Of a DNA stretch of 64,000 nucleotides, positions 1-64,000 are shown in pieces. Location of the stretch: positions 1 through 64,000 of the forward strand of contig NZ_CDBZ01000068.1 of assembly GCF_000819985.1 (NCBI RefSeq), read 5' to 3'. The position numbers were made by a program, and so were the translations under genes. The notes beneath the pieces were generated by a model. The model searched no databases, was not told the DNA's origin, and saw only the letters and a list, made by a program, of their open reading frames with translations. Origin of the DNA: Aeromonas media. GTDB taxonomy: Bacteria; Pseudomonadota; Gammaproteobacteria; Enterobacterales; Aeromonadaceae. How positions within the stretch are numbered: the first letter of the stretch is position 1; every line of letters begins with the position of its first letter.

Positions 1-35
1 TGTTCACGATCTCGCCCTGAGGAGGGGATATGGAG

Positions 36-368
36 ATGCCGGATTTTGATACGCTGAAACACTGGGCCCTGGCCGAGCCGGAGCGGCTCGATGCCTTGCT
101 GCACCAGCAGATAGAGGCACTGATCGCGCAGGTGGGGCCGGAGCAGCAACGGCGGTTGCGAGGCCTGCAGTTTCGCATCGACTGTCAGCGTCGTCTCGCC
201 AGGAACAATCTGGACAGCTGCATCCGGATCGCCAACATGATGCACGAATCCGTTCATGCCATGCGCCGCCACATCGTTCACCTGCAGGAGGCGTCTCAGG
301 AGGAGAGCGAAGAGATTGTGCCGCCGAACAATGTGATCTGGCTGGTAGAGCGTGTGAAGGATAAATAA
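36..368 (+). CDS. DUF3135 family protein
   Basis: Small soluble protein of 110 residues. The opening MPDFDTLKHW and the central RRLRGLQFRID segment are what I know from the DUF3135 family of gammaproteobacteria, whose function is unknown. The ATG at 36 is preferred to the one at 30 because the GGAGGGG ribosome-binding site at 21-27 lies 8 bases from it and only 2 bases from the other. No signal peptide or membrane segment is visible. An upstream reading frame appears to stop at 18-20, so a preceding gene may end just before the ribosome-binding site. A terminator follows at about 418. Confidence 0.75.
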   Translation: MPDFDTLKHWALAEPERLDALLHQQIEALIAQVGPEQQRRLRGLQFRIDCQRRLARNNLDSCIRIANMMHESVHAMRRHIVHLQEASQEESEEIVPPNNVIWLVERVKDK

Positions 369-417
369 TGCGTTGGCAGGCATCCAGTCTCGTTATTTCC
401 CAATATTTCATTCAGTT

Positions 418-457
418 CAAACCATCCAATGTTAATAAGCTGGGTGGTTTGTTTTTT
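418..457 (+). terminator. Rho-independent terminator after DUF3135 gene
   Basis: The arms CAAACCAYCCA and TGGGTGGTTTG form a stem with a loop of about 17 bases, followed by a run of six T. It ends the short transcript of the DUF3135 gene. Confidence 0.8.
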
Positions 458-590
458 ATTTGCTGCAAATGGACCTGTGGTACAAGTTGAATAACATAGT
501 GATCAGGTAAATCAGCAGATATAGATGAAGGAATATAAGGGTTGGGGTAATATCACGGCATATTCCACCTTGCTAACACTCAAAGGGATC

Positions 591-1388
591 ATGAGCAGCA
601 TCACACCAGGAAGGGAGCTGTCGCGGGAGCAGCAGACGGAAATCACCCGGATCATCGTCAAGGCGGGTCAGATGCTGGCCCAGTTCGGAGCCGAGAGCCG
701 CATCATAGAGCAGACCACGGTTCGGCTTGGCCTGGCACTGGGGCTGGAGAGCGTCGAGATGGCCATCTCCTCCAGCGCCATCGTGCTGACCAGCCTCTAT
801 CAGGGCAGTTGTGTCACCACCACCCGGCGGGTGCGCGAGCATGGCATCAACATGCAGGTGGTGTGCGAGATCCAGCGTATCTGCATCATGGCTGAAAAGG
901 CGCTGATCGGCGCGCGCGAGGTGCGTCAGCGGCTCGACGGCATAGTACCGTTTCACTACCACCCCTGGCTGGTGATGCCCATGGTGGGGCTCTCCTGCGG
1001 CGCCTTCAGCCTGCTGTTCGGCGGTGACTGGCCCATTTTCATGGTGACCTGCCTCTCGGCCTCGGTCGCCATGCGGGTTCGCCAGCTGATGGCTCGCCAC
1101 CACCATAGCCCCCTCATCAATTTCGCCGTGACCGGCTTCATCGCCACATTGCTCGCCTCCAGCGCCACCTTCTTTGGCTGGGGCGAGCAGCCTTATCTCG
1201 CCATGGCCGCCAGCGTACTCTTGCTGGTGCCCGGTTTTCCGCTGATCAACGCGGTCTCCGACATGGTGAAAGGTTACTTCAACATGGGGCTGGCCCGCTG
1301 GGGCACGGCGACCCTGCTGACCATCAGCGCGGCGATAGGGATTATTCTCGCCATGTCGGTGACCGGCATCTGGGGGTGGAAGGTATGA
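591..1388 (+). CDS. yjjP: Threonine/serine exporter family protein, YjjP-type subunit
   Basis: Large half of a two-gene YjjP/YjjB (ThrE-like) transporter of the inner membrane. In E. coli this pair is linked to dicarboxylate export, while ThrE homologues export threonine and serine, so the substrate is uncertain. The 265-residue product has a soluble N-terminal domain (about 1-105) rich in conserved ThrE features such as GQMLAQFGAESRIIEQT, then about five hydrophobic segments. I chose the ATG at 591, where the family-like SREQQTEITRII sequence begins soon after. An in-frame ATG at 525 would add 22 residues without an obvious ribosome-binding site. The stop overlaps the next start as ATGA, which implies translational coupling. 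Confidence 0.82.
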   Translation: MSSITPGRELSREQQTEITRIIVKAGQMLAQFGAESRIIEQTTVRLGLALGLESVEMAISSSAIVLTSLYQGSCVTTTRRVREHGINMQVVCEIQRICIMAEKALIGAREVRQRLDGIVPFHYHPWLVMPMVGLSCGAFSLLFGGDWPIFMVTCLSASVAMRVRQLMARHHHSPLINFAVTGFIATLLASSATFFGWGEQPYLAMAASVLLLVPGFPLINAVSDMVKGYFNMGLARWGTATLLTISAAIGIILAMSVTGIWGWKV

Positions 1389-1852
1389 TGGATTTGATCT
1401 GGCTGCTGGCCAAGGATGCCTTCTGGTCTGCCATTCCGGCGGTGGGCTTTGCCATGCTGTTCAACGTGCCGCCACGGATGTTGAAGTATTGCGCCATGGG
1501 CGGCGCCCTGGCCCACAGTCTGCGTACCCTGCTCATCCATTACGGCATGCCCATCGAGTGGGCCACCCTGGCGGCGGCGACCACGGTCGGCTTTGTCTGC
1601 GTCTACTGGTCGCGCCGGTTGCTGGCGCCGCGTCCGGTGTTCAGCGTCGCCTCCATCATCCCCATGATCCCCGGCAGCTATGCCTTCAAGGCGATGATAG
1701 CCATAGTGGAGCTCAACATCTCCGGGGTGACCATGGAGCTTATCCAGAGCGCGGTGGAGAACGGCTTGAAGGCTATCTTTATAGTAGGCGCATTGAGCTT
1801 CGGGCTGGCGATACCCTCCCTGGTCGTGTACCGTAACCGGCCCATAATATGA
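1385..1852 (+). CDS. yjjB: Threonine/serine exporter family protein, YjjB-type subunit
   Basis: Small membrane half of the YjjP/YjjB transporter, 155 residues with four or five transmembrane segments. The stretch FSVASIIPMIPGSYAFKAM is the conserved ThrE C-terminal signature. It starts at the ATG of an ATGA overlap with yjjP; an in-frame GTG at 1376 is possible but less likely. The two proteins together correspond to the two halves of a full-length ThrE. Confidence 0.85.
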   Translation: MMDLIWLLAKDAFWSAIPAVGFAMLFNVPPRMLKYCAMGGALAHSLRTLLIHYGMPIEWATLAAATTVGFVCVYWSRRLLAPRPVFSVASIIPMIPGSYAFKAMIAIVELNISGVTMELIQSAVENGLKAIFIVGALSFGLAIPSLVVYRNRPII

Positions 1853-1876
1853 ATGGTTGTGTGAGAGGCTGACACC

Positions 1877-2371
1877 ATGAAAATCTCCATGATTGCCGCC
1901 ATGGCCCACGATCGTGTGATCGGTCTGGACAACCAGATGCCCTGGCACCTGCCGGCGGATCTGGCCCACTTCAAGCGGGTCACCCTGGGCAAGCCGGTAC
2001 TGATGGGGCGTAAGACCTTCGAGTCCATCGGTCGGCCCTTGCCCGGGCGCCGAAACCTGATCATTAGCCGTAACCCAGGATTCAAAGCATCAGGCATAGA
2101 GGTTTTTTCATCCATCGACGAGGTATTGGCCACCTTATCTGAGGCCGAGGCGCCAGATGAGCTGATGGTGATCGGCGGCGGCCATCTCTATGGTCAGCTG
2201 TTGCCCCGGGCCGATAGCCTCTATCTAACCCGGATCGATCTGGCGGTGGCAGGGGATACCCGCTTCCCCGCCTTCGATGAGGGAGAGTGGCATTGCGTTG
2301 AACGCGAGCCTCATGAGGCTGATGAGAAAAACCCTCATCCCTACTGTTTCGAGACCTGGCAGAGGCGCTGA
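1877..2371 (+). CDS. folA: Dihydrofolate reductase
   Basis: Cytosolic NADPH-dependent reduction of dihydrofolate to tetrahydrofolate, the target of trimethoprim. The 164-residue length is standard. The N-terminus MISMIAAMAHDRVIG-like segment, MPWHLPADLAHFK with the catalytic acidic residue, the GRKTFESIGRPLPGR cofactor loop and the IGGG.LYGQLLP segment are all present. It follows yjjB by 24 bases and may be read through from it. A strong terminator follows. Confidence 0.97.
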   Translation: MKISMIAAMAHDRVIGLDNQMPWHLPADLAHFKRVTLGKPVLMGRKTFESIGRPLPGRRNLIISRNPGFKASGIEVFSSIDEVLATLSEAEAPDELMVIGGGHLYGQLLPRADSLYLTRIDLAVAGDTRFPAFDEGEWHCVEREPHEADEKNPHPYCFETWQRR

Positions 2372-2395
2372 CGACAGCGTATTGCCGTGGTAGAT

Positions 2396-2431
2396 GAAAG
2401 GCCCCCTGCGCTGCGCAAGGGGCCTTTTTGT
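2396..2431 (+). terminator. Rho-independent terminator after folA
   Basis: AAGGCCCC and GGGGCCTT arms, extended by TGCG/CGCA, followed by TTTTTG. Strong GC-rich stem. Confidence 0.9.
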
Positions 2432-2838
2432 TGGCTGCTCCTGGCGCGGTGAATGGAGGTATTTATACAGCGTCGCTTGATCAGCTCTTTTCTTGTCCAC
2501 CTTCCTAAAATAATTAGTTATCTAATCAAACTAGCCCTTCGAAGATAAGTGCAGTTATTTCCTCGTATCCTGCCCCTGAATCAAGCCTGTTTCTCAATGA
2601 ATTCGGCATTTTAATTGAATTTGTTTGCATTTCATTGTCGAGCATATGCTGTTATGTCACATTTAGATGGTTTTTTATGTTAAAAATAATCATTTAATAT
2701 CAATGAGTTATGATTATATAACTTCGTTGAGACTCTTATGGTTCTTTTATTAGGCCCCAAAATTACTTAGTGTTAAAAGTAGTTGGCTCGCGTTCGACGG
2801 TTTGCCTTGCAAGTCGTCGACCATGAAAAAAGGACAAT
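2432..2838 (+). promoter_or_regulatory. AT-rich upstream region of proVWX
   Basis: About 400 bases without a credible gene, strikingly AT-rich compared with the coding DNA around it, with many TAAT/ATTA runs. It precedes an osmoprotectant importer. In enterobacteria proU is osmotically controlled through AT-rich, H-NS-bound DNA, so a similar control here is an inference. Just before the ribosome-binding site the arms TCGACG (2794-2799) and CGTCGA (2815-2820) can form a hairpin in the leader. I could not fix a single promoter with confidence. Confidence 0.45.
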
Positions 2839-4035
2839 ATGACAGTCAAACTCGAGGTTAAATCACTCTACAAAATCTTCGGCGATCAGCCGGAAAAAGC
2901 GTTCAAGTTGCTGGCGAAAGGGCACGACCGCGCCAGCATCCTGCAAAAGACCGGGCAGACCCTGGGGGTCCAGGATGTCAATCTGGTCATCCACGAAGGG
3001 GAGATCTTCGTGGTGATGGGCCTCTCCGGCTCGGGCAAATCCACCCTGGTGCGCCTATTCAACCGGCTGATAGAGCCGACCCGTGGCCAGGTGCTGATCG
3101 ACGGCGAGGACATAGCCGCCATCTCGGAGCGCGAGCTGCGCCAGGTGCGCCGCAAGAAGATCAGCATGGTGTTCCAGTCCTTCGCCCTGATGCCACACCT
3201 GAGCGTGCTGGAGAATACCGCCTTCGGTCTGGAGCTGGCTGGGGTGCCGCTGGCGGAGCGCCAGCAGAGTGCCCGTCAGGCGCTGAATCAGGTGGGATTG
3301 GGTCAGTGGATTGACGCCTTCCCCGATGCCCTCTCCGGCGGCATGAAGCAGCGGGTCGGTCTGGCCCGGGCGCTCGCCAATGACCCCGATATCTTGCTGA
3401 TGGACGAGGCCTTTTCGGCGCTGGATCCGCTGATCCGCACCGAGATGCAGGACGAGCTGCTCAAGCTGCAGGCGAGCCAGCAGCGCACCATAGTCTTCAT
3501 CTCCCACGATCTGGACGAGGCGATGCGTATCGGCGATCGCATCGCCATCATGCAGGATGGCCAGCTGGTGCAGGTGGGCACCCCGGACGAGATCCTGAAC
3601 CAGCCCGCCAACGACTATGTGCGCGCCTTCTTTCGTGGGGTGGATCTCGCCAACGTCTTCAGTGCCCGAGATGTGGCCAGCCGCAAGCAGACGCCCCTCA
3701 TCAAGAAGCACACCACGGACGGACCGGGCAACGCCCTGCGCCAGCTCAAGGAGCTGGAGCGGGAGTACGGCTATGTGGTGGATCGCAGCCGCCGCTTCCT
3801 CGGGGTCGTCTCGGTGGAGTCGCTCGGCCGGGCGGTCCGTGACAAGGGGAGCCTGGAGCAGGCGCTGCTGGCGGACATCCAACCCATTCTGGCGGACACC
3901 TCCCTCAATGAACTCATCAGCCAAGTGGCCGCCGCACCCTGTCAGGTGCCCGTGGTCGAGGAGGATGGCACCTATCTGGGACTCATCTCCAAGGCCAATC
4001 TGCTCAACACCCTGGACAGGAGTACACCGGTATGA
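2839..4035 (+). CDS. proV: Glycine betaine/L-proline ABC transporter, ATP-binding subunit
   Basis: ATPase of the ProU osmoprotectant importer, on the cytoplasmic face of the inner membrane. The 398-residue length matches ProV. Walker [10 protein letters not shown] is near residue 60, the signature [15 protein letters not shown] near 167, Walker [14 protein letters not shown] follows it, and the H-loop is in [11 protein letters not shown]. The last 120 residues or so form tandem CBS-like domains, which in OpuA-type systems sense ionic strength. First gene of proV-proW-proX; its end overlaps proW by 4 bases (ATGA). Confidence 0.96.
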
Positions 4036-5183
4036 ATCTCAACCCCTTTAACCGTCTGCTGACCGGCTTGCTGGCGCTGTTGCTATTGACCAGCACTCCC
4101 ACCTGGGCCGACGAGGCGCAGGCCGATCCCTGGGGAGCTGCGACCACCACTACGACAGCCGAGGATCCCTGGGGCAGTACGGCCACGGAGGCGGCAGACT
4201 GGCAGAGCCAGATTGCAGCTGTCGATGACAGTGCCGCCGTCGACTGGCTGGATCCCTTCCAGCAGGCCATGGTGCCGCTGGATACCTGGGTCGAGGGGGG
4301 CATCGGCTGGCTGGTGGAGAACCTGCGGCCTGTGTTCCAGCTGATCCGCGCCCCCGTGGAGCTGGCGCTGGGGGCCATGACCCAGCTGCTGCAGACAGTG
4401 CCCTCCACCCTGATGATGGGGTTCCTGACCCTGATCGCCTGGCAGCTGGTGGGCGGCCGCATGGCGCTCGGCACGCTCGCCTCCCTTGTTGGGATCGGCC
4501 TTATCGGGGCCTGGTCCGATGCCATGGTGACCCTCGCCCTGGTACTGACCTCGCTGTTCTTCTGCGTGCTGATAGGCTTGCCGGTGGGCATATTGCTGGC
4601 CCGTAGCGAGCGGCTCTCCACCTGGACTAGGCCGCTGCTGGATGCCATGCAGACCACCCCGGCCTTTGTCTACCTCATCCCCATCGTCATGCTGTTTGGC
4701 ATAGGCAACGTGCCCGGGGTGGTGGTGACCGTCATCTTCGCCCTGCCCCCCATGATCCGGCTCACCATGCTGGGTATTCGTCAGGTGCCCACCGATCTGG
4801 TGGAGGCGGCCCACTCGTTCGGTGCCAGCCCCTCCCAGTTGCTGTTCAAGGTTCAACTGCCGCTCGCCATGCCCACCATCATGGCCGGGGTCAACCAGAC
4901 CCTGATGCTGGCGCTCTCCATGGTGGTGATCGCCTCCATGATAGCGGTCGGGGGCCTTGGCCAGATGGTGCTGCGCGGTATAGGTCGGCTCGATATGGGG
5001 CTCGCCTCCATCGGCGGCCTCGGCATAGTGCTGCTGGCCATAGTACTGGATCGCCTCACCCAAGCGATGGGACAGCCGGATCGCACCCGTACCGGCCGCT
5101 GGTATCAACGTGGCCCCGCCGCCCTGCTGCTGCGTCTGGCCGGTCGTGACAAGAAAATCGATTACAAAGGAGTAAACGCATGA
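4032..5183 (+). CDS. proW: Glycine betaine/L-proline ABC transporter, permease subunit
   Basis: Inner-membrane permease of ProU, 383 residues. The C-terminal two thirds is a normal binding-protein-dependent permease with the EAA loop [21 protein letters not shown]. The N-terminus is longer than that of E. coli ProW: it begins with a hydrophobic, signal-like segment ending near TWADEAQ, then a low-complexity stretch with a doubled DPWG motif (about residues 34 and 47) separated by a threonine run. The start overlaps proV (ATGA) and the end overlaps proX, so the three genes are translationally coupled. Confidence 0.94.
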
Positions 5184-6199
5184 GAGAGATCACCAAAGGA
5201 TTGACCCTGGGCACATTGCTGCTGAGTACCCAACTGCTGAGTCCGCTCGCCATGGCCAGCGCCGAGTTGCCAGGGGAGGGGGTCAAGGTGCAGCCCCTGC
5301 AGAGCTCCTTGCCGGAGGAGGCCTTCCAGAGCCTGCTGGTCAGCAAGCTGATGGGGCGCCTCGGTTATGAGGTGCAGCCCGCCCAGGAGGTGGACTACAA
5401 CGTGGCCTACGCCTCGGTGGCGCAGGGGGACGGCACCTTCCTCGCCTTCAACTGGATACCGCTGCAGGACAACAAGTACGAGCAGGCAGGGGGTGACAAG
5501 GTGTTCTTCCGTCAGGGCACCTATGTGGCCGGTGCCGCCCAGGGGTACCTCATCGACAAGAAGACCGCTGCCCAATACGGCATCACCAACCTGGGCCAGC
5601 TCAAGGACCCCAAGCTGGCGGCGCTGTTTGACGGCGATGGCGACGGCAAGGCCGATCTGGTGGGCTGCAACCCGGGCTGGGGCTGTGAGGGAGCCATCAA
5701 CCATCATCTGGACGAGTTCGGCCTGACCCCCACGGTGACCCACAAGCAGGGCAACTACGCGGCCCTGATCGCCGATACCCTGGCCCGTTATCAGGCCGGC
5801 AAGCCGGTGCTCTACTACACCTGGACGCCCTACTGGCTCAGCAGCGAGCTGGTGCCGGGCAAGGATGTGGTGTGGCTGGAGGTGCCCGCCGATGCCCCAG
5901 ATGGGGACAAGACCCGGCTGCCGAACGGCAAGAACTACGGCTTTGCGGTGAACACCATGCACATAGTCGCCAACAAGCAGTTTGCCGAGGCCAACCCGGC
6001 GGCCGCCAAGCTCTTCTCCATCGTCAAGCTGCCCCTCAATGACATCAACATCCAGAACGGCCTGATGAACAAGGGACAGAACAAGCCGGCGGATGTGGAG
6101 CGTCACGCCGATGCCTGGCTCAAGGGACACGAGGCCCTGGTCAATGACTGGCTGACCCAGGCGCGCGCCGCCGCAGCGAAAGAGCAGTCTGCGGGCTAA
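5180..6199 (+). CDS. proX: Glycine betaine/L-proline ABC transporter, substrate-binding protein
   Basis: Periplasmic binding protein that delivers glycine betaine to ProVW. The 339 residues start with a typical signal peptide (hydrophobic core [18 protein letters not shown], cleavage likely near ASA). The mature part has ProX features: [14 protein letters not shown], a CNPGWGCE cysteine pair, and tryptophans in [13 protein letters not shown] that fit an aromatic betaine-binding site. Last gene of the operon; a bidirectional terminator separates it from the convergent cysH. Confidence 0.95.
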
Positions 6200-6235
6200 A
6201 TCAAGCCTCGGCAGGGTCCGCCGATGTCAGCAAGC

Positions 6236-6267
6236 AAAACGCCCGGCTATTGCCGGGCGTTTTTGAT
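6236..6267. terminator. Bidirectional terminator between proX and cysH
   Basis: AAAACGCCCGGC and GCCGGGCGTTTTT arms with a four-base loop. A-run on one side and T-run on the other, so it can serve both convergent operons. Confidence 0.9.
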
Positions 6268-6289
6268 GGTCAGCCGCTTGCTCCCGGGA

Positions 6290-7096
6290 TCAGATGCCGG
6301 AACCGTCGTGCTCGCCGTTCTCTTCGTGCAGGCCGCATTCACGCTTGAGGCCGAAGAAGCGGGTCTGCTCCTCGCTCATGCCCGGTTCCCACTTGGTGGT
6401 GGTGTGGACGTCGCCCACCGAGAGGTAGCCCTGCTCCCACAGGGGATGGTAGGGCAGGTCGTGCTCCTTGAAGTAGTAGAAGACGTCCTTGTTGCTCCAG
6501 TCGATCACCGGCAAGAACTTGAAGCGGCCGCGCTGTATGGCCAGCACCGGCAGCTTGCCGCGACTGCCCGCCTGCTCCCGGCGCAGGCCGGAGAACCAGG
6601 TGCGGGCGCCAAGCTCCCGCAGCGCCCTGTCCATCGGCTCCACCTTGTTGAGCTGGTTGTAGCGGGTGATCCCCTCCACTCCCTGCTCCCACAAGAGGCC
6701 GAAGCGGGCCTCCTGCCAGGCCGGCGTGAGCTCGGCCCGGTAGATCTTGAGGTTGAGGGCGAGGCGCTCGGTCAACTCGTCGATGAAGTGGTAGGTCTCC
6801 GGGAAGAGATAACCGGTATCGGTCAGCACTACGGGCACATCGGCCCGCTCGCGGCTCATCAGGTGCAGCATCAGCGCCGCCTGGATGCCGAAGCTCGACG
6901 ACAGCACGTGTTCCCCCGGCAGGTTCGCCAGCGCCCAGCGCACCCGCTCGGGGGCGCTCATGGCGTCCAGCTCCCGGTTGAGAGGGGCCAGCGCCTCGGT
7001 CTGCTCCTCGCGGCCGAGGGCCAGCAGGGCATCGAGGTCGAGCCTGCCATCGGCGGTCAGTGTCAACCGCCCGCTTTCAGTCAGTTCAGGCTGCAT
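6290..7096 (-). CDS. cysH: Phosphoadenosine phosphosulfate (PAPS) reductase
   Basis: Reduces PAPS to sulfite with thioredoxin in assimilatory sulfate reduction. The 268-residue product has [14 protein letters not shown] and [16 protein letters not shown] in the nucleotide-binding domain. It ends in the catalytic KRECGLH motif with the single reactive cysteine, which is typical of the thioredoxin-dependent PAPS enzyme. No CC...CC iron-sulfur motif of APS reductases is seen. The ATG at 7096 is chosen because it overlaps the end of cysI by 11 bases. A start 14 codons earlier would lie deeper in cysI. Third gene of cysJIH. Confidence 0.95.
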
Positions 7097-8810
7097 AGAA
7101 GTCCCTCGCGGAGTCGATAACGGGCGCAACCACCCCAACCCGGATCACGAAGTCGCCGAAGCACTCGTTCCCGTCGCGCTCCTTGGCCCAGCGGCCGATC
7201 AGGGCATCCAGCTCGGCCAGGATCTGCGGCTCCGTGATGTTCTCCAGGTGCAGGCGAGGGATGCGGGTCCCTTCGAGGTTGCCCCCCAGGTGCAGGTTGT
7301 AGCGGCCCGGCGCCTTGCCCACCAGACCCACTTCCGCCAGCATGGCGCGGCCGCAGCCGTTGGGGCAGCCGGTGACCCGGAAGATGATGGCGTCATCCGC
7401 CAGACCGTGTTTTGTCAGCAAGGCTTCGATGTCGGTGACGAAGGCCGGCAGCATGCGCTCGGCCTCGGCCATCGCCAGCGGGCAGGTGGGCAGGGCCACG
7501 CAAGCCATGGACTGCTTGCGCTGCTCGCTCACGCCGTCGTCCAGCAGGCCGTACTGGCGCGCCAGGGCTTCGATGCGGGCCTTTTCACCGGCGGGGACGC
7601 CCGCGATGATGAGGTTCTGGTTGGCGGTGAGACGGAAGTCCCCCTGGTGGATCTTGGCGATTTCCAGCATGCCGGTCTTGAGGGGCTTGCCCGGGAAGTC
7701 CAGCAGGCGGCCGTTCTCGATAAACAGGGTCAGGTGGTGCTTGCCGTCTATCCCCTCCACCCAGCCGAAACGATCGCCACGGCTGGTGAACTCATAGGGG
7801 CGCACCTCGCCAAACTGGATGCCGGCGCGGCTCTCCACCTCGGCCTTGAAGGCCTCCACCCCGACGCGCTCGAGGGTGTACTTGGTCTTGGCGTTCTTGC
7901 GGTTGACCCGGTTGCCCCAGTCGCGCTGGGTGCTGACCACGGCGGCCGCCACCTCCAGCACGTGGGAGAGCGGGATGAAGCCGAAATCGCTCGCCTTGCG
8001 CGGGTAGGTGGTGGTGTCGCCGTGAGTCATGGCCAGACCCCCGCCCACCAGCACGTTGAAGCCCACCAACTTGCCGTGATCACTGATGGCCACGAAGTTG
8101 AGATCGTTGGCGTGGATATCCACGTCGTTGTGGGGCGGGATCACCACGGTCGTCTTGAATTTGCGCGGCAGGTAGTTGGAACCCAGGATCGGCTCCTCGT
8201 CACCCCCCAGCTTCTCGCCGTCCAGCCAGATCTCCACGTAGGCGCGGGTCTTGGGCAGCAGGTGCTCGGAGATCTTCTTGGCCCACTCGTAGGCCTCCTG
8301 GTGCAGCTCGGATTCCACCGGGTTGCTGGTGCAGAGCACGTTGCGGTTCACGTCGCCCGCGGTGGCTATGGAGTCGATGCCGGTACTGTTGAGGGTCTGG
8401 TGCATCAGCTTGATGTCGCGCTTCAATACCCCGTGGAACTGGAAGGTCTGGCGGGTGGTCAGGCGGATGCTGCCGTACAGGCTGTGATCCTCGGCGAACT
8501 TGTCGATCACCTGCCACTGGGCCGGGGTGATGATGCCGCCCGGCAGACGGGCACGCAGCATGACGTTGTGCAGCGGCTCCAGCTTCTGGGCGGTGCGCTC
8601 CGGGCGGATGTCTCTGTCATCCTGCTGATACATGCCGTGGAAGCGGATCAGCTGGAAGTTGTCGCCATTGAAGCCACCGGTGAGGGGATCCTGCAGATCC
8701 TCGGCTATGGTGCCGCGCAGGAAGTTGCTTTCGCGTTTGAGGCGTTCGTTGTCGGACAGTGGCCCTTCAACCGGTCCTGCTGCTTGCTTCGAGATTGGTT
8801 GCTTGCTCAT
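7086..8810 (-). CDS. cysI: Assimilatory sulfite reductase, hemoprotein beta subunit
   Basis: Six-electron reduction of sulfite to sulfide with siroheme and a 4Fe-4S cluster. The 574-residue length is right. The cluster/siroheme cysteines are in CVALPTC and, further on, [10 protein letters not shown]. Substrate-binding basic residues lie in [12 protein letters not shown] and in [12 protein letters not shown]. The start overlaps the cysJ stop as TGATG, and the end overlaps cysH. Confidence 0.97.
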
Positions 8811-10600
8811 CAGTAGACATCCCTTTGATAACGTTTGGCACGACGCAATTCGCTCAAATACTCTTCTGCTTCTTCACGGCTCTTGTGGCCATGATCGCTA
8901 ATCACATCCAGCAGGGCTTCCTGCACATCCTTCGCCATGTGGTTGGCGTCGCCACACACATAGAAGTGAGCGCCTGCTTCCAGCCACTGGTAGAGCTCAA
9001 GCCCGGCTTCGCGCAGGCGGTCCTGCACATAGATCTTGTTGGCCTGATCCCGGCTGAAGGCCAGGGAGATCTTCGACAGCAGGCCGGATTTCACATAACG
9101 CTGCCACTCCACCTGATAGAGGAAGTCCTGGGTGAAGTGGGGGTTGCCGAAGAAGAGCCAGTTCTTGCCCTCGGCACCCTGAGCTTCCCGCTCCTGCATA
9201 AAGGCGCGGAACGGCGCAATGCCGGTGCCCGGACCCACCATGATGACGGGGGTGTCAGGGTTGGCGGGCAGGCGGAAGTTGTCGTTGTGCTCCACGAACA
9301 CCCTGACCTCGGCGTCCTCGGCCAGGCGGTCCGCCAGATAGGAGGAGGCGCCGCCACTGCGCACTGTGCCATCTTCCTGCGGGTAGCGCACCACGCCCAC
9401 GGTCAGGTGCACCTCTTCCTCTACCTCGCTTTGGGCTGAGGCAATGGAGTAGAGGCGAGGGGTCAGCGGGCGCAGCAGTTTGACAAGCTGCTCTGCAGTG
9501 AGTGTGGCGGGGAAGCGTTTCAGCACATCCACCACCTGGGCGCTGGCCACCAGGGCGTTGACCTGAGCCTTGTCGCCGGCCAGGTCTTTCAGTGCCGCGT
9601 TGCCCGATATGTCAGCGAGTCCTGTGATGAAACCGCCGTGCAAGCGGGTCAGCTCGAAGTGGTGGGTCAGGGCCGCGCGCAGCGGGCCCTGGGCGGTGGC
9701 TTCATCGCCGGAGAGGCCGGTCAGGGCCAGCACTTCCCCCACGAGATCGGCGTCGTTGTCGAACCAGATGCCCAGCGCATCCCCCGGCTGATAAGTGATG
9801 CCGGACTCTTCCAGGTTGATCTCGATATGGCGGATATCCTTGGTGGAGTCACGGCCGGTGATCTTCTGATTGACCGAGAGCCGTGCCGGGAAGGGGTTCT
9901 CCTTGTGATACTGGCTATGGCCGACGGCTTGCTGCACCGAGCCCGCTACGCTGGCTGTCGCGGCCCCGGCAGAGAGGGTGGCGGCGACGGCATTGACTGC
10001 CTGTTCGCCCCAGGCACTGGCCGCTTCCTGGTAGTCCACGTCCAGGCTCGCGAGTTCATGAATGCGCTCGGCCCCGGCTTTTGACAGGAAGTCGTCGAAG
10101 TCCTTGCCGGTCTGGCAGAAGAATTCATAGGAGCTGTCACCCAGCCCCAGCACAGCGAACTTGAGGCCCTCGAGTTTGCCAATCTTGCCCTTCTTGAGCT
10201 GCTCGAACAGATCGACCGCGCTCTCCGGCGGTTCACCCTCCCCGTAAGTGCTCACTACCACCAGCAGATGGCTCTCTTTCTTGAGCTGCTTGGGTTTGTA
10301 GTCCGCCATCGAGATCAGTGTCACCGGCAGGCCGTGGGCCTTCGCCTGCGCCTGGATGGCGCTGGCGACACCCTTGGCGTTGCCGGTCTGGGAGCCGTAG
10401 AGAATGGTCAGGCTGCCACTGGGGGCGGCCACGGCGGCGCTGGTGGCGACGCTCTGGATGCCTGACTGGGAGAGGCCGTAGAGATAACCGCTCACCCAGG
10501 CGAGTTGCTGGGTGTTGAGGGTCGACAAGACCTGATTCAGTTGGCGCTGCTGTTCGTCAGAGAGCGGGCTTATGTTGGGTATTGGGGCTGTCAATTGCAT
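8810..10600 (-). CDS. cysJ: Assimilatory sulfite reductase, flavoprotein alpha subunit
   Basis: Passes electrons from NADPH through FAD and FMN to CysI. Flavodoxin domain at about 60-205 ([16 protein letters not shown] loop), linker/FAD domain around RLYSIASA, and NADPH site [12 protein letters not shown]. It ends in the family's typical RYQRDVY. I use the ATG at 10600 (596 residues); a GTG one codon earlier is also possible. First gene of the cysJIH operon, divergent from the PhzF-family gene. The roughly 185-base AT-rich gap upstream would hold its promoter and presumably a CysB site, which I did not identify. Confidence 0.96.
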
Positions 10601-10785
10601 CACACACGTCTTCCATGGTCTGATTTTTGGTCAGGTTAAGGGGTGCAATGAATAACAACAAAGAATAAAAATATCTTCTTTATGCGATTTATGAATTTAT
10701 AAAGCCGAAATCCGCCTCAGCGACTCCCCGGCTGTGGTATAAAAATCGCAATATTGAGTCCCTTTCTGCCTCTCAGGATCTGCCG

Positions 10786-11586
10786 ATGTCCAGACTGTTT
10801 CATGTCAATGCCTTCAGCCAGCACCCCTTCGGGGGCAACCCCGCCATCGTCGTATTGGGGCCCGAGCGCAGCGATGCCGAGCTGCAGGCCATGGCGGCGG
10901 AGTTCAACCTGTCGGAGACCGCCTTCCTCAGCCCCCTGGGGGAGGCGCACTATCGGCTGCGCTGGTTTACCCCGACGGTCGAGGTGGATCTCTGCGGTCA
11001 CGGTACCCTGGCGGCGGCCCATGTGCTGTGGCAAACCGGGGAGGTGGCCCGCTCCCAGACGCTGCGCTTCGAGACCCGCAGTGGCCTGCTGGAGGCCCGC
11101 GCCGAGGGGGAGTGGATCCGGCTCGACTTTCCGCGTACCCCCCTTGCTCCACTGACACTGGATCCCGCTTATGCCGAGGCCCTCGGCTGCACACCGCTGC
11201 AGACCCTGGCCGCTGGCGCCAAGTTCCTGCTGGTGCTCGGCAGCGAGCAGGAGGTGCAGGCCCTCAAGCCGGACTTCCACGCCCTGCGGGCCTTGCCCGG
11301 TCGTGGCCTGATGGTGACGGCGCCGTCGAGGGATCCGGACCATGACTTTGTTTCTCGCTATTTCGCCCCCTGGGTCGGGGTGGAGGAGGATCCGGTGACC
11401 GGCTCCAACCACTGCGCCTTGGTGCCCTTCTGGGCCGAGCGCCTCGGCAGGACGCAACTGAGGGCGCGCCAGATCTCCGCGCGGGGCGGGGAGCTTGTGC
11501 TCGAGTTGCAGGGAGACAGGGTGTGGATGTCGGGTCAGGCGCTGACCCTGTGGCAGGGGGAGTGGCTGCTGCCGCCCTGCCCATAA
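10786..11586 (+). CDS. PhzF family isomerase-like protein
   Basis: Member of the PhzF/diaminopimelate-epimerase fold family, 266 residues. Family hallmarks are VNAFSQHPFGGNPAIVVL at the N-terminus, the catalytic glutamate in NLSETAFL, TPTVEVDLCGHGTLAAAHVL, and the C-terminal VEEDPVTGSNHCAL. There are no phenazine genes nearby, so a role in phenazine synthesis is not implied; most chromosomal homologues have no known substrate. Single gene with its own terminator, divergent from cysJ. Confidence 0.88.
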   Translation: MSRLFHVNAFSQHPFGGNPAIVVLGPERSDAELQAMAAEFNLSETAFLSPLGEAHYRLRWFTPTVEVDLCGHGTLAAAHVLWQTGEVARSQTLRFETRSGLLEARAEGEWIRLDFPRTPLAPLTLDPAYAEALGCTPLQTLAAGAKFLLVLGSEQEVQALKPDFHALRALPGRGLMVTAPSRDPDHDFVSRYFAPWVGVEEDPVTGSNHCALVPFWAERLGRTQLRARQISARGGELVLELQGDRVWMSGQALTLWQGEWLLPPCP

Positions 11587-11612
11587 GCCGCAAGCCGGTT
11601 GTTGTCTTCGCC

Positions 11613-11647
11613 ATAAAAAACGCCCCGCAGTTGCGGGGCGTTTTATT
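11613..11647. terminator. Bidirectional terminator between phzF-like gene and lysS
   Basis: AAAAAACGCCCCGCA and TGCGGGGCGTTTT form a strong stem with flanking A and T runs, between convergent genes. Confidence 0.92.
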
Positions 11648-11679
11648 GCTGGCGCGCTCGGGCTGGCCGAGCGGCAGGC

Positions 11680-13218
11680 TTATTTCTGTTGCGGACGCAG
11701 GGCCGGGAACAGGATGACGTCGCGGATGGTGTGGCTGTTGGTGAACAGCATCACCAGACGGTCGATACCAATACCCTGACCGGCAGTCGGCGGCAGGCCG
11801 TGTTCCAGCGCGGTGACGAAGTCGGCGTCGTAGAACATGGCTTCGTCGTCGCCCGCTTCTTTCTGGTTCACCTGATCCTGGAAGCGCTTGGCCTGATCTT
11901 CTGCATCGTTCAGCTCGGAGAAGCCGTTGGCCAGCTCGCGGCCACCGATGAAGAATTCGAAGCGATCGGTCACGTCCGGGTTCACGTCGTTGCGGCGGGC
12001 CAGCGGAGAGACGGCAGCCGGGTACTCGGTGATGAAGGTCGGTTGCAGCAGCATGTGCTCAACGGTCTCTTCGAAGATGGCGGTGATCACGTGGCCCAGC
12101 TCCCAGCCCTTCATCAGCTCGATGTGCAGACGCTTGGCGACGGCGGTGGCGCTCTCCAGGGTGGCCAGATCGTCCTTGGTCACATCCGGGTTGAACTTCA
12201 GGATGGACTCGACCATGGTGAGGCGCTGGAACGGCTGACCGAAGTCGATGGTCAGACCCTCTTCGCCCTCTTTGGCGTAACGGATCTTGGTGTCACCCAG
12301 GATGTCCTGGGCCAGGGTGCGCAGCAGCTCCTCGGTGAGATCCATCAGATCGATGTAATCGGCATAGGCCATGTAGAACTCGATCATGGTGAACTCGGGG
12401 TTGTGACGCACCGAGATCCCTTCGTTACGGAAGTTACGGTTGATCTCGTAGACACGCTCGAAACCACCCACCACCAGACGCTTCAGATAGAGCTCGGGGG
12501 CGATACGCAGGTACATGTCGATGTCCAGCGCATTGTGGTGGGTAACGAACGGACGCGCGGAGGCACCACCCGGGATGACCTGCATCATGGGGGTTTCCAC
12601 TTCCATGAAGCGCTTCTCGTTGAAGAACTTGCGGATGCCGGCCACCACCTGGGTGCGGATCATGAAGGTCTTGCGGGACTCTTCGTTGGCGATCAGATCC
12701 AGGTAGCGCTGGCGGCAGCGGGCTTCCTGATCGGTCAGGCCCTTGTGCTTCTCGGGCAGCGGACGCAGTGCCTTGGTCAGCAGGCGGATTTCGCCCACAT
12801 GGACGGAGAGCTCGCCGGTGTTGGTGCGGAACAGCGTCCCTTCGACACCGACGATGTCCCCCAGATCCCACTTCTTGAACTGCTCGTTGTAGAAGCCTTC
12901 CGGCAGGTCGTCACGGGTCACGTAGATCTGGATCTTGCCAGCCATGTCCTGCAGGGTCGCGAAGGAAGCCTTGCCCATGATCCGGCGGGTCATGATACGA
13001 CCGGCAATCTTCACCCGTTTATTCAAGGCCACCAGCTCGTCGGCGCTCTTGTCGCCAAACTCGGCGTGCAGATCGCCGGACAGGCTGTCACGACGGAAGT
13101 CGTTGGGGAAAGGGTTGCCCTGGGCGCGCAAGGCGGCCAGCTTGGAGCGACGCTCAGTCATCTCGTTGTTCAGTTCGAGAGTCTGGTCGACTTCCGGAGT
13201 AGTGGTTTGTTCAGACAT
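11680..13218 (-). CDS. lysS: Lysine--tRNA ligase (class II)
   Basis: Charges tRNA-Lys with lysine in the cytosol. The 512-residue protein has an N-terminal anticodon-binding OB fold ([17 protein letters not shown], about 70-90), class II motif 2 in [18 protein letters not shown] and motif 3 in [14 protein letters not shown]. It lies 20 bases after prfB on the same strand, the prfB-lysS operon seen in E. coli. It ends in a shared bidirectional terminator. Confidence 0.98.
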
Positions 13219-13238
13219 GGTGATTCCTGCTGCTCTGT

Positions 13239-14337
13239 TTACAGGCCTGATTTCAGGCTGGCTTCGATAAACTTGTCCAAGTCGCCGTCGAGTACCGATT
13301 GGGTATTGCGGGTCTCGACGCCGGTACGCAGATCCTTGATACGGGAGTCATCCAGTACGTAGGAGCGGATCTGGCTGCCCCAGCCGATGTCGGACTTGGT
13401 CTCTTCGAGGGCTTGCTTCTCGGCGTTCTGCTTCTGAATTTCCAGCTCGTAGAGCTTGGCCTTCAGCTGCTTCATACACTGATCTTTGTTCTTGTGCTGG
13501 GAACGGTCGTTCTGGCACTGCACCACGACCCCGGTCGGGACGTGGGTGATACGCACCGCGGACTCGGTCCGGTTGACGTGCTGACCACCGGCACCGGAGG
13601 CGCGGTAGACGTCGATGCGCAGATCCGCCGGGTTGATCTCGATCTCGATGTCATCATCGATCTCGGGATAGACGAAGACGGAGCAGAACGAGGTGTGGCG
13701 ACGGCCGCCGGAGTCGAACGGCGACTTGCGAACCAGACGATGCACGCCGGTTTCGGTGCGCAGCCAGCCGAAGGCATACTCGCCGGTGAACTTGACGGTG
13801 GCGGACTTGATGCCGGCCACGTCACCCTCGGAGCATTCGATGAGCTCGGGCTTGTAGCCGTGGGCATCACCCCAGCGCAGGTACATGCGCAGCACCATGT
13901 TGGCCCAGTCCTGGGCCTCGGTGCCGCCGGAGCCGGACTGGATATCGATGTAGCAGTCGGAGCCGTCGTGCTGGCCGGAGAACATGCGACGGAACTCGAG
14001 ATCCACCAGCTTGGCTTCCAGCTGATCGGCTTCGGCGACGGCCTCGTTGAAGGTCTCCTCGTCTTCGCCCTCGACCGCCAGGCTGACCAGCATCTCGACG
14101 TCCTCAGCACCTTGTGTCAAGACGTCTATGGTGCTGACCACATTGTCCAGCGACACGCGTTCCTTGCCCAGCGCCTGTGCGCGTTCCGGCTCATTCCAGA
14201 CATCCGGCTGTTCCAGCTCGGCATTGACCTCTTCTAGACGCTCTTTCTTGGCGTCATAGTCAAAGGTACCCCCTAAGCAGCTCGGTCCTCTCAGACAGCT
14301 CCTTAAGCTTGTTTAATACAGGATTGACTTCAAACAT
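13239..14337 (-). CDS. prfB: Peptide chain release factor 2 (programmed +1 frameshift)
   Basis: Releases finished peptides at UGA and UAA codons. Two frames are needed: 25 codons from the ATG at 14337 run into an in-frame TGA at 14262-14260, and the second frame resumes at GAC (14261-14259). The joined product is 365 residues, the length of E. coli RF2. The specificity tripeptide SPF is in RKSPFDSGG and the catalytic GGQ in GAGGQHVN. The frameshift makes RF2 autoregulatory: when RF2 is scarce, ribosomes pause at TGA and slip. Upstream gene of the prfB-lysS operon. Confidence 0.97.
14259..14274 (-). promoter_or_regulatory. prfB programmed frameshift site
   Basis: Read on the minus strand: AGGGGG TAC CTT TGA C. 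The AGGGGG is a Shine-Dalgarno-like element placed three bases before the CTT slip codon, and TGA is the pause codon. This is the canonical RF2 recoding site; the only change from the E. coli form is TAC for TAT. Confidence 0.95.
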
Positions 14338-14589
14338 CGTGAAAACTCTCGGGGTCGATGTGATTTAAAAACGGGATATTCTAGCCAATTGCGGAAGGAA
14401 TAAACAGGGTTGGCTGGCCCTGGCCGCCTTCTGTCACCGATTTCGGATGTCGTTTTGTGCATTCTTGCGGAAAATATCGTCAGTCACCCCATTTTCGGCT
14501 TCAGTTTCGTGCGCCTTGGCCGCTAACAACAACATGGAGTGCCGCGCACTTTTCGAGTAATCCTGTTCCTGACCCCACAAGAAGAAAGC

Positions 14590-16464
14590 ATGATGAAAAA
14601 CCTATCACTCAAGCAGAAGATACTGTTGTCTGTGGTGATCGCCCTCTCCCTGGTGATCCTGCTGCTCTCCTGGCAGAGCTACAGCAGCCAGAAGTCCCTG
14701 TTGCTGCAAGGCAGTCAGGAACAGGTGCAGCGCCTCGGCAGCCAGCAGGCCGCCAGTGTCAGTGACTGGCTCGCCGCCCGTCGCGACGTGATCCAGGCCC
14801 TTGGCAACAAGGCCGGCCCCGAGCCCCTCAACGCCCTGCAACAGGCCCAGGTGTCCGGCCGCTTCCAGCTCACCTACTTCGGTGAGGGCGGCGGCAAGAT
14901 GAATGACTCGGATCCCTCCATCAATCGTGACGGTTACGATCCCCGCTCTCGTGGCTGGTATCAGGAAGCCATGGCCAAGGGCGGCATGATCGTCACCAAA
15001 CCCTATCTGGACGTGGCCTACAACGTCATGGTTGTGACCCTGGCTCAACCGGCCCAGGGCGGCGTGGTCGGCGGCGACCTCTCCATCGCCTCCCTGGTGG
15101 AGGATGTCACCAAGATGGCCCTGCCGGCGGACGGCTTCGCCATCCTGATGCACAAGGATGGCACCGTCATCGCCTACAAAGATGCGGCCAAGGCGATGAA
15201 GCCTGCCAGCGAGATCGACAATGATATCTCCAATGCCCTGATCGAGCAGAGTAAGAGCAGCAACAGCCTGCTCCCCGTCTATTTTGACAACGAAGGCCGC
15301 GACAAGCTGCTGTGGGCGACGGACATCCCGAACACCGACTGGGAGCTGGTGCTGGTGCTGGACAAGGCCACCCTGGAGGCGCCGCTCTCCTCCCTGCTGA
15401 TGACCCAGCTCGGCCTGGCCCTGCTGGTACTGGTGGGCAGCATCATCGCCATCTCCTGGCTGGTCAGCCTGCTGCTGGGCCCGCTCGGCAAGGTTTCCCA
15501 GGCTCTGGCCCGCATCGCCGACGGTAACGGCGATCTGACCCAGCGCATCAAGATCGACGCCAATGACGAGGTGGGCCAGCTGGCCAACAGCTTCAACCGT
15601 TTCGTCGGCAGCCAGCACCAGCTGATCGGCAACATCCGCCAGCTTGCCAACGAGCTGAACGCCGATGCGGAGCGCAGTCTGGTAACCAACCAGGCCGCGG
15701 TGGAAGAGCTGCAGCGCCAGCAGCAGGAGGTGACCATGGTTGCCACTGCGGTCACCGAGATGGCGAGCGCCACCATGGAGATCGCCGGCAACGCCGAGAA
15801 CACCGCCGCCGCCGCCCAGCAATCCGCCCAGAGCAGCGAGCAGGGCAAGATGCTGGTGAACCAGACCCGCCAGTCCATCAACAACCTGGCCGAGGAGGTG
15901 GGTCAGGCCACCGGCGTTATCGGCGAGTTGAGCCGTCACGCCCAGGCCATCTCCGGCATTCTCTCCACCATCCAGGGCATCGCCGAGCAGACCAACCTGC
16001 TGGCGCTGAACGCGGCCATCGAAGCGGCCCGTGCCGGTGAACAGGGTCGCGGTTTCGCCGTGGTGGCGGACGAGGTGAGGGTGCTGTCGCGCCGTACCCA
16101 GGACTCCACCCAGGAGATCCAGTCCACCATAGAGACCCTGCAGCAGACCACGGCCCGTGCGGTCAGCCTGATGCAGACCAGCCAGGGCTTGGCCGACAAC
16201 AGCGTGAAGGACGCCGATGCCGCCGCCGCCGCACTCGAAGAGATCACCCAGGCGGTCTCGCTTATCTCCGACATGGCGGGTCAGATCGCCACTGCCGCCG
16301 AGGAGCAGACCCAGGTGACCGGTGAGATCACCCAGAACACCACCGCCATCAAGGATGTGAGCGACGAGATCACCGCCTCCGCCATGCGCGACCTCGATCA
16401 GGCGCACAACCTCAAGGGGCGCGCCACCAATCTGAACCAGCAGGTGTCGACCTTTATCCTGTAA
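14590..16464 (+). CDS. Methyl-accepting chemotaxis protein
   Basis: Transmembrane chemoreceptor of about 624 residues. A first membrane segment at about 10-30 is followed by a periplasmic dCache-type sensor with the [12 protein letters not shown] motif and [13 protein letters not shown] second membrane segment (about 275-297) leads into HAMP, then a signalling domain with the conserved hairpin [32 protein letters not shown] (about 475-505). There is no NWETF-like CheR/CheB tether at the C-terminus. The ATG at 14590 (or the adjacent one at 14593) fits the membrane topology better than one 17 codons upstream. The ligand cannot be told from sequence. Confidence 0.92.
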
Positions 16465-16496
16465 GACGCCAGTCGCAGCCTGTTCGAGCTGACATA

Positions 16497-16534
16497 AACA
16501 AGCCCCGCACTCGAGAGAGCGCGGGGCTTGTTCG
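16497..16534 (+). terminator. Rho-independent terminator after chemoreceptor gene
   Basis: ACAAGCCCCGC and GCGGGGCTTGT arms with a ten-base loop; the T-run is weak (TTCGTC). Confidence 0.75.
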
Positions 16535-16624
16535 TCAGGGGCTGTTGGTATGTCGTCAACGCTGCTTGCGCCGAAACGTCAATTGCGCCAGGCGATCTCC
16601 CTCTGGCATGTTCGCCTGGGAACG

Positions 16625-18973
16625 TCAGCGAGTGAATGAATTCACTTGGCTACAGGTCTCTGCCAATCCGGTGGGCGCTGTGCCAGCTTTGAGTTCAAGC
16701 CATTGAGTCAGATCGGTTTTGTTCATGGGATGCGCAAACAGGTAGCCTTGCATCAAATGGCACCCCAATTGGTAGAGTTGTATACGCATCTCCTCGGTCT
16801 CGACGCCTTCTGCAATGACTGGCATGTCAAGTTCACGTCCCAGTAAAAGCACCGCTTTGACGAGTCTTTCATCCCCCTTCAGCAGCGTCTGGGTGAAGCT
16901 GTAGTCCAGTTTGATCGCATCGATAGGCAGAGATAGCAATCGTTCCAGGGAGGAGTAACCGGTGCCAAAGTCATCAAGATGGATTTTGAATCCTGCTTGA
17001 GTCAGTGCCAGCAGTTGATCTTCCAAGCGACCGTGATTTTCGGCAAACAGACTCTCCGTTAGTTCAAAATGGATCGCGCTTCTTGGCAACTGATGACGAT
17101 CGGCCAGCTCGGTGAGTTGTGTCACCAGATCTGGCTCCATCAATTGCAGTACCGACAGATTGATATTGATGTTCAGGTCGGGGTAGGCGTATCTCAGTTC
17201 ATGCAGCGTTCCCATCGCCTGGTCGGCAATCCACTTGCCCAGTGGGATAATCAGCTCGGCCTGTTCTGCCAGAGGGATAAATACACTGGGGGGGCAGAAC
17301 CCCGTTGGGGTGGGCCAGCGGCACAGGGTTTCCACCATGGCGACGCGGTCACTTTCCACATCCATGATGGGTTGATACCAGACCTCAAATTGTCGCAGTT
17401 GCAACCCTTCCCGCAGCGCTTGTTCCAGCTGCATGCGCTGTGAAAGCTGATGATGCAAGATCTCTCGATAACAACGGTAGCAATGTTTGCCCGCCTGCTT
17501 GGCATCATACATGGCCAAGTCGGCGTTTCGGATGAGCTCATCTGCGCCCATGGCGCCATCATCGTAGGCAATTCCGATAGAGGCACCGACCTGGATTTTT
17601 CGTCCCCCCTGCTCGATTTGCTGGCCGGATATAGTCAGCATCAGCCGTTCGGCGAGCGAAATGGCCCCCTCTTCCTCTCTGACCATCTTGGTGATGATGG
17701 CAAATTCGTCACCACCTATGCGAAACAGCATGTCTTCACCACGAATAGCCTGCTTGAGACGCCCTGCGATGGTTAGCAAGACCTGATCCCCTGTCTCGTG
17801 CCCCAGACTGTCATTGAGGGTCTTGAAATCGTCCAGATCGATCATCAGCAAGGCAATGCGGCCACGGTCATGTTTGGCGCGCAGGCAGGGATGCTGATTG
17901 AGCTGCTCGCTCAACAATTTCCGGTTGCCCAATTGGGTCAGTCCATCGCGTCTGGCCTCGTTGTAGAGGGCCTGCTCCGAGAGTCGGAGCTGTTCCACCA
18001 TGCTATTGAGCGCCCTGGCCAGGGTATCGAACTCGGGACTACCCGATAAAGGCCAATGTTTGCTTGTGGGCTGCAAGCTGCTGTATTGCTCGGCCAGGCG
18101 GGTAAAAGTGGTGAGCCGACGCATCACCATGCGTTCATAAATGGTAATAGTGCCCAGGCCGGCGGCGATCAGGAGCAGTGTTGAGTTGATGAGTAGCATG
18201 CGATTGCTGAGCCGCTGTTGTGTCAGCAATTGGTGATCCGGGGGGACGTGCAGTATGAGGCGATGGGCATTTTCACTGTCTGGCAGAGCGCGCTGCTCGG
18301 CAAGAGGGGCCTCCCCTGTATCTCGGAGAAACTCGATGTCCAGCTTGGTCATGTCCCGGATCTGTTGCACGTCTGTCCCATCAAGTTGGCGGATCATGGC
18401 TATCCAGCCCTCCACGTGCGGGTTGGTGGCATCAGGGTCTTGAACAGGATGAACCGCTAGCAGGATGGGGTGCTCTTGATACCAGCCGTTCAGTGTGTAT
18501 CCCCGCGTGTGTTGTGATGACCAGTAGTGAGAGAGATAGTCTTGCGCTTTGGACCAGATGGGGTGGGAGTCGCCCAAGGTTACGTAGGTTGCCCCCCCTC
18601 TACCGATGACACGATAGAGCGAGTGATCCGGTCTGATGAACAGTACAAAGTGGGCATTGAGGTTATCCAGTGTTCCCGCGTTGAAGTTCTCGTCGAGATA
18701 AGTGGGCAAGCTGCCATTGATGAAGCGAATGGAGTCTCGCCATTCGGCATAGTCCCGTGTGCTGACCATGAGGCTTTTCTGCATGGATTGAATGTACTGC
18801 TGTGCACGATCCAGGGCTGCTTGCTGATTATGCTCGTTTAAAATCCGGGTATTGGCAGAGAGTACAGCCGTGCTGACGCCATAACTGATGGCTGCTGCGC
18901 ATGAGATCAGCAGCAGAAGATAGAGAGACACTTTATTGCGCAGACTATTGAGTCTCACCGCACCACCTCGCAT
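16625..18973 (-). CDS. CHASE4-GGDEF-EAL cyclic-di-GMP signalling protein
   Basis: Inner-membrane protein of 782 residues likely to make or degrade cyclic-di-GMP. Membrane segment at about 13-33, periplasmic CHASE4-type sensor (TRDYAEWRDSIRFINGSLP, about 60-80), second membrane segment near 255-275, a HAMP-like linker, then GGDEF with intact GGDEF motif and an RxxD inhibitory site (RGED five residues before it). The EAL domain carries ETL instead of EAL but keeps NINLSV, FELTES, DDFGTG, IKLD, AEGVET and QGYLF, so it may still be active. Base composition is visibly lower in GC than the flanking genes (a sampled 60-base line is 52% GC against 70% in gltS), hinting at a separate origin. Confidence 0.9.
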   Translation of the reverse strand: MRGGAVRLNSLRNKVSLYLLLLISCAAAISYGVSTAVLSANTRILNEHNQQAALDRAQQYIQSMQKSLMVSTRDYAEWRDSIRFINGSLPTYLDENFNAGTLDNLNAHFVLFIRPDHSLYRVIGRGGATYVTLGDSHPIWSKAQDYLSHYWSSQHTRGYTLNGWYQEHPILLAVHPVQDPDATNPHVEGWIAMIRQLDGTDVQQIRDMTKLDIEFLRDTGEAPLAEQRALPDSENAHRLILHVPPDHQLLTQQRLSNRMLLINSTLLLIAAGLGTITIYERMVMRRLTTFTRLAEQYSSLQPTSKHWPLSGSPEFDTLARALNSMVEQLRLSEQALYNEARRDGLTQLGNRKLLSEQLNQHPCLRAKHDRGRIALLMIDLDDFKTLNDSLGHETGDQVLLTIAGRLKQAIRGEDMLFRIGGDEFAIITKMVREEEGAISLAERLMLTISGQQIEQGGRKIQVGASIGIAYDDGAMGADELIRNADLAMYDAKQAGKHCYRCYREILHHQLSQRMQLEQALREGLQLRQFEVWYQPIMDVESDRVAMVETLCRWPTPTGFCPPSVFIPLAEQAELIIPLGKWIADQAMGTLHELRYAYPDLNININLSVLQLMEPDLVTQLTELADRHQLPRSAIHFELTESLFAENHGRLEDQLLALTQAGFKIHLDDFGTGYSSLERLLSLPIDAIKLDYSFTQTLLKGDERLVKAVLLLGRELDMPVIAEGVETEEMRIQLYQLGCHLMQGYLFAHPMNKTDLTQWLELKAGTAPTGLAETCSQVNSFTR

Positions 18974-19037
18974 TGACTACGTCGTATGCCAATAGTAGTG
19001 GAAGGTGATCAATGCGGTCGCTGTCTGACTCCTATTG

Positions 19038-19076
19038 AGCAAAAAGCCCCCTCTTTGCAAAAAGAGGGGGCTTTGG
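19038..19076 (-). terminator. Terminator after gltS
   Basis: AAAGCCCCCTCTTT and AAAGAGGGGGCTTT form a 14-bp perfect stem with a GCAA loop, just beyond the gltS stop on the minus strand. Confidence 0.88.
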
Positions 19077-19134
19077 TCACCAGAATCCTCCGGACTGAGG
19101 GTTCTTGCGCATATTGCGTCTGAGAGGACGGGAA

Positions 19135-20334
19135 TTACAGGAAGGGCAGAGCCAGGAACAGCTTGATCACCACGGCATTGATGATGTCGATGAAGAAGGC
19201 ACCCACCATGGGCACCACCAGAAACGCCAGGTGGGAGGGGCCGAAGCGCTGGGTGATGGCCTGCATGTTGGCGATGGCGGTGGGGGTGGCCCCCAGACCG
19301 AAGCCACAGTGGCCCGCCGCCAGCACGGCCGCGTCATAGTTGCGGCCCATGACCCTGAAGGTGACGAAGATGGCGTAGAGCGCCATCGCCACCGTCTGGG
19401 CGGCCAGCAGGATGAAGATGGGCAGAGCCAGGCTGGCGAGATCCCACAGCTTCAGGCTCATCAGCGCCATGGCGAGGAAGAGCGACAGGCTGACGTTGCC
19501 GAGCAGGGAGACTTCCCGATCACTCACCTCGTGCCAGTTCAGCAGGGTCAGCAGGTTGCGCAGCAGCACGCCGACGAACAGCACGCAGACGAAGACCGGG
19601 AGCTCCAGGGCGCTGCCCTTGAGGTAGAGAGAGAGCATCTCGCCTCCCTTCAGGCTGATGGCAATGAGGGCCAGGGTCTCGATCACGCTGAAGGTGGTCA
19701 GCGGTCGCTCCATGTCCGGCATCTCGAAGCCTTGGGGGGCGCCGTCCCGGTTGTGCTCCTCGCCGGGCACCTGCACCTTCTTCACCAGGTAGCGGGCGAC
19801 AGGACCGCCGATCAGTCCCCCCAGCACCAGACCGAAGGTGGCGCAGGCGATGGCGAGCTCGGCGGCGGATTGCACACCGTACTTTTCGGTGAAGATGGAG
19901 CCCCAGGCCGCGCCGGTGCCGTGGCCGCCGGAGAGGGTGATGGAGCCGGCCAGCAGCCCCATGTGGGGGTCCAGACCCAGCAGGGTGGCCAGACCGACCC
20001 CCAGGCTGTTTTGCACCAGCAGCAGGCCGGTGACCACCAGCAGGAAGGTGATCACCGCCTTGCCGCCGCGCTTGAGGCTGCCCAGATCGGCGGAGAGGCC
20101 GATGGAGGCGAAGAAGGCCAGCATCAGCGGGGTTTGCAGTGTGGTGTCAAATTGCAGTTCAAGCTGCATGGTGGAGCGCAGCAGCAGCAGCACCAGAGCG
20201 ACCACCAGGCCGCCTGCCACCGGTTTGGGGATGTTGAAGGTGCGCAGGGGGCCAATCCGGTTGACCAGCAGACGGCCGAGCAGCAGCACCAGGGTGGCGG
20301 CGACCAGGGTGGCGTAGGAATCAAGTTGTATCAT
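19135..20334 (-). CDS. gltS: Sodium/glutamate symporter
   Basis: Na+-driven glutamate uptake across the inner membrane. The 399-residue product has about ten hydrophobic segments and the two GltS pore-loop signatures: GGHGTGAAWG and AGHCGFGLGATPTAIANM. I place the start at the ATG at 20334 (MIQLDSYATLVAATLV), where the family begins. An upstream in-frame extension is rich in residues unlike a transporter N-terminus. Divergent from ansA, with a 430-base region between. Confidence 0.95.
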   Translation of the reverse strand: MIQLDSYATLVAATLVLLLGRLLVNRIGPLRTFNIPKPVAGGLVVALVLLLLRSTMQLELQFDTTLQTPLMLAFFASIGLSADLGSLKRGGKAVITFLLVVTGLLLVQNSLGVGLATLLGLDPHMGLLAGSITLSGGHGTGAAWGSIFTEKYGVQSAAELAIACATFGLVLGGLIGGPVARYLVKKVQVPGEEHNRDGAPQGFEMPDMERPLTTFSVIETLALIAISLKGGEMLSLYLKGSALELPVFVCVLFVGVLLRNLLTLLNWHEVSDREVSLLGNVSLSLFLAMALMSLKLWDLASLALPIFILLAAQTVAMALYAIFVTFRVMGRNYDAAVLAAGHCGFGLGATPTAIANMQAITQRFGPSHLAFLVVPMVGAFFIDIINAVVIKLFLALPFL

Positions 20335-20766
20335 GCGGTACTCCCATGTTGATCGGCTGTGTCTTTGGCGAGAAAGACGCACAGATTCAGCCGGGATGAA
20401 ACAGTGTGGCGCAGGCGCCAGTTCAAGAGGGGGCCACGGGCCCAGTCCCAGGTAAAAATGGGATCGATGCGAGCCCGATTTCATCAGGCATCCAGATGAC
20501 ATTTATGAAAAATTCGCCGGATAGTAGCAAAAATCACCGTTTATATCCATGTTCATCATATTAATGCTCAAAACAGTGCATTAACCTAGCATTTAAAACT
20601 GCGCGCTGGGCGTGCTCCGGCCCGCAACAATGACTGCTGTCATTTGCAGCGGCAGTCTCTATAATTCGCCAGTTTCCCGCCCATGAGCGGCACCGGAATA
20701 GGAAGTGAAGGAACCGGCTAAGCCTTTAAATGTCTGCCGGTTGTCAGTCCAGAGAGAGGAGAGGGT
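20335..20766. promoter_or_regulatory. Divergent promoter region gltS / ansA
   Basis: About 430 bases with no credible gene. The middle (roughly 20505-20600) is AT-rich and should hold the two divergent promoters. The ansA ribosome-binding site GAGAGGAGAGGG is at its right edge. I see no clear known operator. Confidence 0.4.
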
Positions 20767-21774
20767 GTGAAGAAGTCTATCTATATCGCCTACACGGGCG
20801 GCACCATAGGGATGCAGCGTTCTGACCACGGTTATGTGCCGATGGCGGGTTTCATGGAAGATTGTCTGGCGCGGATGCCCGAGTTCCACCGGCCCGAGAT
20901 GCCGGATTATCATATTCACGAATATGCCCCCCTCATCGACTCCTCCGACATGACCCCGGCGGACTGGCAGCGCATCGCCGAGGACATTCGTGACAACTAC
21001 GAGCAGTACGACGGCTTCGTGATCCTGCACGGCACCGACACCATGTCGTTCACCGCGTCTGCGCTCTCCTTCATGCTCGAGGATCTGCACAAGCCGGTCA
21101 TCATCACCGGCTCCCAGATCCCGCTCGCCGAGCTGCGCTCCGACGGCCAGCAGAACCTGCTCAATGCCCTCTATATCGCGGCTAACTACCCGATCCACGA
21201 GGTCACGCTGTTTTTCAACAATCAGCTCTATCGCGGCAACCGCAGCAAGAAGGTGCACGCAGACGGCTTCCACGCCTTCGATTCACCGAACTACCCGCCG
21301 CTGCTCAACGCCGGTATCGCCATCTCCCTGGAAGCGGGGGAACTGGGCGTGCCGTCCGAGCGACCGCTGGTGCTGCACGACATCACCCCCCAGCCCATCG
21401 GCGTGGTGACCCTCTATCCCGGCATCTCGGCGGAGGTGATCGCCAACATCCTGCAGCAACCGGTGCGGGCGTTGATCCTGCTCTCCTTCGGGGTGGGCAA
21501 CGCGCCGCAGAACCCGGCTATGCTGGCGCTGCTCTCCGAGGCGTCGGCTCGGGGCGTCATCATCGTCAACCTGAGCCAGTGCCTGCACGGCAAGGTCAAC
21601 ATGGGAGGCTATGCCACCGGCAACGCGCTGTCCCGGGCCGGGGTCATCTCGGGCTTCGACATGACCGCGGAGGCGGCGCTCACCAAGCTGCACTTCCTGT
21701 TGAGCCAGGATCTGCCGGCGCCGCGTATCCGTGAGCTGATGCAGCAGTCCCTGCGCGGCGAGCTGACGCCCTGA
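20767..21774 (+). CDS. ansA: L-asparaginase I (cytoplasmic)
   Basis: Hydrolyses asparagine to aspartate and ammonia in the cytosol. The 335-residue product has both asparaginase signatures: the catalytic threonine in YTGGTIGM and the second threonine with its aspartate in LHGTDTM. No signal peptide, so this is the type I enzyme. The start is a GTG at 20767, supported by the strong GAGAGGAGAGGG upstream. Confidence 0.95.
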   Translation: MKKSIYIAYTGGTIGMQRSDHGYVPMAGFMEDCLARMPEFHRPEMPDYHIHEYAPLIDSSDMTPADWQRIAEDIRDNYEQYDGFVILHGTDTMSFTASALSFMLEDLHKPVIITGSQIPLAELRSDGQQNLLNALYIAANYPIHEVTLFFNNQLYRGNRSKKVHADGFHAFDSPNYPPLLNAGIAISLEAGELGVPSERPLVLHDITPQPIGVVTLYPGISAEVIANILQQPVRALILLSFGVGNAPQNPAMLALLSEASARGVIIVNLSQCLHGKVNMGGYATGNALSRAGVISGFDMTAEAALTKLHFLLSQDLPAPRIRELMQQSLRGELTP

Positions 21775-21942
21775 GAAACTGCCCATGATCTTACTGCGAA
21801 GCCGTGATCAAGGCTCATGTGCTGCTCGGAATCCTCACGTATATCTATACGCTCCGGTTCCTGCGCTGCTCTTCACCTTGCTGACGCCTTCTCGCTACAT
21901 GTCGTGAACAGCTTCTGACCTCCCCACCATGGGGGAGAGTGG
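21775..21942. repeat. Possible dispersed intergenic element
   Basis: About 165 non-coding bases after ansA. A central stretch reads like repeats I associate with intergenic spaces of Aeromonas- and Shewanella-type genomes: a small palindrome CGTATA-tc-TATACG (around 21837-21850) followed by CTCCGGTTCCTGCGCTGC. No second copy was noticed in this window, so its repeat nature is recalled, not shown. Confidence 0.3.
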
Positions 21943-21977
21943 AAAAAGAGGGGAGCCATAATGGCTCCCCTCTTTAG
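21943..21977. terminator. Bidirectional terminator between ansA and yeaC
   Basis: AAAGAGGGGAGCCAT and ATGGCTCCCCTCTTT make a near-continuous perfect stem between convergent genes. Confidence 0.9.
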
Positions 21978-21997
21978 TTGTGGCGGGCGGGTCAGGC

Positions 21998-22276
21998 TCA
22001 GTGGCTGAGATCGATGCGGACTATCTCTTCCTCATCGCGATACTGGCGTTTGAGCTCGCTCTTGCTCTTCATCACGATCTCGCCGTCACTGCCTATGTTC
22101 ATATGCTCGGGATTCTCGAGGTGCATCGCCTGCCAGGTCATCACGGCCTGCAGCGAGGTGGCCTTCTGCTCGTCGGTGAGGGGCTGGCCATCCGGCCATT
22201 TGCCGAGCTCGACCGCGGTCTTGAGCCGCTCGTACACTTCCTTGGGCATCTGCCCTATCACCTGTTGAAACGACAT
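21998..22276 (-). CDS. yeaC: DUF1315 family protein (YeaC-like)
   Basis: Small soluble protein of 92 residues, matching E. coli YeaC in its features (MSFQQVIGQMPKEVYERLK near the start and a charged C-terminus with SELKRQYRDEEE). Function unknown. The ATG at 22276 has the good ribosome-binding site AAGGAGAGG. In E. coli yeaC also sits near a gap gene, and here too the long-form GAPDH gene lies immediately upstream on the same strand, 34 bases away, so the two are probably co-transcribed. Confidence 0.85.
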   Translation of the reverse strand: MSFQQVIGQMPKEVYERLKTAVELGKWPDGQPLTDEQKATSLQAVMTWQAMHLENPEHMNIGSDGEIVMKSKSELKRQYRDEEEIVRIDLSH

Positions 22277-22310
22277 TCGGCCTCTCCTTGAAAATTGAGC
22301 CATGAAGGGA

Positions 22311-23744
22311 TCAGGCGGGCAGATCCTGACGGACTACGCCGGCCATCTGCTCCATTACCCGTACTACCTGACAACTGTACCCGAACTCGTTGTCATACCA
22401 CACGTACAGCACGCAGTGATCCCCCTCGGCGATGGTGGCCTGGGAGTCCACTATGCCCGCGAAGCGGGAACCCACCATGTCGGAGGAGACCAGCTCGGTG
22501 CTGGCACTGAAATCGATCTGGCGATGCAGGGCCGAGCTCAGGGCCATCTGCTGCAGATAGGCGTTGAGGCTCTCTCTGTCGGTGGCTTGTTCCAGGCTCA
22601 GGTTGATGATGGCCAGGGACACGTTGGGGGTCGGCACCCGGATTGCGTTGCCGGTCAGCTTGCCTTTGAGCTCCGGCAGCGCCTTGGCCACCGCCTTGGC
22701 GGCGCCGGTGCTGGTCATCACCATGTTGAGGGCCGCGCTGCGACCGCGTCGCTCGCCCTTGTGATAGTTGTCGATGAGGTTCTGGTCGTTGGTGTAGGAG
22801 TGCACCGTCTCCACGTGGCCGTGGCGGATGCCGAACTTGTCCTGCATCACCTTGAGCACAGGGGTGATGGCGTTGGTGGTGCAGGAGGCGGCGGAGACTA
22901 TCTTGTCATCCGGGCCTATCACCTCGTGGTTGACCCCGAACACCACGTTCTTCATCTCCCCCTTGCCGGGAGCGGTCAGCAGCACCCGGGCGGCACCGCG
23001 CGCCTTGAGGTGCTCGGACAGGCCTGCCTCGTCGCGCCAGACCCCGGTGTTGTCGACGATCAGCGCATTGTCGATGCCATAGGCGGTGTAGTCGATGTCG
23101 GCCGGGCTGTTGGCGTAGATCACCTGGATGAAGGTGCCGTTGGCGATGATGGCGCTGCGATCACTATCCACCTCGATGGAGCCGTTGAAGGGGCCGTGCA
23201 CCGAGTCGCGGCGCAGCAGGCTGGCCCGCTTCTCGAGATCCCCCTCGCGGCCGCCACGCACGACGATGGCGCGCAGGCGCAGGGAGTTGGCGGCGCCGGT
23301 GCGCTCGATCAGCAGCCGGGCCAGCAGGCGGCCGATGCGGCCAAAGCCGTAGAGCACCACGTCGGTCGGTGCCGGCACGCTGGCCCGGTTCAGGGCCGGG
23401 GCCAGCTTGGCGCGCAGGTAGTCGTCGATGCCGGCTTCATCCTGATGATCCTGCCAGTAACCCACCGCCAGCTTGCCGAGGTCCACTTCGGCGGCGGTCG
23501 GGTTCAGGGCGACCATGGCCTGGAGCAGGGGGAAGCTTTGCTGGATGGGGAGGGGGGCGCCCTGGTGGCGGCGAACGACCCGGTGGGCCTTGAGGATGTC
23601 GATGGTGGAGGCGTTCTGCAGCGGGCGCCCGTAGAGGGTGATCTCTATCCCTTGCTGGCGGTAGAGGCGACCAATCAAGGGCTGCATGGCTTCGGCGAGC
23701 TCCTGGCTCTCCTGCCACGCCTGCAAGTAGTGCTCGTGGGTCAT
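22311..23744 (-). CDS. Glyceraldehyde-3-phosphate dehydrogenase, long form
   Basis: NAD(P)-dependent phosphorylating GAPDH, 477 residues against about 330 for GapA. The extra part is an N-terminal domain of about 125 residues of unknown role (AMQPLIGRLYRQQGIEITLYG). The Rossmann start is VLYGFGRIGRLLARLL (about 130), and the catalytic cysteine is in SAASCTTNAITPVLKV. YDNEFGYSCQVVR closes the catalytic domain. This long form is known from Vibrio, Shewanella and Pseudomonas as a second GAPDH beside GapA; its direction in metabolism is not shown by sequence. Confidence 0.9.
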   Translation of the reverse strand: MTHEHYLQAWQESQELAEAMQPLIGRLYRQQGIEITLYGRPLQNASTIDILKAHRVVRRHQGAPLPIQQSFPLLQAMVALNPTAAEVDLGKLAVGYWQDHQDEAGIDDYLRAKLAPALNRASVPAPTDVVLYGFGRIGRLLARLLIERTGAANSLRLRAIVVRGGREGDLEKRASLLRRDSVHGPFNGSIEVDSDRSAIIANGTFIQVIYANSPADIDYTAYGIDNALIVDNTGVWRDEAGLSEHLKARGAARVLLTAPGKGEMKNVVFGVNHEVIGPDDKIVSAASCTTNAITPVLKVMQDKFGIRHGHVETVHSYTNDQNLIDNYHKGERRGRSAALNMVMTSTGAAKAVAKALPELKGKLTGNAIRVPTPNVSLAIINLSLEQATDRESLNAYLQQMALSSALHRQIDFSASTELVSSDMVGSRFAGIVDSQATIAEGDHCVLYVWYDNEFGYSCQVVRVMEQMAGVVRQDLPA

Positions 23745-23954
23745 TAACCAGATCCTTTATTTCACGTTGTTGAAGCAAGTTGCCTGGGCAAATTGACATT
23801 CGTCGAATGCAGATCAGTGTAGGGCTGACGGTTTCGTTATATTATTCTGCAGTCGCGGCCTTATACGGCGCGCGCATTGTAATGGATATGTAGCCTGTTT
23901 GCTAGTTGGCGGTGGCCAGTGCGGGTTGCGATTGTTACCAACCAGATGTGAACC

Positions 23955-24758
23955 ATGACCCTATTCTCACAGCGTCCGTTACTGCTCCCCCTCGCCTGTT
24001 GTCTGACGCTGATGGCCTGTGACGACGACAGGATCCACAACATCTGCTCCCAATCCCCGACTCTGTGTGAGGATCTGGTGGACGACGGCTGGTGTCGCCA
24101 TGAGCGCAGCGATGTCATCCGTGCCCGTTACTACCTCCAGGAGGAGGGCACGGACAGACGCCAGTACGAGTTGATGCGTGGCCTGGAGCGTTATCTGCAG
24201 TGTGCCGAGCACTCCACCAACATCGAATACAAGCGGGCCCGCGAGCAGAAGAGCCCCAGGGTGGAGGGCATGCTGGCCGCCGGCGCTCAGCTGGCGCAGC
24301 TGGATGCGCAGACCCGTGGTTCCCGGGATCCCTATCTGCTGCTCTGGCACTGGACCAACAACACCAATCCAGCGGCCCGTGCCAGCTTCCTTGCGCTGGA
24401 AGGCACCCCCGCCCTCGAGGAGCCGGAGCTGCAACTGGCCCTGGGGGGTATCTATGCCAAGAGCGAGCCCCAGAAGGCCATTGCCTTGATGCACCATGCA
24501 CTCTCCCTCTACGGGGAAGGGGACAAGGTCAACAGCCGGATCCTCACCGCCCTCAGCACCCTCTACATGGGGCAGAAAGCATTTGATCTGGCCTATCAGT
24601 GGGGCAAGGTGAGCGAGTCGTTTCAGGAGACCCCCGAGGTGTCATCCACCAGCCTCGGGATCTACCACGCTATCGGCAAGGAGCAGCAGGAGAGGCTGGA
24701 TCAGGCGGCCGCCACCATAGTCGACGCCCTCAGGGAAGGGAGCTACCAGGCCCCATGA
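23955..24758 (+). CDS. DUF2989 family lipoprotein
   Basis: Probable envelope lipoprotein of 267 residues. The signal peptide ends in the lipobox LMAC (cysteine at about residue 22), followed by DDD, where an aspartate at +2 could favour inner-membrane retention. The mature part has CSQSPTLCEDLVDDGWC with paired cysteines and a helical, TPR-like C-terminal half (LQLALGGIYAKSEPQKAIALM). Function unknown; related genes occur in Vibrio and Shewanella. Its stop overlaps the Nudix gene start. Confidence 0.82.
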   Translation: MTLFSQRPLLLPLACCLTLMACDDDRIHNICSQSPTLCEDLVDDGWCRHERSDVIRARYYLQEEGTDRRQYELMRGLERYLQCAEHSTNIEYKRAREQKSPRVEGMLAAGAQLAQLDAQTRGSRDPYLLLWHWTNNTNPAARASFLALEGTPALEEPELQLALGGIYAKSEPQKAIALMHHALSLYGEGDKVNSRILTALSTLYMGQKAFDLAYQWGKVSESFQETPEVSSTSLGIYHAIGKEQQERLDQAAATIVDALREGSYQAP

Positions 24759-25312
24759 TCCCGCTACCACCCAGTGCCCGTGAATGGGCCCATGCGTTCG
24801 ACATCCGCCTCGTCCATGGTCAGGTTCCCTGCGAGGGGCGGGTGCTCGAGCGGACCACGGTCAGGGCCGTGGTGATGCGCGGGGATGAACTGCTGCTGGT
24901 GCACTCTCGCGTCAACGGGGATCTGATGTTTCCCGGGGGCGGCATAGAGGCGGGGGAGTGCCACAGTACCGCCCTGGCCCGGGAGCTGCGGGAAGAGTGC
25001 GGCGCCGAGCTGGTGGCCGTGGGTCTGCTGCTCGGGCAGACCCGGGAGTTTCGCGCCGCCCGCGAGGCCGACTACGACGCCTACTGCATCCGCTCCTTCT
25101 ATTACCTCTGCCAGGTGGGGGAGGCGTGGAGCGAGCCGCGCCCCCAACCCTACGAGATACGCCTTGGTTTCACCCCGGGTTGGTTCGCACTGGAAGAGGC
25201 CCTGCAGACCAACAAGACCCAGCTGGCTGGCCCCTGCCCCCAGTGGATGGTGCGCGAGACGAGGGTGTTGGCCGAGTTGCAGCACTGGGTGGATGCGGGT
25301 CTGCTGAGCTGA
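24755..25312 (+). CDS. Nudix hydrolase
   Basis: Predicted hydrolase of a nucleoside-diphosphate-linked compound, 185 residues. The Nudix box is complete at about 67-90: GGGIEAGE then RELREECGA, matching Gx5Ex7REUxEExGU. The ATG at 24755 overlaps the preceding stop as ATGA, so the two genes are coupled. Substrate unknown. Confidence 0.88.
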   Translation: MIPLPPSAREWAHAFDIRLVHGQVPCEGRVLERTTVRAVVMRGDELLLVHSRVNGDLMFPGGGIEAGECHSTALARELREECGAELVAVGLLLGQTREFRAAREADYDAYCIRSFYYLCQVGEAWSEPRPQPYEIRLGFTPGWFALEEALQTNKTQLAGPCPQWMVRETRVLAELQHWVDAGLLS

Positions 25313-25330
25313 CCGCCATGGGGTTATGAG

Positions 25331-25364
25331 GATAAAAAAACCGCCATTCGGCGGTTTTTTTATT
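25331..25364. terminator. Bidirectional terminator between Nudix gene and sppA
   Basis: AAAAAAACCGCC and GGCGGTTTTTTT arms with a four-base loop between convergent genes. Confidence 0.92.
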
Positions 25365-25376
25365 GTCGCTGCCGGA

Positions 25377-27221
25377 TCAGGGCACGCAGACCGGGCAGAA
25401 GGCGTAGGTGCCTTGCGGGTCATTGAAGCGGGTCAGCGGGTCCAGGCTGCGGTTCATCTCCACCAGCGCCTTGCCCAACCCGGCGGGCAGCCAGCTTTGC
25501 AGGTGCGGGGCCAGCGCCTGGGCGCTGCTGTCGAACAGCTCGCGCAGGAACTTGTCCCTTGCCGACTCTTCCGGCGCTATGGGGGTGACCTGCCAGCTCT
25601 TGAGGTTGGCGAGCTCGGCGGCGGCCTTGAGGGCGTCGTCCAGGTTGCCGAACTCGTCCACCAGCCCCAGTGCCTTGGCATCCAGGCCGGTCCAGACCCG
25701 GCCTTCGGCGGCTTTCTCCGCCTCTTCCGGGCTCAGGCCCCGGCCCTTGCCGACCAGGCCGACGAAGCGCTGATAGGTGTCTTCCACGCTCAGCTGGATG
25801 GCCTGACCGACGTGCTCCGGCAGGGCCCGGGTCAGCCCGATCCCCACGAAGTCCGTGGTGCCGATGCCGTCGGTGTGCACCCCGTACTGGGAGAGCGCCT
25901 TGTCGATGGTGGCGAACATGCCGAACACCCCGATGGAGCCGGTGAGGGTGGTGGGGGAGGCGAAGATCTTGTCCGCATCGGCGGAGATCCAGTAGCCACC
26001 GGAGGCGGCGTAGCTGCCCATGGAGATGACCACCGGCTTGCCAGCCTGCTTCAGGGCCAGCAGCTCGGCGCGGATCTGCTCGGCGGCGAAGGCGCTGCCA
26101 CCCGGACTGTCGACCCGCAGCACAACGGCCTTCACCTGGTCATCGCGGCGGGCTTCGGCCAGCAGATCGGCCAGGCTGTCGCCACCTATGGTACCGGCGG
26201 GTTGCACCCCGTCCATGATGGCGCCGCTGGCGGTGATGAGACCCACCTCATCCTTGCCGCTCTGGGGATATTGCTCGGGGATGGCGGCCAGATACTCTTT
26301 CAGGCCGACCCCTTTCCAGCCGTGATCCTCGCTCTCGCCCACCTCCTTGATAACCGCCTGGGTCATCTCGTCACGGGTGGCGAGCTGATCCACCAGGCCG
26401 TTGTCGAGGGCGTAGCTGGCGGCATTGCCACCGGCCTTGCGCAGCAGGTCGAGGAAGTGATCCTTGTCTGGTGCGACGGCATCTGGCTCTATCTCCCGCT
26501 GCTCGGCCACGTCGGCCACATAGGATTGCCACAGCTGATCCAGCCAGCGCTGGTTCGCCTCCTTGCTCTCGGGGGACATCTCATCCCGGGTATAGGGCTC
26601 GACGAAGGATTTGTAGGTGCCGACCTTGAACACATGGGGGGTGACGTTGAGCTTTTCCAGCGCCGACTTGAAGTAGGTCTGGTAGACGCCAAAGCCTTCG
26701 ATCAGCACGGCGCCGCTCTGGTTGAGCAGCACGTGGTCTGCGTGGGCGGCGAGCAGGTAGGCGCCCTGGCTGTAGTAGTCGGCCATGGCGATGACCGGTT
26801 TGCCGCTCTCCTTGAATGCGTCGATGGCGCTTGCCACTTCCTGCAGCTTGGAGAGGCTGGCCCCCTGCAGCCCCTGGGGCTTGAGCACCAGTGCCTTGAT
26901 GCGATCGTCATCCCCGGCGCTCTTGATGGCCCACAACAGGTCGGAGAGCACGATTTCGCTCGGCTGATCGTCGCTTTTCTCCACCTGCCTCAGCAGTTGC
27001 ACGGTCGGATCGGTTTGAGTGCGTTGTTCGACCAGTACGCCGGCGAGATTGAGGGTGAGGGCGCCCTCGATGGGGGTGCTGGGTGTCTCGCTCTGGTTGA
27101 GGCTGAAGGCGATGACCAGCACGACGATGAGAAACAGCAGATTGACCAGCATCAAGCGGGTAAAGTTGAGCAGACGCCAGAGGCTGCGAAACAGCCACCC
27201 CAGACCTTTGAAAATAGACAT
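25377..27221 (-). CDS. sppA: Signal peptide peptidase A, 67 kDa long form
   Basis: Inner-membrane protease that degrades cleaved signal peptides. The 614-residue length is that of the tandem-domain enterobacterial SppA. There is one N-terminal membrane segment (LMLVNLLFLIVVLVIAFSL). The general-base lysine is in KVGTYKSFVEPY in the first repeat, and the nucleophile serine in MGSYAASGGYW in the second. It ends in the cysteine pair CPVC. Confidence 0.95.
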   Translation of the reverse strand: MSIFKGLGWLFRSLWRLLNFTRLMLVNLLFLIVVLVIAFSLNQSETPSTPIEGALTLNLAGVLVEQRTQTDPTVQLLRQVEKSDDQPSEIVLSDLLWAIKSAGDDDRIKALVLKPQGLQGASLSKLQEVASAIDAFKESGKPVIAMADYYSQGAYLLAAHADHVLLNQSGAVLIEGFGVYQTYFKSALEKLNVTPHVFKVGTYKSFVEPYTRDEMSPESKEANQRWLDQLWQSYVADVAEQREIEPDAVAPDKDHFLDLLRKAGGNAASYALDNGLVDQLATRDEMTQAVIKEVGESEDHGWKGVGLKEYLAAIPEQYPQSGKDEVGLITASGAIMDGVQPAGTIGGDSLADLLAEARRDDQVKAVVLRVDSPGGSAFAAEQIRAELLALKQAGKPVVISMGSYAASGGYWISADADKIFASPTTLTGSIGVFGMFATIDKALSQYGVHTDGIGTTDFVGIGLTRALPEHVGQAIQLSVEDTYQRFVGLVGKGRGLSPEEAEKAAEGRVWTGLDAKALGLVDEFGNLDDALKAAAELANLKSWQVTPIAPEESARDKFLRELFDSSAQALAPHLQSWLPAGLGKALVEMNRSLDPLTRFNDPQGTYAFCPVCVP

Positions 27222-27351
27222 AGCCGTGCTAACGCCCTGTTAATGGGTAGAGAAGGGCATTATTAACCAGTTGACCCGCCAATTGCCATTTTCGCTTGGC
27301 TGGGATCGCTCTCCCTGGCTTCAGGACACGGCTGTTCGCTGAAAAAATGTC

Positions 27352-27391
27352 CAAACATTTGTTTGAAAAAGGATTTTCGATTCTTTACTCT
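27352..27391 (+). promoter_or_regulatory. fadH promoter with PsrA-type operator
   Basis: Promoter: -35 TTGAAA (27363-27368), 17-base spacer, -10 TACTCT (27386-27391). Over the -35 lies the perfect palindrome CAAACA-TT-TGTTTG (27352-27365). It fits the (G/C)AAAC-N2-4-GTTT(G/C) consensus of PsrA, a TetR-type regulator of fatty-acid oxidation genes in several gammaproteobacteria. A repressor here would block polymerase, which fits control of fadH by fatty acids. Confidence 0.6.
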
Positions 27392-27429
27392 AGCCTCAAT
27401 TTGATAACAAAAAATTAACTGGAGGCCCT

Positions 27430-29555
<2,126 letters not shown>

Positions 29556-29583
29556 CGCCTTGGCCTGAGCCGACAGCATGATG

Positions 29584-29612
29584 ATAACCCCCTGACTATC
29601 AGGGGGTTTCCA
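29584..29612 (+). terminator. Rho-independent terminator after fadH
   Basis: AACCCCCTGA and TCAGGGGGTTT arms with a short loop. Confidence 0.85.
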
Positions 29613-29698
29613 TTGGTGGCGCCGACCGGCCCTGGCTGTGCTCCCCTTCGGGCTGTGCTAAGGTAGCGCCATCATTGCCTCCTGATAAGGAACTGACC

Positions 29699-30247
29699 AT
29701 GGATGCCCTCTCCCTGTTACTCAACCGCCACTCCTGTGGCCGTCTGACCACCCCGGCCCCGAGTGGCGAGGTGCTCGACAATATTCTGAAGGCCGGCCTG
29801 CGAGCGCCGGATCACGGCACCCTGACTCCCTGGCAGTTCATCCTGTTTGAAGGGGAGGGGCGTGAGCGTCTGGGGACCCTGCTGGCGGACGCCGCTCGCA
29901 CCCGCGGCGAGGATGAAGATAGCATCAAGAAATGCAGTGAGGCGCCCCTGCGAGCGCCCCTGGTGGTTGCCGTCGCGACCCGCTATCAGGCACACCCCAA
30001 GGTACCTAAACTGGAGCAAGAGCTCTCCGCTGGCTGCGCCCTGATGGCGATGCAGATGGCGGCCCAGGCACAGGGGTTCAACGGCATCTGGCGCTCCGGC
30101 TGGTTCATCTTCGACGAGGGGATCAATCGGGGGCTGGGGTTGGCACCGGACGATCAACTGGTGGGCTTCCTCTACCTGGGCACCCCCATGCTGGAGGCGC
30201 GCAAGTTGCGGGAGTTGCCGATCGCCGACTTCGTACGTCGCTTCTGA
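29699..30247 (+). CDS. ydjA: NAD(P)H nitroreductase, YdjA type
   Basis: FMN-dependent oxidoreductase of the nitroreductase family, 182 residues like E. coli YdjA. It shows MDALSLLLNRHSCGRL, RAPDHGTLTPWQFILFEGEG and the C-terminal LGTPM segment. The physiological substrate is unknown. The ATG at 29699 fits the family N-terminus; eight extra upstream codons are unlikely to be used. Its terminator is interrupted by the insertion sequence. In E. coli ydjA, sppA and ansA are also neighbours. Confidence 0.92.
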   Translation: MDALSLLLNRHSCGRLTTPAPSGEVLDNILKAGLRAPDHGTLTPWQFILFEGEGRERLGTLLADAARTRGEDEDSIKKCSEAPLRAPLVVAVATRYQAHPKVPKLEQELSAGCALMAMQMAAQAQGFNGIWRSGWFIFDEGINRGLGLAPDDQLVGFLYLGTPMLEARKLRELPIADFVRRF

Positions 30248-30264
30248 GTCACAGATAATGCACA

Positions 30265-30293
30265 AGAGCCCTGATTATTCAGGGCTTTTTTAT
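30265..30293 (+). terminator. Terminator of ydjA, T-tract hit by the insertion sequence
   Basis: AAGAGCCCTGA and TCAGGGCTTTTTT arms. The T-run plus AT is exactly the 8-bp sequence duplicated by the insertion, so the terminator keeps a complete T-tract on the left side. Confidence 0.88.
30286..30293 (+). repeat. Target-site duplication, left copy
   Basis: TTTTTTAT directly before the left end of the insertion sequence, identical to 31598-31605. Confidence 0.92.
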
Positions 30294-31597
30294 GGTTCTT
30301 CGCGGGATCTTGGGGAAGTGGAAGTTGACAGACAGGGTGCTGGTAAACTGGCTGTCGCCAAACACACCACCACCATCACTCTGCTGTCGCCGTGCATCAT
30401 ATTGATATTGCCTCCTTCTGGCCAGGTTATACCGTCATCGCCCAAGCGCTTTCTGCCAACCATCACACCCTGTTTACCCTTGAGCCTCGCGCCGACTTCT
30501 TGCCCCGTTGTCGCCGATGCCTGCAACCCACGCCATTGATCCACGACCAACGTATCCGCCGGGTGCGTGAGCGAGACCTATTTGACCGACAAGTCTGGTT
30601 ACAACTGCCTGTTCGCCGCGTCGACTGTCTGCGCTGTGGTCGCGTCAGTGAACATATCGACTGGCTCCCCTCTGGCTCCCGCCTCACCCGGCGCATGCAG
30701 TGCTGGATTGAAGCGCTCGTTCAGTACCTTCCCATCCGCCATGTCAGCCAGCTCACCGGGATCGGTTGGCACACCATCAAGGAGATCGACAAGCGCCGTT
30801 TGCAGACCAGTGTGGGCACCATCGAACTTGGGGAGGTGCGGCGGCTGGTGATGGATGAGTTTGCCCTGCACAAGGGACACCGCTATGCCACCGTGATCAT
30901 GGATGCCGAGCGAACCCGCGTCCTGTGGGTGGGGCACGGCAACAGCCGGGCCGCTATCCGTCCCTTCTTCGAGCAGCTCGGCGAGCGATGCCAGCAGATT
31001 GAAGCGGTGGCGATGGACATGAACACGGCGTTCGACCTGGAGGTGAAGCAACACTGCCCGCAGGCGGAAGTGGTCTATGACCTGTTTCATGTGGTGGCTC
31101 GCTATGGCCGCGAGGTGGTGGACCGGGTGCGAGTGGAGCAGGCGAATGCACTGAAAAGCGATAAACCGGCGCGAAAAGTGGTCAAAAGTGCGCGTTGGTT
31201 GCTGCTACGTAATCGGGCAAAGCTGAGTGAAAAGCAGGATGTGAAGCTGCAGGAGCTGTTGGCGGCGAATCAACCGCTGGCGATGGTATACGTGCTGAAA
31301 GAGGCGTTGAAGGGCATCTGGTATGCGCCGAGCGTGTGGGAGGGATGGCGACGATGGCGGAGCTGGATGCGGCAGGTGAAGGAAAGCGGGCTAACACCGC
31401 TGCAACGATTTGGTCGAAATTTATCGAAATATATGCGGGGGATCCTGGCGAGTGCGAACTACCCGATGCACACGAGTGTGTTGGAAGGGGTGAACAACAA
31501 GATCAAAGTGATAAAGCGTATGGCATATGGATTTAGGGACTCAGAATACTTTTTTCTGAAAATCAAGGCGGCCTTCCCCGGAAAGCCGCGATGAACC
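30294..31597 (+). mobile_element. Complete ISL3-family insertion sequence
   Basis: Element of 1304 bp with one transposase gene. Left end GGTTCTTCGCGG and right end (reverse complement) GGTTCATCGCGG begin imperfect inverted repeats of about 25 bases (19 of 25 match, including GGGGAAG further in). The flanks carry a perfect 8-bp direct repeat TTTTTTAT, the duplication size of the ISL3 family. Intact ends, intact transposase and a perfect duplication point to a recent insertion. Confidence 0.93.
30392..31594 (+). CDS. ISL3-family transposase
   Basis: DDE-type transposase of 400 residues starting at a GTG. An N-terminal zinc-finger-like CRRC...CLRCGR region is followed by a helix-turn-helix (VSQLTGIGWHTIKEIDKRR). 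The ISL3 catalytic core contains VMDEFALHKGHRYATVIMD, AVAMDMNTAFDL, VVYDLFHVVARYGREVVD and, near the C-terminus, the glutamate region VLEGVNNKIKVIKRMAYGF. No internal stop. The stop codon lies inside the right inverted repeat. Confidence 0.95.
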   Translation: MHHIDIASFWPGYTVIAQALSANHHTLFTLEPRADFLPRCRRCLQPTPLIHDQRIRRVRERDLFDRQVWLQLPVRRVDCLRCGRVSEHIDWLPSGSRLTRRMQCWIEALVQYLPIRHVSQLTGIGWHTIKEIDKRRLQTSVGTIELGEVRRLVMDEFALHKGHRYATVIMDAERTRVLWVGHGNSRAAIRPFFEQLGERCQQIEAVAMDMNTAFDLEVKQHCPQAEVVYDLFHVVARYGREVVDRVRVEQANALKSDKPARKVVKSARWLLLRNRAKLSEKQDVKLQELLAANQPLAMVYVLKEALKGIWYAPSVWEGWRRWRSWMRQVKESGLTPLQRFGRNLSKYMRGILASANYPMHTSVLEGVNNKIKVIKRMAYGFRDSEYFFLKIKAAFPGKPR

Positions 31598-31605
31598 TTT
31601 TTTAT
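31598..31605 (+). repeat. Target-site duplication, right copy
   Basis: TTTTTTAT directly after the right end of the insertion sequence, identical to 30286-30293. Confidence 0.92.
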
Positions 31606-31758
31606 TCCCCCCGGAACGACATCGGGCTGTACTCAAAATTGGAGGCTTGCCAAGAGGGGGTAGGGGGTTGGCCGGACATTTTTTGAATAGTGAGAGGCTG
31701 TTCTCAATCCTGGTTGATTACCCTATGTAAAACGTTTGCGCCCCGTTATTATCCCACT

Positions 31759-31862
31759 GCCAGTTTAGAAGGTGACCCCTTCTAATTTTCTGCGATGAGA
31801 GTCGCAATTCCGTAGCACCTTTTTACAGCCCAGCGTCGTTATGACATTGGGCTTTATTTTTA
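31759..31862 (+). ncRNA. Candidate small RNA with three hairpins
   Basis: No ORF. Hairpin 1: TTAGAAGG-TGACC-CCTTCTAA (31765-31785). Hairpin 2: TGCGA-TGAGAG-TCGCA (31791-31806). Hairpin 3: AGCCCA...TGGGCT (31827-31853) followed by TTATTTTT, a plausible intrinsic terminator. A -10-like TATTAT lies at 31747-31752. Overlapping the -35 region is AAAACGTTTGCG (31729-31740), like a PurR box (about 12 of 16). The next gene is on the other strand, so this is not its leader. I do not recognise the RNA family. Confidence 0.4.
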
Positions 31863-31924
31863 TGGGCGGTTTTCTGCATCAGCACCACGGCATCTGTGGG
31901 CCCCTAGCTGCCGGTCACTGGCAT

Positions 31925-32473
31925 CTAGGCCCTGGCGGGCAGGATGCGGGCCGGATTGCCCACCACCCGGGCTCCGGCCGGGACGTCTCTGGTCACCACG
32001 GCGCCCGCACCGACGATGGCCTCCCGTCCTATGGTGACCCCCGGCAGCAGGATGGCGCCACCACCGATCCAGACCCTGTCTTCTATGGTCACCGGCAGCG
32101 CTGTTTCTACCCCCTGGATGCGCTCATCGGCGTCCAGCGCGTGGGCGGCGGTATAGATCTGTACGTTCGGCCCTATCATGACATCGGCGCCGATGCGGAT
32201 AGGCGCGTTGTCCAGCAGGGTGGCCCCCATATTGATGTAGCTGCGCTCGCCAAGGTGGATGTGGCGGCCATAGGTGCAGTAAAGGGGCGGGCAGATAAAG
32301 GCGCCCTCCGCCAGCCCGCCGACGATCTCTTTGAGCAGCGCCAACTGCTGCTGCTCCTCTTCCGCGCGATTGAAGCGGTGATAGCGGCACGCCGTCTCCC
32401 GGCGTATCGCATCCAGCTCCTGGGCCATGCAGTTGTAAGGCTGGCTGGCGATCATCTTTTCGTATTCGGTCAT
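31925..32473 (-). CDS. maa: Maltose O-acetyltransferase-like hexapeptide acetyltransferase
   Basis: Transfers an acetyl group from acetyl-CoA to a sugar, 182 residues. An N-terminal helical cap (MTEYEKMIASQPYNC) is followed by left-handed beta-helix repeats (IRIGADVMIGPNVQIY, VWIGGGAILLPGVTIG). The catalytic histidine is in YTAAHALDADER and the family ending in GNPARIL. The same family includes galactoside (LacA) and nodulation acetyltransferases, so the sugar is uncertain. Divided from prmA by about 250 bases. Confidence 0.88.
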   Translation of the reverse strand: MTEYEKMIASQPYNCMAQELDAIRRETACRYHRFNRAEEEQQQLALLKEIVGGLAEGAFICPPLYCTYGRHIHLGERSYINMGATLLDNAPIRIGADVMIGPNVQIYTAAHALDADERIQGVETALPVTIEDRVWIGGGAILLPGVTIGREAIVGAGAVVTRDVPAGARVVGNPARILPARA

Positions 32474-32583
32474 GGCTAGGCCTCAATGGGGTGAAGGAGG
32501 AGAGGATAAGTCATCGAGGCGCAGAGAATCGTGAAGCTCTCCCCAGAGTGGGCAGAAGGGCGCGCAGCTGGCGCCGGGAAACG

Positions 32584-32611
32584 ACAAGGGCACCCTGGGG
32601 TGCCCTTGTTG
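32584..32611 (-). terminator. Hairpin terminator downstream of prmA
   Basis: CAAGGGCACCC and GGGTGCCCTTG arms with almost no loop, beyond the prmA stop on the minus strand. The T-run is short on either side. Confidence 0.65.
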
Positions 32612-32631
32612 GGTATAGAGGATACCTGTTG

Positions 32632-32748
32632 CTATCAGCCGTGCTTGCGACCGCAGTGTTGCCGCCGCAATAGCTGCTTTCTATCAGCCGTCTTTGTGAC
32701 CGCAGGCATCAAGATGACGGTCTCTATCAGCCGTGCTTGCGGCCTGAG
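32632..32748 (-). repeat. Three direct repeats of the prmA 3' end
   Basis: About 25 bases repeated at 32632-32656, 32681-32705 and 32724-32748. The third copy contains the real prmA stop. Read on the minus strand each ends in CAAnnACGGCTGATAG and would encode (S/C)G(R/H)K(H/D)G then stop. Offsets are 43 and 49 bases, not multiples of three, so they are not one continued frame. They look like decayed extra copies of the gene's end. Confidence 0.75.
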
Positions 32749-33605
32749 AGGCGACACCACTCTTCCTTCACCGCGGTCGGGTCCATGTCGAACCACTGGC
32801 TGTAGATGGTCTCCAGCTCCGGGGCCTGGCTCTCCAGCACGCCGGAGAGCGCCATCAGGCTGCCGGGCTTGCCGTGGCCGGCGATGAGCGGCGCCAGCTC
32901 GCGCAGCGGGCCGGCCAGTATGTTGGCCACCACCACGTCAGCTTCGACGTCTTGCGGTTGGTCGGCAGGCAGGTAGAGTTCGATCTGGCCGGCGACGCCG
33001 TTACGTTCGGCGTTGTCATGGCTGGCCTGGATGGCCTGCGGGTCTATGTCGATGCCGATGACCCGGGCGGCGCCGAGTTTCAGGGCGGCGATGCCGAGGA
33101 TGCCGGAGCCACAACCGAAGTCGACCACCGTCTTGCCGGCCAGATCCAGCCCATCCAGCCACTGCAGGCAGAGCGCTGTGGTGGGGTGGGTGCCGGTACC
33201 GAAGGCCAGGCCCGGATCCAGCATGACGTTGACCGCATCGGGATTCGGCACGTCGCGCCAGCTCGGGCAGATCCAGAGCCGCTCGCCGAACTGCATCGGG
33301 TGGAAGTGATCCATCCATTCCCGCACCCAGTCCTTGTCCTCCAGCTGCTCGACCTTGTAGCCGACGTCTTCCCCGAAGATCTGCTGGAAGAAGGCGATGG
33401 TGGGAGCCGGGTCGGTTTCGGCATCGAACAGCCCCATCACCTCGGTCTCACCCCAGAGCGGCGTTTCACCAGGCAGTGGCTCGTAGACGGGCACATCCTG
33501 GGCATCCATAAAGGTCACCGCCTGGGCTCCACGCCCCAGCAGCATGTTGCTCACCTTGTCCGCAGTCTTGGCGGTGGCGTTGATTCGAATTTGTATCCAG
33601 GGCAT
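32727..33605 (-). CDS. prmA: Ribosomal protein L11 methyltransferase
   Basis: Uses S-adenosylmethionine to trimethylate ribosomal protein L11. The 292-residue length matches PrmA. An N-terminal substrate-binding domain ([19 protein letters not shown]) is followed by the methyltransferase domain with [33 protein letters not shown] (AdoMet site) and [10 protein letters not shown]. In enterobacteria it follows panF directly; here about 4 kb separates them. A likely promoter has -10 TAGAAT (33644-33639) and -35 ACGACA (33667-33662). Confidence 0.96.
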
Positions 33606-33645
33606 GGGGTCGACTCTTCATAAATGTGAAACCGCGGGATTCTAT

Positions 33646-33682
33646 CATCATGGGCCTGTGCTGTCGTGGTTTGCCCATGATG
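33646..33682. promoter_or_regulatory. 10-bp perfect inverted repeat, possible activator site
   Basis: CATCATGGGC (33646-33655) and GCCCATGATG (33673-33682), 17-base spacer. It overlaps the likely prmA promoter on one side and lies 30-66 bases upstream of the first sigma-54 -24 element on the other. That is a usual place for an enhancer-binding activator. A single CCCATGATGG also occurs at 34066-34075. Confidence 0.45.
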
Positions 33683-33711
33683 GGATGGGGAAGGAAGGCA
33701 ACTCTGCCAAG

Positions 33712-33728
33712 TTGGCACGGTTAATGTA
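33712..33728 (+). promoter_or_regulatory. Sigma-54 (RpoN) promoter 1
   Basis: TTGGCACG-GTTA-ATGTA: a perfect -24 element TTGGCACG and a -12 of ATGT for consensus TTGC, with correct 10-base spacing after GG. Transcription should start near 33739. Confidence 0.6.
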
Positions 33729-33738
33729 TTCCTTACTG

Positions 33739-33827
33739 GGTGACGGGAAGCAACTTGTTCCCGCTGAATGCTTTGCTCTATGAAGTTCCGTCATCTTTTT
33801 CAGCCACCTTCGGGTGGCTTTTTTTAT
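33739..33827 (+). ncRNA. Candidate sigma-54-dependent small RNA 1
   Basis: About 89 bases from the predicted sigma-54 start to an intrinsic terminator (GCCACC-TTCG-GGTGGC then seven T, 33802-33826). No ORF of note. A hairpin CGGGAA...TTCCCG can form near the 5' end, and alternatively TGACGG could pair with CCGTCA further down. It does not carry the conserved Qrr core of vibrios, nor resemble GlmY/GlmZ as I know them. Confidence 0.55.
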
Positions 33828-33871
33828 GCCGGTGCGCTGAAAAACGGTCATTTTGCGGATAAAAGCAGACA

Positions 33872-33888
33872 TTGGCACGCAATCTGCA
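33872..33888 (+). promoter_or_regulatory. Sigma-54 (RpoN) promoter 2
   Basis: TTGGCACG-CAAT-CTGCA: perfect -24 element and a -12 CTGC with only one mismatch to TTGC, spacing GG-N10-GC exact. Stronger than promoter 1. Confidence 0.7.
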
Positions 33889-33898
33889 AAGTTCCACA

Positions 33899-33979
33899 TG
33901 TCCTGCATAAGGATATGTGTGTGATTGTTACCCCAACGTTCAGGTTTTAAGGGCCATCCCGGCGGGATGGCCTCTTTTT
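33899..33979 (+). ncRNA. Candidate sigma-54-dependent small RNA 2
   Basis: About 80 bases from the predicted start to an intrinsic terminator (GGCCATCCC-GGC-GGGATGGCC then TCTTTTT, 33952-33978). The 5' end can fold as CAT-TCCT...AGGA-ATG. The unpaired middle TTGTTACCCCAACGTTCAGG is a possible target-pairing segment. No ORF. It sits in tandem with candidate 1 and shares the promoter class but not the sequence. Confidence 0.6.
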
Positions 33980-34137
33980 ATGGTTTTTTCGGGGGAAGGG
34001 CCCGTCAGGGGCACAGATCGGCCGTGGGGCTGTGCACTCTTGGGGCTTGTCACTGGTGATTTCACCCCATGATGGTGCATTTTTTACCTATAAGGGAATA
34101 GGTCGCATGGCTGTGGGGATCCCTGGCTGCAAGGACC

Positions 34138-35154
34138 TCAGCTGGCAAAGCTGCTCATGTCGATCACCAGCTTGCCCACCATACGGCCCGCCTCCAGCTC
34201 GCTATGGGCCTGTGCCAGGCTGGTCGGAGTCAGTTCGGGCAGGGTGCGAGTGAGCGTGCTCTTGAGCACCCCTTGGTCCAGCAGGGCGGCGACCCGGCCG
34301 AGCAGCTTGTGCTGCTCGATCATGTCCGGGGTCTGGAACAGGGAGCGGGTAAACATGAACTCCTGGCTGAAGGTGACGCTCTTGGCCTTGAGCAGGCTCA
34401 GATCCCAGGGCTCGCTGGATTCGGCAATGGTGCAGATGTGACCGAAGGGGCGAATGAGGCTCGCCATGGCGGCCCAGTGCTGCTCGGTGGCATTGGTGCA
34501 GAAGATGGCATCGAGCTGGCTGATGCCAAGGCCGGCCAGCTCTTCCTGCAGGTTGTGATGACTCACTACCTGGTGGGCGCCCATGGCCAGGCACCAGTCA
34601 CGGGTTTCAGGTCGGGAGGCGGTGGCGATCACCTCCATCCCGGTGAGCTGACGGGCCAGCTGGATGGCGATGGAGCCGACGCCGCCGGCGCCACCTATGA
34701 CAAGCAGTCGCCCGGTACTTTCGCGGTTGAGGCCGATGCGCTCGAACAGGGTTTCCCAGGCGGTGATGGCGGTCAGGGGCAGGGCGGCGGCTTCCAGGTC
34801 GCTCAGGGTCTTGGGGGCGAGGGCGGCGATGCGCTCATCCACCCGTTGTAGGGCGCTGTTGCTGCCGGGGCGGCTGATGTCGCCGGCATACCAGACGCGG
34901 TCGCCCGCCTTGAACAGGGTTACCTCGTGGCCGACCGCCACAACCTCTCCGACCGCATCCCAGCCCAGCACGCGGGGCGTCGCCTCCACCTTGGCCTTGG
35001 GGGCGCGCACCTTGGTGTCCACCGGGTTGACCGAGGTTGCCGTTACTTTCACCAGCAGATCCCGTGGGCCCGGGGTGGGATCCGGCAGTTCGGTCTCGAT
35101 GAAGCAGTGGGGGTGATCGCTTGGCAGATAATGGGTGAGGGCAATGGCTTTCAT
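34138..35154 (-). CDS. Zinc-type alcohol dehydrogenase/quinone oxidoreductase family protein
   Basis: NADPH-dependent medium-chain dehydrogenase of 338 residues. N-terminal GroES-like domain (VKVTATSVNPVDTKVR, GWDAVGEVVAVGHEV) and a Rossmann domain with VIGGAGGVGSIAIQLARQL. The cysteine/histidine zinc ligands of true alcohol dehydrogenases are not seen, so it more likely reduces quinones or enones. The ATG at 35154 has the good ribosome-binding site GAAAGGAA. Divergent from a LysR regulator, 100 bases away, which probably controls it. Confidence 0.88.
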   Translation of the reverse strand: MKAIALTHYLPSDHPHCFIETELPDPTPGPRDLLVKVTATSVNPVDTKVRAPKAKVEATPRVLGWDAVGEVVAVGHEVTLFKAGDRVWYAGDISRPGSNSALQRVDERIAALAPKTLSDLEAAALPLTAITAWETLFERIGLNRESTGRLLVIGGAGGVGSIAIQLARQLTGMEVIATASRPETRDWCLAMGAHQVVSHHNLQEELAGLGISQLDAIFCTNATEQHWAAMASLIRPFGHICTIAESSEPWDLSLLKAKSVTFSQEFMFTRSLFQTPDMIEQHKLLGRVAALLDQGVLKSTLTRTLPELTPTSLAQAHSELEAGRMVGKLVIDMSSFAS

Positions 35155-35254
35155 GGCAGTTCCTTTCAAATCGGTATGAGTGGGATTGCCAGCGAGTCTA
35201 GTCTGGTTGATTATTTCGATTAAGATGGGTAATCGGGACAGACTGTTTGTATAT

Positions 35255-36127
35255 ATGAACAATGTCGAACTGGAGTTGATGGGGCTGTTCGCCACCGTGG
35301 TGGAGCAGGGCAGTTTTACCGGGGCGGCCGAGGTGCTTGGCATGCCCAAGTCCTCGGTGAGCCAGAAGATCTCACGCCTCGAGTCACGGCTCGGGGTGCG
35401 ACTATTGCAGCGCACCACCCGCAGGCTCAGCCTGACCCCCCAGGGGGAGGTCTATGTGGAGCATTGCCAGGCCCTGCTGGCCCTGGCGAGAAGCGCCAAT
35501 CTGGCCATGGCCAGGCTGCGCTCGGCCCCTGCGGGTCGGGTGCGGATCACCGCGCCCGAGGCGACCGGCACCCTGCTGCTTGGCCGGATTATGGCCGAGT
35601 TTCGTGCCCTCTATCCCGAGGTGGTGCTGGAGCTGACCTTGAGCGACGAGCAGCTGGATCTGGTGGGGGAGGGCTACGATCTGGCGCTGCGGGCGGCGCC
35701 GCTCAAAGATTCGAGCCTCATCTGCCGGCGCATCGGCCAGGTGGCGCGCCATCTGGTGGCGGCCCCGGGTTATCTGGCGAGCCAGGGCACGCCGCAGCAA
35801 CTGACTGAGCTGGGGGGGCATGCCTGCCTGGTGCACACGTCGCTGCCGGTGTGGCCGTTGCTGGAGGGGGGCTGGCGGCCGCAAGGAGCCTGCATCAGCA
35901 ACAGCCTGCTGGCGCTGAGGGAGCTGGCACTGCACGAAGGGGGGATAGCCCTGTTGCCGGATCATGTCTGCCGAGACGATCTGGCGGCGGGGCGCCTGCT
36001 GAAGGTGCTGCCGGATCACCCCATACCCCCCAATCCCTTCTATCTCATCTACCCGAGCCGCGAGCATCTGGCACCCGCCCTGCGCAGCCTGATGGACTTC
36101 GTCGCCGAGCGCTTGCCATTCGCCTGA
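35255..36127 (+). CDS. LysR-family transcriptional regulator
   Basis: DNA-binding regulator of 290 residues. The winged helix-turn-helix is at about 3-62 (FATVVEQGSFTGAAEVLG, PKSSVSQKISRLE). A periplasmic-binding-like effector domain follows (SAPAGRVRITAPEATG..., EGYDLALRAAPL). It belongs to the large CrgA/AaeR-like branch. The ATG at 35255 is where the family starts. It is divergent from the dehydrogenase gene, the usual LysR-target layout. Its stop abuts the stop of the convergent PTS gene with no base between. Confidence 0.9.
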   Translation: MNNVELELMGLFATVVEQGSFTGAAEVLGMPKSSVSQKISRLESRLGVRLLQRTTRRLSLTPQGEVYVEHCQALLALARSANLAMARLRSAPAGRVRITAPEATGTLLLGRIMAEFRALYPEVVLELTLSDEQLDLVGEGYDLALRAAPLKDSSLICRRIGQVARHLVAAPGYLASQGTPQQLTELGGHACLVHTSLPVWPLLEGGWRPQGACISNSLLALRELALHEGGIALLPDHVCRDDLAAGRLLKVLPDHPIPPNPFYLIYPSREHLAPALRSLMDFVAERLPFA

Positions 36128-37552
36128 TCAGCGGTGCTGGCTGAGGGGGGCCTGACCGGGTTCGAGACCGAGCGGCACCGACTGTCGCTCTGCCAGCATG
36201 CGGATCTGCCCCTCGATGAGACCGGCGTTGGGGCCCAGCACCAACACCAGCTGATGCTCGTTGAGCTGGATCCAGGAGAGGCAGCCGAGCCTGGCCAGAC
36301 GGGACTGATCCACCAGCGCCATCTCCCGCACCCGCAGGCTGAGGCGCGTCAGGCAGACGCTCATGGCCTGCAGGTTGTCCATGCCTCCCAGCATCTTGAG
36401 GTACTGGATGGCCAGCATCTGGGGATCCGTGGGGGCCACGGTCGCGAGCTGGGGCAGCTCCTCGGCGATGGGCTTGCTCGGCAGGCTGAGGGGGGCGTAC
36501 TCAAGCAGCCGGGAGAAGACCAGGGCATAGATGACGAAGAACAGGATGCCGAGGGGAATGAGCCAGAAACTGTGTTCACCTGAGCCGTAGCTGAGCACCA
36601 GATCCAGCAGCCCGGCGGAGAAGTAACTGCCCACCTGGATGCCGAGCCCGCTGCAGATGGCGAGCGACAACCCGGTCAGCAGGGCATGGGCCAGGAACAG
36701 CCAGGGGGCGGTGAAGGCGAACAGGAATTCGATGGGTTCGGTGATCCCCACCAGGGCCGAGGTGAGCGCCAGGGTGAGCAGCAAGCCCCCCTGCGGCAGG
36801 CGCCGCATCCGCTGGCGATGGAGCCAGATGGCAAAACAGGCGCCGGGCAGGCCGAACATTATGACCGGATAGAGACCCGCCACATAGCCCTCGTGCAGCG
36901 GCTGGGCGGCGGAGAGCGCCTGCAGGTTGCTCTCCCCCAGACCCATGAGGCTGCCCAGCACCTGGTGAAGGCCGAGGGGGATCAGCAGCCGGTTCAGCAC
37001 GCCGTAGCAGAAGGCGCCAAACGGCGTGGTGAGCAGGTCGGAGGCGAGCAGTGTGATGCCTTGCTCCAGCAGCGGCCAGAGCAGGGCCAGGGGCACGACC
37101 AGCAGCAGGCTGGCCAGGGCCGAGAGCAGCAGGCCGGGCAGCTCTTCTTGCAGCGGTCGCAGCCAGCCGGGGAGGGAGAGGCTGCGGGTCCAGGAGCAGA
37201 CCATGGCGGTGGTCAGGCCCGCCAGCAGGCCGCAGATCATGTCCGCATGCAGGCCGGGCTGCAGGGTGGCGAGCGCCGAGCTCAGCAGCAGGAAGTTGAC
37301 CGCGCCGGCCAGGGCCTGCGCCCCTTGCCCCTGTCGGCTCAGCCCGAAGGCGATGGCCACCGCATAGATGAGCGGCATCTGGCTGAAGAGGGCGCGTCCG
37401 GCCAGGGAGAGCACCGCCAGATCCAGTACGTCCGGCTGGCCGAGCCGATAGAGCAGGGCCGCTAGCGGCAGGATGGAGACGGGCAGCAACAGGGCATAAC
37501 CGAGCCGTTGCAGGGACTGGGTCAGGATCTTTCTGGCGTTCTGAACTGGCAT
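36128..37552 (-). CDS. PTS transporter EIICB, glucose/maltose/N-acetylglucosamine class
   Basis: Sugar uptake with phosphorylation at the inner membrane. The 474-residue product has a membrane EIIC domain (SILPLAALLYRLG, PVIMFGLPGACFAIW, GITEPIEFLFAF) and a C-terminal EIIB domain with its phosphorylated cysteine in SVCLTRLSLRV. No EIIA domain, so EIIA must come from another gene (for example Crr). The EIIC class resembles PtsG/NagE/MalX; the sugar is not certain. A start at 37582 would add ten residues. No metabolic enzyme gene lies beside it. Confidence 0.87.
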   Translation of the reverse strand: MPVQNARKILTQSLQRLGYALLLPVSILPLAALLYRLGQPDVLDLAVLSLAGRALFSQMPLIYAVAIAFGLSRQGQGAQALAGAVNFLLLSSALATLQPGLHADMICGLLAGLTTAMVCSWTRSLSLPGWLRPLQEELPGLLLSALASLLLVVPLALLWPLLEQGITLLASDLLTTPFGAFCYGVLNRLLIPLGLHQVLGSLMGLGESNLQALSAAQPLHEGYVAGLYPVIMFGLPGACFAIWLHRQRMRRLPQGGLLLTLALTSALVGITEPIEFLFAFTAPWLFLAHALLTGLSLAICSGLGIQVGSYFSAGLLDLVLSYGSGEHSFWLIPLGILFFVIYALVFSRLLEYAPLSLPSKPIAEELPQLATVAPTDPQMLAIQYLKMLGGMDNLQAMSVCLTRLSLRVREMALVDQSRLARLGCLSWIQLNEHQLVLVLGPNAGLIEGQIRMLAERQSVPLGLEPGQAPLSQHR

Positions 37553-37591
37553 AAGGGCGCGGTATTTTGTGACGTGGCGCACATTTTACTC

Positions 37592-37621
37592 ACTCGCACC
37601 CATTTGGGAATAGGTGCGAGT
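37592..37621. terminator. Hairpin between panF and the PTS gene
   Basis: ACTCGCACC and GGTGCGAGT form a perfect 9-bp stem with a 12-base loop after the panF stop. There is little T-run on the minus strand, so termination may be partial. Confidence 0.5.
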
Positions 37622-37640
37622 CCCTTTATTGGCCCCTTTC

Positions 37641-39098
37641 TTATTTCTGATCAAACAATCGGCGAACCGACTGATCCGGGGCCGGGGTCAGCAGGCTGAC
37701 CAGGATGAAGGCCGCGAGGCCAAGCGCCAGGCTCGGTACTATGGCGTGCAGGCCGGCCAGCTTGATCCCCCACTGACTCAAGACCCCGTAGCAGACAATG
37801 CCTGACACCATGCTGGCCAGCGCCCCCGGGCCGTTGGCCCGGGACCAGTAGAGGCCGAGCACCAGGGGCCAGAGGAAGACCGCCTGCAGGCCGCCGAAGG
37901 CGAGCAGGTTGAGCCAGATGATCATCTCGGGGGGCTGCAGCGCCGCCAGCAGCACCAGGGTGCCGAGGATCAGGGTGCAGAGCAGGGAGAGCCTGGGAAT
38001 GCGCACCTCCAGCTTTTCCTGCTTCGGATTGAGGTAGTTGAGGTAGAGATCCTTGACCAGGGTCGCCGAGGCCTGGATCAGCTGGGAGTCGATGGTGGAC
38101 ATGATGGCCGCCATGGGGGCCGCCAGGAAGACCCCGGCCAGCCAGGGGGGCAGCACCTCCATCATCAGGGAGGGCATGATCTTGTCCGGGCTGTCCATGC
38201 CGGGCAGGATAGCGCGACCCAGGGCGCCAGCGAGGTGCATGCCCAGCATCAGCAGGGCGCTGACCACGGTGCCGATGAGGATGCCTCTGTGCAGCGCCTT
38301 GCTGTCCCGGTAGCCGAAGCAGCGCAGGGCCGAGTGGGGCAGCCCCACCACACCGACGCAGACCAGGATCCAGAAGCTCAGTATGAAGGGCTGGGTCAGC
38401 ATGTCACCGGCGCCGGTCGGGCTCACCAGCTTGGGATCTATCACCTTGAGCTGGTGGATGAGGTTCGGCAGGCCGTCACCGGCAATCAGTATCCCTGCCA
38501 GCAGGGCCCCTGTGCCGATCAGCATGATGATGCCCTGCAGGGCATCGGTCATCACCACGGCGCGAAAGCCGCCGATCACCGTGTAGAGCAGCACGCAGCT
38601 GGCAAACAGGAAGAGCCCCTGCTGGTAGCTGAGGCCGGTTGCCGTCTCCAGCAGGCGGGCGCCGCCGATGAACTGCACCACCATGGTGGCGATGAAGGCG
38701 AGGATGATGGTCACCGAGCCCAGCACCACCACCCACTTGCTGCGGTAGCGGGCCCACAGCATGTCGTTGATGGTCACCGCATTGACCCGGCGGGCGATGA
38801 TGGCGAACTTCTTGCCAAGCACCCCCAGGGTGAGCCAGACGGTGGGTAGCTGGATCATCGCCAGCAGCACCCAGCCCAGGCCTATCTTGTAGGCGGCACC
38901 GGGCCCGCCGATGAAGGAAGACGCCGAGGTGTAAGTGGCTACCAGCGTCATGGCCAGCACCAGACCGCCCATGCTGCGGTTGCCGATGAAGTACTCCTGC
39001 ACGAAGTCACCCCCGGCACGGTGGCGACCGGCCCAGAAGCCGACCCCGAGCACCAGCACCAGATAGACGAAGAGCGGCAGCATCAACTCAAGATTCAT
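37641..39098 (-). CDS. panF: Sodium/pantothenate symporter
   Basis: Na+-coupled pantothenate uptake, inner membrane, sodium:solute symporter family. The 485-residue product has about twelve hydrophobic segments and close PanF features: NRSMGGLVLAMTLVATYTSASSFIGGPGAAYK, LLAMIQLPTVWLTLG, LAAPMAAIMSTIDSQLIQ and PPEMIIWLNLLAFGGLQAVFLWP. The ATG at 39098 (MNLELMLPLF) matches the family start and overlaps the end of a relic yhdT tail. Downstream of yhdT, as in enterobacteria. Confidence 0.96.
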   Translation of the reverse strand: MNLELMLPLFVYLVLVLGVGFWAGRHRAGGDFVQEYFIGNRSMGGLVLAMTLVATYTSASSFIGGPGAAYKIGLGWVLLAMIQLPTVWLTLGVLGKKFAIIARRVNAVTINDMLWARYRSKWVVVLGSVTIILAFIATMVVQFIGGARLLETATGLSYQQGLFLFASCVLLYTVIGGFRAVVMTDALQGIIMLIGTGALLAGILIAGDGLPNLIHQLKVIDPKLVSPTGAGDMLTQPFILSFWILVCVGVVGLPHSALRCFGYRDSKALHRGILIGTVVSALLMLGMHLAGALGRAILPGMDSPDKIMPSLMMEVLPPWLAGVFLAAPMAAIMSTIDSQLIQASATLVKDLYLNYLNPKQEKLEVRIPRLSLLCTLILGTLVLLAALQPPEMIIWLNLLAFGGLQAVFLWPLVLGLYWSRANGPGALASMVSGIVCYGVLSQWGIKLAGLHAIVPSLALGLAAFILVSLLTPAPDQSVRRLFDQK

Positions 39099-39150
39099 GG
39101 GGGGACTCCTGGGTGTCCAGCGGGGCGTCGGCAAACCGGGGATCCGTCAT
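39088..39150 (-). pseudogene. Relic copy of the yhdT 3' end
   Basis: A 20-codon frame read on the minus strand ends RFADAPLDTQESPHES-stop. The true YhdT ends LFVDIPLDPEEPPHDS-stop; about 9 of the last 16 residues agree in register, including PLD, E, PH and S-stop. The relic's TGA lies inside the panF start, giving an 11-base overlap, whereas the true yhdT stop is 68 bases away from panF. The relic therefore seems to keep the older yhdT-panF junction. Confidence 0.6.
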
Positions 39151-39166
39151 GGGTTCAGTACGCGGC

Positions 39167-39415
39167 TCAGGAGTCATGAGGAGGTTCCTCGGGGTCGAGA
39201 GGAATGTCGACGAACAGGCGATCCACCATGAGCGCGCAGAGGCCGATAAACAGCAGTGGCATCAGGATGCAGCTGAGCAGAAACCAGAGCGGCATATTCC
39301 AGAGCTCGAGCGTCTCGGGAACGAAGTACGCCGAGCCATACCAGGCAACGAAGTAAAGCAGGGTCAGCAGCAGGCAGAGGGCTGCTTCCCGACGGGCGAG
39401 CGCGAAACGATTCAC
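39167..39415 (-). CDS. yhdT: YhdT family inner-membrane protein (DUF997)
   Basis: Small membrane protein of 82 residues with two hydrophobic segments (CLLLTLLYFVAWYGSAYF and FLLSCILMPLLFIGLCALM) and an acidic tail. Matches E. coli YhdT, which precedes panF; function unknown. The start is a GTG at 39415, chosen because GGAGG lies five bases upstream. Longer in-frame starts would run into the accC terminator. Confidence 0.87.
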   Translation of the reverse strand: MNRFALARREAALCLLLTLLYFVAWYGSAYFVPETLELWNMPLWFLLSCILMPLLFIGLCALMVDRLFVDIPLDPEEPPHDS

Positions 39416-39451
39416 CTTGGCCTCCGACAATTTTGAGGGGCGCAAGGATAA

Positions 39452-39487
39452 CAAAAAAGGGCCATGTCGCCATGGCCCTTTTTTCGC
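39452..39487 (-). terminator. Terminator between accC and yhdT
   Basis: AAAAAAGGGCCATG and CATGGCCCTTTTTT arms with a short loop. Ends the aroQ-accB-accC transcript; yhdT-panF must have a promoter of their own or rely on read-through. Confidence 0.9.
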
Positions 39488-39529
39488 TGTCGATCCCGAG
39501 GGACCGAACGCGCTCTGCTAAAGCGTCTT

Positions 39530-40870
39530 TTACAGACCCAACTTCTTGTGCAGGTAGTGGATGTTGGTGCCACCGTGCTGGAAGTTCTCGTCCTTCATGA
39601 TCTCTTTTTGCAGGGCGATGTTGGTCTTGATCCCTTCCACCACCAGCTCGTCGAGAGAGTGACGCATGCGGGCGATGGCGATGTCACGGTTCTCGCCGTA
39701 ACAGATCAGCTTGCCGATCATGGAGTCGTAGTAGGGCGGCACCTTGTAACCCGCATAGATGTGGGATTCCCAGCGCACGCCCAGACCGCCCGGCGCATGG
39801 AAGCGCTGGATGAGGCCAGGAGACGGCATGAAGGTGGCAGGGTCTTCGGCGTTGATCCGGCACTCGATGGCATGGCCACGGATGCGGATGTCCTGTTGGG
39901 TGATCGACAGGGGCTGACCGGCGGCGATGCGCAGCTGCTCCTTGATGAGATCCACACCGGTGACCATCTCGGTGACCGGGTGCTCGACCTGGATCCGGGT
40001 GTTCATCTCGATGAAGTAGAACTCGCCGTTCTCGTACAGGAACTCGAAGGTGCCCGCACCGCGGTAGCCGATTTCGAGACAGGCGCGCACGCAGCGCTCA
40101 CCGATGAACTTGCGCATCTCTTCGGTGATGCCGGGGGCCGGCGCCTCTTCCACCACCTTCTGGTGACGGCGCTGCATGGAGCAGTCGCGCTCACCCAGGT
40201 AGAGGGCGGTACCCTGACCGTCAGCCAGCACCTGGATCTCGATGTGGCGCGGGTTCTCCAGGTATTTCTCCATGTAGACCATGTCGTTCTTGAAGAACTG
40301 GCCTGCTTCGGATTTGGTCAGGGCGATGGCGGCGGCCAGCTCTGATTCATTGCGCACCACGCGCATGCCACGACCACCACCGCCACCGGCGGCCTTGATG
40401 ATCACGGGGTAGCCGATCCGCTTGGCAATGGTGGCGTTGCGCTTGGCATCGTTGTCCACCGGGCCGTCGGAGCCGGGTACGCAGGGGACGCCCGCCTTCT
40501 TCATCGCTTCGATGGCGGAGACCTTGTCACCCATGAGGCGAATGGTCTCGGCGCGCGGGCCGATGAAGATGAAGCCGGATTTCTCGACCACTTCGGCGAA
40601 GTCGGCGTTCTCGGAGAGGAAGCCGTAGCCCGGGTGGATGGCGACGGCACCGGTCACCTCGGCGGCGGCGATGATGGCCGGCACGTTGAGGTAGGACTCA
40701 CCGCTGGCGGGTTTGCCGATACAGATGGTTTCGTCGGCCAGGAGCACATGTTTGAGCTCCCGATCGGCAGTGGAGTGAACGGCCACTGTCTTGATCCCGA
40801 GCTCTTTGCAGGCGCGCAGGATCCGCAGGGCAATTTCACCGCGGTTGGCGATGACTACTTTGTCCAACAT
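39530..40870 (-). CDS. accC: Acetyl-CoA carboxylase, biotin carboxylase subunit
   Basis: ATP-dependent carboxylation of biotin on AccB, first half-reaction of malonyl-CoA synthesis. The 446-residue ATP-grasp protein has [34 protein letters not shown], the glycine-rich [14 protein letters not shown] loop, and [16 protein letters not shown] with catalytic residues. Follows accB by 15 bases. Confidence 0.98.
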
Positions 40871-40885
40871 GGGTGGCGTCTTCCC

Positions 40886-41347
40886 TTATTCGATGATGAA
40901 CAGCGGCTCGTCAAATTCGACGGCCTGACCATTTTCAACCAGGATCGCTTTGATCACACCGGCCTTGTCAGACTCGATTTGGTTCATCATTTTCATGGCT
41001 TCGACGATGCACAGGGTATCGCCGACATTGACGTGCTGACCGACTTCCACGAACGGCTTGGCTTCCGGGCTGGAGGAGCGGTAGAAGGAGCCGACCATGG
41101 GGGAGCGCATCAGATGGCCACTCGGGGCGGCATCGGCAGCAGGGGCGGCGGCCTGGGCGGCAGCGGCGACCGGCGCGGCGGCATGTTGAACCTGCGCCGG
41201 CTGCATCATCATCTGCGGGGCAACGCTAACCTGGCCGGAGAAATTGCGGCTGATGCGAACGGACTCTTCCCCTTCGGAGATTTCCAGCTCGGCGATGCCG
41301 GACTCTTCAACCAGTTCAATCAGCTTCTTGATTTTGCGGATATCCAT
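40886..41347 (-). CDS. accB: Acetyl-CoA carboxylase, biotin carboxyl carrier protein
   Basis: Carries biotin between carboxylase and transferase. 153 residues: an N-terminal helix ([17 protein letters not shown]), an Ala/Pro-rich linker (about 55-75), and a biotinyl domain with the modified lysine in [11 protein letters not shown]. An ATG two codons earlier (41353) is an equally possible start. In E. coli AccB represses its own operon; nothing in the sequence here proves or excludes that. Confidence 0.97.
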
Positions 41348-41383
41348 TAGCATTCTCTTTCTTCTTTATCTGATCAGTGATTA

Positions 41384-41833
41384 TCAAGCCGCGCGCAACT
41401 GATGCACGGCCGCGGTTAAAGCGAATTGGTAGCCATCGGCACCCAGCCCACAAATGACCCCTTTGGCGACATCAGACAGATAGGAGTGATGGCGGAAGGG
41501 TTCCCTGGCATGAACGTTTGACAGGTGAACCTCGATAAAGGGGATGGCCACGCCCAGCAGGGCATCGCGCAGGGCGACGCTGGTGTGGGTGAAGGCGGCC
41601 GGGTTGATGATGATAAAATCCACCTGGCCCATGGCCTGATGGATGCGGCCGACCAACTCATGTTCGGCATTGGATTGCAGGTGTTCCAGGGTGACACCGA
41701 GTTCGTTGGCGTACTGGCTCAGATCGGCGACGATCTCATCGAGCGTCTTGCTGCCGTAGATGCCCGGCTCCCGCTTGCCCAGCAGATTCAGGTTAGGACC
41801 GTTGAGCAGGAGGATTCGGTGATGTTGCGACAT
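41384..41833 (-). CDS. aroQ: 3-dehydroquinate dehydratase, type II
   Basis: Converts 3-dehydroquinate to 3-dehydroshikimate in the shikimate pathway. 149 residues with [19 protein letters not shown] (catalytic tyrosine in the lid), the [21 protein letters not shown] strand and the E-V-H-L-S-N substrate segment. First gene of aroQ-accB-accC, the same order as in Pseudomonas. The AT-rich 41834-42059 region upstream should hold the promoter. Confidence 0.96.
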
Positions 41834-42059
41834 ATTGAGTACATCCTCGATGATTATGCTGCTATCTATCAGCTATCTGTGGACCACCAAAAATCTAGCC
41901 ACTTTCTGCACAATTCGGTGTGCCCTGGCACACAGATTTCGCAATTATATTGATTTCGTGAAAATTAGCAGCATTTTACTGGTCTAATCTCTACATCTGG
42001 CCATTTATTGAGCATGTTGGCGCGCAGCGCCGCTCTGTCGCAGTGTCCGCCTCTTTGGG

Positions 42060-42096
42060 CTTTCCAGACACAACAAAGCCGGCACAAGGCCGGCTT
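42060..42096 (-). terminator. Terminator after acs
   Basis: CACAACAAAGCCGGC and GCCGGCTTTGTTGTG make a long perfect stem beyond the acs stop. Confidence 0.88.
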
Positions 42097-42116
42097 TGTT
42101 GTGAGAGGGGAAGCAC

Positions 42117-44063
<1,947 letters not shown>

Positions 44064-44208
44064 CTCTCACTCCTGTGAATACATTTTTGTAATGATTGAG
44101 TAACAACTTATACCTTTGGCACGGGAGGGCAATTAGACTTTTGGATAGCGACGAGCGAAGGAGGGGCGCCACTGAGCGCCCCTGACGGGAGCAAGATGAA
44201 GGGAGTAA

Positions 44209-44237
44209 ACGAAAGGGAGCCTGGTGCTCCCTTCTTC
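44209..44237 (-). terminator. Hairpin terminator after the broken PAS-EAL gene
   Basis: GAAGGGAGC and GCTCCCTTTC arms around a short loop, between the PAS-EAL remnant and acs on the minus strand. Confidence 0.7.
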
Positions 44238-44259
44238 ATTGGATCCCTGTCGGCCACCG

Positions 44260-44936
44260 TCAGCGCTGGGGGGTGAGCATGGAGGTCATGCGGGGTTCGG
44301 ACAGGGGGTGGCTGAACAGGTAGCCCTGGCCCTCCTCGCAGCGCAGAGACTGCAAGAACTGGCGCTGGGGCTGGGTCTCTATACCTTCCGCCGTGACCGC
44401 CATGCCGAGGCTGTCGGCCAGGCTGACGATGGTGCGGCACAGCTCCCGGCTGTGTTTGTCGTCGGGCAGAGCCTGCACGAAGGTTCTGTCTATCTTGATG
44501 CGATCGATGGGCAGGCTTTTGAGCAGGCTCAAGGAAGAGAAGCCGGTGCCGAAGTCGTCGATGGCGATTTGCACTCCCAGCGCCTCGGCCCGCCGGGGCG
44601 GGAGACATGGATACAGCCGAGATCCAGCTCGGCCCGGGGGGCGCCATTGAGCAACTGCTTGAGCTTGGGGAGCAGCATGGGGGCCTGGGTCGGGGTGATG
44701 TCAAACAGCGTCTTGCCGAGGTGATCCCCCTGCGCCAGACCGCTCAGCTCGGTGAAGATACCGTTGACGCCACGGCATCTGAAGTCACGATCGAAGACCC
44801 CAATCCCAAAGGGCGCCAGTTCGAACAGTTGTTGCCATTCATGAAGGGATAACGGGCCTGACAAATGCTGTGTCTGAACCGATTCGGGTAGCACTTTTTC
44901 CATGGAGGCTCCTGAATTGATTTCTTTGTCACTCAT
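44260..44936 (-). pseudogene. PAS-EAL protein gene with internal deletion and frameshift
   Basis: The first 407 bases encode an intact PAS domain (LFELAPFGIGVFDRDFRCRG, about 35-115). About three bases after HVSRPGG the coding sense jumps to another frame, which encodes the C-terminal third of an EAL domain (AEALGVQIAIDDFGTGFSSL, DRIKIDRTF, AEGIET, QGYLFSHPLSEP) to a normal end. The whole GGDEF region, if there was one, and the first two thirds of EAL, including the EAL motif, are missing. The PAS frame runs on to a stop at 44529. Best read as a diguanylate-signalling gene collapsed by a deletion. Confidence 0.8.
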
Positions 44937-45009
44937 ACGGCTGTGTCAGTATGGCAGGAAGTTTCAAGAGGGAGAGAATGTCAGGGAATGATGTTAAATC
45001 AAGGGGATG

Positions 45010-45378
45010 TCAGCCTTTCTGGCGACCAAATGCCTGAATGCCGCGCACAAATACCAGCCAGCCGAGCAGGTGGAATGGCAGCGCGAGCAGGTATAGAACC
45101 AGGAAGTGCGACTCGCTGCCACTGCTGTTGATGAAGCCTATCCAGGCTACCAGCAGGGTCAGCATGCCCGCTATCTGGAAGCGGCGGCGCAGCACCACCT
45201 CGACCCCGAGGTTGGCAAGGTAGAGGGTGAGCAGGATGCCGCCAAAGCCGGTGAGCTGGGCGCTGCCGTACAGCTCCCTGTCCGGGTTGAACAGCAGCGC
45301 GATCAGGGGAGTAATGCCCTGATCCAGCGGGATCAGGGCCAGCAGCCAGCATGCAATAAGAAGCAGGGCTGTCTTCAT
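45010..45378 (-). CDS. Hypothetical inner-membrane protein downstream of torD
   Basis: 122 residues with about four hydrophobic segments (KTALLLIACWLLALIPLDQ, GFGGILLTLYLANLG, AGMLTLLVAWIGF, FLVLYLLALPFHLLGWLVFV). I do not recognise the family. The ATG at 45378 lies seven bases after the torD stop, so it is likely the last gene of the torCAD transcript; a link to TMAO respiration is only by position. Confidence 0.7.
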   Translation of the reverse strand: MKTALLLIACWLLALIPLDQGITPLIALLFNPDRELYGSAQLTGFGGILLTLYLANLGVEVVLRRRFQIAGMLTLLVAWIGFINSSGSESHFLVLYLLALPFHLLGWLVFVRGIQAFGRQKG

Positions 45379-45385
45379 GCGAGGC

Positions 45386-46054
45386 TTAGTCGGCGGACTG
45401 CGCCGGTTTGACCAGAGAGAGGTAGTTGGCGTCCATCTTGAGGAATACCCCGAGCAGGCGGGCGCTGGCGCAGTAGAAGCCAAACCGGTCGGCGGCGCGA
45501 CAGGCGCTTTCGAACTTGTCGAACCAGCCCAGCAGGTGGCCGTGCAGCAGCGCTTCCTGCTCGTCGAGCCAGCTTTCCCGCTCGGCCGCGCTCTTTGCTT
45601 CTGCGGCGCGAATGATGAGGTTGCCCATCAGATCCAGCTCGATGGCCAGGTGATCGGCAGGCTCTTTGTATTTATCGCTGACATTGATGCCGAGGCGATC
45701 GAGGCGGGCCTGCATCTCGGCCATGGGGGCCTGCATCAGCAGCTTGGCCTCGCCACGGTAGAGGGACTCGTAGGGCAGGGCGCCCTGCTTGGGATCCACC
45801 AGGAAGAGGCCGGCGAAGTCGGCGGCGAGCTCCAGCTGGCGATCGGTGCGAACCAGCAGGCGGGCGATGGCGTCATTGAGCTCGGCCACGGCCTCGCGCA
45901 TGGGGTCCAGGGTGGAGAGGCTCTTCAGGAAGCTTCGCACATCATAGGTGTCATATTCGGCGATCTGCTCATCACTGAGTTCGGCGGCGAACAGGGTGGC
46001 GAACCACCAGTAAAGCTCGGCCCGGCGTTCGCTGGTAGCCATAAATTCCTGCAT
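45386..46054 (-). CDS. torD: TorA-specific chaperone
   Basis: Cytoplasmic chaperone that binds apo-TorA and its Tat signal and helps molybdenum cofactor insertion. All-helical protein of 222 residues. TorD-family features are [21 protein letters not shown] near the start, [24 protein letters not shown] with the E-P-x-D-H motif region [14 protein letters not shown], and the C-terminal [15 protein letters not shown]. Follows torA by about 100 bases with a hairpin between. Confidence 0.93.
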
Positions 46055-46072
46055 TTATCCTCCGTGGATGAC

Positions 46073-46099
46073 AATCGGGAGCCTTGATGGCTCCCGATT
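46073..46099 (-). other. Intra-operon hairpin between torA and torD
   Basis: AATCGGGAGCC-TTGAT-GGCTCCCGATT, an 11-bp perfect stem with a five-base loop and no T-run. Such a hairpin could stabilise the torCA message or reduce read-through to torD, so that less chaperone than enzyme is made. Confidence 0.55.
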
Positions 46100-46153
46100 C
46101 TAACGACTTTAAAAATAAAGGAAACTCAAGGGGGCGCTTTCGTCCTCCCGGGG

Positions 46154-48646
46154 TCAGAGCGCCGGGAACATGGGGTCGATGCCCTTGACCGATTCCGGCG
46201 CGCCGAAGGCAGTGACAGCCGGTGCCTGCCCGCGGAACTTCTCGATCTCCACCAGCGCGGTATGGGCCGTGGTGGCCTGCGCCAGGCTGGAGGAGCCGAT
46301 ATCGGCGGTCAGTACGTTGGGGTCTCCGTAGGTACAAAGGGTACCGACCTTGCCGCCCTCCTGCGGGCCATACCAGGCCCCTTCCTGAATGCGCACCACG
46401 CCGCGGGCGTAGTCATCGCTCACCACCAGCCCGGCCAGCACCTGACCGCGGCTGTTGAACACCCGCACCAGATCGCCGTCCTTGAGGCCACGGGAGTTGG
46501 CATCCTGCGGATTCATATAGACAGGCTCGCGACCCTGCACCGTGTAAGTGGCGCGGTAGTTGTCGGAGGAGCAGAGCTGGCTGTGCAGCCGCTTGTCCGG
46601 GTGGCAGGATTGCAGGTGCAGTGGGTACTGCTTGCTGCCCGGCCCGCCGTGCGAGCGCTCGTAGGGCTCGATCCAGACCGGGTGGCCCGGGCAGTCCCCA
46701 TAGCCGTAGTCGGCGATGGTCTTGGAGTAGATCTCGATGAGGCCGGACGGGGTACCCAGTGGTTCCAGATCCGGCTCCTGACGGAACGACTCGTGGCGCA
46801 CCCAGGGTTGGCCCGCCGGGAAGGTGACGAAGCCTTCGCCGTGCCAGAACTGGCTGAAACGGGGCAGACGAATGCCGATGCCGCGGCCCTGCAGGCGGGC
46901 GTCGTCATAGATGCTCTGGATCCACTCCAGCTTGCTCTTGCCACCGGTGAACTCGGCCTCGCGACCGAAGCGACGGCAGAGATCGGCGAAGATGTCGTAG
47001 TCATCGCGCGCCTCGAACAGCGGCTCCACCACCTTGTACATGGCCAGAATGCCCGCGTTGGAGTGGGAGCCCCACTGCTCTATGTCGTCCCGTTCATAGG
47101 TGGTGGTGGCGGGCAGCACGATATCGGCGAAACGGCAGCTGGCGGTCCACTGGTGATCGATGCTGACCACGGTTTCCAGCTTGCGCCAGGCCGAGACCAT
47201 CTTGTTGCGATCCTGCTGGTGGTGGAACGGGTTGTTGCCGCAGAACACCGCCATCTTCATGTGGGGGTAGGTGATTGTCTGGCCGTTGAAGGCGATCTGC
47301 TTGCCCGGATTGAGGATGCAGTCGACGAAGCGGGCCACAGGAATGTATTTGGAGTAGCCCTTCCAGTCGCCGTCATGAAGCGGCTTGACCCCGGGAATGA
47401 CCGAGCTGAAACCGGACATGATGGGGCCGCTGGAGGTGATGGTACCCGCGCCGTTGTAGTGCCAGCCAAAGCCGTAACCGCCCCCCGGCAGGCCGATCTG
47501 GCCAATCATCGAGGCCAGTACCACCAGCATCCAGGCGTACTGTTCGCCGTGGTGCATACGCTGCACGCTCCAGCCGCCGATAAGCTGGGTGCGGCCGCTG
47601 CTCATGGCGCGGGCCAGCTCGCGGATGGTCTCGGCTGGTACGCCACAGATGGCGGCGGCCCACTCCGCATCCTTCACCTGACCATCGCTGGTGCCCAGCA
47701 GGTAGGGCAGGAACTTGTCAAAGCCGGTGGTGTAGTTCTTCAGGAACGCCTCATCGTGGCGCTTCTCGCTGTAGAGGGTGTGGGCGATGCCCAGCATCAG
47801 CGGCACGTCGGTCTGCGGATTCAGGGTCACCTGATCGCAGTTGAGGTATTTCTGGGTCTTGGATTTGACCGGATCGACGCTGATGACCCGGATCTCGCCC
47901 TTGGCCACCTTCTCTTTCAGCTGCGCCCAGTAGTCGTAGACGCTGTGATCCGGCACCAGCCAGCCCACCTGCAGGTTCTTGATGGGATCGGAGCCCCAGA
48001 TGACGATGGTCTTGCTGTGCTCCAGCACCAGCGGCCAGGAGGTCTGCTGCTCGTACACCTCCATAGCCCCCGCTACATGGGGCAGGATCACCTGGGCGGC
48101 GCCGGTGGAGTAGTCACCGGCCTTGGCCAGATAGGTGCCGTGCAGGTTCATGGCGCGGCCAAGCATGGCGCCAGCTGAGTGCAGCTTGCCCACCGACTGC
48201 CAGCCGGAGTGACCGGCATAGAGGGCGCTCGGGCCATAGGTTTTCTGCACCCGTTCCAGCTCGTGATAGAAGAAGTCCAGCGCCTGGGACCAGGTCACCC
48301 GCACGAAGCGGTTCTGGCCACGCTCGCTGGTGTCGGACTGGTGGCCCTTGCGCAGCCAGTCCAGTCGCACCATGGGGTAGCGGATGCGGGAGGGGTTGTA
48401 GACCACCTCACTCAAGGCCTTGAGCATCTCGGTGGGGTGTTTGTCGTGCTCGAACGGCAGGGTCTCGACCCAGCGACCATCGACCACCCGGGCACGGAAG
48501 GCTCCCCAGTGGGAACCGGACTGCACCAGCTTGTCGCCGGACTCGGCGGCCATCACGGCGCGACCGAGCAGGGAGGGGCCGATCAGGGCAGAGGCACCGC
48601 TGGCCAGCAAGCCACCCAGAAAACCACGACGGGAAATGTTGATCAT
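46154..48646 (-). CDS. torA: Trimethylamine-N-oxide reductase, catalytic subunit
   Basis: Periplasmic molybdoenzyme reducing TMAO to trimethylamine in anaerobic respiration. 830 residues. The N-terminus has the Tat signal SRRGFLGGLLASGASALIG. The W-Q-S segment in YAGHSGWQSVGKLHSAG corresponds to the serine molybdenum ligand of the DMSO/TMAO reductase family. NCDQ, GGWSVQRMHHGEQ and CSSDNYRATY are further family segments. No iron-sulfur cysteine cluster at the N-terminus, as expected for TorA. The ATG at 48646 gives a proper Tat signal; longer in-frame starts do not. Lies 40 bases after torC. Confidence 0.96.
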   Translation of the reverse strand: MINISRRGFLGGLLASGASALIGPSLLGRAVMAAESGDKLVQSGSHWGAFRARVVDGRWVETLPFEHDKHPTEMLKALSEVVYNPSRIRYPMVRLDWLRKGHQSDTSERGQNRFVRVTWSQALDFFYHELERVQKTYGPSALYAGHSGWQSVGKLHSAGAMLGRAMNLHGTYLAKAGDYSTGAAQVILPHVAGAMEVYEQQTSWPLVLEHSKTIVIWGSDPIKNLQVGWLVPDHSVYDYWAQLKEKVAKGEIRVISVDPVKSKTQKYLNCDQVTLNPQTDVPLMLGIAHTLYSEKRHDEAFLKNYTTGFDKFLPYLLGTSDGQVKDAEWAAAICGVPAETIRELARAMSSGRTQLIGGWSVQRMHHGEQYAWMLVVLASMIGQIGLPGGGYGFGWHYNGAGTITSSGPIMSGFSSVIPGVKPLHDGDWKGYSKYIPVARFVDCILNPGKQIAFNGQTITYPHMKMAVFCGNNPFHHQQDRNKMVSAWRKLETVVSIDHQWTASCRFADIVLPATTTYERDDIEQWGSHSNAGILAMYKVVEPLFEARDDYDIFADLCRRFGREAEFTGGKSKLEWIQSIYDDARLQGRGIGIRLPRFSQFWHGEGFVTFPAGQPWVRHESFRQEPDLEPLGTPSGLIEIYSKTIADYGYGDCPGHPVWIEPYERSHGGPGSKQYPLHLQSCHPDKRLHSQLCSSDNYRATYTVQGREPVYMNPQDANSRGLKDGDLVRVFNSRGQVLAGLVVSDDYARGVVRIQEGAWYGPQEGGKVGTLCTYGDPNVLTADIGSSSLAQATTAHTALVEIEKFRGQAPAVTAFGAPESVKGIDPMFPAL

Positions 48647-48686
48647 CTTGTTATTCCTCTCTCGGATCCGGAACTCGAATCCGGAA

Positions 48687-49853
48687 TTAGTGGCTGCCCT
48701 GACCACCGGTATCGGCGGCATGGTTTTGCAGGTATTTGAGCAGGGTACGCTCCTCTTCCTTGCTCAGGCGGTAGTAGGCAGACATTGCCTTGAGCCCGGA
48801 GATCCAGCCATTGGCGGTGAAGTGAGCGGGATCTGGTGCGCCGTGGCAGGAGTTGCAGGTGGATTTGTACATCTCGCCGGCGTAATCCCAGATCGGCTTG
48901 AGCGAGGATTCAAAGCCCTTGCCATCGACCCAGGCCTGTACCTGAACCTGTTCCCACTTGATATGGGTGGCGCTGTCGGTCTCCTGCTTGAGCACTGTCT
49001 CGCTCGCTTTCAGCTCGTCACGGACGGTGGCGACAAAGACCCGCTTGCCCATGTATTCGCTCAGTACCCGGCCCTTGCCGTCGCTCTCGCGCCACCCTTC
49101 GATGGTCACCTTGAGGCGATCGCCGCTGCGGGCCACTACTTCGATGCGGGAGGCGGGCAGCAGCTTGCCGACCGGGTCGGTGCTCTGTTCGCTGGCATAG
49201 AGATCTTTTTCACCCAGGTTGTAGAGGGTCTCGGCGGCTGGAGCCTCTTGCGCGTCGTTGACCAGGGTGGCGTAAGTGGCCCGGAAGCCCCCCGCCATGT
49301 TGGGCAGCTCGTGGGCGATGCCCTTGTGGCACTCGATGCAGTTCATGTTCTTCGCCGCCGCATCTTTCATCGCCAGCGCTGCCGCCGGGGACTGCTTGGC
49401 GTGATCCATGTTGTCGTAGCTGTGGCAGGACTTGCAGGTCTTGGAGTTCTGGCTGCTCATCCGCGCCCACACCTTCTCGGCCAGATGCAGGCGCCTGTCC
49501 TCGAACGTCTCCTGGGTGTCGATGCTGTGGCCTATGTACTCCTGATAGAGGTCGTTGGCCGCCTCCATCTTGCGGGCCACCTTGCCGACAAAATCCTTCG
49601 GCTGGTGACAGTCGGTGCAGACCGCCTGTACCCCGGAGGCATTCTTGAAGTGGATGGACTCCTTGTACTCCGGATAGACGGTGTCTTTCATGGAGTGGCA
49701 GGAGATGCAGAATTCGAGGCTGCTGGTTTTCTCAAAGCCATAGTGCAGGCCGACGGTGCCCGCGAGGGTGACGCCGACGCCGACCAGAAGCAGCGCCAGT
49801 ACCGACCAGCGGCGGCTGGGGGTGCGCAGGAAGTGCCACAGTTTTTTCATCAT
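48687..49853 (-). CDS. torC: Pentaheme c-type cytochrome TorC
   Basis: Membrane-anchored cytochrome of the NapC/NirT family that passes electrons from menaquinol to TorA. 388 residues: one N-terminal membrane anchor (about 16-38) and five CxxCH motifs, CISCH, CTDCH, CKSCH, CIECH and, far down in the separate C-terminal domain, CNSCH. In E. coli the C-terminal domain also helps signal to TorS. First gene of torCAD, divergent from torR. Two adjacent ATGs (49853, 49850) are possible starts. Confidence 0.96.
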   Translation of the reverse strand: MMKKLWHFLRTPSRRWSVLALLLVGVGVTLAGTVGLHYGFEKTSSLEFCISCHSMKDTVYPEYKESIHFKNASGVQAVCTDCHQPKDFVGKVARKMEAANDLYQEYIGHSIDTQETFEDRRLHLAEKVWARMSSQNSKTCKSCHSYDNMDHAKQSPAAALAMKDAAAKNMNCIECHKGIAHELPNMAGGFRATYATLVNDAQEAPAAETLYNLGEKDLYASEQSTDPVGKLLPASRIEVVARSGDRLKVTIEGWRESDGKGRVLSEYMGKRVFVATVRDELKASETVLKQETDSATHIKWEQVQVQAWVDGKGFESSLKPIWDYAGEMYKSTCNSCHGAPDPAHFTANGWISGLKAMSAYYRLSKEEERTLLKYLQNHAADTGGQGSH

Positions 49854-49898
49854 GCTCTCTCACATCACTTTTTTGATGGGAGCCATGATAGGGAGGCG

Positions 49899-49961
49899 TT
49901 GTGAACAGGGCTGCCGCCACAAATTAATGAAATAGGGGTATTTATGACAAAATGTGAATAG
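49899..49961. promoter_or_regulatory. Candidate tor boxes between torC and torR
   Basis: Three direct copies of a TGTGAAYAG-like element: TTGTGAACAG (49899-49908), AATGAAATAG (49926-49935, weaker) and ATGTGAATAG (49952-49961). The reverse complement of the first, CTGTTCACAA, resembles the E. coli tor box CTGTTCATAT bound by TorR. Their place in the torC-torR intergenic region supports TorR binding. Confidence 0.55.
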
Positions 49962-49998
49962 AATAATCCTCCCTTGTCGACCATCGTGAACCCTGCCC

Positions 49999-50712
49999 AT
50001 GCGCTACCACATTCTGGTTGTTGAAGATGATGCGGTGACCCGCGAGAAGCTGACCGGCTATTTCGAGCGGGAGGGCTATCGGGTGACGGCGGTCGAAAAC
50101 GGTCAGGAGATGCGCGCCGTGCTGGCGGAACAGACGGTCGATCTGGTGATGCTGGATATCAACCTGCCGGGGGAAGATGGTCTGCTATTGACCCGTGAAC
50201 TGCGGGCTCGCAGCACGGTGGGGATCATTCTGGTCACCGGCCGCAGTGATGCGGTGGACAGGATTGTCGGCCTCGAGATGGGGGCCGACGACTATGTCAC
50301 CAAGCCGTTCGAGCTGCGGGAGTTGCTGGTGCGGGTCAAGAATCTGCTGTGGCGGATCTCGCTGGCGACCGCCGCGCCGAGCGAGCCTGCGGTCGTTGAC
50401 GATGCGGTGCGCTTTGGCCCCTGGCGTTTTGACATTCCTCGCCGCCAGCTCAGCAAGGACGGAGTGCCGGTGCGCCTGACCAAGGCGGAATATGAAGTGC
50501 TGGTGGCCTTTGTCGCCCATGCCGGGCGGGTGCTCAGTCGGGAGCGGATCCTGACCCTTATCAGCCATCGCGGCGATGGCCCGAGCGATCGCACCATAGA
50601 TGTGTTGATCCGGCGGCTGCGCGGCAAGATGGAGCCGGATCCGCGGGATCCCCACCTGTTTGTCACCGTTCATGGTGAAGGCTATCTGTTTGCTGGCGAG
50701 ATAGCCTCCTGA
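49999..50712 (+). CDS. torR: TMAO response regulator TorR (OmpR family)
   Basis: Transcriptional activator of torCAD, phosphorylated by TorS. 237 residues: receiver domain (ILVVEDDAVTREKL; phospho-acceptor aspartate in VMLDINLPGEDG; lysine in YVTKPFELREL) and a winged-helix DNA-binding domain (LTKAEYEVLVAFVAHAGRVLSRE, DRTIDVLIRRLRGKME, VHGEGYLF). Placed divergently from torC over the candidate tor boxes, which would also allow autorepression. Confidence 0.94.
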   Translation: MRYHILVVEDDAVTREKLTGYFEREGYRVTAVENGQEMRAVLAEQTVDLVMLDINLPGEDGLLLTRELRARSTVGIILVTGRSDAVDRIVGLEMGADDYVTKPFELRELLVRVKNLLWRISLATAAPSEPAVVDDAVRFGPWRFDIPRRQLSKDGVPVRLTKAEYEVLVAFVAHAGRVLSRERILTLISHRGDGPSDRTIDVLIRRLRGKMEPDPRDPHLFVTVHGEGYLFAGEIAS

Positions 50713-50748
50713 CTCCGTTGCGGTGGCCTTGACCTGTTTGACCGGGTA

Positions 50749-51153
50749 TCAGACCGGCGGGCGGGTATCAAATTGCGGGCAGTCGTCGCCAATCTGGTGC
50801 CAAGGTGCCTTGGAGCCGACAAAGATGTGAAACGCGGGCCGCTGGCTTGGCACATCGTCCAGCACCCCGAGGCGCAGGTTGATCTTGCCGCTGCTGCTCT
50901 TCTGGCTGAACAGGCTGGAGCCGCAGTGACGACAGAAAGCCAGGGTGGTCTCTGCCGATTTCCGGTAGCGGCCGATGGCCTCTTCTCCCTTTACGATGGT
51001 GACCTTGTTGCCATCCAGTCCGCCGACCGAGGCGTAATCTCCCCCTGAAAACTTGCGGCATTCGCTGCAGTGGCAGTTACCCATATAGTCGAACTGATCC
51101 GGCAGGGTCAGGGCAACGGCGCCGCACAGGCAGCTGGCATGTAACTCTTTCAT
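50749..51153 (-). CDS. GFA/CENP-V family zinc protein
   Basis: Small predicted zinc-binding protein of 134 residues. Zinc ligands are in CLCGAVAL, NCHCSECRKFSGG and FCRHCGSSLF. The family is named after glutathione-dependent formaldehyde-activating enzyme, but most members have no proven activity. It sits between torR and torT. TMAO reduction yields trimethylamine, whose further demethylation yields formaldehyde, so a link is imaginable but unproven. Confidence 0.87.
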   Translation of the reverse strand: MKELHASCLCGAVALTLPDQFDYMGNCHCSECRKFSGGDYASVGGLDGNKVTIVKGEEAIGRYRKSAETTLAFCRHCGSSLFSQKSSSGKINLRLGVLDDVPSQRPAFHIFVGSKAPWHQIGDDCPQFDTRPPV

Positions 51154-51206
51154 CTCTTCTCCTTGAGTGTGCTAATCGGATTTGGGACGGTGATTCGACT
51201 CGCCCG

Positions 51207-52265
51207 CTATTCGACCCGATAGACGGGACGAAAAGCGCCATCCGAGAGGGAATCGGCGGGGTCGGCCAGTGGCGCAGACAGCGTCAGAATGGGTGGTCCC
51301 ATCACCCGCGGGCACTGCTCGGCACTGGCATCAGGGTGTTGCAGCAGACAGACCGCCTGCGCGACCGCAAGGCGCCCCTGCAGCCGCATCTGATCGCTGT
51401 TGGCGGCCAGGATCTTGCCCCGGCGCAAGCCCCGCTGTACCCCGTGGCTGAAGTAGGTGCTCAGCACCAGGGGCCTGTCGAGATGGCGCTGTGACAGTTC
51501 GTTGACCGCCACTTCGGCGGCGATGGCGCCCCCTACCAGATAGTCGAGATCCGGATAGCGGGTCAGGGTGTGCTGCACCAGCGTACGCTGGATTTCCCGG
51601 CTGTTGTCGCCGCGCTCGGTGGTGACCAGCTTGATGGCGCTCCCCTTGATGGCATCGGCAAAGCCCGGCTCCACGAAGTTGTTGCCGCCGCTCGCCTGCG
51701 GGCCGGGGAAGAGGGCAACCGAGACCGGCTTGCTGCCGGCGGGGTGGCGCTGCGCCAGCCAGTGGCCAATCTGCCAGCCCATCTGGTACCAGGAGACCCC
51801 CACCTTGGCCTGCACCAGACCGCTGGGCAGATCGTTGACCAGACCAAAGAGCGGCAGCGGCGTGGCCTTGATGGCCTCGCGCAAGCCCTGATAGCTCACC
51901 GCGCCGAGCAAGATGGCGTCGCTCCCTTCCTGCACGCAGCGCTGCAACTGCTGGCGCTGCTCGGCGAGGGCGCCATAGCCCCCCGCTTCGTGGATCTGCA
52001 ACTTGACTCCCAGCCGCTTCGCCTCGTCCACCATGCCCTGATTGACCGACAGCCAATAGGCGTCGCGCAGATGGGGGTAGAGGGCACAGAGGGTCAGCGG
52101 TTTGGTTGTGGCAGCGGGCTCCGGCCACTGCTGGCGCACCGGCTGGCCGCTGAATTCGCCGCCGGGCCAGAGATCGACCGCAAATGCGAGGGCGGTGCGA
52201 GGCAGCGTGAGCAACCACATAAGCAACCAGATCAGCAACAACGGGGAGAGATAGACGCTTCGCAT
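51207..52265 (-). CDS. torT: Periplasmic TMAO-sensing protein TorT
   Basis: Periplasmic binding-protein-like partner of TorS that senses TMAO. 352 residues with a signal peptide ([22 protein letters not shown]), then a sugar-binding-protein fold: [43 protein letters not shown], and [15 protein letters not shown]. The ATG at 52265 gives a clean signal peptide. Divergent from torS, as expected for the sensing pair. Confidence 0.93.
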
Positions 52266-52335
52266 GGCCAGGGGTTTTGTTAAAGTGTTGGGCCATATTA
52301 TCCGGTCAAAGCCGACCACAACCAAGGTGCTGAGC

Positions 52336-55155
52336 GTGAGAATCTTTTCCGGCCTGGGTGGCAAGTTGCTACTGGCCTTCTCCCTGATGGCGTTGCTGAC
52401 CCTGAGTGCCTCCCTGCTGGGCTGGGTGGGGCTTAGCCATCTGCGCCAGCTGGAGCAAGGGGTTCAGCAGACTCTGGCCGATCAGGAGCTGGCACGCACG
52501 CTCTCTCGCCTCAGTGGCGAGATCCAGAGCGCGTCACGGCTGCTGGCCACCGCGACCAGCGAGCAGGAGCGGGAGCATCAGGGACGCTTGCTCACCCTGC
52601 AGGGGCAACAGCTGCAGCAGGTGCTGGCACAACTTGGCCGTGGGCAGGGTGCCATCACCCTCGATCAGCTCAGCCAGAGCATCATCGGCAATCTGGGTCA
52701 GCAGGGCTGGCTGGTGGGAGAGCGACTGACCCTGATGGCGCAGGGCGAGGCGCAGCGGGCCCGTCTGGTGGCGGCGGCCGGGCAGATCGCCGAGCTGGCG
52801 CGCAGCCAGATGGAGAACGCCGAAACCGTGATGGTGGCGGGGCTGGACTCCCTCTATCAACAGCAAGGGGGGCTGGCGACTCAGACACTGGATCGCCTGC
52901 TGGAGCAGGATCTCGACTGGCTGGAGCAGATGACCGAGCTCCGTCATCGCACTTTGATGCAGCAGCAACGCATTGAGGAGATGTGGCGCAGCGAACGGCA
53001 GGAGCAACTGCAAACACTGCTGCACGATGGGCAGCGGGAGCTGGCCATCTTGCAACTGCGGGCCGGGGCGGTGACCGATCCGGCGCGCCGTCAGGCGGTG
53101 GAGCAGGCGCTGACCGTGCTGGCGCAGAGCGACAAGCTGGTGCAGCTGCGCAGCGACTGGCTCGGTAAGGGGGAGGCGCTGCGGGTGCTGGCCAGCGCCA
53201 ATGAGGCCTTGATGAGCAGTCTCAACCAGCAGGTGGGTGACTTGGTCAACCGCGCCCGCGACTCCCTGGGAGAGAGTCAGCAGGCCCTGAGCCAGCGCCT
53301 CAGGCTGTTGGAGCAGGCCCTGATGGGGATAGGTCTGCTCACCCTGGTGCTGCTGATGCTGTTGATGTGGCGCATGGTCTACGGCCGCATCGTCTGGCCG
53401 CTGCAACACGCGGTGAAGGGCATGAGCCGGTTGGCGCGAGGGGATCTGGCCCCTCTTGAGCCGATCGCCGGAGCGGGCCGCGATGAGCTGGCGGAGCTGG
53501 GCCGGGCCCTGCAGGTGTTTCGTGACAATGCGGTCGAACTGGGCCGCCATCAGCGCGAGCTGGAGACGCGGGTCGAGGAGCGCACCGGTCAGCTCAGCCA
53601 TGCCAACCTGCGCCTCAACGAAGAGGTGGATAAGCAGCGGCAGGCACGTGCCGAGGCGGAGCAGGCCAACCGGGCCAAGTCGGTCTTTCTCGCCACCATG
53701 AGCCACGAAATTCGCACTCCCATGAACGGCATTCTGGGGGGGCTGACCCTGCTGGAGGATACCCACCTGAGCGAGACCCAGCGGCGCTATCTCGCCGCCA
53801 TCGAGCACAGCGGTGAATCCCTGTTGGAGATCCTCAACGACATCCTCGATTACTCCAAGATCGAGGCGGGCCACGTGGAGGCGCGCCGGGAACCCTTCCC
53901 GCTGCATCAACTGGTCGATGAGCTGAGTGCCTTGTTCAGACCCAAGGCAGAGGCCAGAGGAGTGGCCCTGGTGCTGGAATACGCCCCCGCCCTGCCTCCC
54001 GTGGTGGAAGGGGATCTGGGCAAGCTGCGCCAGGTGCTCGCGAACCTCTTGGGCAACGCGGTCAAGTTCACCGCCAGGGGGCGGATCTGCCTCGAGGTGA
54101 GCCCCCTCCCATGCGGCGGCCCCTGCGCCGAGCCCTGCATCCTGTTTGTGGTGAGCGATACCGGCCCCGGCATTCCTGAGCATGAGCAGGAGGCGGTGTT
54201 CGAGGCGTTCCGCCAGCGCAAGCGGGACATGGGGCACCAGGGGGGCACCGGACTCGGGCTTGCCATCAGCCGCAAGCTGGTGGCCGCCATGGGGGGAGAT
54301 CTGCGTCTCGCCAGCCGGCCCAGAGAGGGTTGCCGCTTCAGCTTCAGTCTGCCCCTGCAACGCTCGGCCGCCCAGCTGCCGGCCGCGGCCCAGCCGCTGC
54401 ACCTCGGCCAGCCTCGCGAGATCCTGCTGGTGGAAGACAACGAGATCAACCGGCTGGTGGCGCAGGGCATGCTGACTCGCCTGGGTCATCGCGTCACCCT
54501 GGCGGAAGATGGTCGCAGCGCACTGGCGCGGGTGACCGAGCTTCCCTTCGAGCTGGCGCTGCTCGACATCAACCTGCCCGACATGGACGGGATGACGCTG
54601 CGCGAAGATCTGGCCGCCATCAGCGAGGAGGTGCACGAGCGGCCGCTGCCCGCCATCGCCATCTCGGCCCAGATGTACCCCGAGGATATCCGCCTCTGTC
54701 TGGAGGCGGGTTTTGCGGACTTTGTCGGCAAGCCGGTGCGCCTGGCGGCGCTGGCCAGCGCCATCGACCGTCAGTTCCAGATAGAGACAGTGCAGGCCCT
54801 GCCGGACGCGAGGGTGGGCACCGTCAGTCCGCCCGCCCCCCAGGCCGCCAACCCCGTGCTGGACGCCGATCTGGCCTTGCTCGGCAGCCAGCGCATCCGT
54901 CAGCTCATCGGATTGTTTGAATCCCAGGGGGCGGCCCTGGTGGCCGCACTGGTGCGGTGCGAGGGGGAAGAGCGCAAGGGAATGGCCCACAAGCTCAAGG
55001 GCAGTGCCCTGGCGCTCGGGCTGGATGACTTTGCCGCGCAGTGCGCCGCCCTGGAGGCGGGGGACGCTGATCCGGCGGGGCTGGCCGGGGAGTTTGATGC
55101 GGCGGTGGCGATGCTGAAGGCGTGGCAGGAGAAGCAGCTGTCGGCCCCGACATGA
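52336..55155 (+). CDS. torS: Hybrid sensor histidine kinase TorS
   Basis: Inner-membrane TMAO sensor kinase, about 939 residues. Order: membrane segment ([21 protein letters not shown]), long periplasmic helical sensor that pairs with TorT, second membrane segment ([21 protein letters not shown]), HAMP, HisKA with the histidine in [13 protein letters not shown], ATPase domain ([36 protein letters not shown]), receiver domain ([11 protein letters not shown]; aspartate in [11 protein letters not shown]), and a C-terminal Hpt with the histidine in [15 protein letters not shown] prefer the GTG at 52336 (AAGG eight bases upstream, N-terminus like E. coli TorS). An ATG at 52264 would overlap the start of torT. 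Confidence 0.93.
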
Positions 55156-55201
55156 GCCTCAACCTAGTCTGTTGCCGACGGCTGATCCGCCCGTACTCTC
55201 T

Positions 55202-55486
55202 TTACATTTCGTCCCGATAGAGTGCCTGCTTGCAGCGGGGGCAGATGTGCTGGCGCCGGTAGTCAGCCTGGTGCACCACGCCCACTTCGAGCTGCTGATG
55301 GTGGCCGCAATGGATGCAGAAGATGAGGTCACCATCGATGGCCTCGGGGTGGGCCGCCAGGTATTGCTCCCGGGTGGGCAGCGTCTCCCAGCGGGTGGTG
55401 CAGGTGCCCTTGCGACTGCCGGTGTAGTAGACCCAATAGAAGATGGCAAAGACCGAGACAATCACAAACAGCATCAGGTGATCCAT
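55202..55486 (-). CDS. Hypothetical membrane protein with zinc-ribbon-like cysteines
   Basis: 94 residues. One N-terminal membrane segment (LMLFVIVSVFAIFYWVYY) is followed by a soluble part with CIHCGHHQQ and CPRCKQ, two CxxC pairs that could bind zinc. Function unknown. Convergent with torS, and not obviously part of the tor system. Confidence 0.75.
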   Translation of the reverse strand: MDHLMLFVIVSVFAIFYWVYYTGSRKGTCTTRWETLPTREQYLAAHPEAIDGDLIFCIHCGHHQQLEVGVVHQADYRRQHICPRCKQALYRDEM

Positions 55487-55890
55487 CGTGGAGTTCCCCC
55501 TTGTGGTGAGAGAGGCACACGCAGGGCTGTGATGTAACCCTGTGCGCCAAAGGACCCTGCCGTTGTCAGCTCATGGCCGCTCGCCAGGCTTCGCAACCGC
55601 GGTGCCGTCTAAAGATGTTATCTGTTAGTAAATGCTATATCCATGATCTGGCTCTGGTTTTGCCCTTCAATGGGGAGGACTCGGAGGGCGGGTCAGACAG
55701 ATTCGCCGGGCGCCCCAGGAGGGGCCGAGCCGACGGAAGGGACGCAGGCCCCGCGGAAGGCAAGGGGAAAGAGGGGTGTCCGGCTTCGAAAATTGCGACG
55801 TATTTTACATTTTATAAACAAGTTTTTGGGTGGTTGGACTGTCTCTTTGATCCAGCTCACGTTACAATGCGCGGGCCCACTTCACCTATC
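55487..55890 (+). promoter_or_regulatory. Upstream region of glyA with GGA-rich stretch
   Basis: About 400 bases without a gene I can support. The part 55669-55776 is GC- and purine-rich with about eight GGA triplets. One sits in the loop of a GCCCC-AGGA-GGGGC hairpin (around 55714-55727), the form that CsrA binds. A -10-like TACAAT is at 55863-55868 with a weak -35; an AT-rich stretch with TATAT (around 55636) could hold an earlier promoter that would put the GGA-rich part in the message leader. Confidence 0.4.
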
Positions 55891-55906
55891 GCGCAAACGA
55901 TTTTCA
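55891..55906 (+). promoter_or_regulatory. Possible PurR box before glyA
   Basis: GCGCAAACGATTTTCA matches the PurR consensus ACGCAAACGTTTTCGT at 11 of 16 positions including the central CAAACG. E. coli glyA is PurR-regulated, but the site here lies between the -10 and the ribosome-binding site. Confidence 0.35.
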
Positions 55907-55918
55907 GGAGATAAACGG

Positions 55919-57172
55919 ATGTTGAAACGTGACATGACCATCGCCGGCTATGATCCAGAGCTGTGGCAGGCCATCACAGACGAAACCCGTCGTCAGGAAG
56001 AACATATCGAGCTGATCGCGTCTGAGAACTACACCAGCCCCCGTGTCATGGAAGCCCAGGGCTCCCAGTTGACCAACAAGTACGCTGAAGGCTACCCGGC
56101 CAAGCGTTACTACGGTGGTTGCGAGTACGTCGACGTGGTCGAAACCCTGGCCATCGAGCGCGCCAAGGAACTGTTTGGTGCCACCTACGCCAACGTGCAG
56201 CCGCACTCCGGCTCCCAGGCCAACAGCGCCGTCTACATGGCCCTGCTGCAGCCGGGTGACACCGTGCTGGGCATGAACCTGGCCCACGGTGGCCACCTGA
56301 CTCACGGCTCCCCGGTGAACTTCTCCGGCAAGCTGTACAACATCATCCCCTACGGCATCGATGAGTCCGGCAAGATCGACTACGACGAGATGGAGCGCCT
56401 GGCCGTCGAGCACAAGCCGAAGATGATGATCGGTGGCTTCTCCGCCTACTCCGGTATCGTTGACTGGGCCCGCATGCGCGAAATCGCCGACAAGATCGGT
56501 GCCTGGCTGTTCGTTGACATGGCCCACGTGGCCGGTCTGATTGCCGCGGGCGTCTACCCGAACCCGGTGCCCTACGCCCACGTGGTCACCTCTACCACCC
56601 ACAAGACCCTGGCCGGTCCCCGTGGTGGTCTGATCCTCTCCGCCGCCGACGACGAAGATCTGTACAAGAAGCTGAACTCCGCCGTCTTCCCGGGTGGTCA
56701 GGGTGGTCCGTTGATGCACGTCATCGCCGGCAAGGCCGTAGCCTTCAAGGAAGCACTGGAGCCCGGGTTCAAGACCTATCAGGCCCAGGTCGTCAAGAAC
56801 GCCAAGGCCATGGCCGCTACCTTCATGGAGCGCGGTTACAAGATCGTCTCCGGCGGTACCGACAACCACCTCATGCTGGTTGACCTGATCGGTCGCGAGC
56901 TGACCGGTAAAGAGGCCGATGCGGCGCTGGGCAAGGCCAACATCACCGTCAACAAGAACTCGGTGCCGAACGACCCGCGCTCCCCCTTCGTCACCTCGGG
57001 TGTGCGGATCGGTACCCCGGCCATCACTCGCCGTGGTTTCAAGGAAGCCGAGTCCATCGCGCTGACCAACTGGATCTGCGACGTGCTGGACAACCACGAC
57101 AACGACGCCGTGCTGGCCACCGTTCGCGAGAAGGTGCTGGACATCTGCCGCCGTTTCCCTGTCTATGCCTGA
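55919..57172 (+). CDS. glyA: Serine hydroxymethyltransferase
   Basis: PLP enzyme interconverting serine and glycine with tetrahydrofolate, the main one-carbon source. 417 residues, the E. coli length. It has [55 protein letters not shown] and the PLP lysine in [16 protein letters not shown]. Start at the ATG at 55919 after CAGGAG. An in-frame opening far upstream is not a real extension. Confidence 0.98.
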
Positions 57173-57198
57173 TCGGCCGGACAGTCTGGTTTGAGATC

Positions 57199-57228
57199 AA
57201 TGCCACCTTCGGGTGGCATTGTTTTTTG
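57199..57228 (+). terminator. Rho-independent terminator after glyA
   Basis: AATGCCACC-TTCG-GGTGGCATT followed by GTTTTTTG. Confidence 0.92.
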
Positions 57229-57255
57229 CGGCGTTCGGCAACACGAGAGGGCCTG

Positions 57256-57735
57256 ATGACTCTGAACTGCGAAGAGAATAGCTGGCAAGGCAAAGTAGCC
57301 ATGGCCAGTGAACAGCAAGACAAGGCGCTGGAGGCGGCGCTCAGGCAGGCGATCCGCGCCCAGTATCACTTTCGCCCCAGCGAACAGGGGCTGCTGGCAT
57401 GGGACGTGCGCCGACTGGTGCGGTTGAGCCGAGCGCTGCCGGTGCAGGCGGTGGCGCTTGGCGAGATTGCCGAGCTCGACCAGGTGCACTGGTACGGCCA
57501 TGGTGCCGCCAGCCCCACGGTACGCAGCGTGGTGGAGCACTGCCAGTTGATGATGGCGGCCGATCTCGCCTATCCCATCCTGCTGGACAGCGCCGGCCGG
57601 GTCATGGATGGCATGCATCGGGTGGGCAAGGCATTGATGCTGGGCCACAGCCATATCGAGGCGCGCCGCTTTGTCGTTGATCCGGCGCCCGACTATCAGG
57701 GTTGCGACCCCGATGCCCTGCCTTATGACGACTGA
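57256..57735 (+). CDS. ParB-like nuclease-fold protein of unknown function
   Basis: 159 residues. The segment AYPILLDSAGRVMDGMHRVGKALMLG resembles the ParB/sulfiredoxin N-terminal motif (ILDG-HR). No helix-turn-helix or partition partner is present, so this is not a chromosome partition gene; the fold assignment is tentative. The ATG at 57256 has GAGAGG upstream; a later ATG (57301) is possible. Confidence 0.65.
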   Translation: MTLNCEENSWQGKVAMASEQQDKALEAALRQAIRAQYHFRPSEQGLLAWDVRRLVRLSRALPVQAVALGEIAELDQVHWYGHGAASPTVRSVVEHCQLMMAADLAYPILLDSAGRVMDGMHRVGKALMLGHSHIEARRFVVDPAPDYQGCDPDALPYDD

Positions 57736-57811
57736 GCCAGGTTGATTGGATGATTAGGGCGAACATCGGAAACACTATTTTTTCAAGAGATGGATTGCTG
57801 GAGATAGCTCA

Positions 57812-58144
57812 GTGAAGAGAGTGCTAGAGATTCGAAACTATCGGCTCAAAGCCGGGAGTCGAGCGATTTTTCATGCGTTGGTGGCAGAGCAGAGTTTGCC
57901 TTTACATCGTGAGTGGGGAATGGATGTGGTGAATCACGGGCCCTCCCTGCATGATCCGGACGTTTATTTCTTGATGCGGGCTTACGATGATCTTGAGGAG
58001 TTGAACCGTTCACAGGCGGCATTCTATGCCACTGAAGCATGGCGGAGAGGTCCGAGAGAAGCCATTGTCGAGTTGATCGAGAGCGACGCAAATACTGTGC
58101 TCTGGTTGCCTGATGTAGCCATTGATGCACTCCGTGGCTGCTGA
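57812..58144 (+). CDS. NIPSNAP family protein
   Basis: 110 residues with the dimeric alpha-beta barrel pattern of NIPSNAP proteins: VLEIRNYRLKAGSRAIFHAL at the N-terminus and YFLMRAYDDLEELNRSQAAFYATEAWRRG. Function unknown. Start is a GTG after GGAGAT. A sampled 60-base line of this gene is 50% GC, lower than its neighbours, which suggests it may be a later arrival between glyA and the rib cluster. Confidence 0.8.
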   Translation: MKRVLEIRNYRLKAGSRAIFHALVAEQSLPLHREWGMDVVNHGPSLHDPDVYFLMRAYDDLEELNRSQAAFYATEAWRRGPREAIVELIESDANTVLWLPDVAIDALRGC

Positions 58145-58266
58145 TGACATCTGTAGCATCCCTTGTTTTCACGGGCTTTTACCGGTTCTGGATGGCCGTG
58201 CTACACTGGCCGACCTAGAGCCGGCCCCCGGGGCAGGCGCCCTTTTCCGTCAACGCCGGAGGTCCG

Positions 58267-58716
58267 ATGCATTGCCCTTTCTGTAGTGCGGTAGATACCA
58301 AGGTGATCGATTCCCGTCTGGTGGCAGAAGGCCACCAGGTGCGCCGCCGTCGTGAATGCCTGCTCTGCCACGAGCGCTTCACCACTTTCGAGATGGCCGA
58401 GCTGGTGATGCCCCGCGTCATCAAGTCCAACGGTTCTCGCGAGCCGTTCAACGAAGACAAGCTGCGGGCCGGCATACTGCGGGCGCTGGAGAAGCGGCCG
58501 GTGAGCATGGAGGCCATCGAGAAGGCGGTCAATCACATCAAGTCCCGCCTGCGCGCCACCGGCGAGCGCGAAGTCGCGTCCGAGCTGGTGGGCAACCTGG
58601 TGATGGATGAACTCAAGAGTCTGGACAAGGTGGCCTACATCCGCTTCGCCTCCGTCTACCGCAGCTTCGAAGACATTCGCGAATTCGGCGAAGAGATCGC
58701 CAAGCTGGAGAAGTAA
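58267..58716 (+). CDS. nrdR: Transcriptional repressor NrdR
   Basis: Represses ribonucleotide reductase genes in response to dATP/ATP. 149 residues: zinc ribbon CPFC...CLLC ([17 protein letters not shown]) and an ATP-cone ([20 protein letters not shown]). First gene of the nrdR-rib-nusB string. Confidence 0.97.
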
Positions 58717-58760
58717 CGTTTCCTTCCCCCAGGGCAGGATGTTTTGTCAGAGGAGCCCAG

Positions 58761-59870
58761 ATGTTTAGTCAAGACGATTACCAATGGATGAGCCGGGCCC
58801 TCGAACTGGCCCGCCGAGGTCGTTACACCACGGCCCCGAACCCCTGTGTCGGTGCCGTGCTGGTGAAGGCCGGCGTGGTGGTGGGGGAGGGCTGGCACAA
58901 GCGGGCTGGTGAGCCCCATGCCGAAGTCTATGCCCTGCATGCCGCCGGTGAAGAGGCTCGCGGCGCCACCGCCTATGTGACCCTGGAGCCCTGCTCCCAT
59001 CACGGTCGCACGCCCCCCTGCGCCGAGGCGCTGATCAAGGCCGGCGTGACCCGGGTGGTGGCGGCCATGGTGGATCCCAATCCCCAGGTGGGAGGACGCG
59101 GGTTGCGCATGTTGTCTGAGGCCGGCATCAAGACCGACTTCGGCCTGCTGAGCGCCGAGGCCGAGGCCCTCAACCCGGGCTTTTTCAAGCGGATGCGCAC
59201 CGCCTTCCCGCAGGTAACGGTCAAGCTGGGGGCCAGCTTGGACGGTCGCACCGCCATGGCGAGCGGCGAGAGCCAATGGATCACCTCTCCGGAGGCGCGC
59301 CGCGACGTGCAGCGGCTGCGTGCCCGCCACGATGCGGTGCTCTCCAGCGCCGAGACGGTGCTGGCCGACGGCGCCTCCCTGACTGTGCGCTGGGACGAGC
59401 TGCCGGCCTCGGTCAAGGCAAGCTACCCCAAAGAGACGTTGCGCCAGCCGCTGCGGGTCATCGTCGACTCGCAAAACCGGCTGACCCCGGACCTGCCTCT
59501 GTTTCAGAGTGAGGGCCCTGTGCTACTGGCCCGCCACAGGGTCGACGGGGACTGGCCTGCCTGGGTGCAGCAACTGACCCTGCCGCTGCTGGATGGCAAG
59601 CTGGATCTGGTCAGCCTCTTCATGCTGCTGGCCAAGCAGAACATCAACTCTGTGCTGGTGGAGGCGGGGCCGCGGCTGTGCGGCGCCCTGCTGGAGAAGG
59701 GGTTGGTGGACGAGCTGGTGCTCTATCAGGCGCCCAAACTGATGGGGGATGAGGGGCGCGGCCTGTTCCACCTGCCAGGGCTGATGCGTCTGTTCCAGGC
59801 CCCCAAGCTCACTCTCAAGGATGTGCGCATGGTCGGCCAGGATATTCGCATTACCGCCAAAATAGCCTGA
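58761..59870 (+). CDS. ribD: Bifunctional pyrimidine deaminase/reductase RibD
   Basis: Two successive steps of riboflavin synthesis. 369 residues. N-terminal deaminase with zinc motif GEPHAEVYAL and TLEPCSHHGRTPPC; C-terminal NADPH-dependent reductase (VKLGASLDGRTAMASGESQWIT, LVEAGPRLCGALL). Start at the ATG at 58761 after AGAGGAG. Confidence 0.97.
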   Translation: MFSQDDYQWMSRALELARRGRYTTAPNPCVGAVLVKAGVVVGEGWHKRAGEPHAEVYALHAAGEEARGATAYVTLEPCSHHGRTPPCAEALIKAGVTRVVAAMVDPNPQVGGRGLRMLSEAGIKTDFGLLSAEAEALNPGFFKRMRTAFPQVTVKLGASLDGRTAMASGESQWITSPEARRDVQRLRARHDAVLSSAETVLADGASLTVRWDELPASVKASYPKETLRQPLRVIVDSQNRLTPDLPLFQSEGPVLLARHRVDGDWPAWVQQLTLPLLDGKLDLVSLFMLLAKQNINSVLVEAGPRLCGALLEKGLVDELVLYQAPKLMGDEGRGLFHLPGLMRLFQAPKLTLKDVRMVGQDIRITAKIA

Positions 59871-59925
59871 TTTATCAATGTTCAAGGGGGCAGTACCTGC
59901 CCCCGTCATCAGCAAGGTGATCTGC

Positions 59926-60585
59926 ATGTTTACCGGAATTATCGAAGCCATGGGCACCCTGGCCGCCCTGCACCGTCAGGGGGATGACATGGCCCTCACC
60001 GTCCATGCCCCGACCCTGGACTTTGGCGATGTCAAGCTGGGCGACTCCATCGCCACCAACGGCGTCTGCCTCACCGTGGTGGCCCTGGGGGACAAGAGTT
60101 ACACCGCCGACGTCTCCCTTGAGACGCTCTCTCGCACCGGTTTTGCCGAGGCCAGGGTGGGGGATCCGGTGAACCTCGAGAAAGCGCTGATGCCGAGCTC
60201 CCGCCTCGGTGGCCACCTGGTCTCGGGCCACGTCGATGGCATCGGCGAGGTGAAGAGCAAGTCCAGCAGCGGCCGCGCCATCGAGTACTGGATCAAGGCA
60301 CCGGCAGCGCTCTCCCGCTATATCGCCGAAAAGGGCTCCATTGCGGTGGATGGCATCAGCCTGACGGTCAACGCCGTGCAGGGGGATCTCTTTCGCCTGA
60401 CCATAGTGCCCCACACCGCCCAGGAGACCACCATAGCCCGGTGGAAACCGGGTCATCGCGTGAACCTCGAGGTGGATCAAATCGCCCGCTATCTGGAGCG
60501 GCTGATGCAGGGGAGGGGACAGGAAAAGGAGCAGAATGCATCCAGCCTGACCCTGGATAAGCTGGCCCAGTCCGGTTTCCTGTGA
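59926..60585 (+). CDS. ribE: Riboflavin synthase alpha chain
   Basis: Dismutates two lumazine molecules to riboflavin. 219 residues made of two lumazine-binding repeats (MFTGIIEAMGTL with FGDVKLGDSIATNGVCLTV; then GHLVSGHVDGIGEV with IAEKGSIAVDGISLTV). Start at the ATG at 59926, where the family begins. In the 55-base gap after ribD there is a GGGGGCAG/CTGCCCCC hairpin without a T-run. Confidence 0.96.
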   Translation: MFTGIIEAMGTLAALHRQGDDMALTVHAPTLDFGDVKLGDSIATNGVCLTVVALGDKSYTADVSLETLSRTGFAEARVGDPVNLEKALMPSSRLGGHLVSGHVDGIGEVKSKSSSGRAIEYWIKAPAALSRYIAEKGSIAVDGISLTVNAVQGDLFRLTIVPHTAQETTIARWKPGHRVNLEVDQIARYLERLMQGRGQEKEQNASSLTLDKLAQSGFL

Positions 60586-60726
60586 CGCGGCACGGTGCGG
60601 GAAAAACGCTTTTCTGTGATCCCGCTCCGATTGAAATGGGGCCCAGCGCCCCCATCTAGAGCAAAATAGGCAGTATCAAGCCGAGCCGGCAGGCTCAACC
60701 CCCCAAGCATGTTGATGGAGTAGCCC

Positions 60727-61836
60727 ATGGCGCTGAGCACAACCCAGGAAATCATTGCCGATATCAAGGCAGGCAAGATGGTGATCCTGATGGATGACGA
60801 AGACAGGGAGAACGAAGGGGACCTCATCATGGCCGCCTCCTGTGTCCGTCCGGATGATATCAACTTCATGGCGCGCTACGGTCGTGGCCTCATCTGCCTG
60901 ACCCTGACCCGGGATCGCTGCAAGCAGCTGGCGCTGCCGCTGATGGTTGACCGCAACAACGCCCAGTTCTCCACCGCCTTCACCGTGACCATAGAAGCGG
61001 CCGAGGGAGTGACAACCGGCATCTCCGCCGCCGACCGCGCCGTCACCGTGCAGGCTGCTGTTGCGCCGAACGCCAAGGCTGCCGATCTGGTGCAGCCCGG
61101 CCACATTTTCCCGCTGATGGCGCAGGATGGTGGCGTGCTGACCCGTGCCGGTCACACCGAGGCGGGTTGCGATCTGGCCCGTCTGGCGGGTTACGAGGCG
61201 GCGTCCGTCATCGTCGAGATCCTCAACGAAGACGGCACCATGGCGCGCCGTCCGGATCTGGAAGTCTTCGCGGAGCAGCACGGCATCAAGCTGGGCACCA
61301 TTGCGGATCTTATCGAGTACCGCAACCAGCACGAGACCACGGTAGAGAAGGTGGCCGAGTGCAAGCTGCCCACCGAGTTTGGCGAGTTCGACCTCGTCAC
61401 CTTCCGCGACACCATCGACAATCAGGTGCACTTCGCCCTGAAGAAGGGGGAAGTGAAGGCCGACCAACCGACCCTGGTGCGGGTCCATCTGCACGACGTG
61501 CTGAGCGATCTGCTGCTGACCGACCGTCACGCCGCCCGCAGTTGGCCCTTACCCAAATCCATGGCCCGCATCGCCGAAGAGGGCGGTGTGCTGGTGATCC
61601 TGGGGGCAGAAGCCCATGGCGAGGAGCTTCTGGCCCGGGTCAAGGGGTTCGAGGCCGCCGACAAGGGGCTGCAACCGGAAGGGGCCAAGTGGCACGGCAC
61701 CTCGCGCCGGGTCGGCGTGGGCTCCCAGATCCTCAAGGCGCTCGGCGTCGGCAAGATGAGACTGCTGAGCTCGCCGAAAAAATACCACGCCCTCGGCGGT
61801 TTCGGTCTGGAAGTGGTGGAGTACGTCGGCGAGTAA
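60727..61836 (+). CDS. ribBX: 3,4-dihydroxy-2-butanone 4-phosphate synthase fused to a degenerate GTP cyclohydrolase II domain (RibBX)
   Basis: 369 residues. The RibB half (1-200) is complete: [39 protein letters not shown], and [17 protein letters not shown]. The second half has the cyclohydrolase fold outline but lacks the zinc cysteines (C...C-x-C) and active-site segment; around [13 protein letters not shown] no cysteine is present. It should therefore make only the four-carbon precursor, and a true ribA is expected elsewhere. This RibBX form is known from Shewanella and other proteobacteria. Confidence 0.9.
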
Positions 61837-61855
61837 GCACCTTGGTACTTGCTTG

Positions 61856-61936
61856 ATGAAGTACCATCGCCCTGCCAGCGGATTCGACCCGGAGGTTGTG
61901 GAATTCGTCGGTGAACAAGCCCCTCTGACGGGGTAA
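61856..61936 (+). pseudogene. Relic copy of the ribBX 3' end
   Basis: An ATG-started 26-codon frame reads MKYHRPASGFDPEVVEFVGE and six more residues. The real protein ends [18 protein letters not shown]. About 12 of 18 positions agree (KYH, GF, EVVE, VGE), 80 bases apart. The ATG has no ribosome-binding site. It looks like the left-over tail of a diverged allele or of a tandem copy. Confidence 0.6.
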
Positions 61937-61944
61937 ATGACGAT

Positions 61945-61976
61945 CATGGCCGCTCGTTGCGGCCATGGTTTTTTGT
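61945..61976 (+). terminator. Terminator after ribBX
   Basis: CATGGCCGC-TCGTT-GCGGCCATG followed by GTTTTTTG. It separates ribBX from ribH, so ribH-nusB probably start from their own promoter (-10 TAGAAT at 61993-61998). Confidence 0.88.
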
Positions 61977-62050
61977 CGCGGCTCTGTTGTGCTAGAATGC
62001 GTGCACTTTTGGCCCCGGCCCCTATTGATTGCACAGAGACAGGATTTCCA

Positions 62051-62521
62051 ATGAAGATTATCGAAGGGAATATCGCCGCTCCCGAGGCGCGTGTTGCTAT
62101 TGTCGTTGCCCGTTTCAACAGCTTCATCAATGACAGCCTGGTGAACGGTGCGGTAGACGTACTGAAGCGTCAAGGCCAGGTCCAGGACAGCAATCTCACC
62201 CTGGTGCGCGTGCCGGGTGCCGTCGAAATTCCCCTGGCAGCCAAGAAGCTGGCCAAGAGCGGTCAATACGACGCCATCGTCGCGCTCGGTACCGTCATCC
62301 GTGGCGGCACCTATCACTTCGAACTGGTGGCGAGCGAGAACGGCAAGGGGCTGGCCCAGGTGATGATGGAGTATGACATTCCCGTCGCCTTCGGCGTACT
62401 GACCACTGAAAACATTGAACAAGCCATCGAGCGCGCCGGTACCAAGGCGGGTAACAAGGGTGCAGAGGCTGCACTGAGCGCGCTCGAAATGATCAACGTC
62501 CTGAAACAGCTGGACGTGTAA
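62051..62521 (+). CDS. ribH: 6,7-dimethyl-8-ribityllumazine synthase
   Basis: Condenses the two riboflavin precursors into lumazine; forms an icosahedral shell. 156 residues with [49 protein letters not shown] and [16 protein letters not shown]. The standard gammaproteobacterial length. Confidence 0.97.
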
Positions 62522-62535
62522 CGAGGAGAAGTACA

Positions 62536-62949
62536 TTGAAACCGTCCGAGCGCCGTAAGGCCCGTCATTGCGCCACCCAGGCCATCTACCAGTGGCAGAT
62601 GACCCAGGCAAACGTGGGCGACATCGAAGAGCAGTTCAAGATCGATCAGGACACCAAGGGTGTGGACCTGAGCTATTTCCGCGATCTGCTGTTCGGGGTA
62701 GCGGTCCACTGCAACGAGCTGGACAAGGTGTTCTCACCTTTCCTCTCCCGTCCGCTGGAAGAAGTGGACATGGTGGACAAGGCGATCCTGCGTCTGGCGA
62801 CCTACGAGCTGACCCGTCGTGATGATGTGCCGCCGCGCGTGGTGATCAACGAAGCGATCGAGCTGGCCAAAGCCTTCGCCGCCGATGACAGCCACAAGTT
62901 TGTCAACGGCGTACTGGACAAGGTGATCAAGACGCTGCCCAAGCGTTGA
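62536..62949 (+). CDS. nusB: Transcription antitermination factor NusB
   Basis: Binds boxA RNA with S10 in rRNA antitermination. 137 residues, all-helical. [21 protein letters not shown] at the start and [26 protein letters not shown] at the end are diagnostic. The start codon is a TTG at 62536 with GAGGAG upstream; no ATG is available near the family start. Lies 14 bases after ribH. Confidence 0.96.
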
Positions 62950-62978
62950 TCCCGCCGTCCGTAAGCATTTAAGAGAGG

Positions 62979-63003
62979 AGCCAGCTTATTGCTGGCTTTT
63001 TAC
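62979..63003 (+). terminator. Terminator-like hairpin at the thiL start
   Basis: AGCCAGC-TTATT-GCTGGCT followed by five T. It ends only a few bases before the thiL ATG and overlaps the ribosome-binding-site-like GAGAGGAG (62973-62980). It could attenuate thiL or block its translation start. Confidence 0.7.
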
Positions 63004-63006
63004 TGT

Positions 63007-63966
63007 ATGGGTGAATTTGAGCTGATTGAGAAGTACTTCAAGGTCCCCCACGCCCGCAAGGACGTGGTGATGGGACCAGGGGATGACTGCGCCCTGCTGA
63101 CCCTGCCCCCCGATACCCAACTGGCGGTGAGCACGGATACCCTGGTGAGCGGCGTGCACTTCTTCCCGGACATGGATCCGGTGGATCTGGGGTACAAGGC
63201 GCTGGCGGTCAACCTCTCCGATCTCGCCGCCATGGGGGCCGAGCCGCGCTGGGTCTCCCTGGCACTGACCCTGCCCGCCGTCAACGAGGCCTGGGTCGCG
63301 GGCTTTGCGGAAGGGTTCCTCGAGCTTGCCGAATATTACAATGTGGCCCTGGTGGGGGGGGACATGACCCGCGGGCCACTCTCCATCACCGTCTCGGTGA
63401 AGGGCTCCGTGCCGACCGGTCGTGCCCTGATGCGCAGCGGTGCCAGGGTAGGGGACGGCATCTATGTCACCGGCACCCTGGGGGATGCGGCCCTGGCCCT
63501 CTCCCATCTGCTGGGCAAGCGCACCCTCAACGAGAACCAGCTGGCGGCCGTGCTGCCCAGGCTCGATCATCCCCATCCCCGCATCCTGGCAGGTCAAGCC
63601 TTGCGCGGGCTGGCGAGCAGCGCGCTGGATCTCTCTGACGGCCTGGCTTCCGATCTCGGTCATATCCTCAAGGCGTCCGGTGTACGGGCCCAGATCGATC
63701 TCGACCTGCTGCCGCTCTCGCCGGTGTTGCAGGACGCCGTGCCCGCACGGGATGCCTGGCAGCTGGCGCTGGCCGGCGGCGATGACTACGAGCTCTGCTT
63801 CACCGTGCCGCAGGAGCATCACGGTGCCCTGGACACGGCGCTGGCCAACTGTGGCGTCAGGTTCACCCGCATCGGCCGTATCCAGGCCGGCGACCCCGGC
63901 ATCGACTACGTGCAGGGTGAACAGCCGGTCGAGCTTCATCTCAAGGGCTGGGATCACTTCGCATGA
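63007..63966 (+). CDS. thiL: Thiamine-monophosphate kinase
   Basis: Phosphorylates thiamine phosphate to the active cofactor, last step of thiamine diphosphate synthesis. 319 residues with MGPGDDCALLTLPPDTQLAVSTDTLV, VNLSDLAAMGAEPRW, LVGGDMTRGPLSITV, SALDLSDGLASDLGHIL and the C-terminal GGDDYELCF. The ATG at 63007 fits the family start MGEF but lacks a ribosome-binding site. A TTG at 62989, eight bases after GAGAGGAG, would add six residues and may be the true start. Confidence 0.94.
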   Translation: MGEFELIEKYFKVPHARKDVVMGPGDDCALLTLPPDTQLAVSTDTLVSGVHFFPDMDPVDLGYKALAVNLSDLAAMGAEPRWVSLALTLPAVNEAWVAGFAEGFLELAEYYNVALVGGDMTRGPLSITVSVKGSVPTGRALMRSGARVGDGIYVTGTLGDAALALSHLLGKRTLNENQLAAVLPRLDHPHPRILAGQALRGLASSALDLSDGLASDLGHILKASGVRAQIDLDLLPLSPVLQDAVPARDAWQLALAGGDDYELCFTVPQEHHGALDTALANCGVRFTRIGRIQAGDPGIDYVQGEQPVELHLKGWDHFA

Positions 63967-64000
63967 GCTTTTTCAAGATAAGCCCCGAACTGAAAAGCCT
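63963..64000 (+). CDS. pgpA: Phosphatidylglycerophosphatase A, 5' end only
   Basis: The window ends 12 codons into an ORF starting MSFFKISPELK, overlapping the thiL stop as ATGA. Identification as pgpA rests on position (thiL-pgpA is the usual order) and not on motif content. Confidence 0.55.
   Translation, partial: MSFFKISPELKS

Follow-up and report, generated by a model that had tools for sequence, protein, structure and literature searches.

Introduction

Where their role is known, small RNAs driven by sigma-54 occupy the top position in quorum-sensing, carbon and cell-envelope circuits, and to our knowledge each such case is found in one lineage. In Vibrio the Qrr loci (RF00378; LuxO and RpoN) occur up to four per genome, with promoters of the form AAGTTGGCAC. 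The Vibrio LuxO operator, which we take to be TTGCAWWWTGCAA, precedes two of four Qrr loci in exact form and the other two in nearly exact form. CrcY and CrcZ of Pseudomonas (RpoN; CbrB) are paired sigma-54-dependent RNAs. The glmY and glmZ genes of enterobacteria are not adjacent, and models for GlmY/GlmZ and CrcZ are contained in Rfam. According to the available part of the source, glmY and GlmZ are two sigma-54-controlled RNAs of one genome (PMC3162934).

For Aeromonas, no report of sigma-54 small RNAs was found in the open-licence literature without supplements, judged by titles and abstract starts among the matches listed. As far as the accessible part of the paper tells, non-coding RNAs of Aeromonas salmonicida were predicted from Rfam models (PMC8780938), and because it is based on these models this approach would have missed the pair of RNA genes described here. 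In the accessible part of another paper Aeromonas is mentioned only for aerolysin (PMC8764538). The DNA analyzed here, called the window, is a stretch of 64 kb from Aeromonas media, and its features are listed in Table 1.

Table 1. Features of the tandem RNA locus and its neighbours in the window.
Feature	Position	Strand	Remarks
prmA (ribosomal protein L11 methyltransferase)	32727..33605	-	divergent neighbour; Pfam PrmA, 342 bits
P1	33712..33727	+	sigma-54-type -24/-12 element of sRNA1, TTGGCACGGTTAATGT; -12 is TGT
sRNA1 gene	33739..33825	+	predicted start to end of T run, 87 nt; covariance model R2
sRNA1 motif 1, CTTTGCTC	33771..33778	+	candidate seed; invariant in 24 rows of alignment A1
sRNA1 motif 2, GTTCCGTCATC	33785..33795	+	candidate seed; TCCGTCA common to 15/15 representatives of six clades
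sRNA1 intrinsic terminator	33802..33825	+	stem 33802-33819 plus T run; stem kept via paired changes
P2	33872..33887	+	sigma-54-type -24/-12 element of sRNA2, TTGGCACGCAATCTGC
sRNA2 gene	33899..33979	+	predicted start to end of T run, 81 nt; covariance model R1
sRNA2 5' hairpin, GTCCT-GCATA-AGGAT	33900..33914	+	TCCTG...AGGA in 18/18 rows of alignment A3; longer stem in three
sRNA2 GU-rich stretch, ATGTGTGTG	33915..33923	+	candidate seed; TGTGTGT invariant in A3
sRNA2 TTCAGG motif	33939..33944	+	invariant in A3
sRNA2 intrinsic terminator	33951..33979	+	stem 33951-33973 plus T run; stem sequence replaced, pairing kept
Zinc-type alcohol/quinone dehydrogenase gene	34138..35154	-	convergent neighbour; Pfam

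Results

Two Sigma-54-Type Promoters in Tandem

The original prediction held that two perfect -24 elements, each with a -12 element at the right spacing, occur on one strand about 160 bases apart. Both elements are found where they had been placed, 160 bp apart on the forward strand, with the layouts TTGGCACG-GTTA-ATGT for P1 and TTGGCACG-CAAT-CTGC for P2. The word perfect fits both -24 elements and the second -12 but not the first -12, which reads TGT in all 32 genomes with the pair beside prmA, where the consensus has TGC. Transcription starts are predicted at 33739 for sRNA1 and at 33899/33900 for sRNA2. In the 64-kb window the strict pattern TTGGCACGNNNNNTGY matches P1 and P2 and nothing else, against 0.10 matches expected, and none of 100 shuffled sequences holds two. 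The looser pattern TGGCACN6TGY has four matches in the window against 2.12 expected and is by itself not significant, since 15 of 100 shuffles reach this count. In the whole genome of origin TTGGCACGN5TGC is matched four times and a reversed control twice, which indicates a modest whole-genome specificity. The decisive evidence beyond chance is conservation and not pattern counts.

A search at the DNA level gave matches in 36 of 37 Aeromonas genomes, some of which covered no more than the prmA flank or a terminator. Once the sequences had been oriented and aligned, both promoters and both RNAs are present at the prmA locus in 32 of the 37. In all 32 the -24 element of P1 is TTGGCAYG, and P2 has YTGGCAYR at -24 and TGC at -12; the distance between P1 and P2 ranges from 146 to 215 bp. 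A -24/-12 promoter with conserved spacing, as is characteristic of sigma-54-dependent small RNAs, is thus found for both genes, the first with TGT at -12. The covariance models match 32 of the 37 genomes of the genus, R1 at E < 1e-14 and R2 at E < 1e-12.

Weak covariance-model matches in three further genomes (G009, G027, and G029) proved to be the same pair with its promoters, kept with small changes, displaced from prmA. With 32 copies at prmA and three displaced ones the pair is present in 35 of 37 Aeromonas genomes. A lack of conserved -24/-12 elements in the rest of the genus had been named beforehand as the refuting outcome; both elements are instead kept at prmA in 32 of 37 genomes and in the three displaced copies as well.

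Changing Neighbours of the Pair

Because both flanking genes are encoded by the opposite strand, neither RNA is the leader of an adjacent gene. To the left of the displaced copies lies a gene for a glutamyl/glutaminyl-type tRNA synthetase, recognized by Pfam in two and by a sequence motif in the third, which is presumably gluQRS. On the right side the order dehydrogenase-LysR-PTS is found in G009 and G029, and in G027 a PTS gene was the only one of these found in the 5 kb fetched. The position between prmA and a dehydrogenase gene, as first described, is thus correct for the window, but prmA is incidental, being replaced in the three displaced copies, two of which retain the dehydrogenase.

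With both models and strict filters no copy was found in two of the 37 genomes, G021 and G006. In G021 (L194, G021:C101) prmA is directly followed by dehydrogenase and LysR gene remnants, ahead of the PTS gene, as if the pair and most of these two genes had been lost by deletion. The remainder of the 30.7-kb contig of G006 contains no homologue of the dehydrogenase, LysR or PTS gene. Second, weak R2 matches away from the locus occur in G032, G008, and G019, and weak matches are also seen in G428 and G434. The promoter pattern is absent from the weak matches of G428, G434, and G032; it also misses P1 of G027 and G029. An R1 match at G029:C11 appears beside 5S/tRNA-like DNA and has no promoter match.

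In 20-base blocks, conservation is 0.57-0.66 between the genes and 0.54-0.57 just past them. The start and promoter region of prmA (33599-33678) reaches 0.93-0.98, equal to the RNAs. An inverted repeat, CATGGGC-N17-GCCCATG at 33649-33679, adjoins the divergent prmA promoter. An altered form of it occurs in G006, where neither RNA was found, and most genomes with a displaced pair have no such repeat upstream of prmA; its possible role as an enhancer is therefore not decided by this distribution. A further, partly conserved stretch, GGGGCTTGTCACTGGTGA...CACCCCATGATGGTGCATTTTTT, fills part of the gap from the sRNA2 terminator to the stop codon of the dehydrogenase gene (34029-34090).

Outside the genus, R1 has no match at E up to 0.1 in the 38 non-Aeromonas genomes among 75 of the family; weak R2 matches occur in two of the 38 and lack a promoter match. 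Among 369 genomes of the class R1 matched the genome of origin only, under strict filters. A pattern for the 5' end of sRNA2 gave 29 matches in a species-wide genome collection, 25 in Aeromonas and four elsewhere, and no such promoter is found in the 45 bases preceding these four. As far as searched, the pair appears to be restricted to Aeromonas.

Structure of the Two RNAs

From the 5' end, sRNA1 consists of a variable part, CUUUGCUC, UUCCGUCAU, a U-rich stretch and the terminator. The 5' part varies by clade and is absent from three genomes; in 20-base blocks its conservation is 0.72, and that of the core 0.89-0.92. Motif 1 reads CTTTGCTC in two of the displaced copies and CCTTGCTC in the third. 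The spacing of the two motifs varies and in some genomes hairpins are inserted between them, as is expected for RNA seeds. The fold of sRNA1 is better than that of 200 out of 200 shuffles (z -3.6). In its consensus structure 99.6% of cells pair and 12 cells are doubly changed against 3.4 in shuffles, and the number of base pairs with a double change is two, no more than in shuffles. In predicted folds some clades have largely unpaired motifs, and in the clade of the window the motifs pair with the variable 5' part; in the species of the window the UCCGUCA motif has a mean unpaired probability of 0.01. This clade-dependent pairing could reflect gating of the seed or a shortcoming of the folding model. 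The U-rich stretch before the terminator and the 3' U tail are present in sRNA1 and weaker in sRNA2.

In sRNA2 the 5' hairpin is followed by the GU-rich stretch, UUCAGG and the terminator. Mean conservation is 0.97 over 33899-33918 against 0.73 over the preceding 20 bases, and this step coincides with the start that the promoter predicts; over its first 40 bases the RNA shows 0.97-0.98 in 20-base blocks. The 5' hairpin is part of the minimum-energy fold in 15 of 18 sequences. The fold as a whole is weaker than that of sRNA1 (z -2.1, with 6 of 200 shuffles folding equally well), and covariation barely tests the 5' hairpin because it hardly varies except in the three displaced copies.

Each promoter had been described as being followed by some 80-90 bases free of open reading frames and by a strong terminator, and indeed both units comprise about 85 nt of ORF-poor sequence that ends in an intrinsic terminator. 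In sRNA2 the pairing of the stem is kept although its sequence is replaced (GGGCCATCCC/GGGATGGCCC, AGGCCATTTC/GAAATGGCCT, and GGACTGGCC/GGCCAGTCC). Most stem changes with pairing kept are found in the displaced copies, and the terminal T run counts 4-9 across both RNAs. At the level of sequence, both genes therefore show the short non-coding unit with intrinsic terminator that marks sigma-54 small RNAs. The 35 genomes have no reading frame in common that is closed inside the transcript. For sRNA1 there is none in 20 of the 35 and the commonest, of 13 codons, occurs in seven; for sRNA2 frames of 0-18 codons with changing sequence are found. A small protein encoded by either transcript is not supported by the frames closed inside the transcript.

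The two RNAs are not clearly alike in sequence: in four of five pairs the likeness does not exceed the shuffled mean and in one it reaches the 5% level, and the R1 and R2 models each recover their own RNA and not the other. At gathering scores, Rfam has no match in the whole 64-kb window. At E up to 5, five subthreshold matches were obtained between 33400 and 34300, none of them to Qrr, GlmZ or CrcZ. The best, to isrD (E 0.2), was rejected, as it scores 20.6 bits against a gathering score of 37 and its alignment rests mainly on the terminator; RyhB was likewise discarded, with 16.1 against 55 bits. The suggestion that this could be a new pair, with sequences unlike those of Qrr, GlmY/GlmZ, and CrcY/CrcZ, stands, because the Rfam scan matched none of the known families.

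Activators and Targets

In the genome of origin the sigma-54 activator domain has ten strong and three weak matches. NtrC, TyrR, and DhaR exceed the NCBIfam cut-offs, and PspF, LuxO, and GlrR are named by best matches that fall short of the cut-offs; the PspF gene is cut by a contig end. Further proteins are presumably FlrA, FlrC, VpsR-like and PrpR/AcoR-like, labels that we assign from general knowledge and weak matches. A GAFTGA-type loop is kept in FlrA, NtrC, FlrC, LuxO, PspF, and the PrpR/AcoR-like protein; the VpsR-like protein has GAFTDA, and in TyrR, DhaR, and the GlrR-like protein the loop is absent. The LuxO-like protein carries GSFTGA and scores 658 bits with the NCBIfam LuxO model (its best match; cut-off 800). 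The GlrR-like regulator (L121:1093-2382, contig C220) retains the Walker A motif. Lacking the GAFTGA loop, which contacts sigma-54, it is probably unable to activate sigma-54.

Sites for LuxO, GlrR, NtrC, PspF or CbrB, as defined by consensus sequences known to us, are not conserved upstream of the pair in the genomes with the prmA locus. NtrC-like matches with two or three mismatches are few and scattered there. The GlrR site has the consensus TGTC-N10-GACA, and with up to one mismatch no conserved site was found at the prmA locus. Exact TTGCAN3TGCAA is absent upstream of P1 and P2 in the prmA-locus genomes; inexact matches are scattered ones with two mismatches and a single one with one mismatch in L025, which overlaps the -12/start region of P1. 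LuxO is therefore unlikely to activate the pair. A search for shared words around P1 in 15 representatives of six clades, displaced copies included, yielded no conserved enhancer site. The 7-mers common to all six clades are those of the promoters, the two sRNA1 motifs, the T run and CAAACCA, the last occurring at non-corresponding places between clades.

Targets were searched as exact complements of 11-12 bases in eight genomes. ACACACAYATCC, the complement of the sRNA2 hairpin/GU stretch, matched the RNA gene itself only, except for two further matches in one genome. GATGACGGAAC, the complement of sRNA1 motif 2, gave 26 scattered matches in seven of the eight genomes, the RNA gene included, and no conserved target at a start codon. 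Duplexes with the starts of the prmA, dehydrogenase, LysR, and PTS genes and among the RNAs themselves were little better than shuffled (best z -1.7; mononucleotide shuffles, one species). These failed searches exclude only long perfect pairing.

A Third RNA Gene Marked by the LuxO Operator

The genome of origin contains no exact LuxO operator match. The operator is present in 23 of 37 Aeromonas genomes, and 16 of the 23 loci fetched are one orthologous place. All 16 show a -24 element TTGGCAYR whose -12 partner (TTC) is weak, and then an RNA-like stretch, TACAACCCGATTTATCCCGTGCTCTCTTCAG..., followed by a terminator. In L182 this third sigma-54-type RNA gene lies at 1440-1680 (G023:C1 near 3041664), flanked by a gene with a LON-substrate-binding domain and one for a hybrid histidine kinase. 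It has TTGCAAAATGCAA-like operators upstream and a strongly conserved core of about 78 nt. Its 15 orthologues are L167, L168, L170, L171, L173-L175, L177-L179, L181, L183, L185, L187, and L188. At E up to 1, Rfam has no match at six of these loci. Among 247 genomes drawn from the order, the Rfam Qrr model (RF00378) scores above its cut-off in 13. These all belong to a single different family, and the 13 Aeromonas genomes included in the 247 give no match. The third RNA is a candidate for the missing Aeromonas equivalent of Qrr, and this by-product of the analysis may matter as much as the pair.

Discussion

Promoters, terminators and conservation together support the view that the window holds two tandem sigma-54-dependent small-RNA genes. 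We regard it as probable that 33712-33979 comprises two independent, unrelated genes, each with its own RpoN promoter and terminator, whose products act in trans by base pairing through the candidate seeds. One enhancer-binding protein, probably not LuxO, would drive RpoN polymerase at P1 and P2, yielding transcripts of about 87 and 81 nt. These would pair imperfectly with their targets, probably with Hfq, sRNA1 through CUUUGCUC and UUCCGUCAU and sRNA2 through its 5' hairpin and the GU-rich stretch. By analogy, trans-acting pairing with mRNAs is the likeliest function. A more tentative and rather doubtful extension is that the locus works as an Aeromonas-specific switch with a dual output, in which one enhancer-binding protein fires both RNAs and which, as a unit, changed its upstream neighbour. 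If true, this switch would join the third, LuxO-marked RNA in a set of sigma-54 RNAs specific to the genus that takes the place of Qrr and GlmY/GlmZ. As the pair is present in nearly all Aeromonas genomes examined, it offers two targets for knock-out and RNA-interactome work.

The sRNA1 motifs might instead be DNA sites of an enhancer-binding protein, serving P2 and, from downstream, P1, so that sRNA1 itself would have little function as RNA. In the window their distance upstream from the P2 start is about 105-130 bp, which is usual for enhancers, and no other conserved enhancer site was found. However, the two motifs are not mutual inverted repeats, they change in spacing and are separated by inserted hairpins in some genomes, and P1 and the paired terminator are kept on either side of them, which makes this explanation unlikely. 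That the pair is the Aeromonas counterpart of the Vibrio Qrr RNAs, with LuxO-P and RpoN driving both for quorum sensing, is quite unlikely. The LuxO-like protein with GSFTGA in the genome of origin, the failure of the Rfam Qrr model to exceed its cut-off in any of the 13 Aeromonas genomes drawn and the close resemblance of Qrr promoters (AAGTTGGCAC) to P1 and P2 would fit it, but at the prmA locus exact TTGCAN3TGCAA is not found upstream of either promoter, and in 16 Aeromonas genomes the exact operator marks the other sigma-54-type RNA gene, a much better Qrr candidate.

Binding of sRNA2 to CsrA/RsmA or another RNA-binding protein, in place of pairing with mRNAs, is suggested by AGGAUGU in several sRNA2 sequences, which resembles the CsrA consensus ARGGAUGU. 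CsrA sponges carry several GGA in loops, whereas the sRNA2 core has a single GGA, which 15 of 18 minimum-energy folds place in the 5' hairpin stem, and we consider such a role very unlikely. It is hardly credible that the promoters are chance or relic elements in untranscribed intergenic DNA: two of 37 genomes show no copy and the looser promoter pattern is not rare, but conservation is strong, with sharp boundaries and a varying spacer, and the pair survives in three genomes with a changed upstream neighbour.

Compared with the described systems, CrcY/Z are longer, homologous to each other and equipped with repeated A-rich Hfq sites. The Aeromonas pair differs from them in having no Rfam match and, by the consensus known to us, no CbrB-like site at the prmA locus. 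With GlmY/GlmZ of enterobacteria (RpoN, GlrR) it shares the presence of two sigma-54-controlled RNAs per genome, as given in the available part of PMC3162934. GlmY is homologous to GlmZ according to a title cited there, in contrast to the Aeromonas pair, which also has no Rfam match. The Vibrio Qrr RNAs (LuxO and RpoN) differ in sequence; the pair has no Rfam Qrr match and no LuxO operator at the prmA locus, and sRNA1 and sRNA2 are not clearly related to each other. The pair resembles Qrr in the shortness of the RNAs, in nearly identical -24/-12 elements and in having a 5' hairpin and a terminator. The mode of action of the pair is probably that of the known sigma-54 small RNAs; new here would be the pair itself, its restriction to one genus as searched and the tandem arrangement of two unrelated RNAs.
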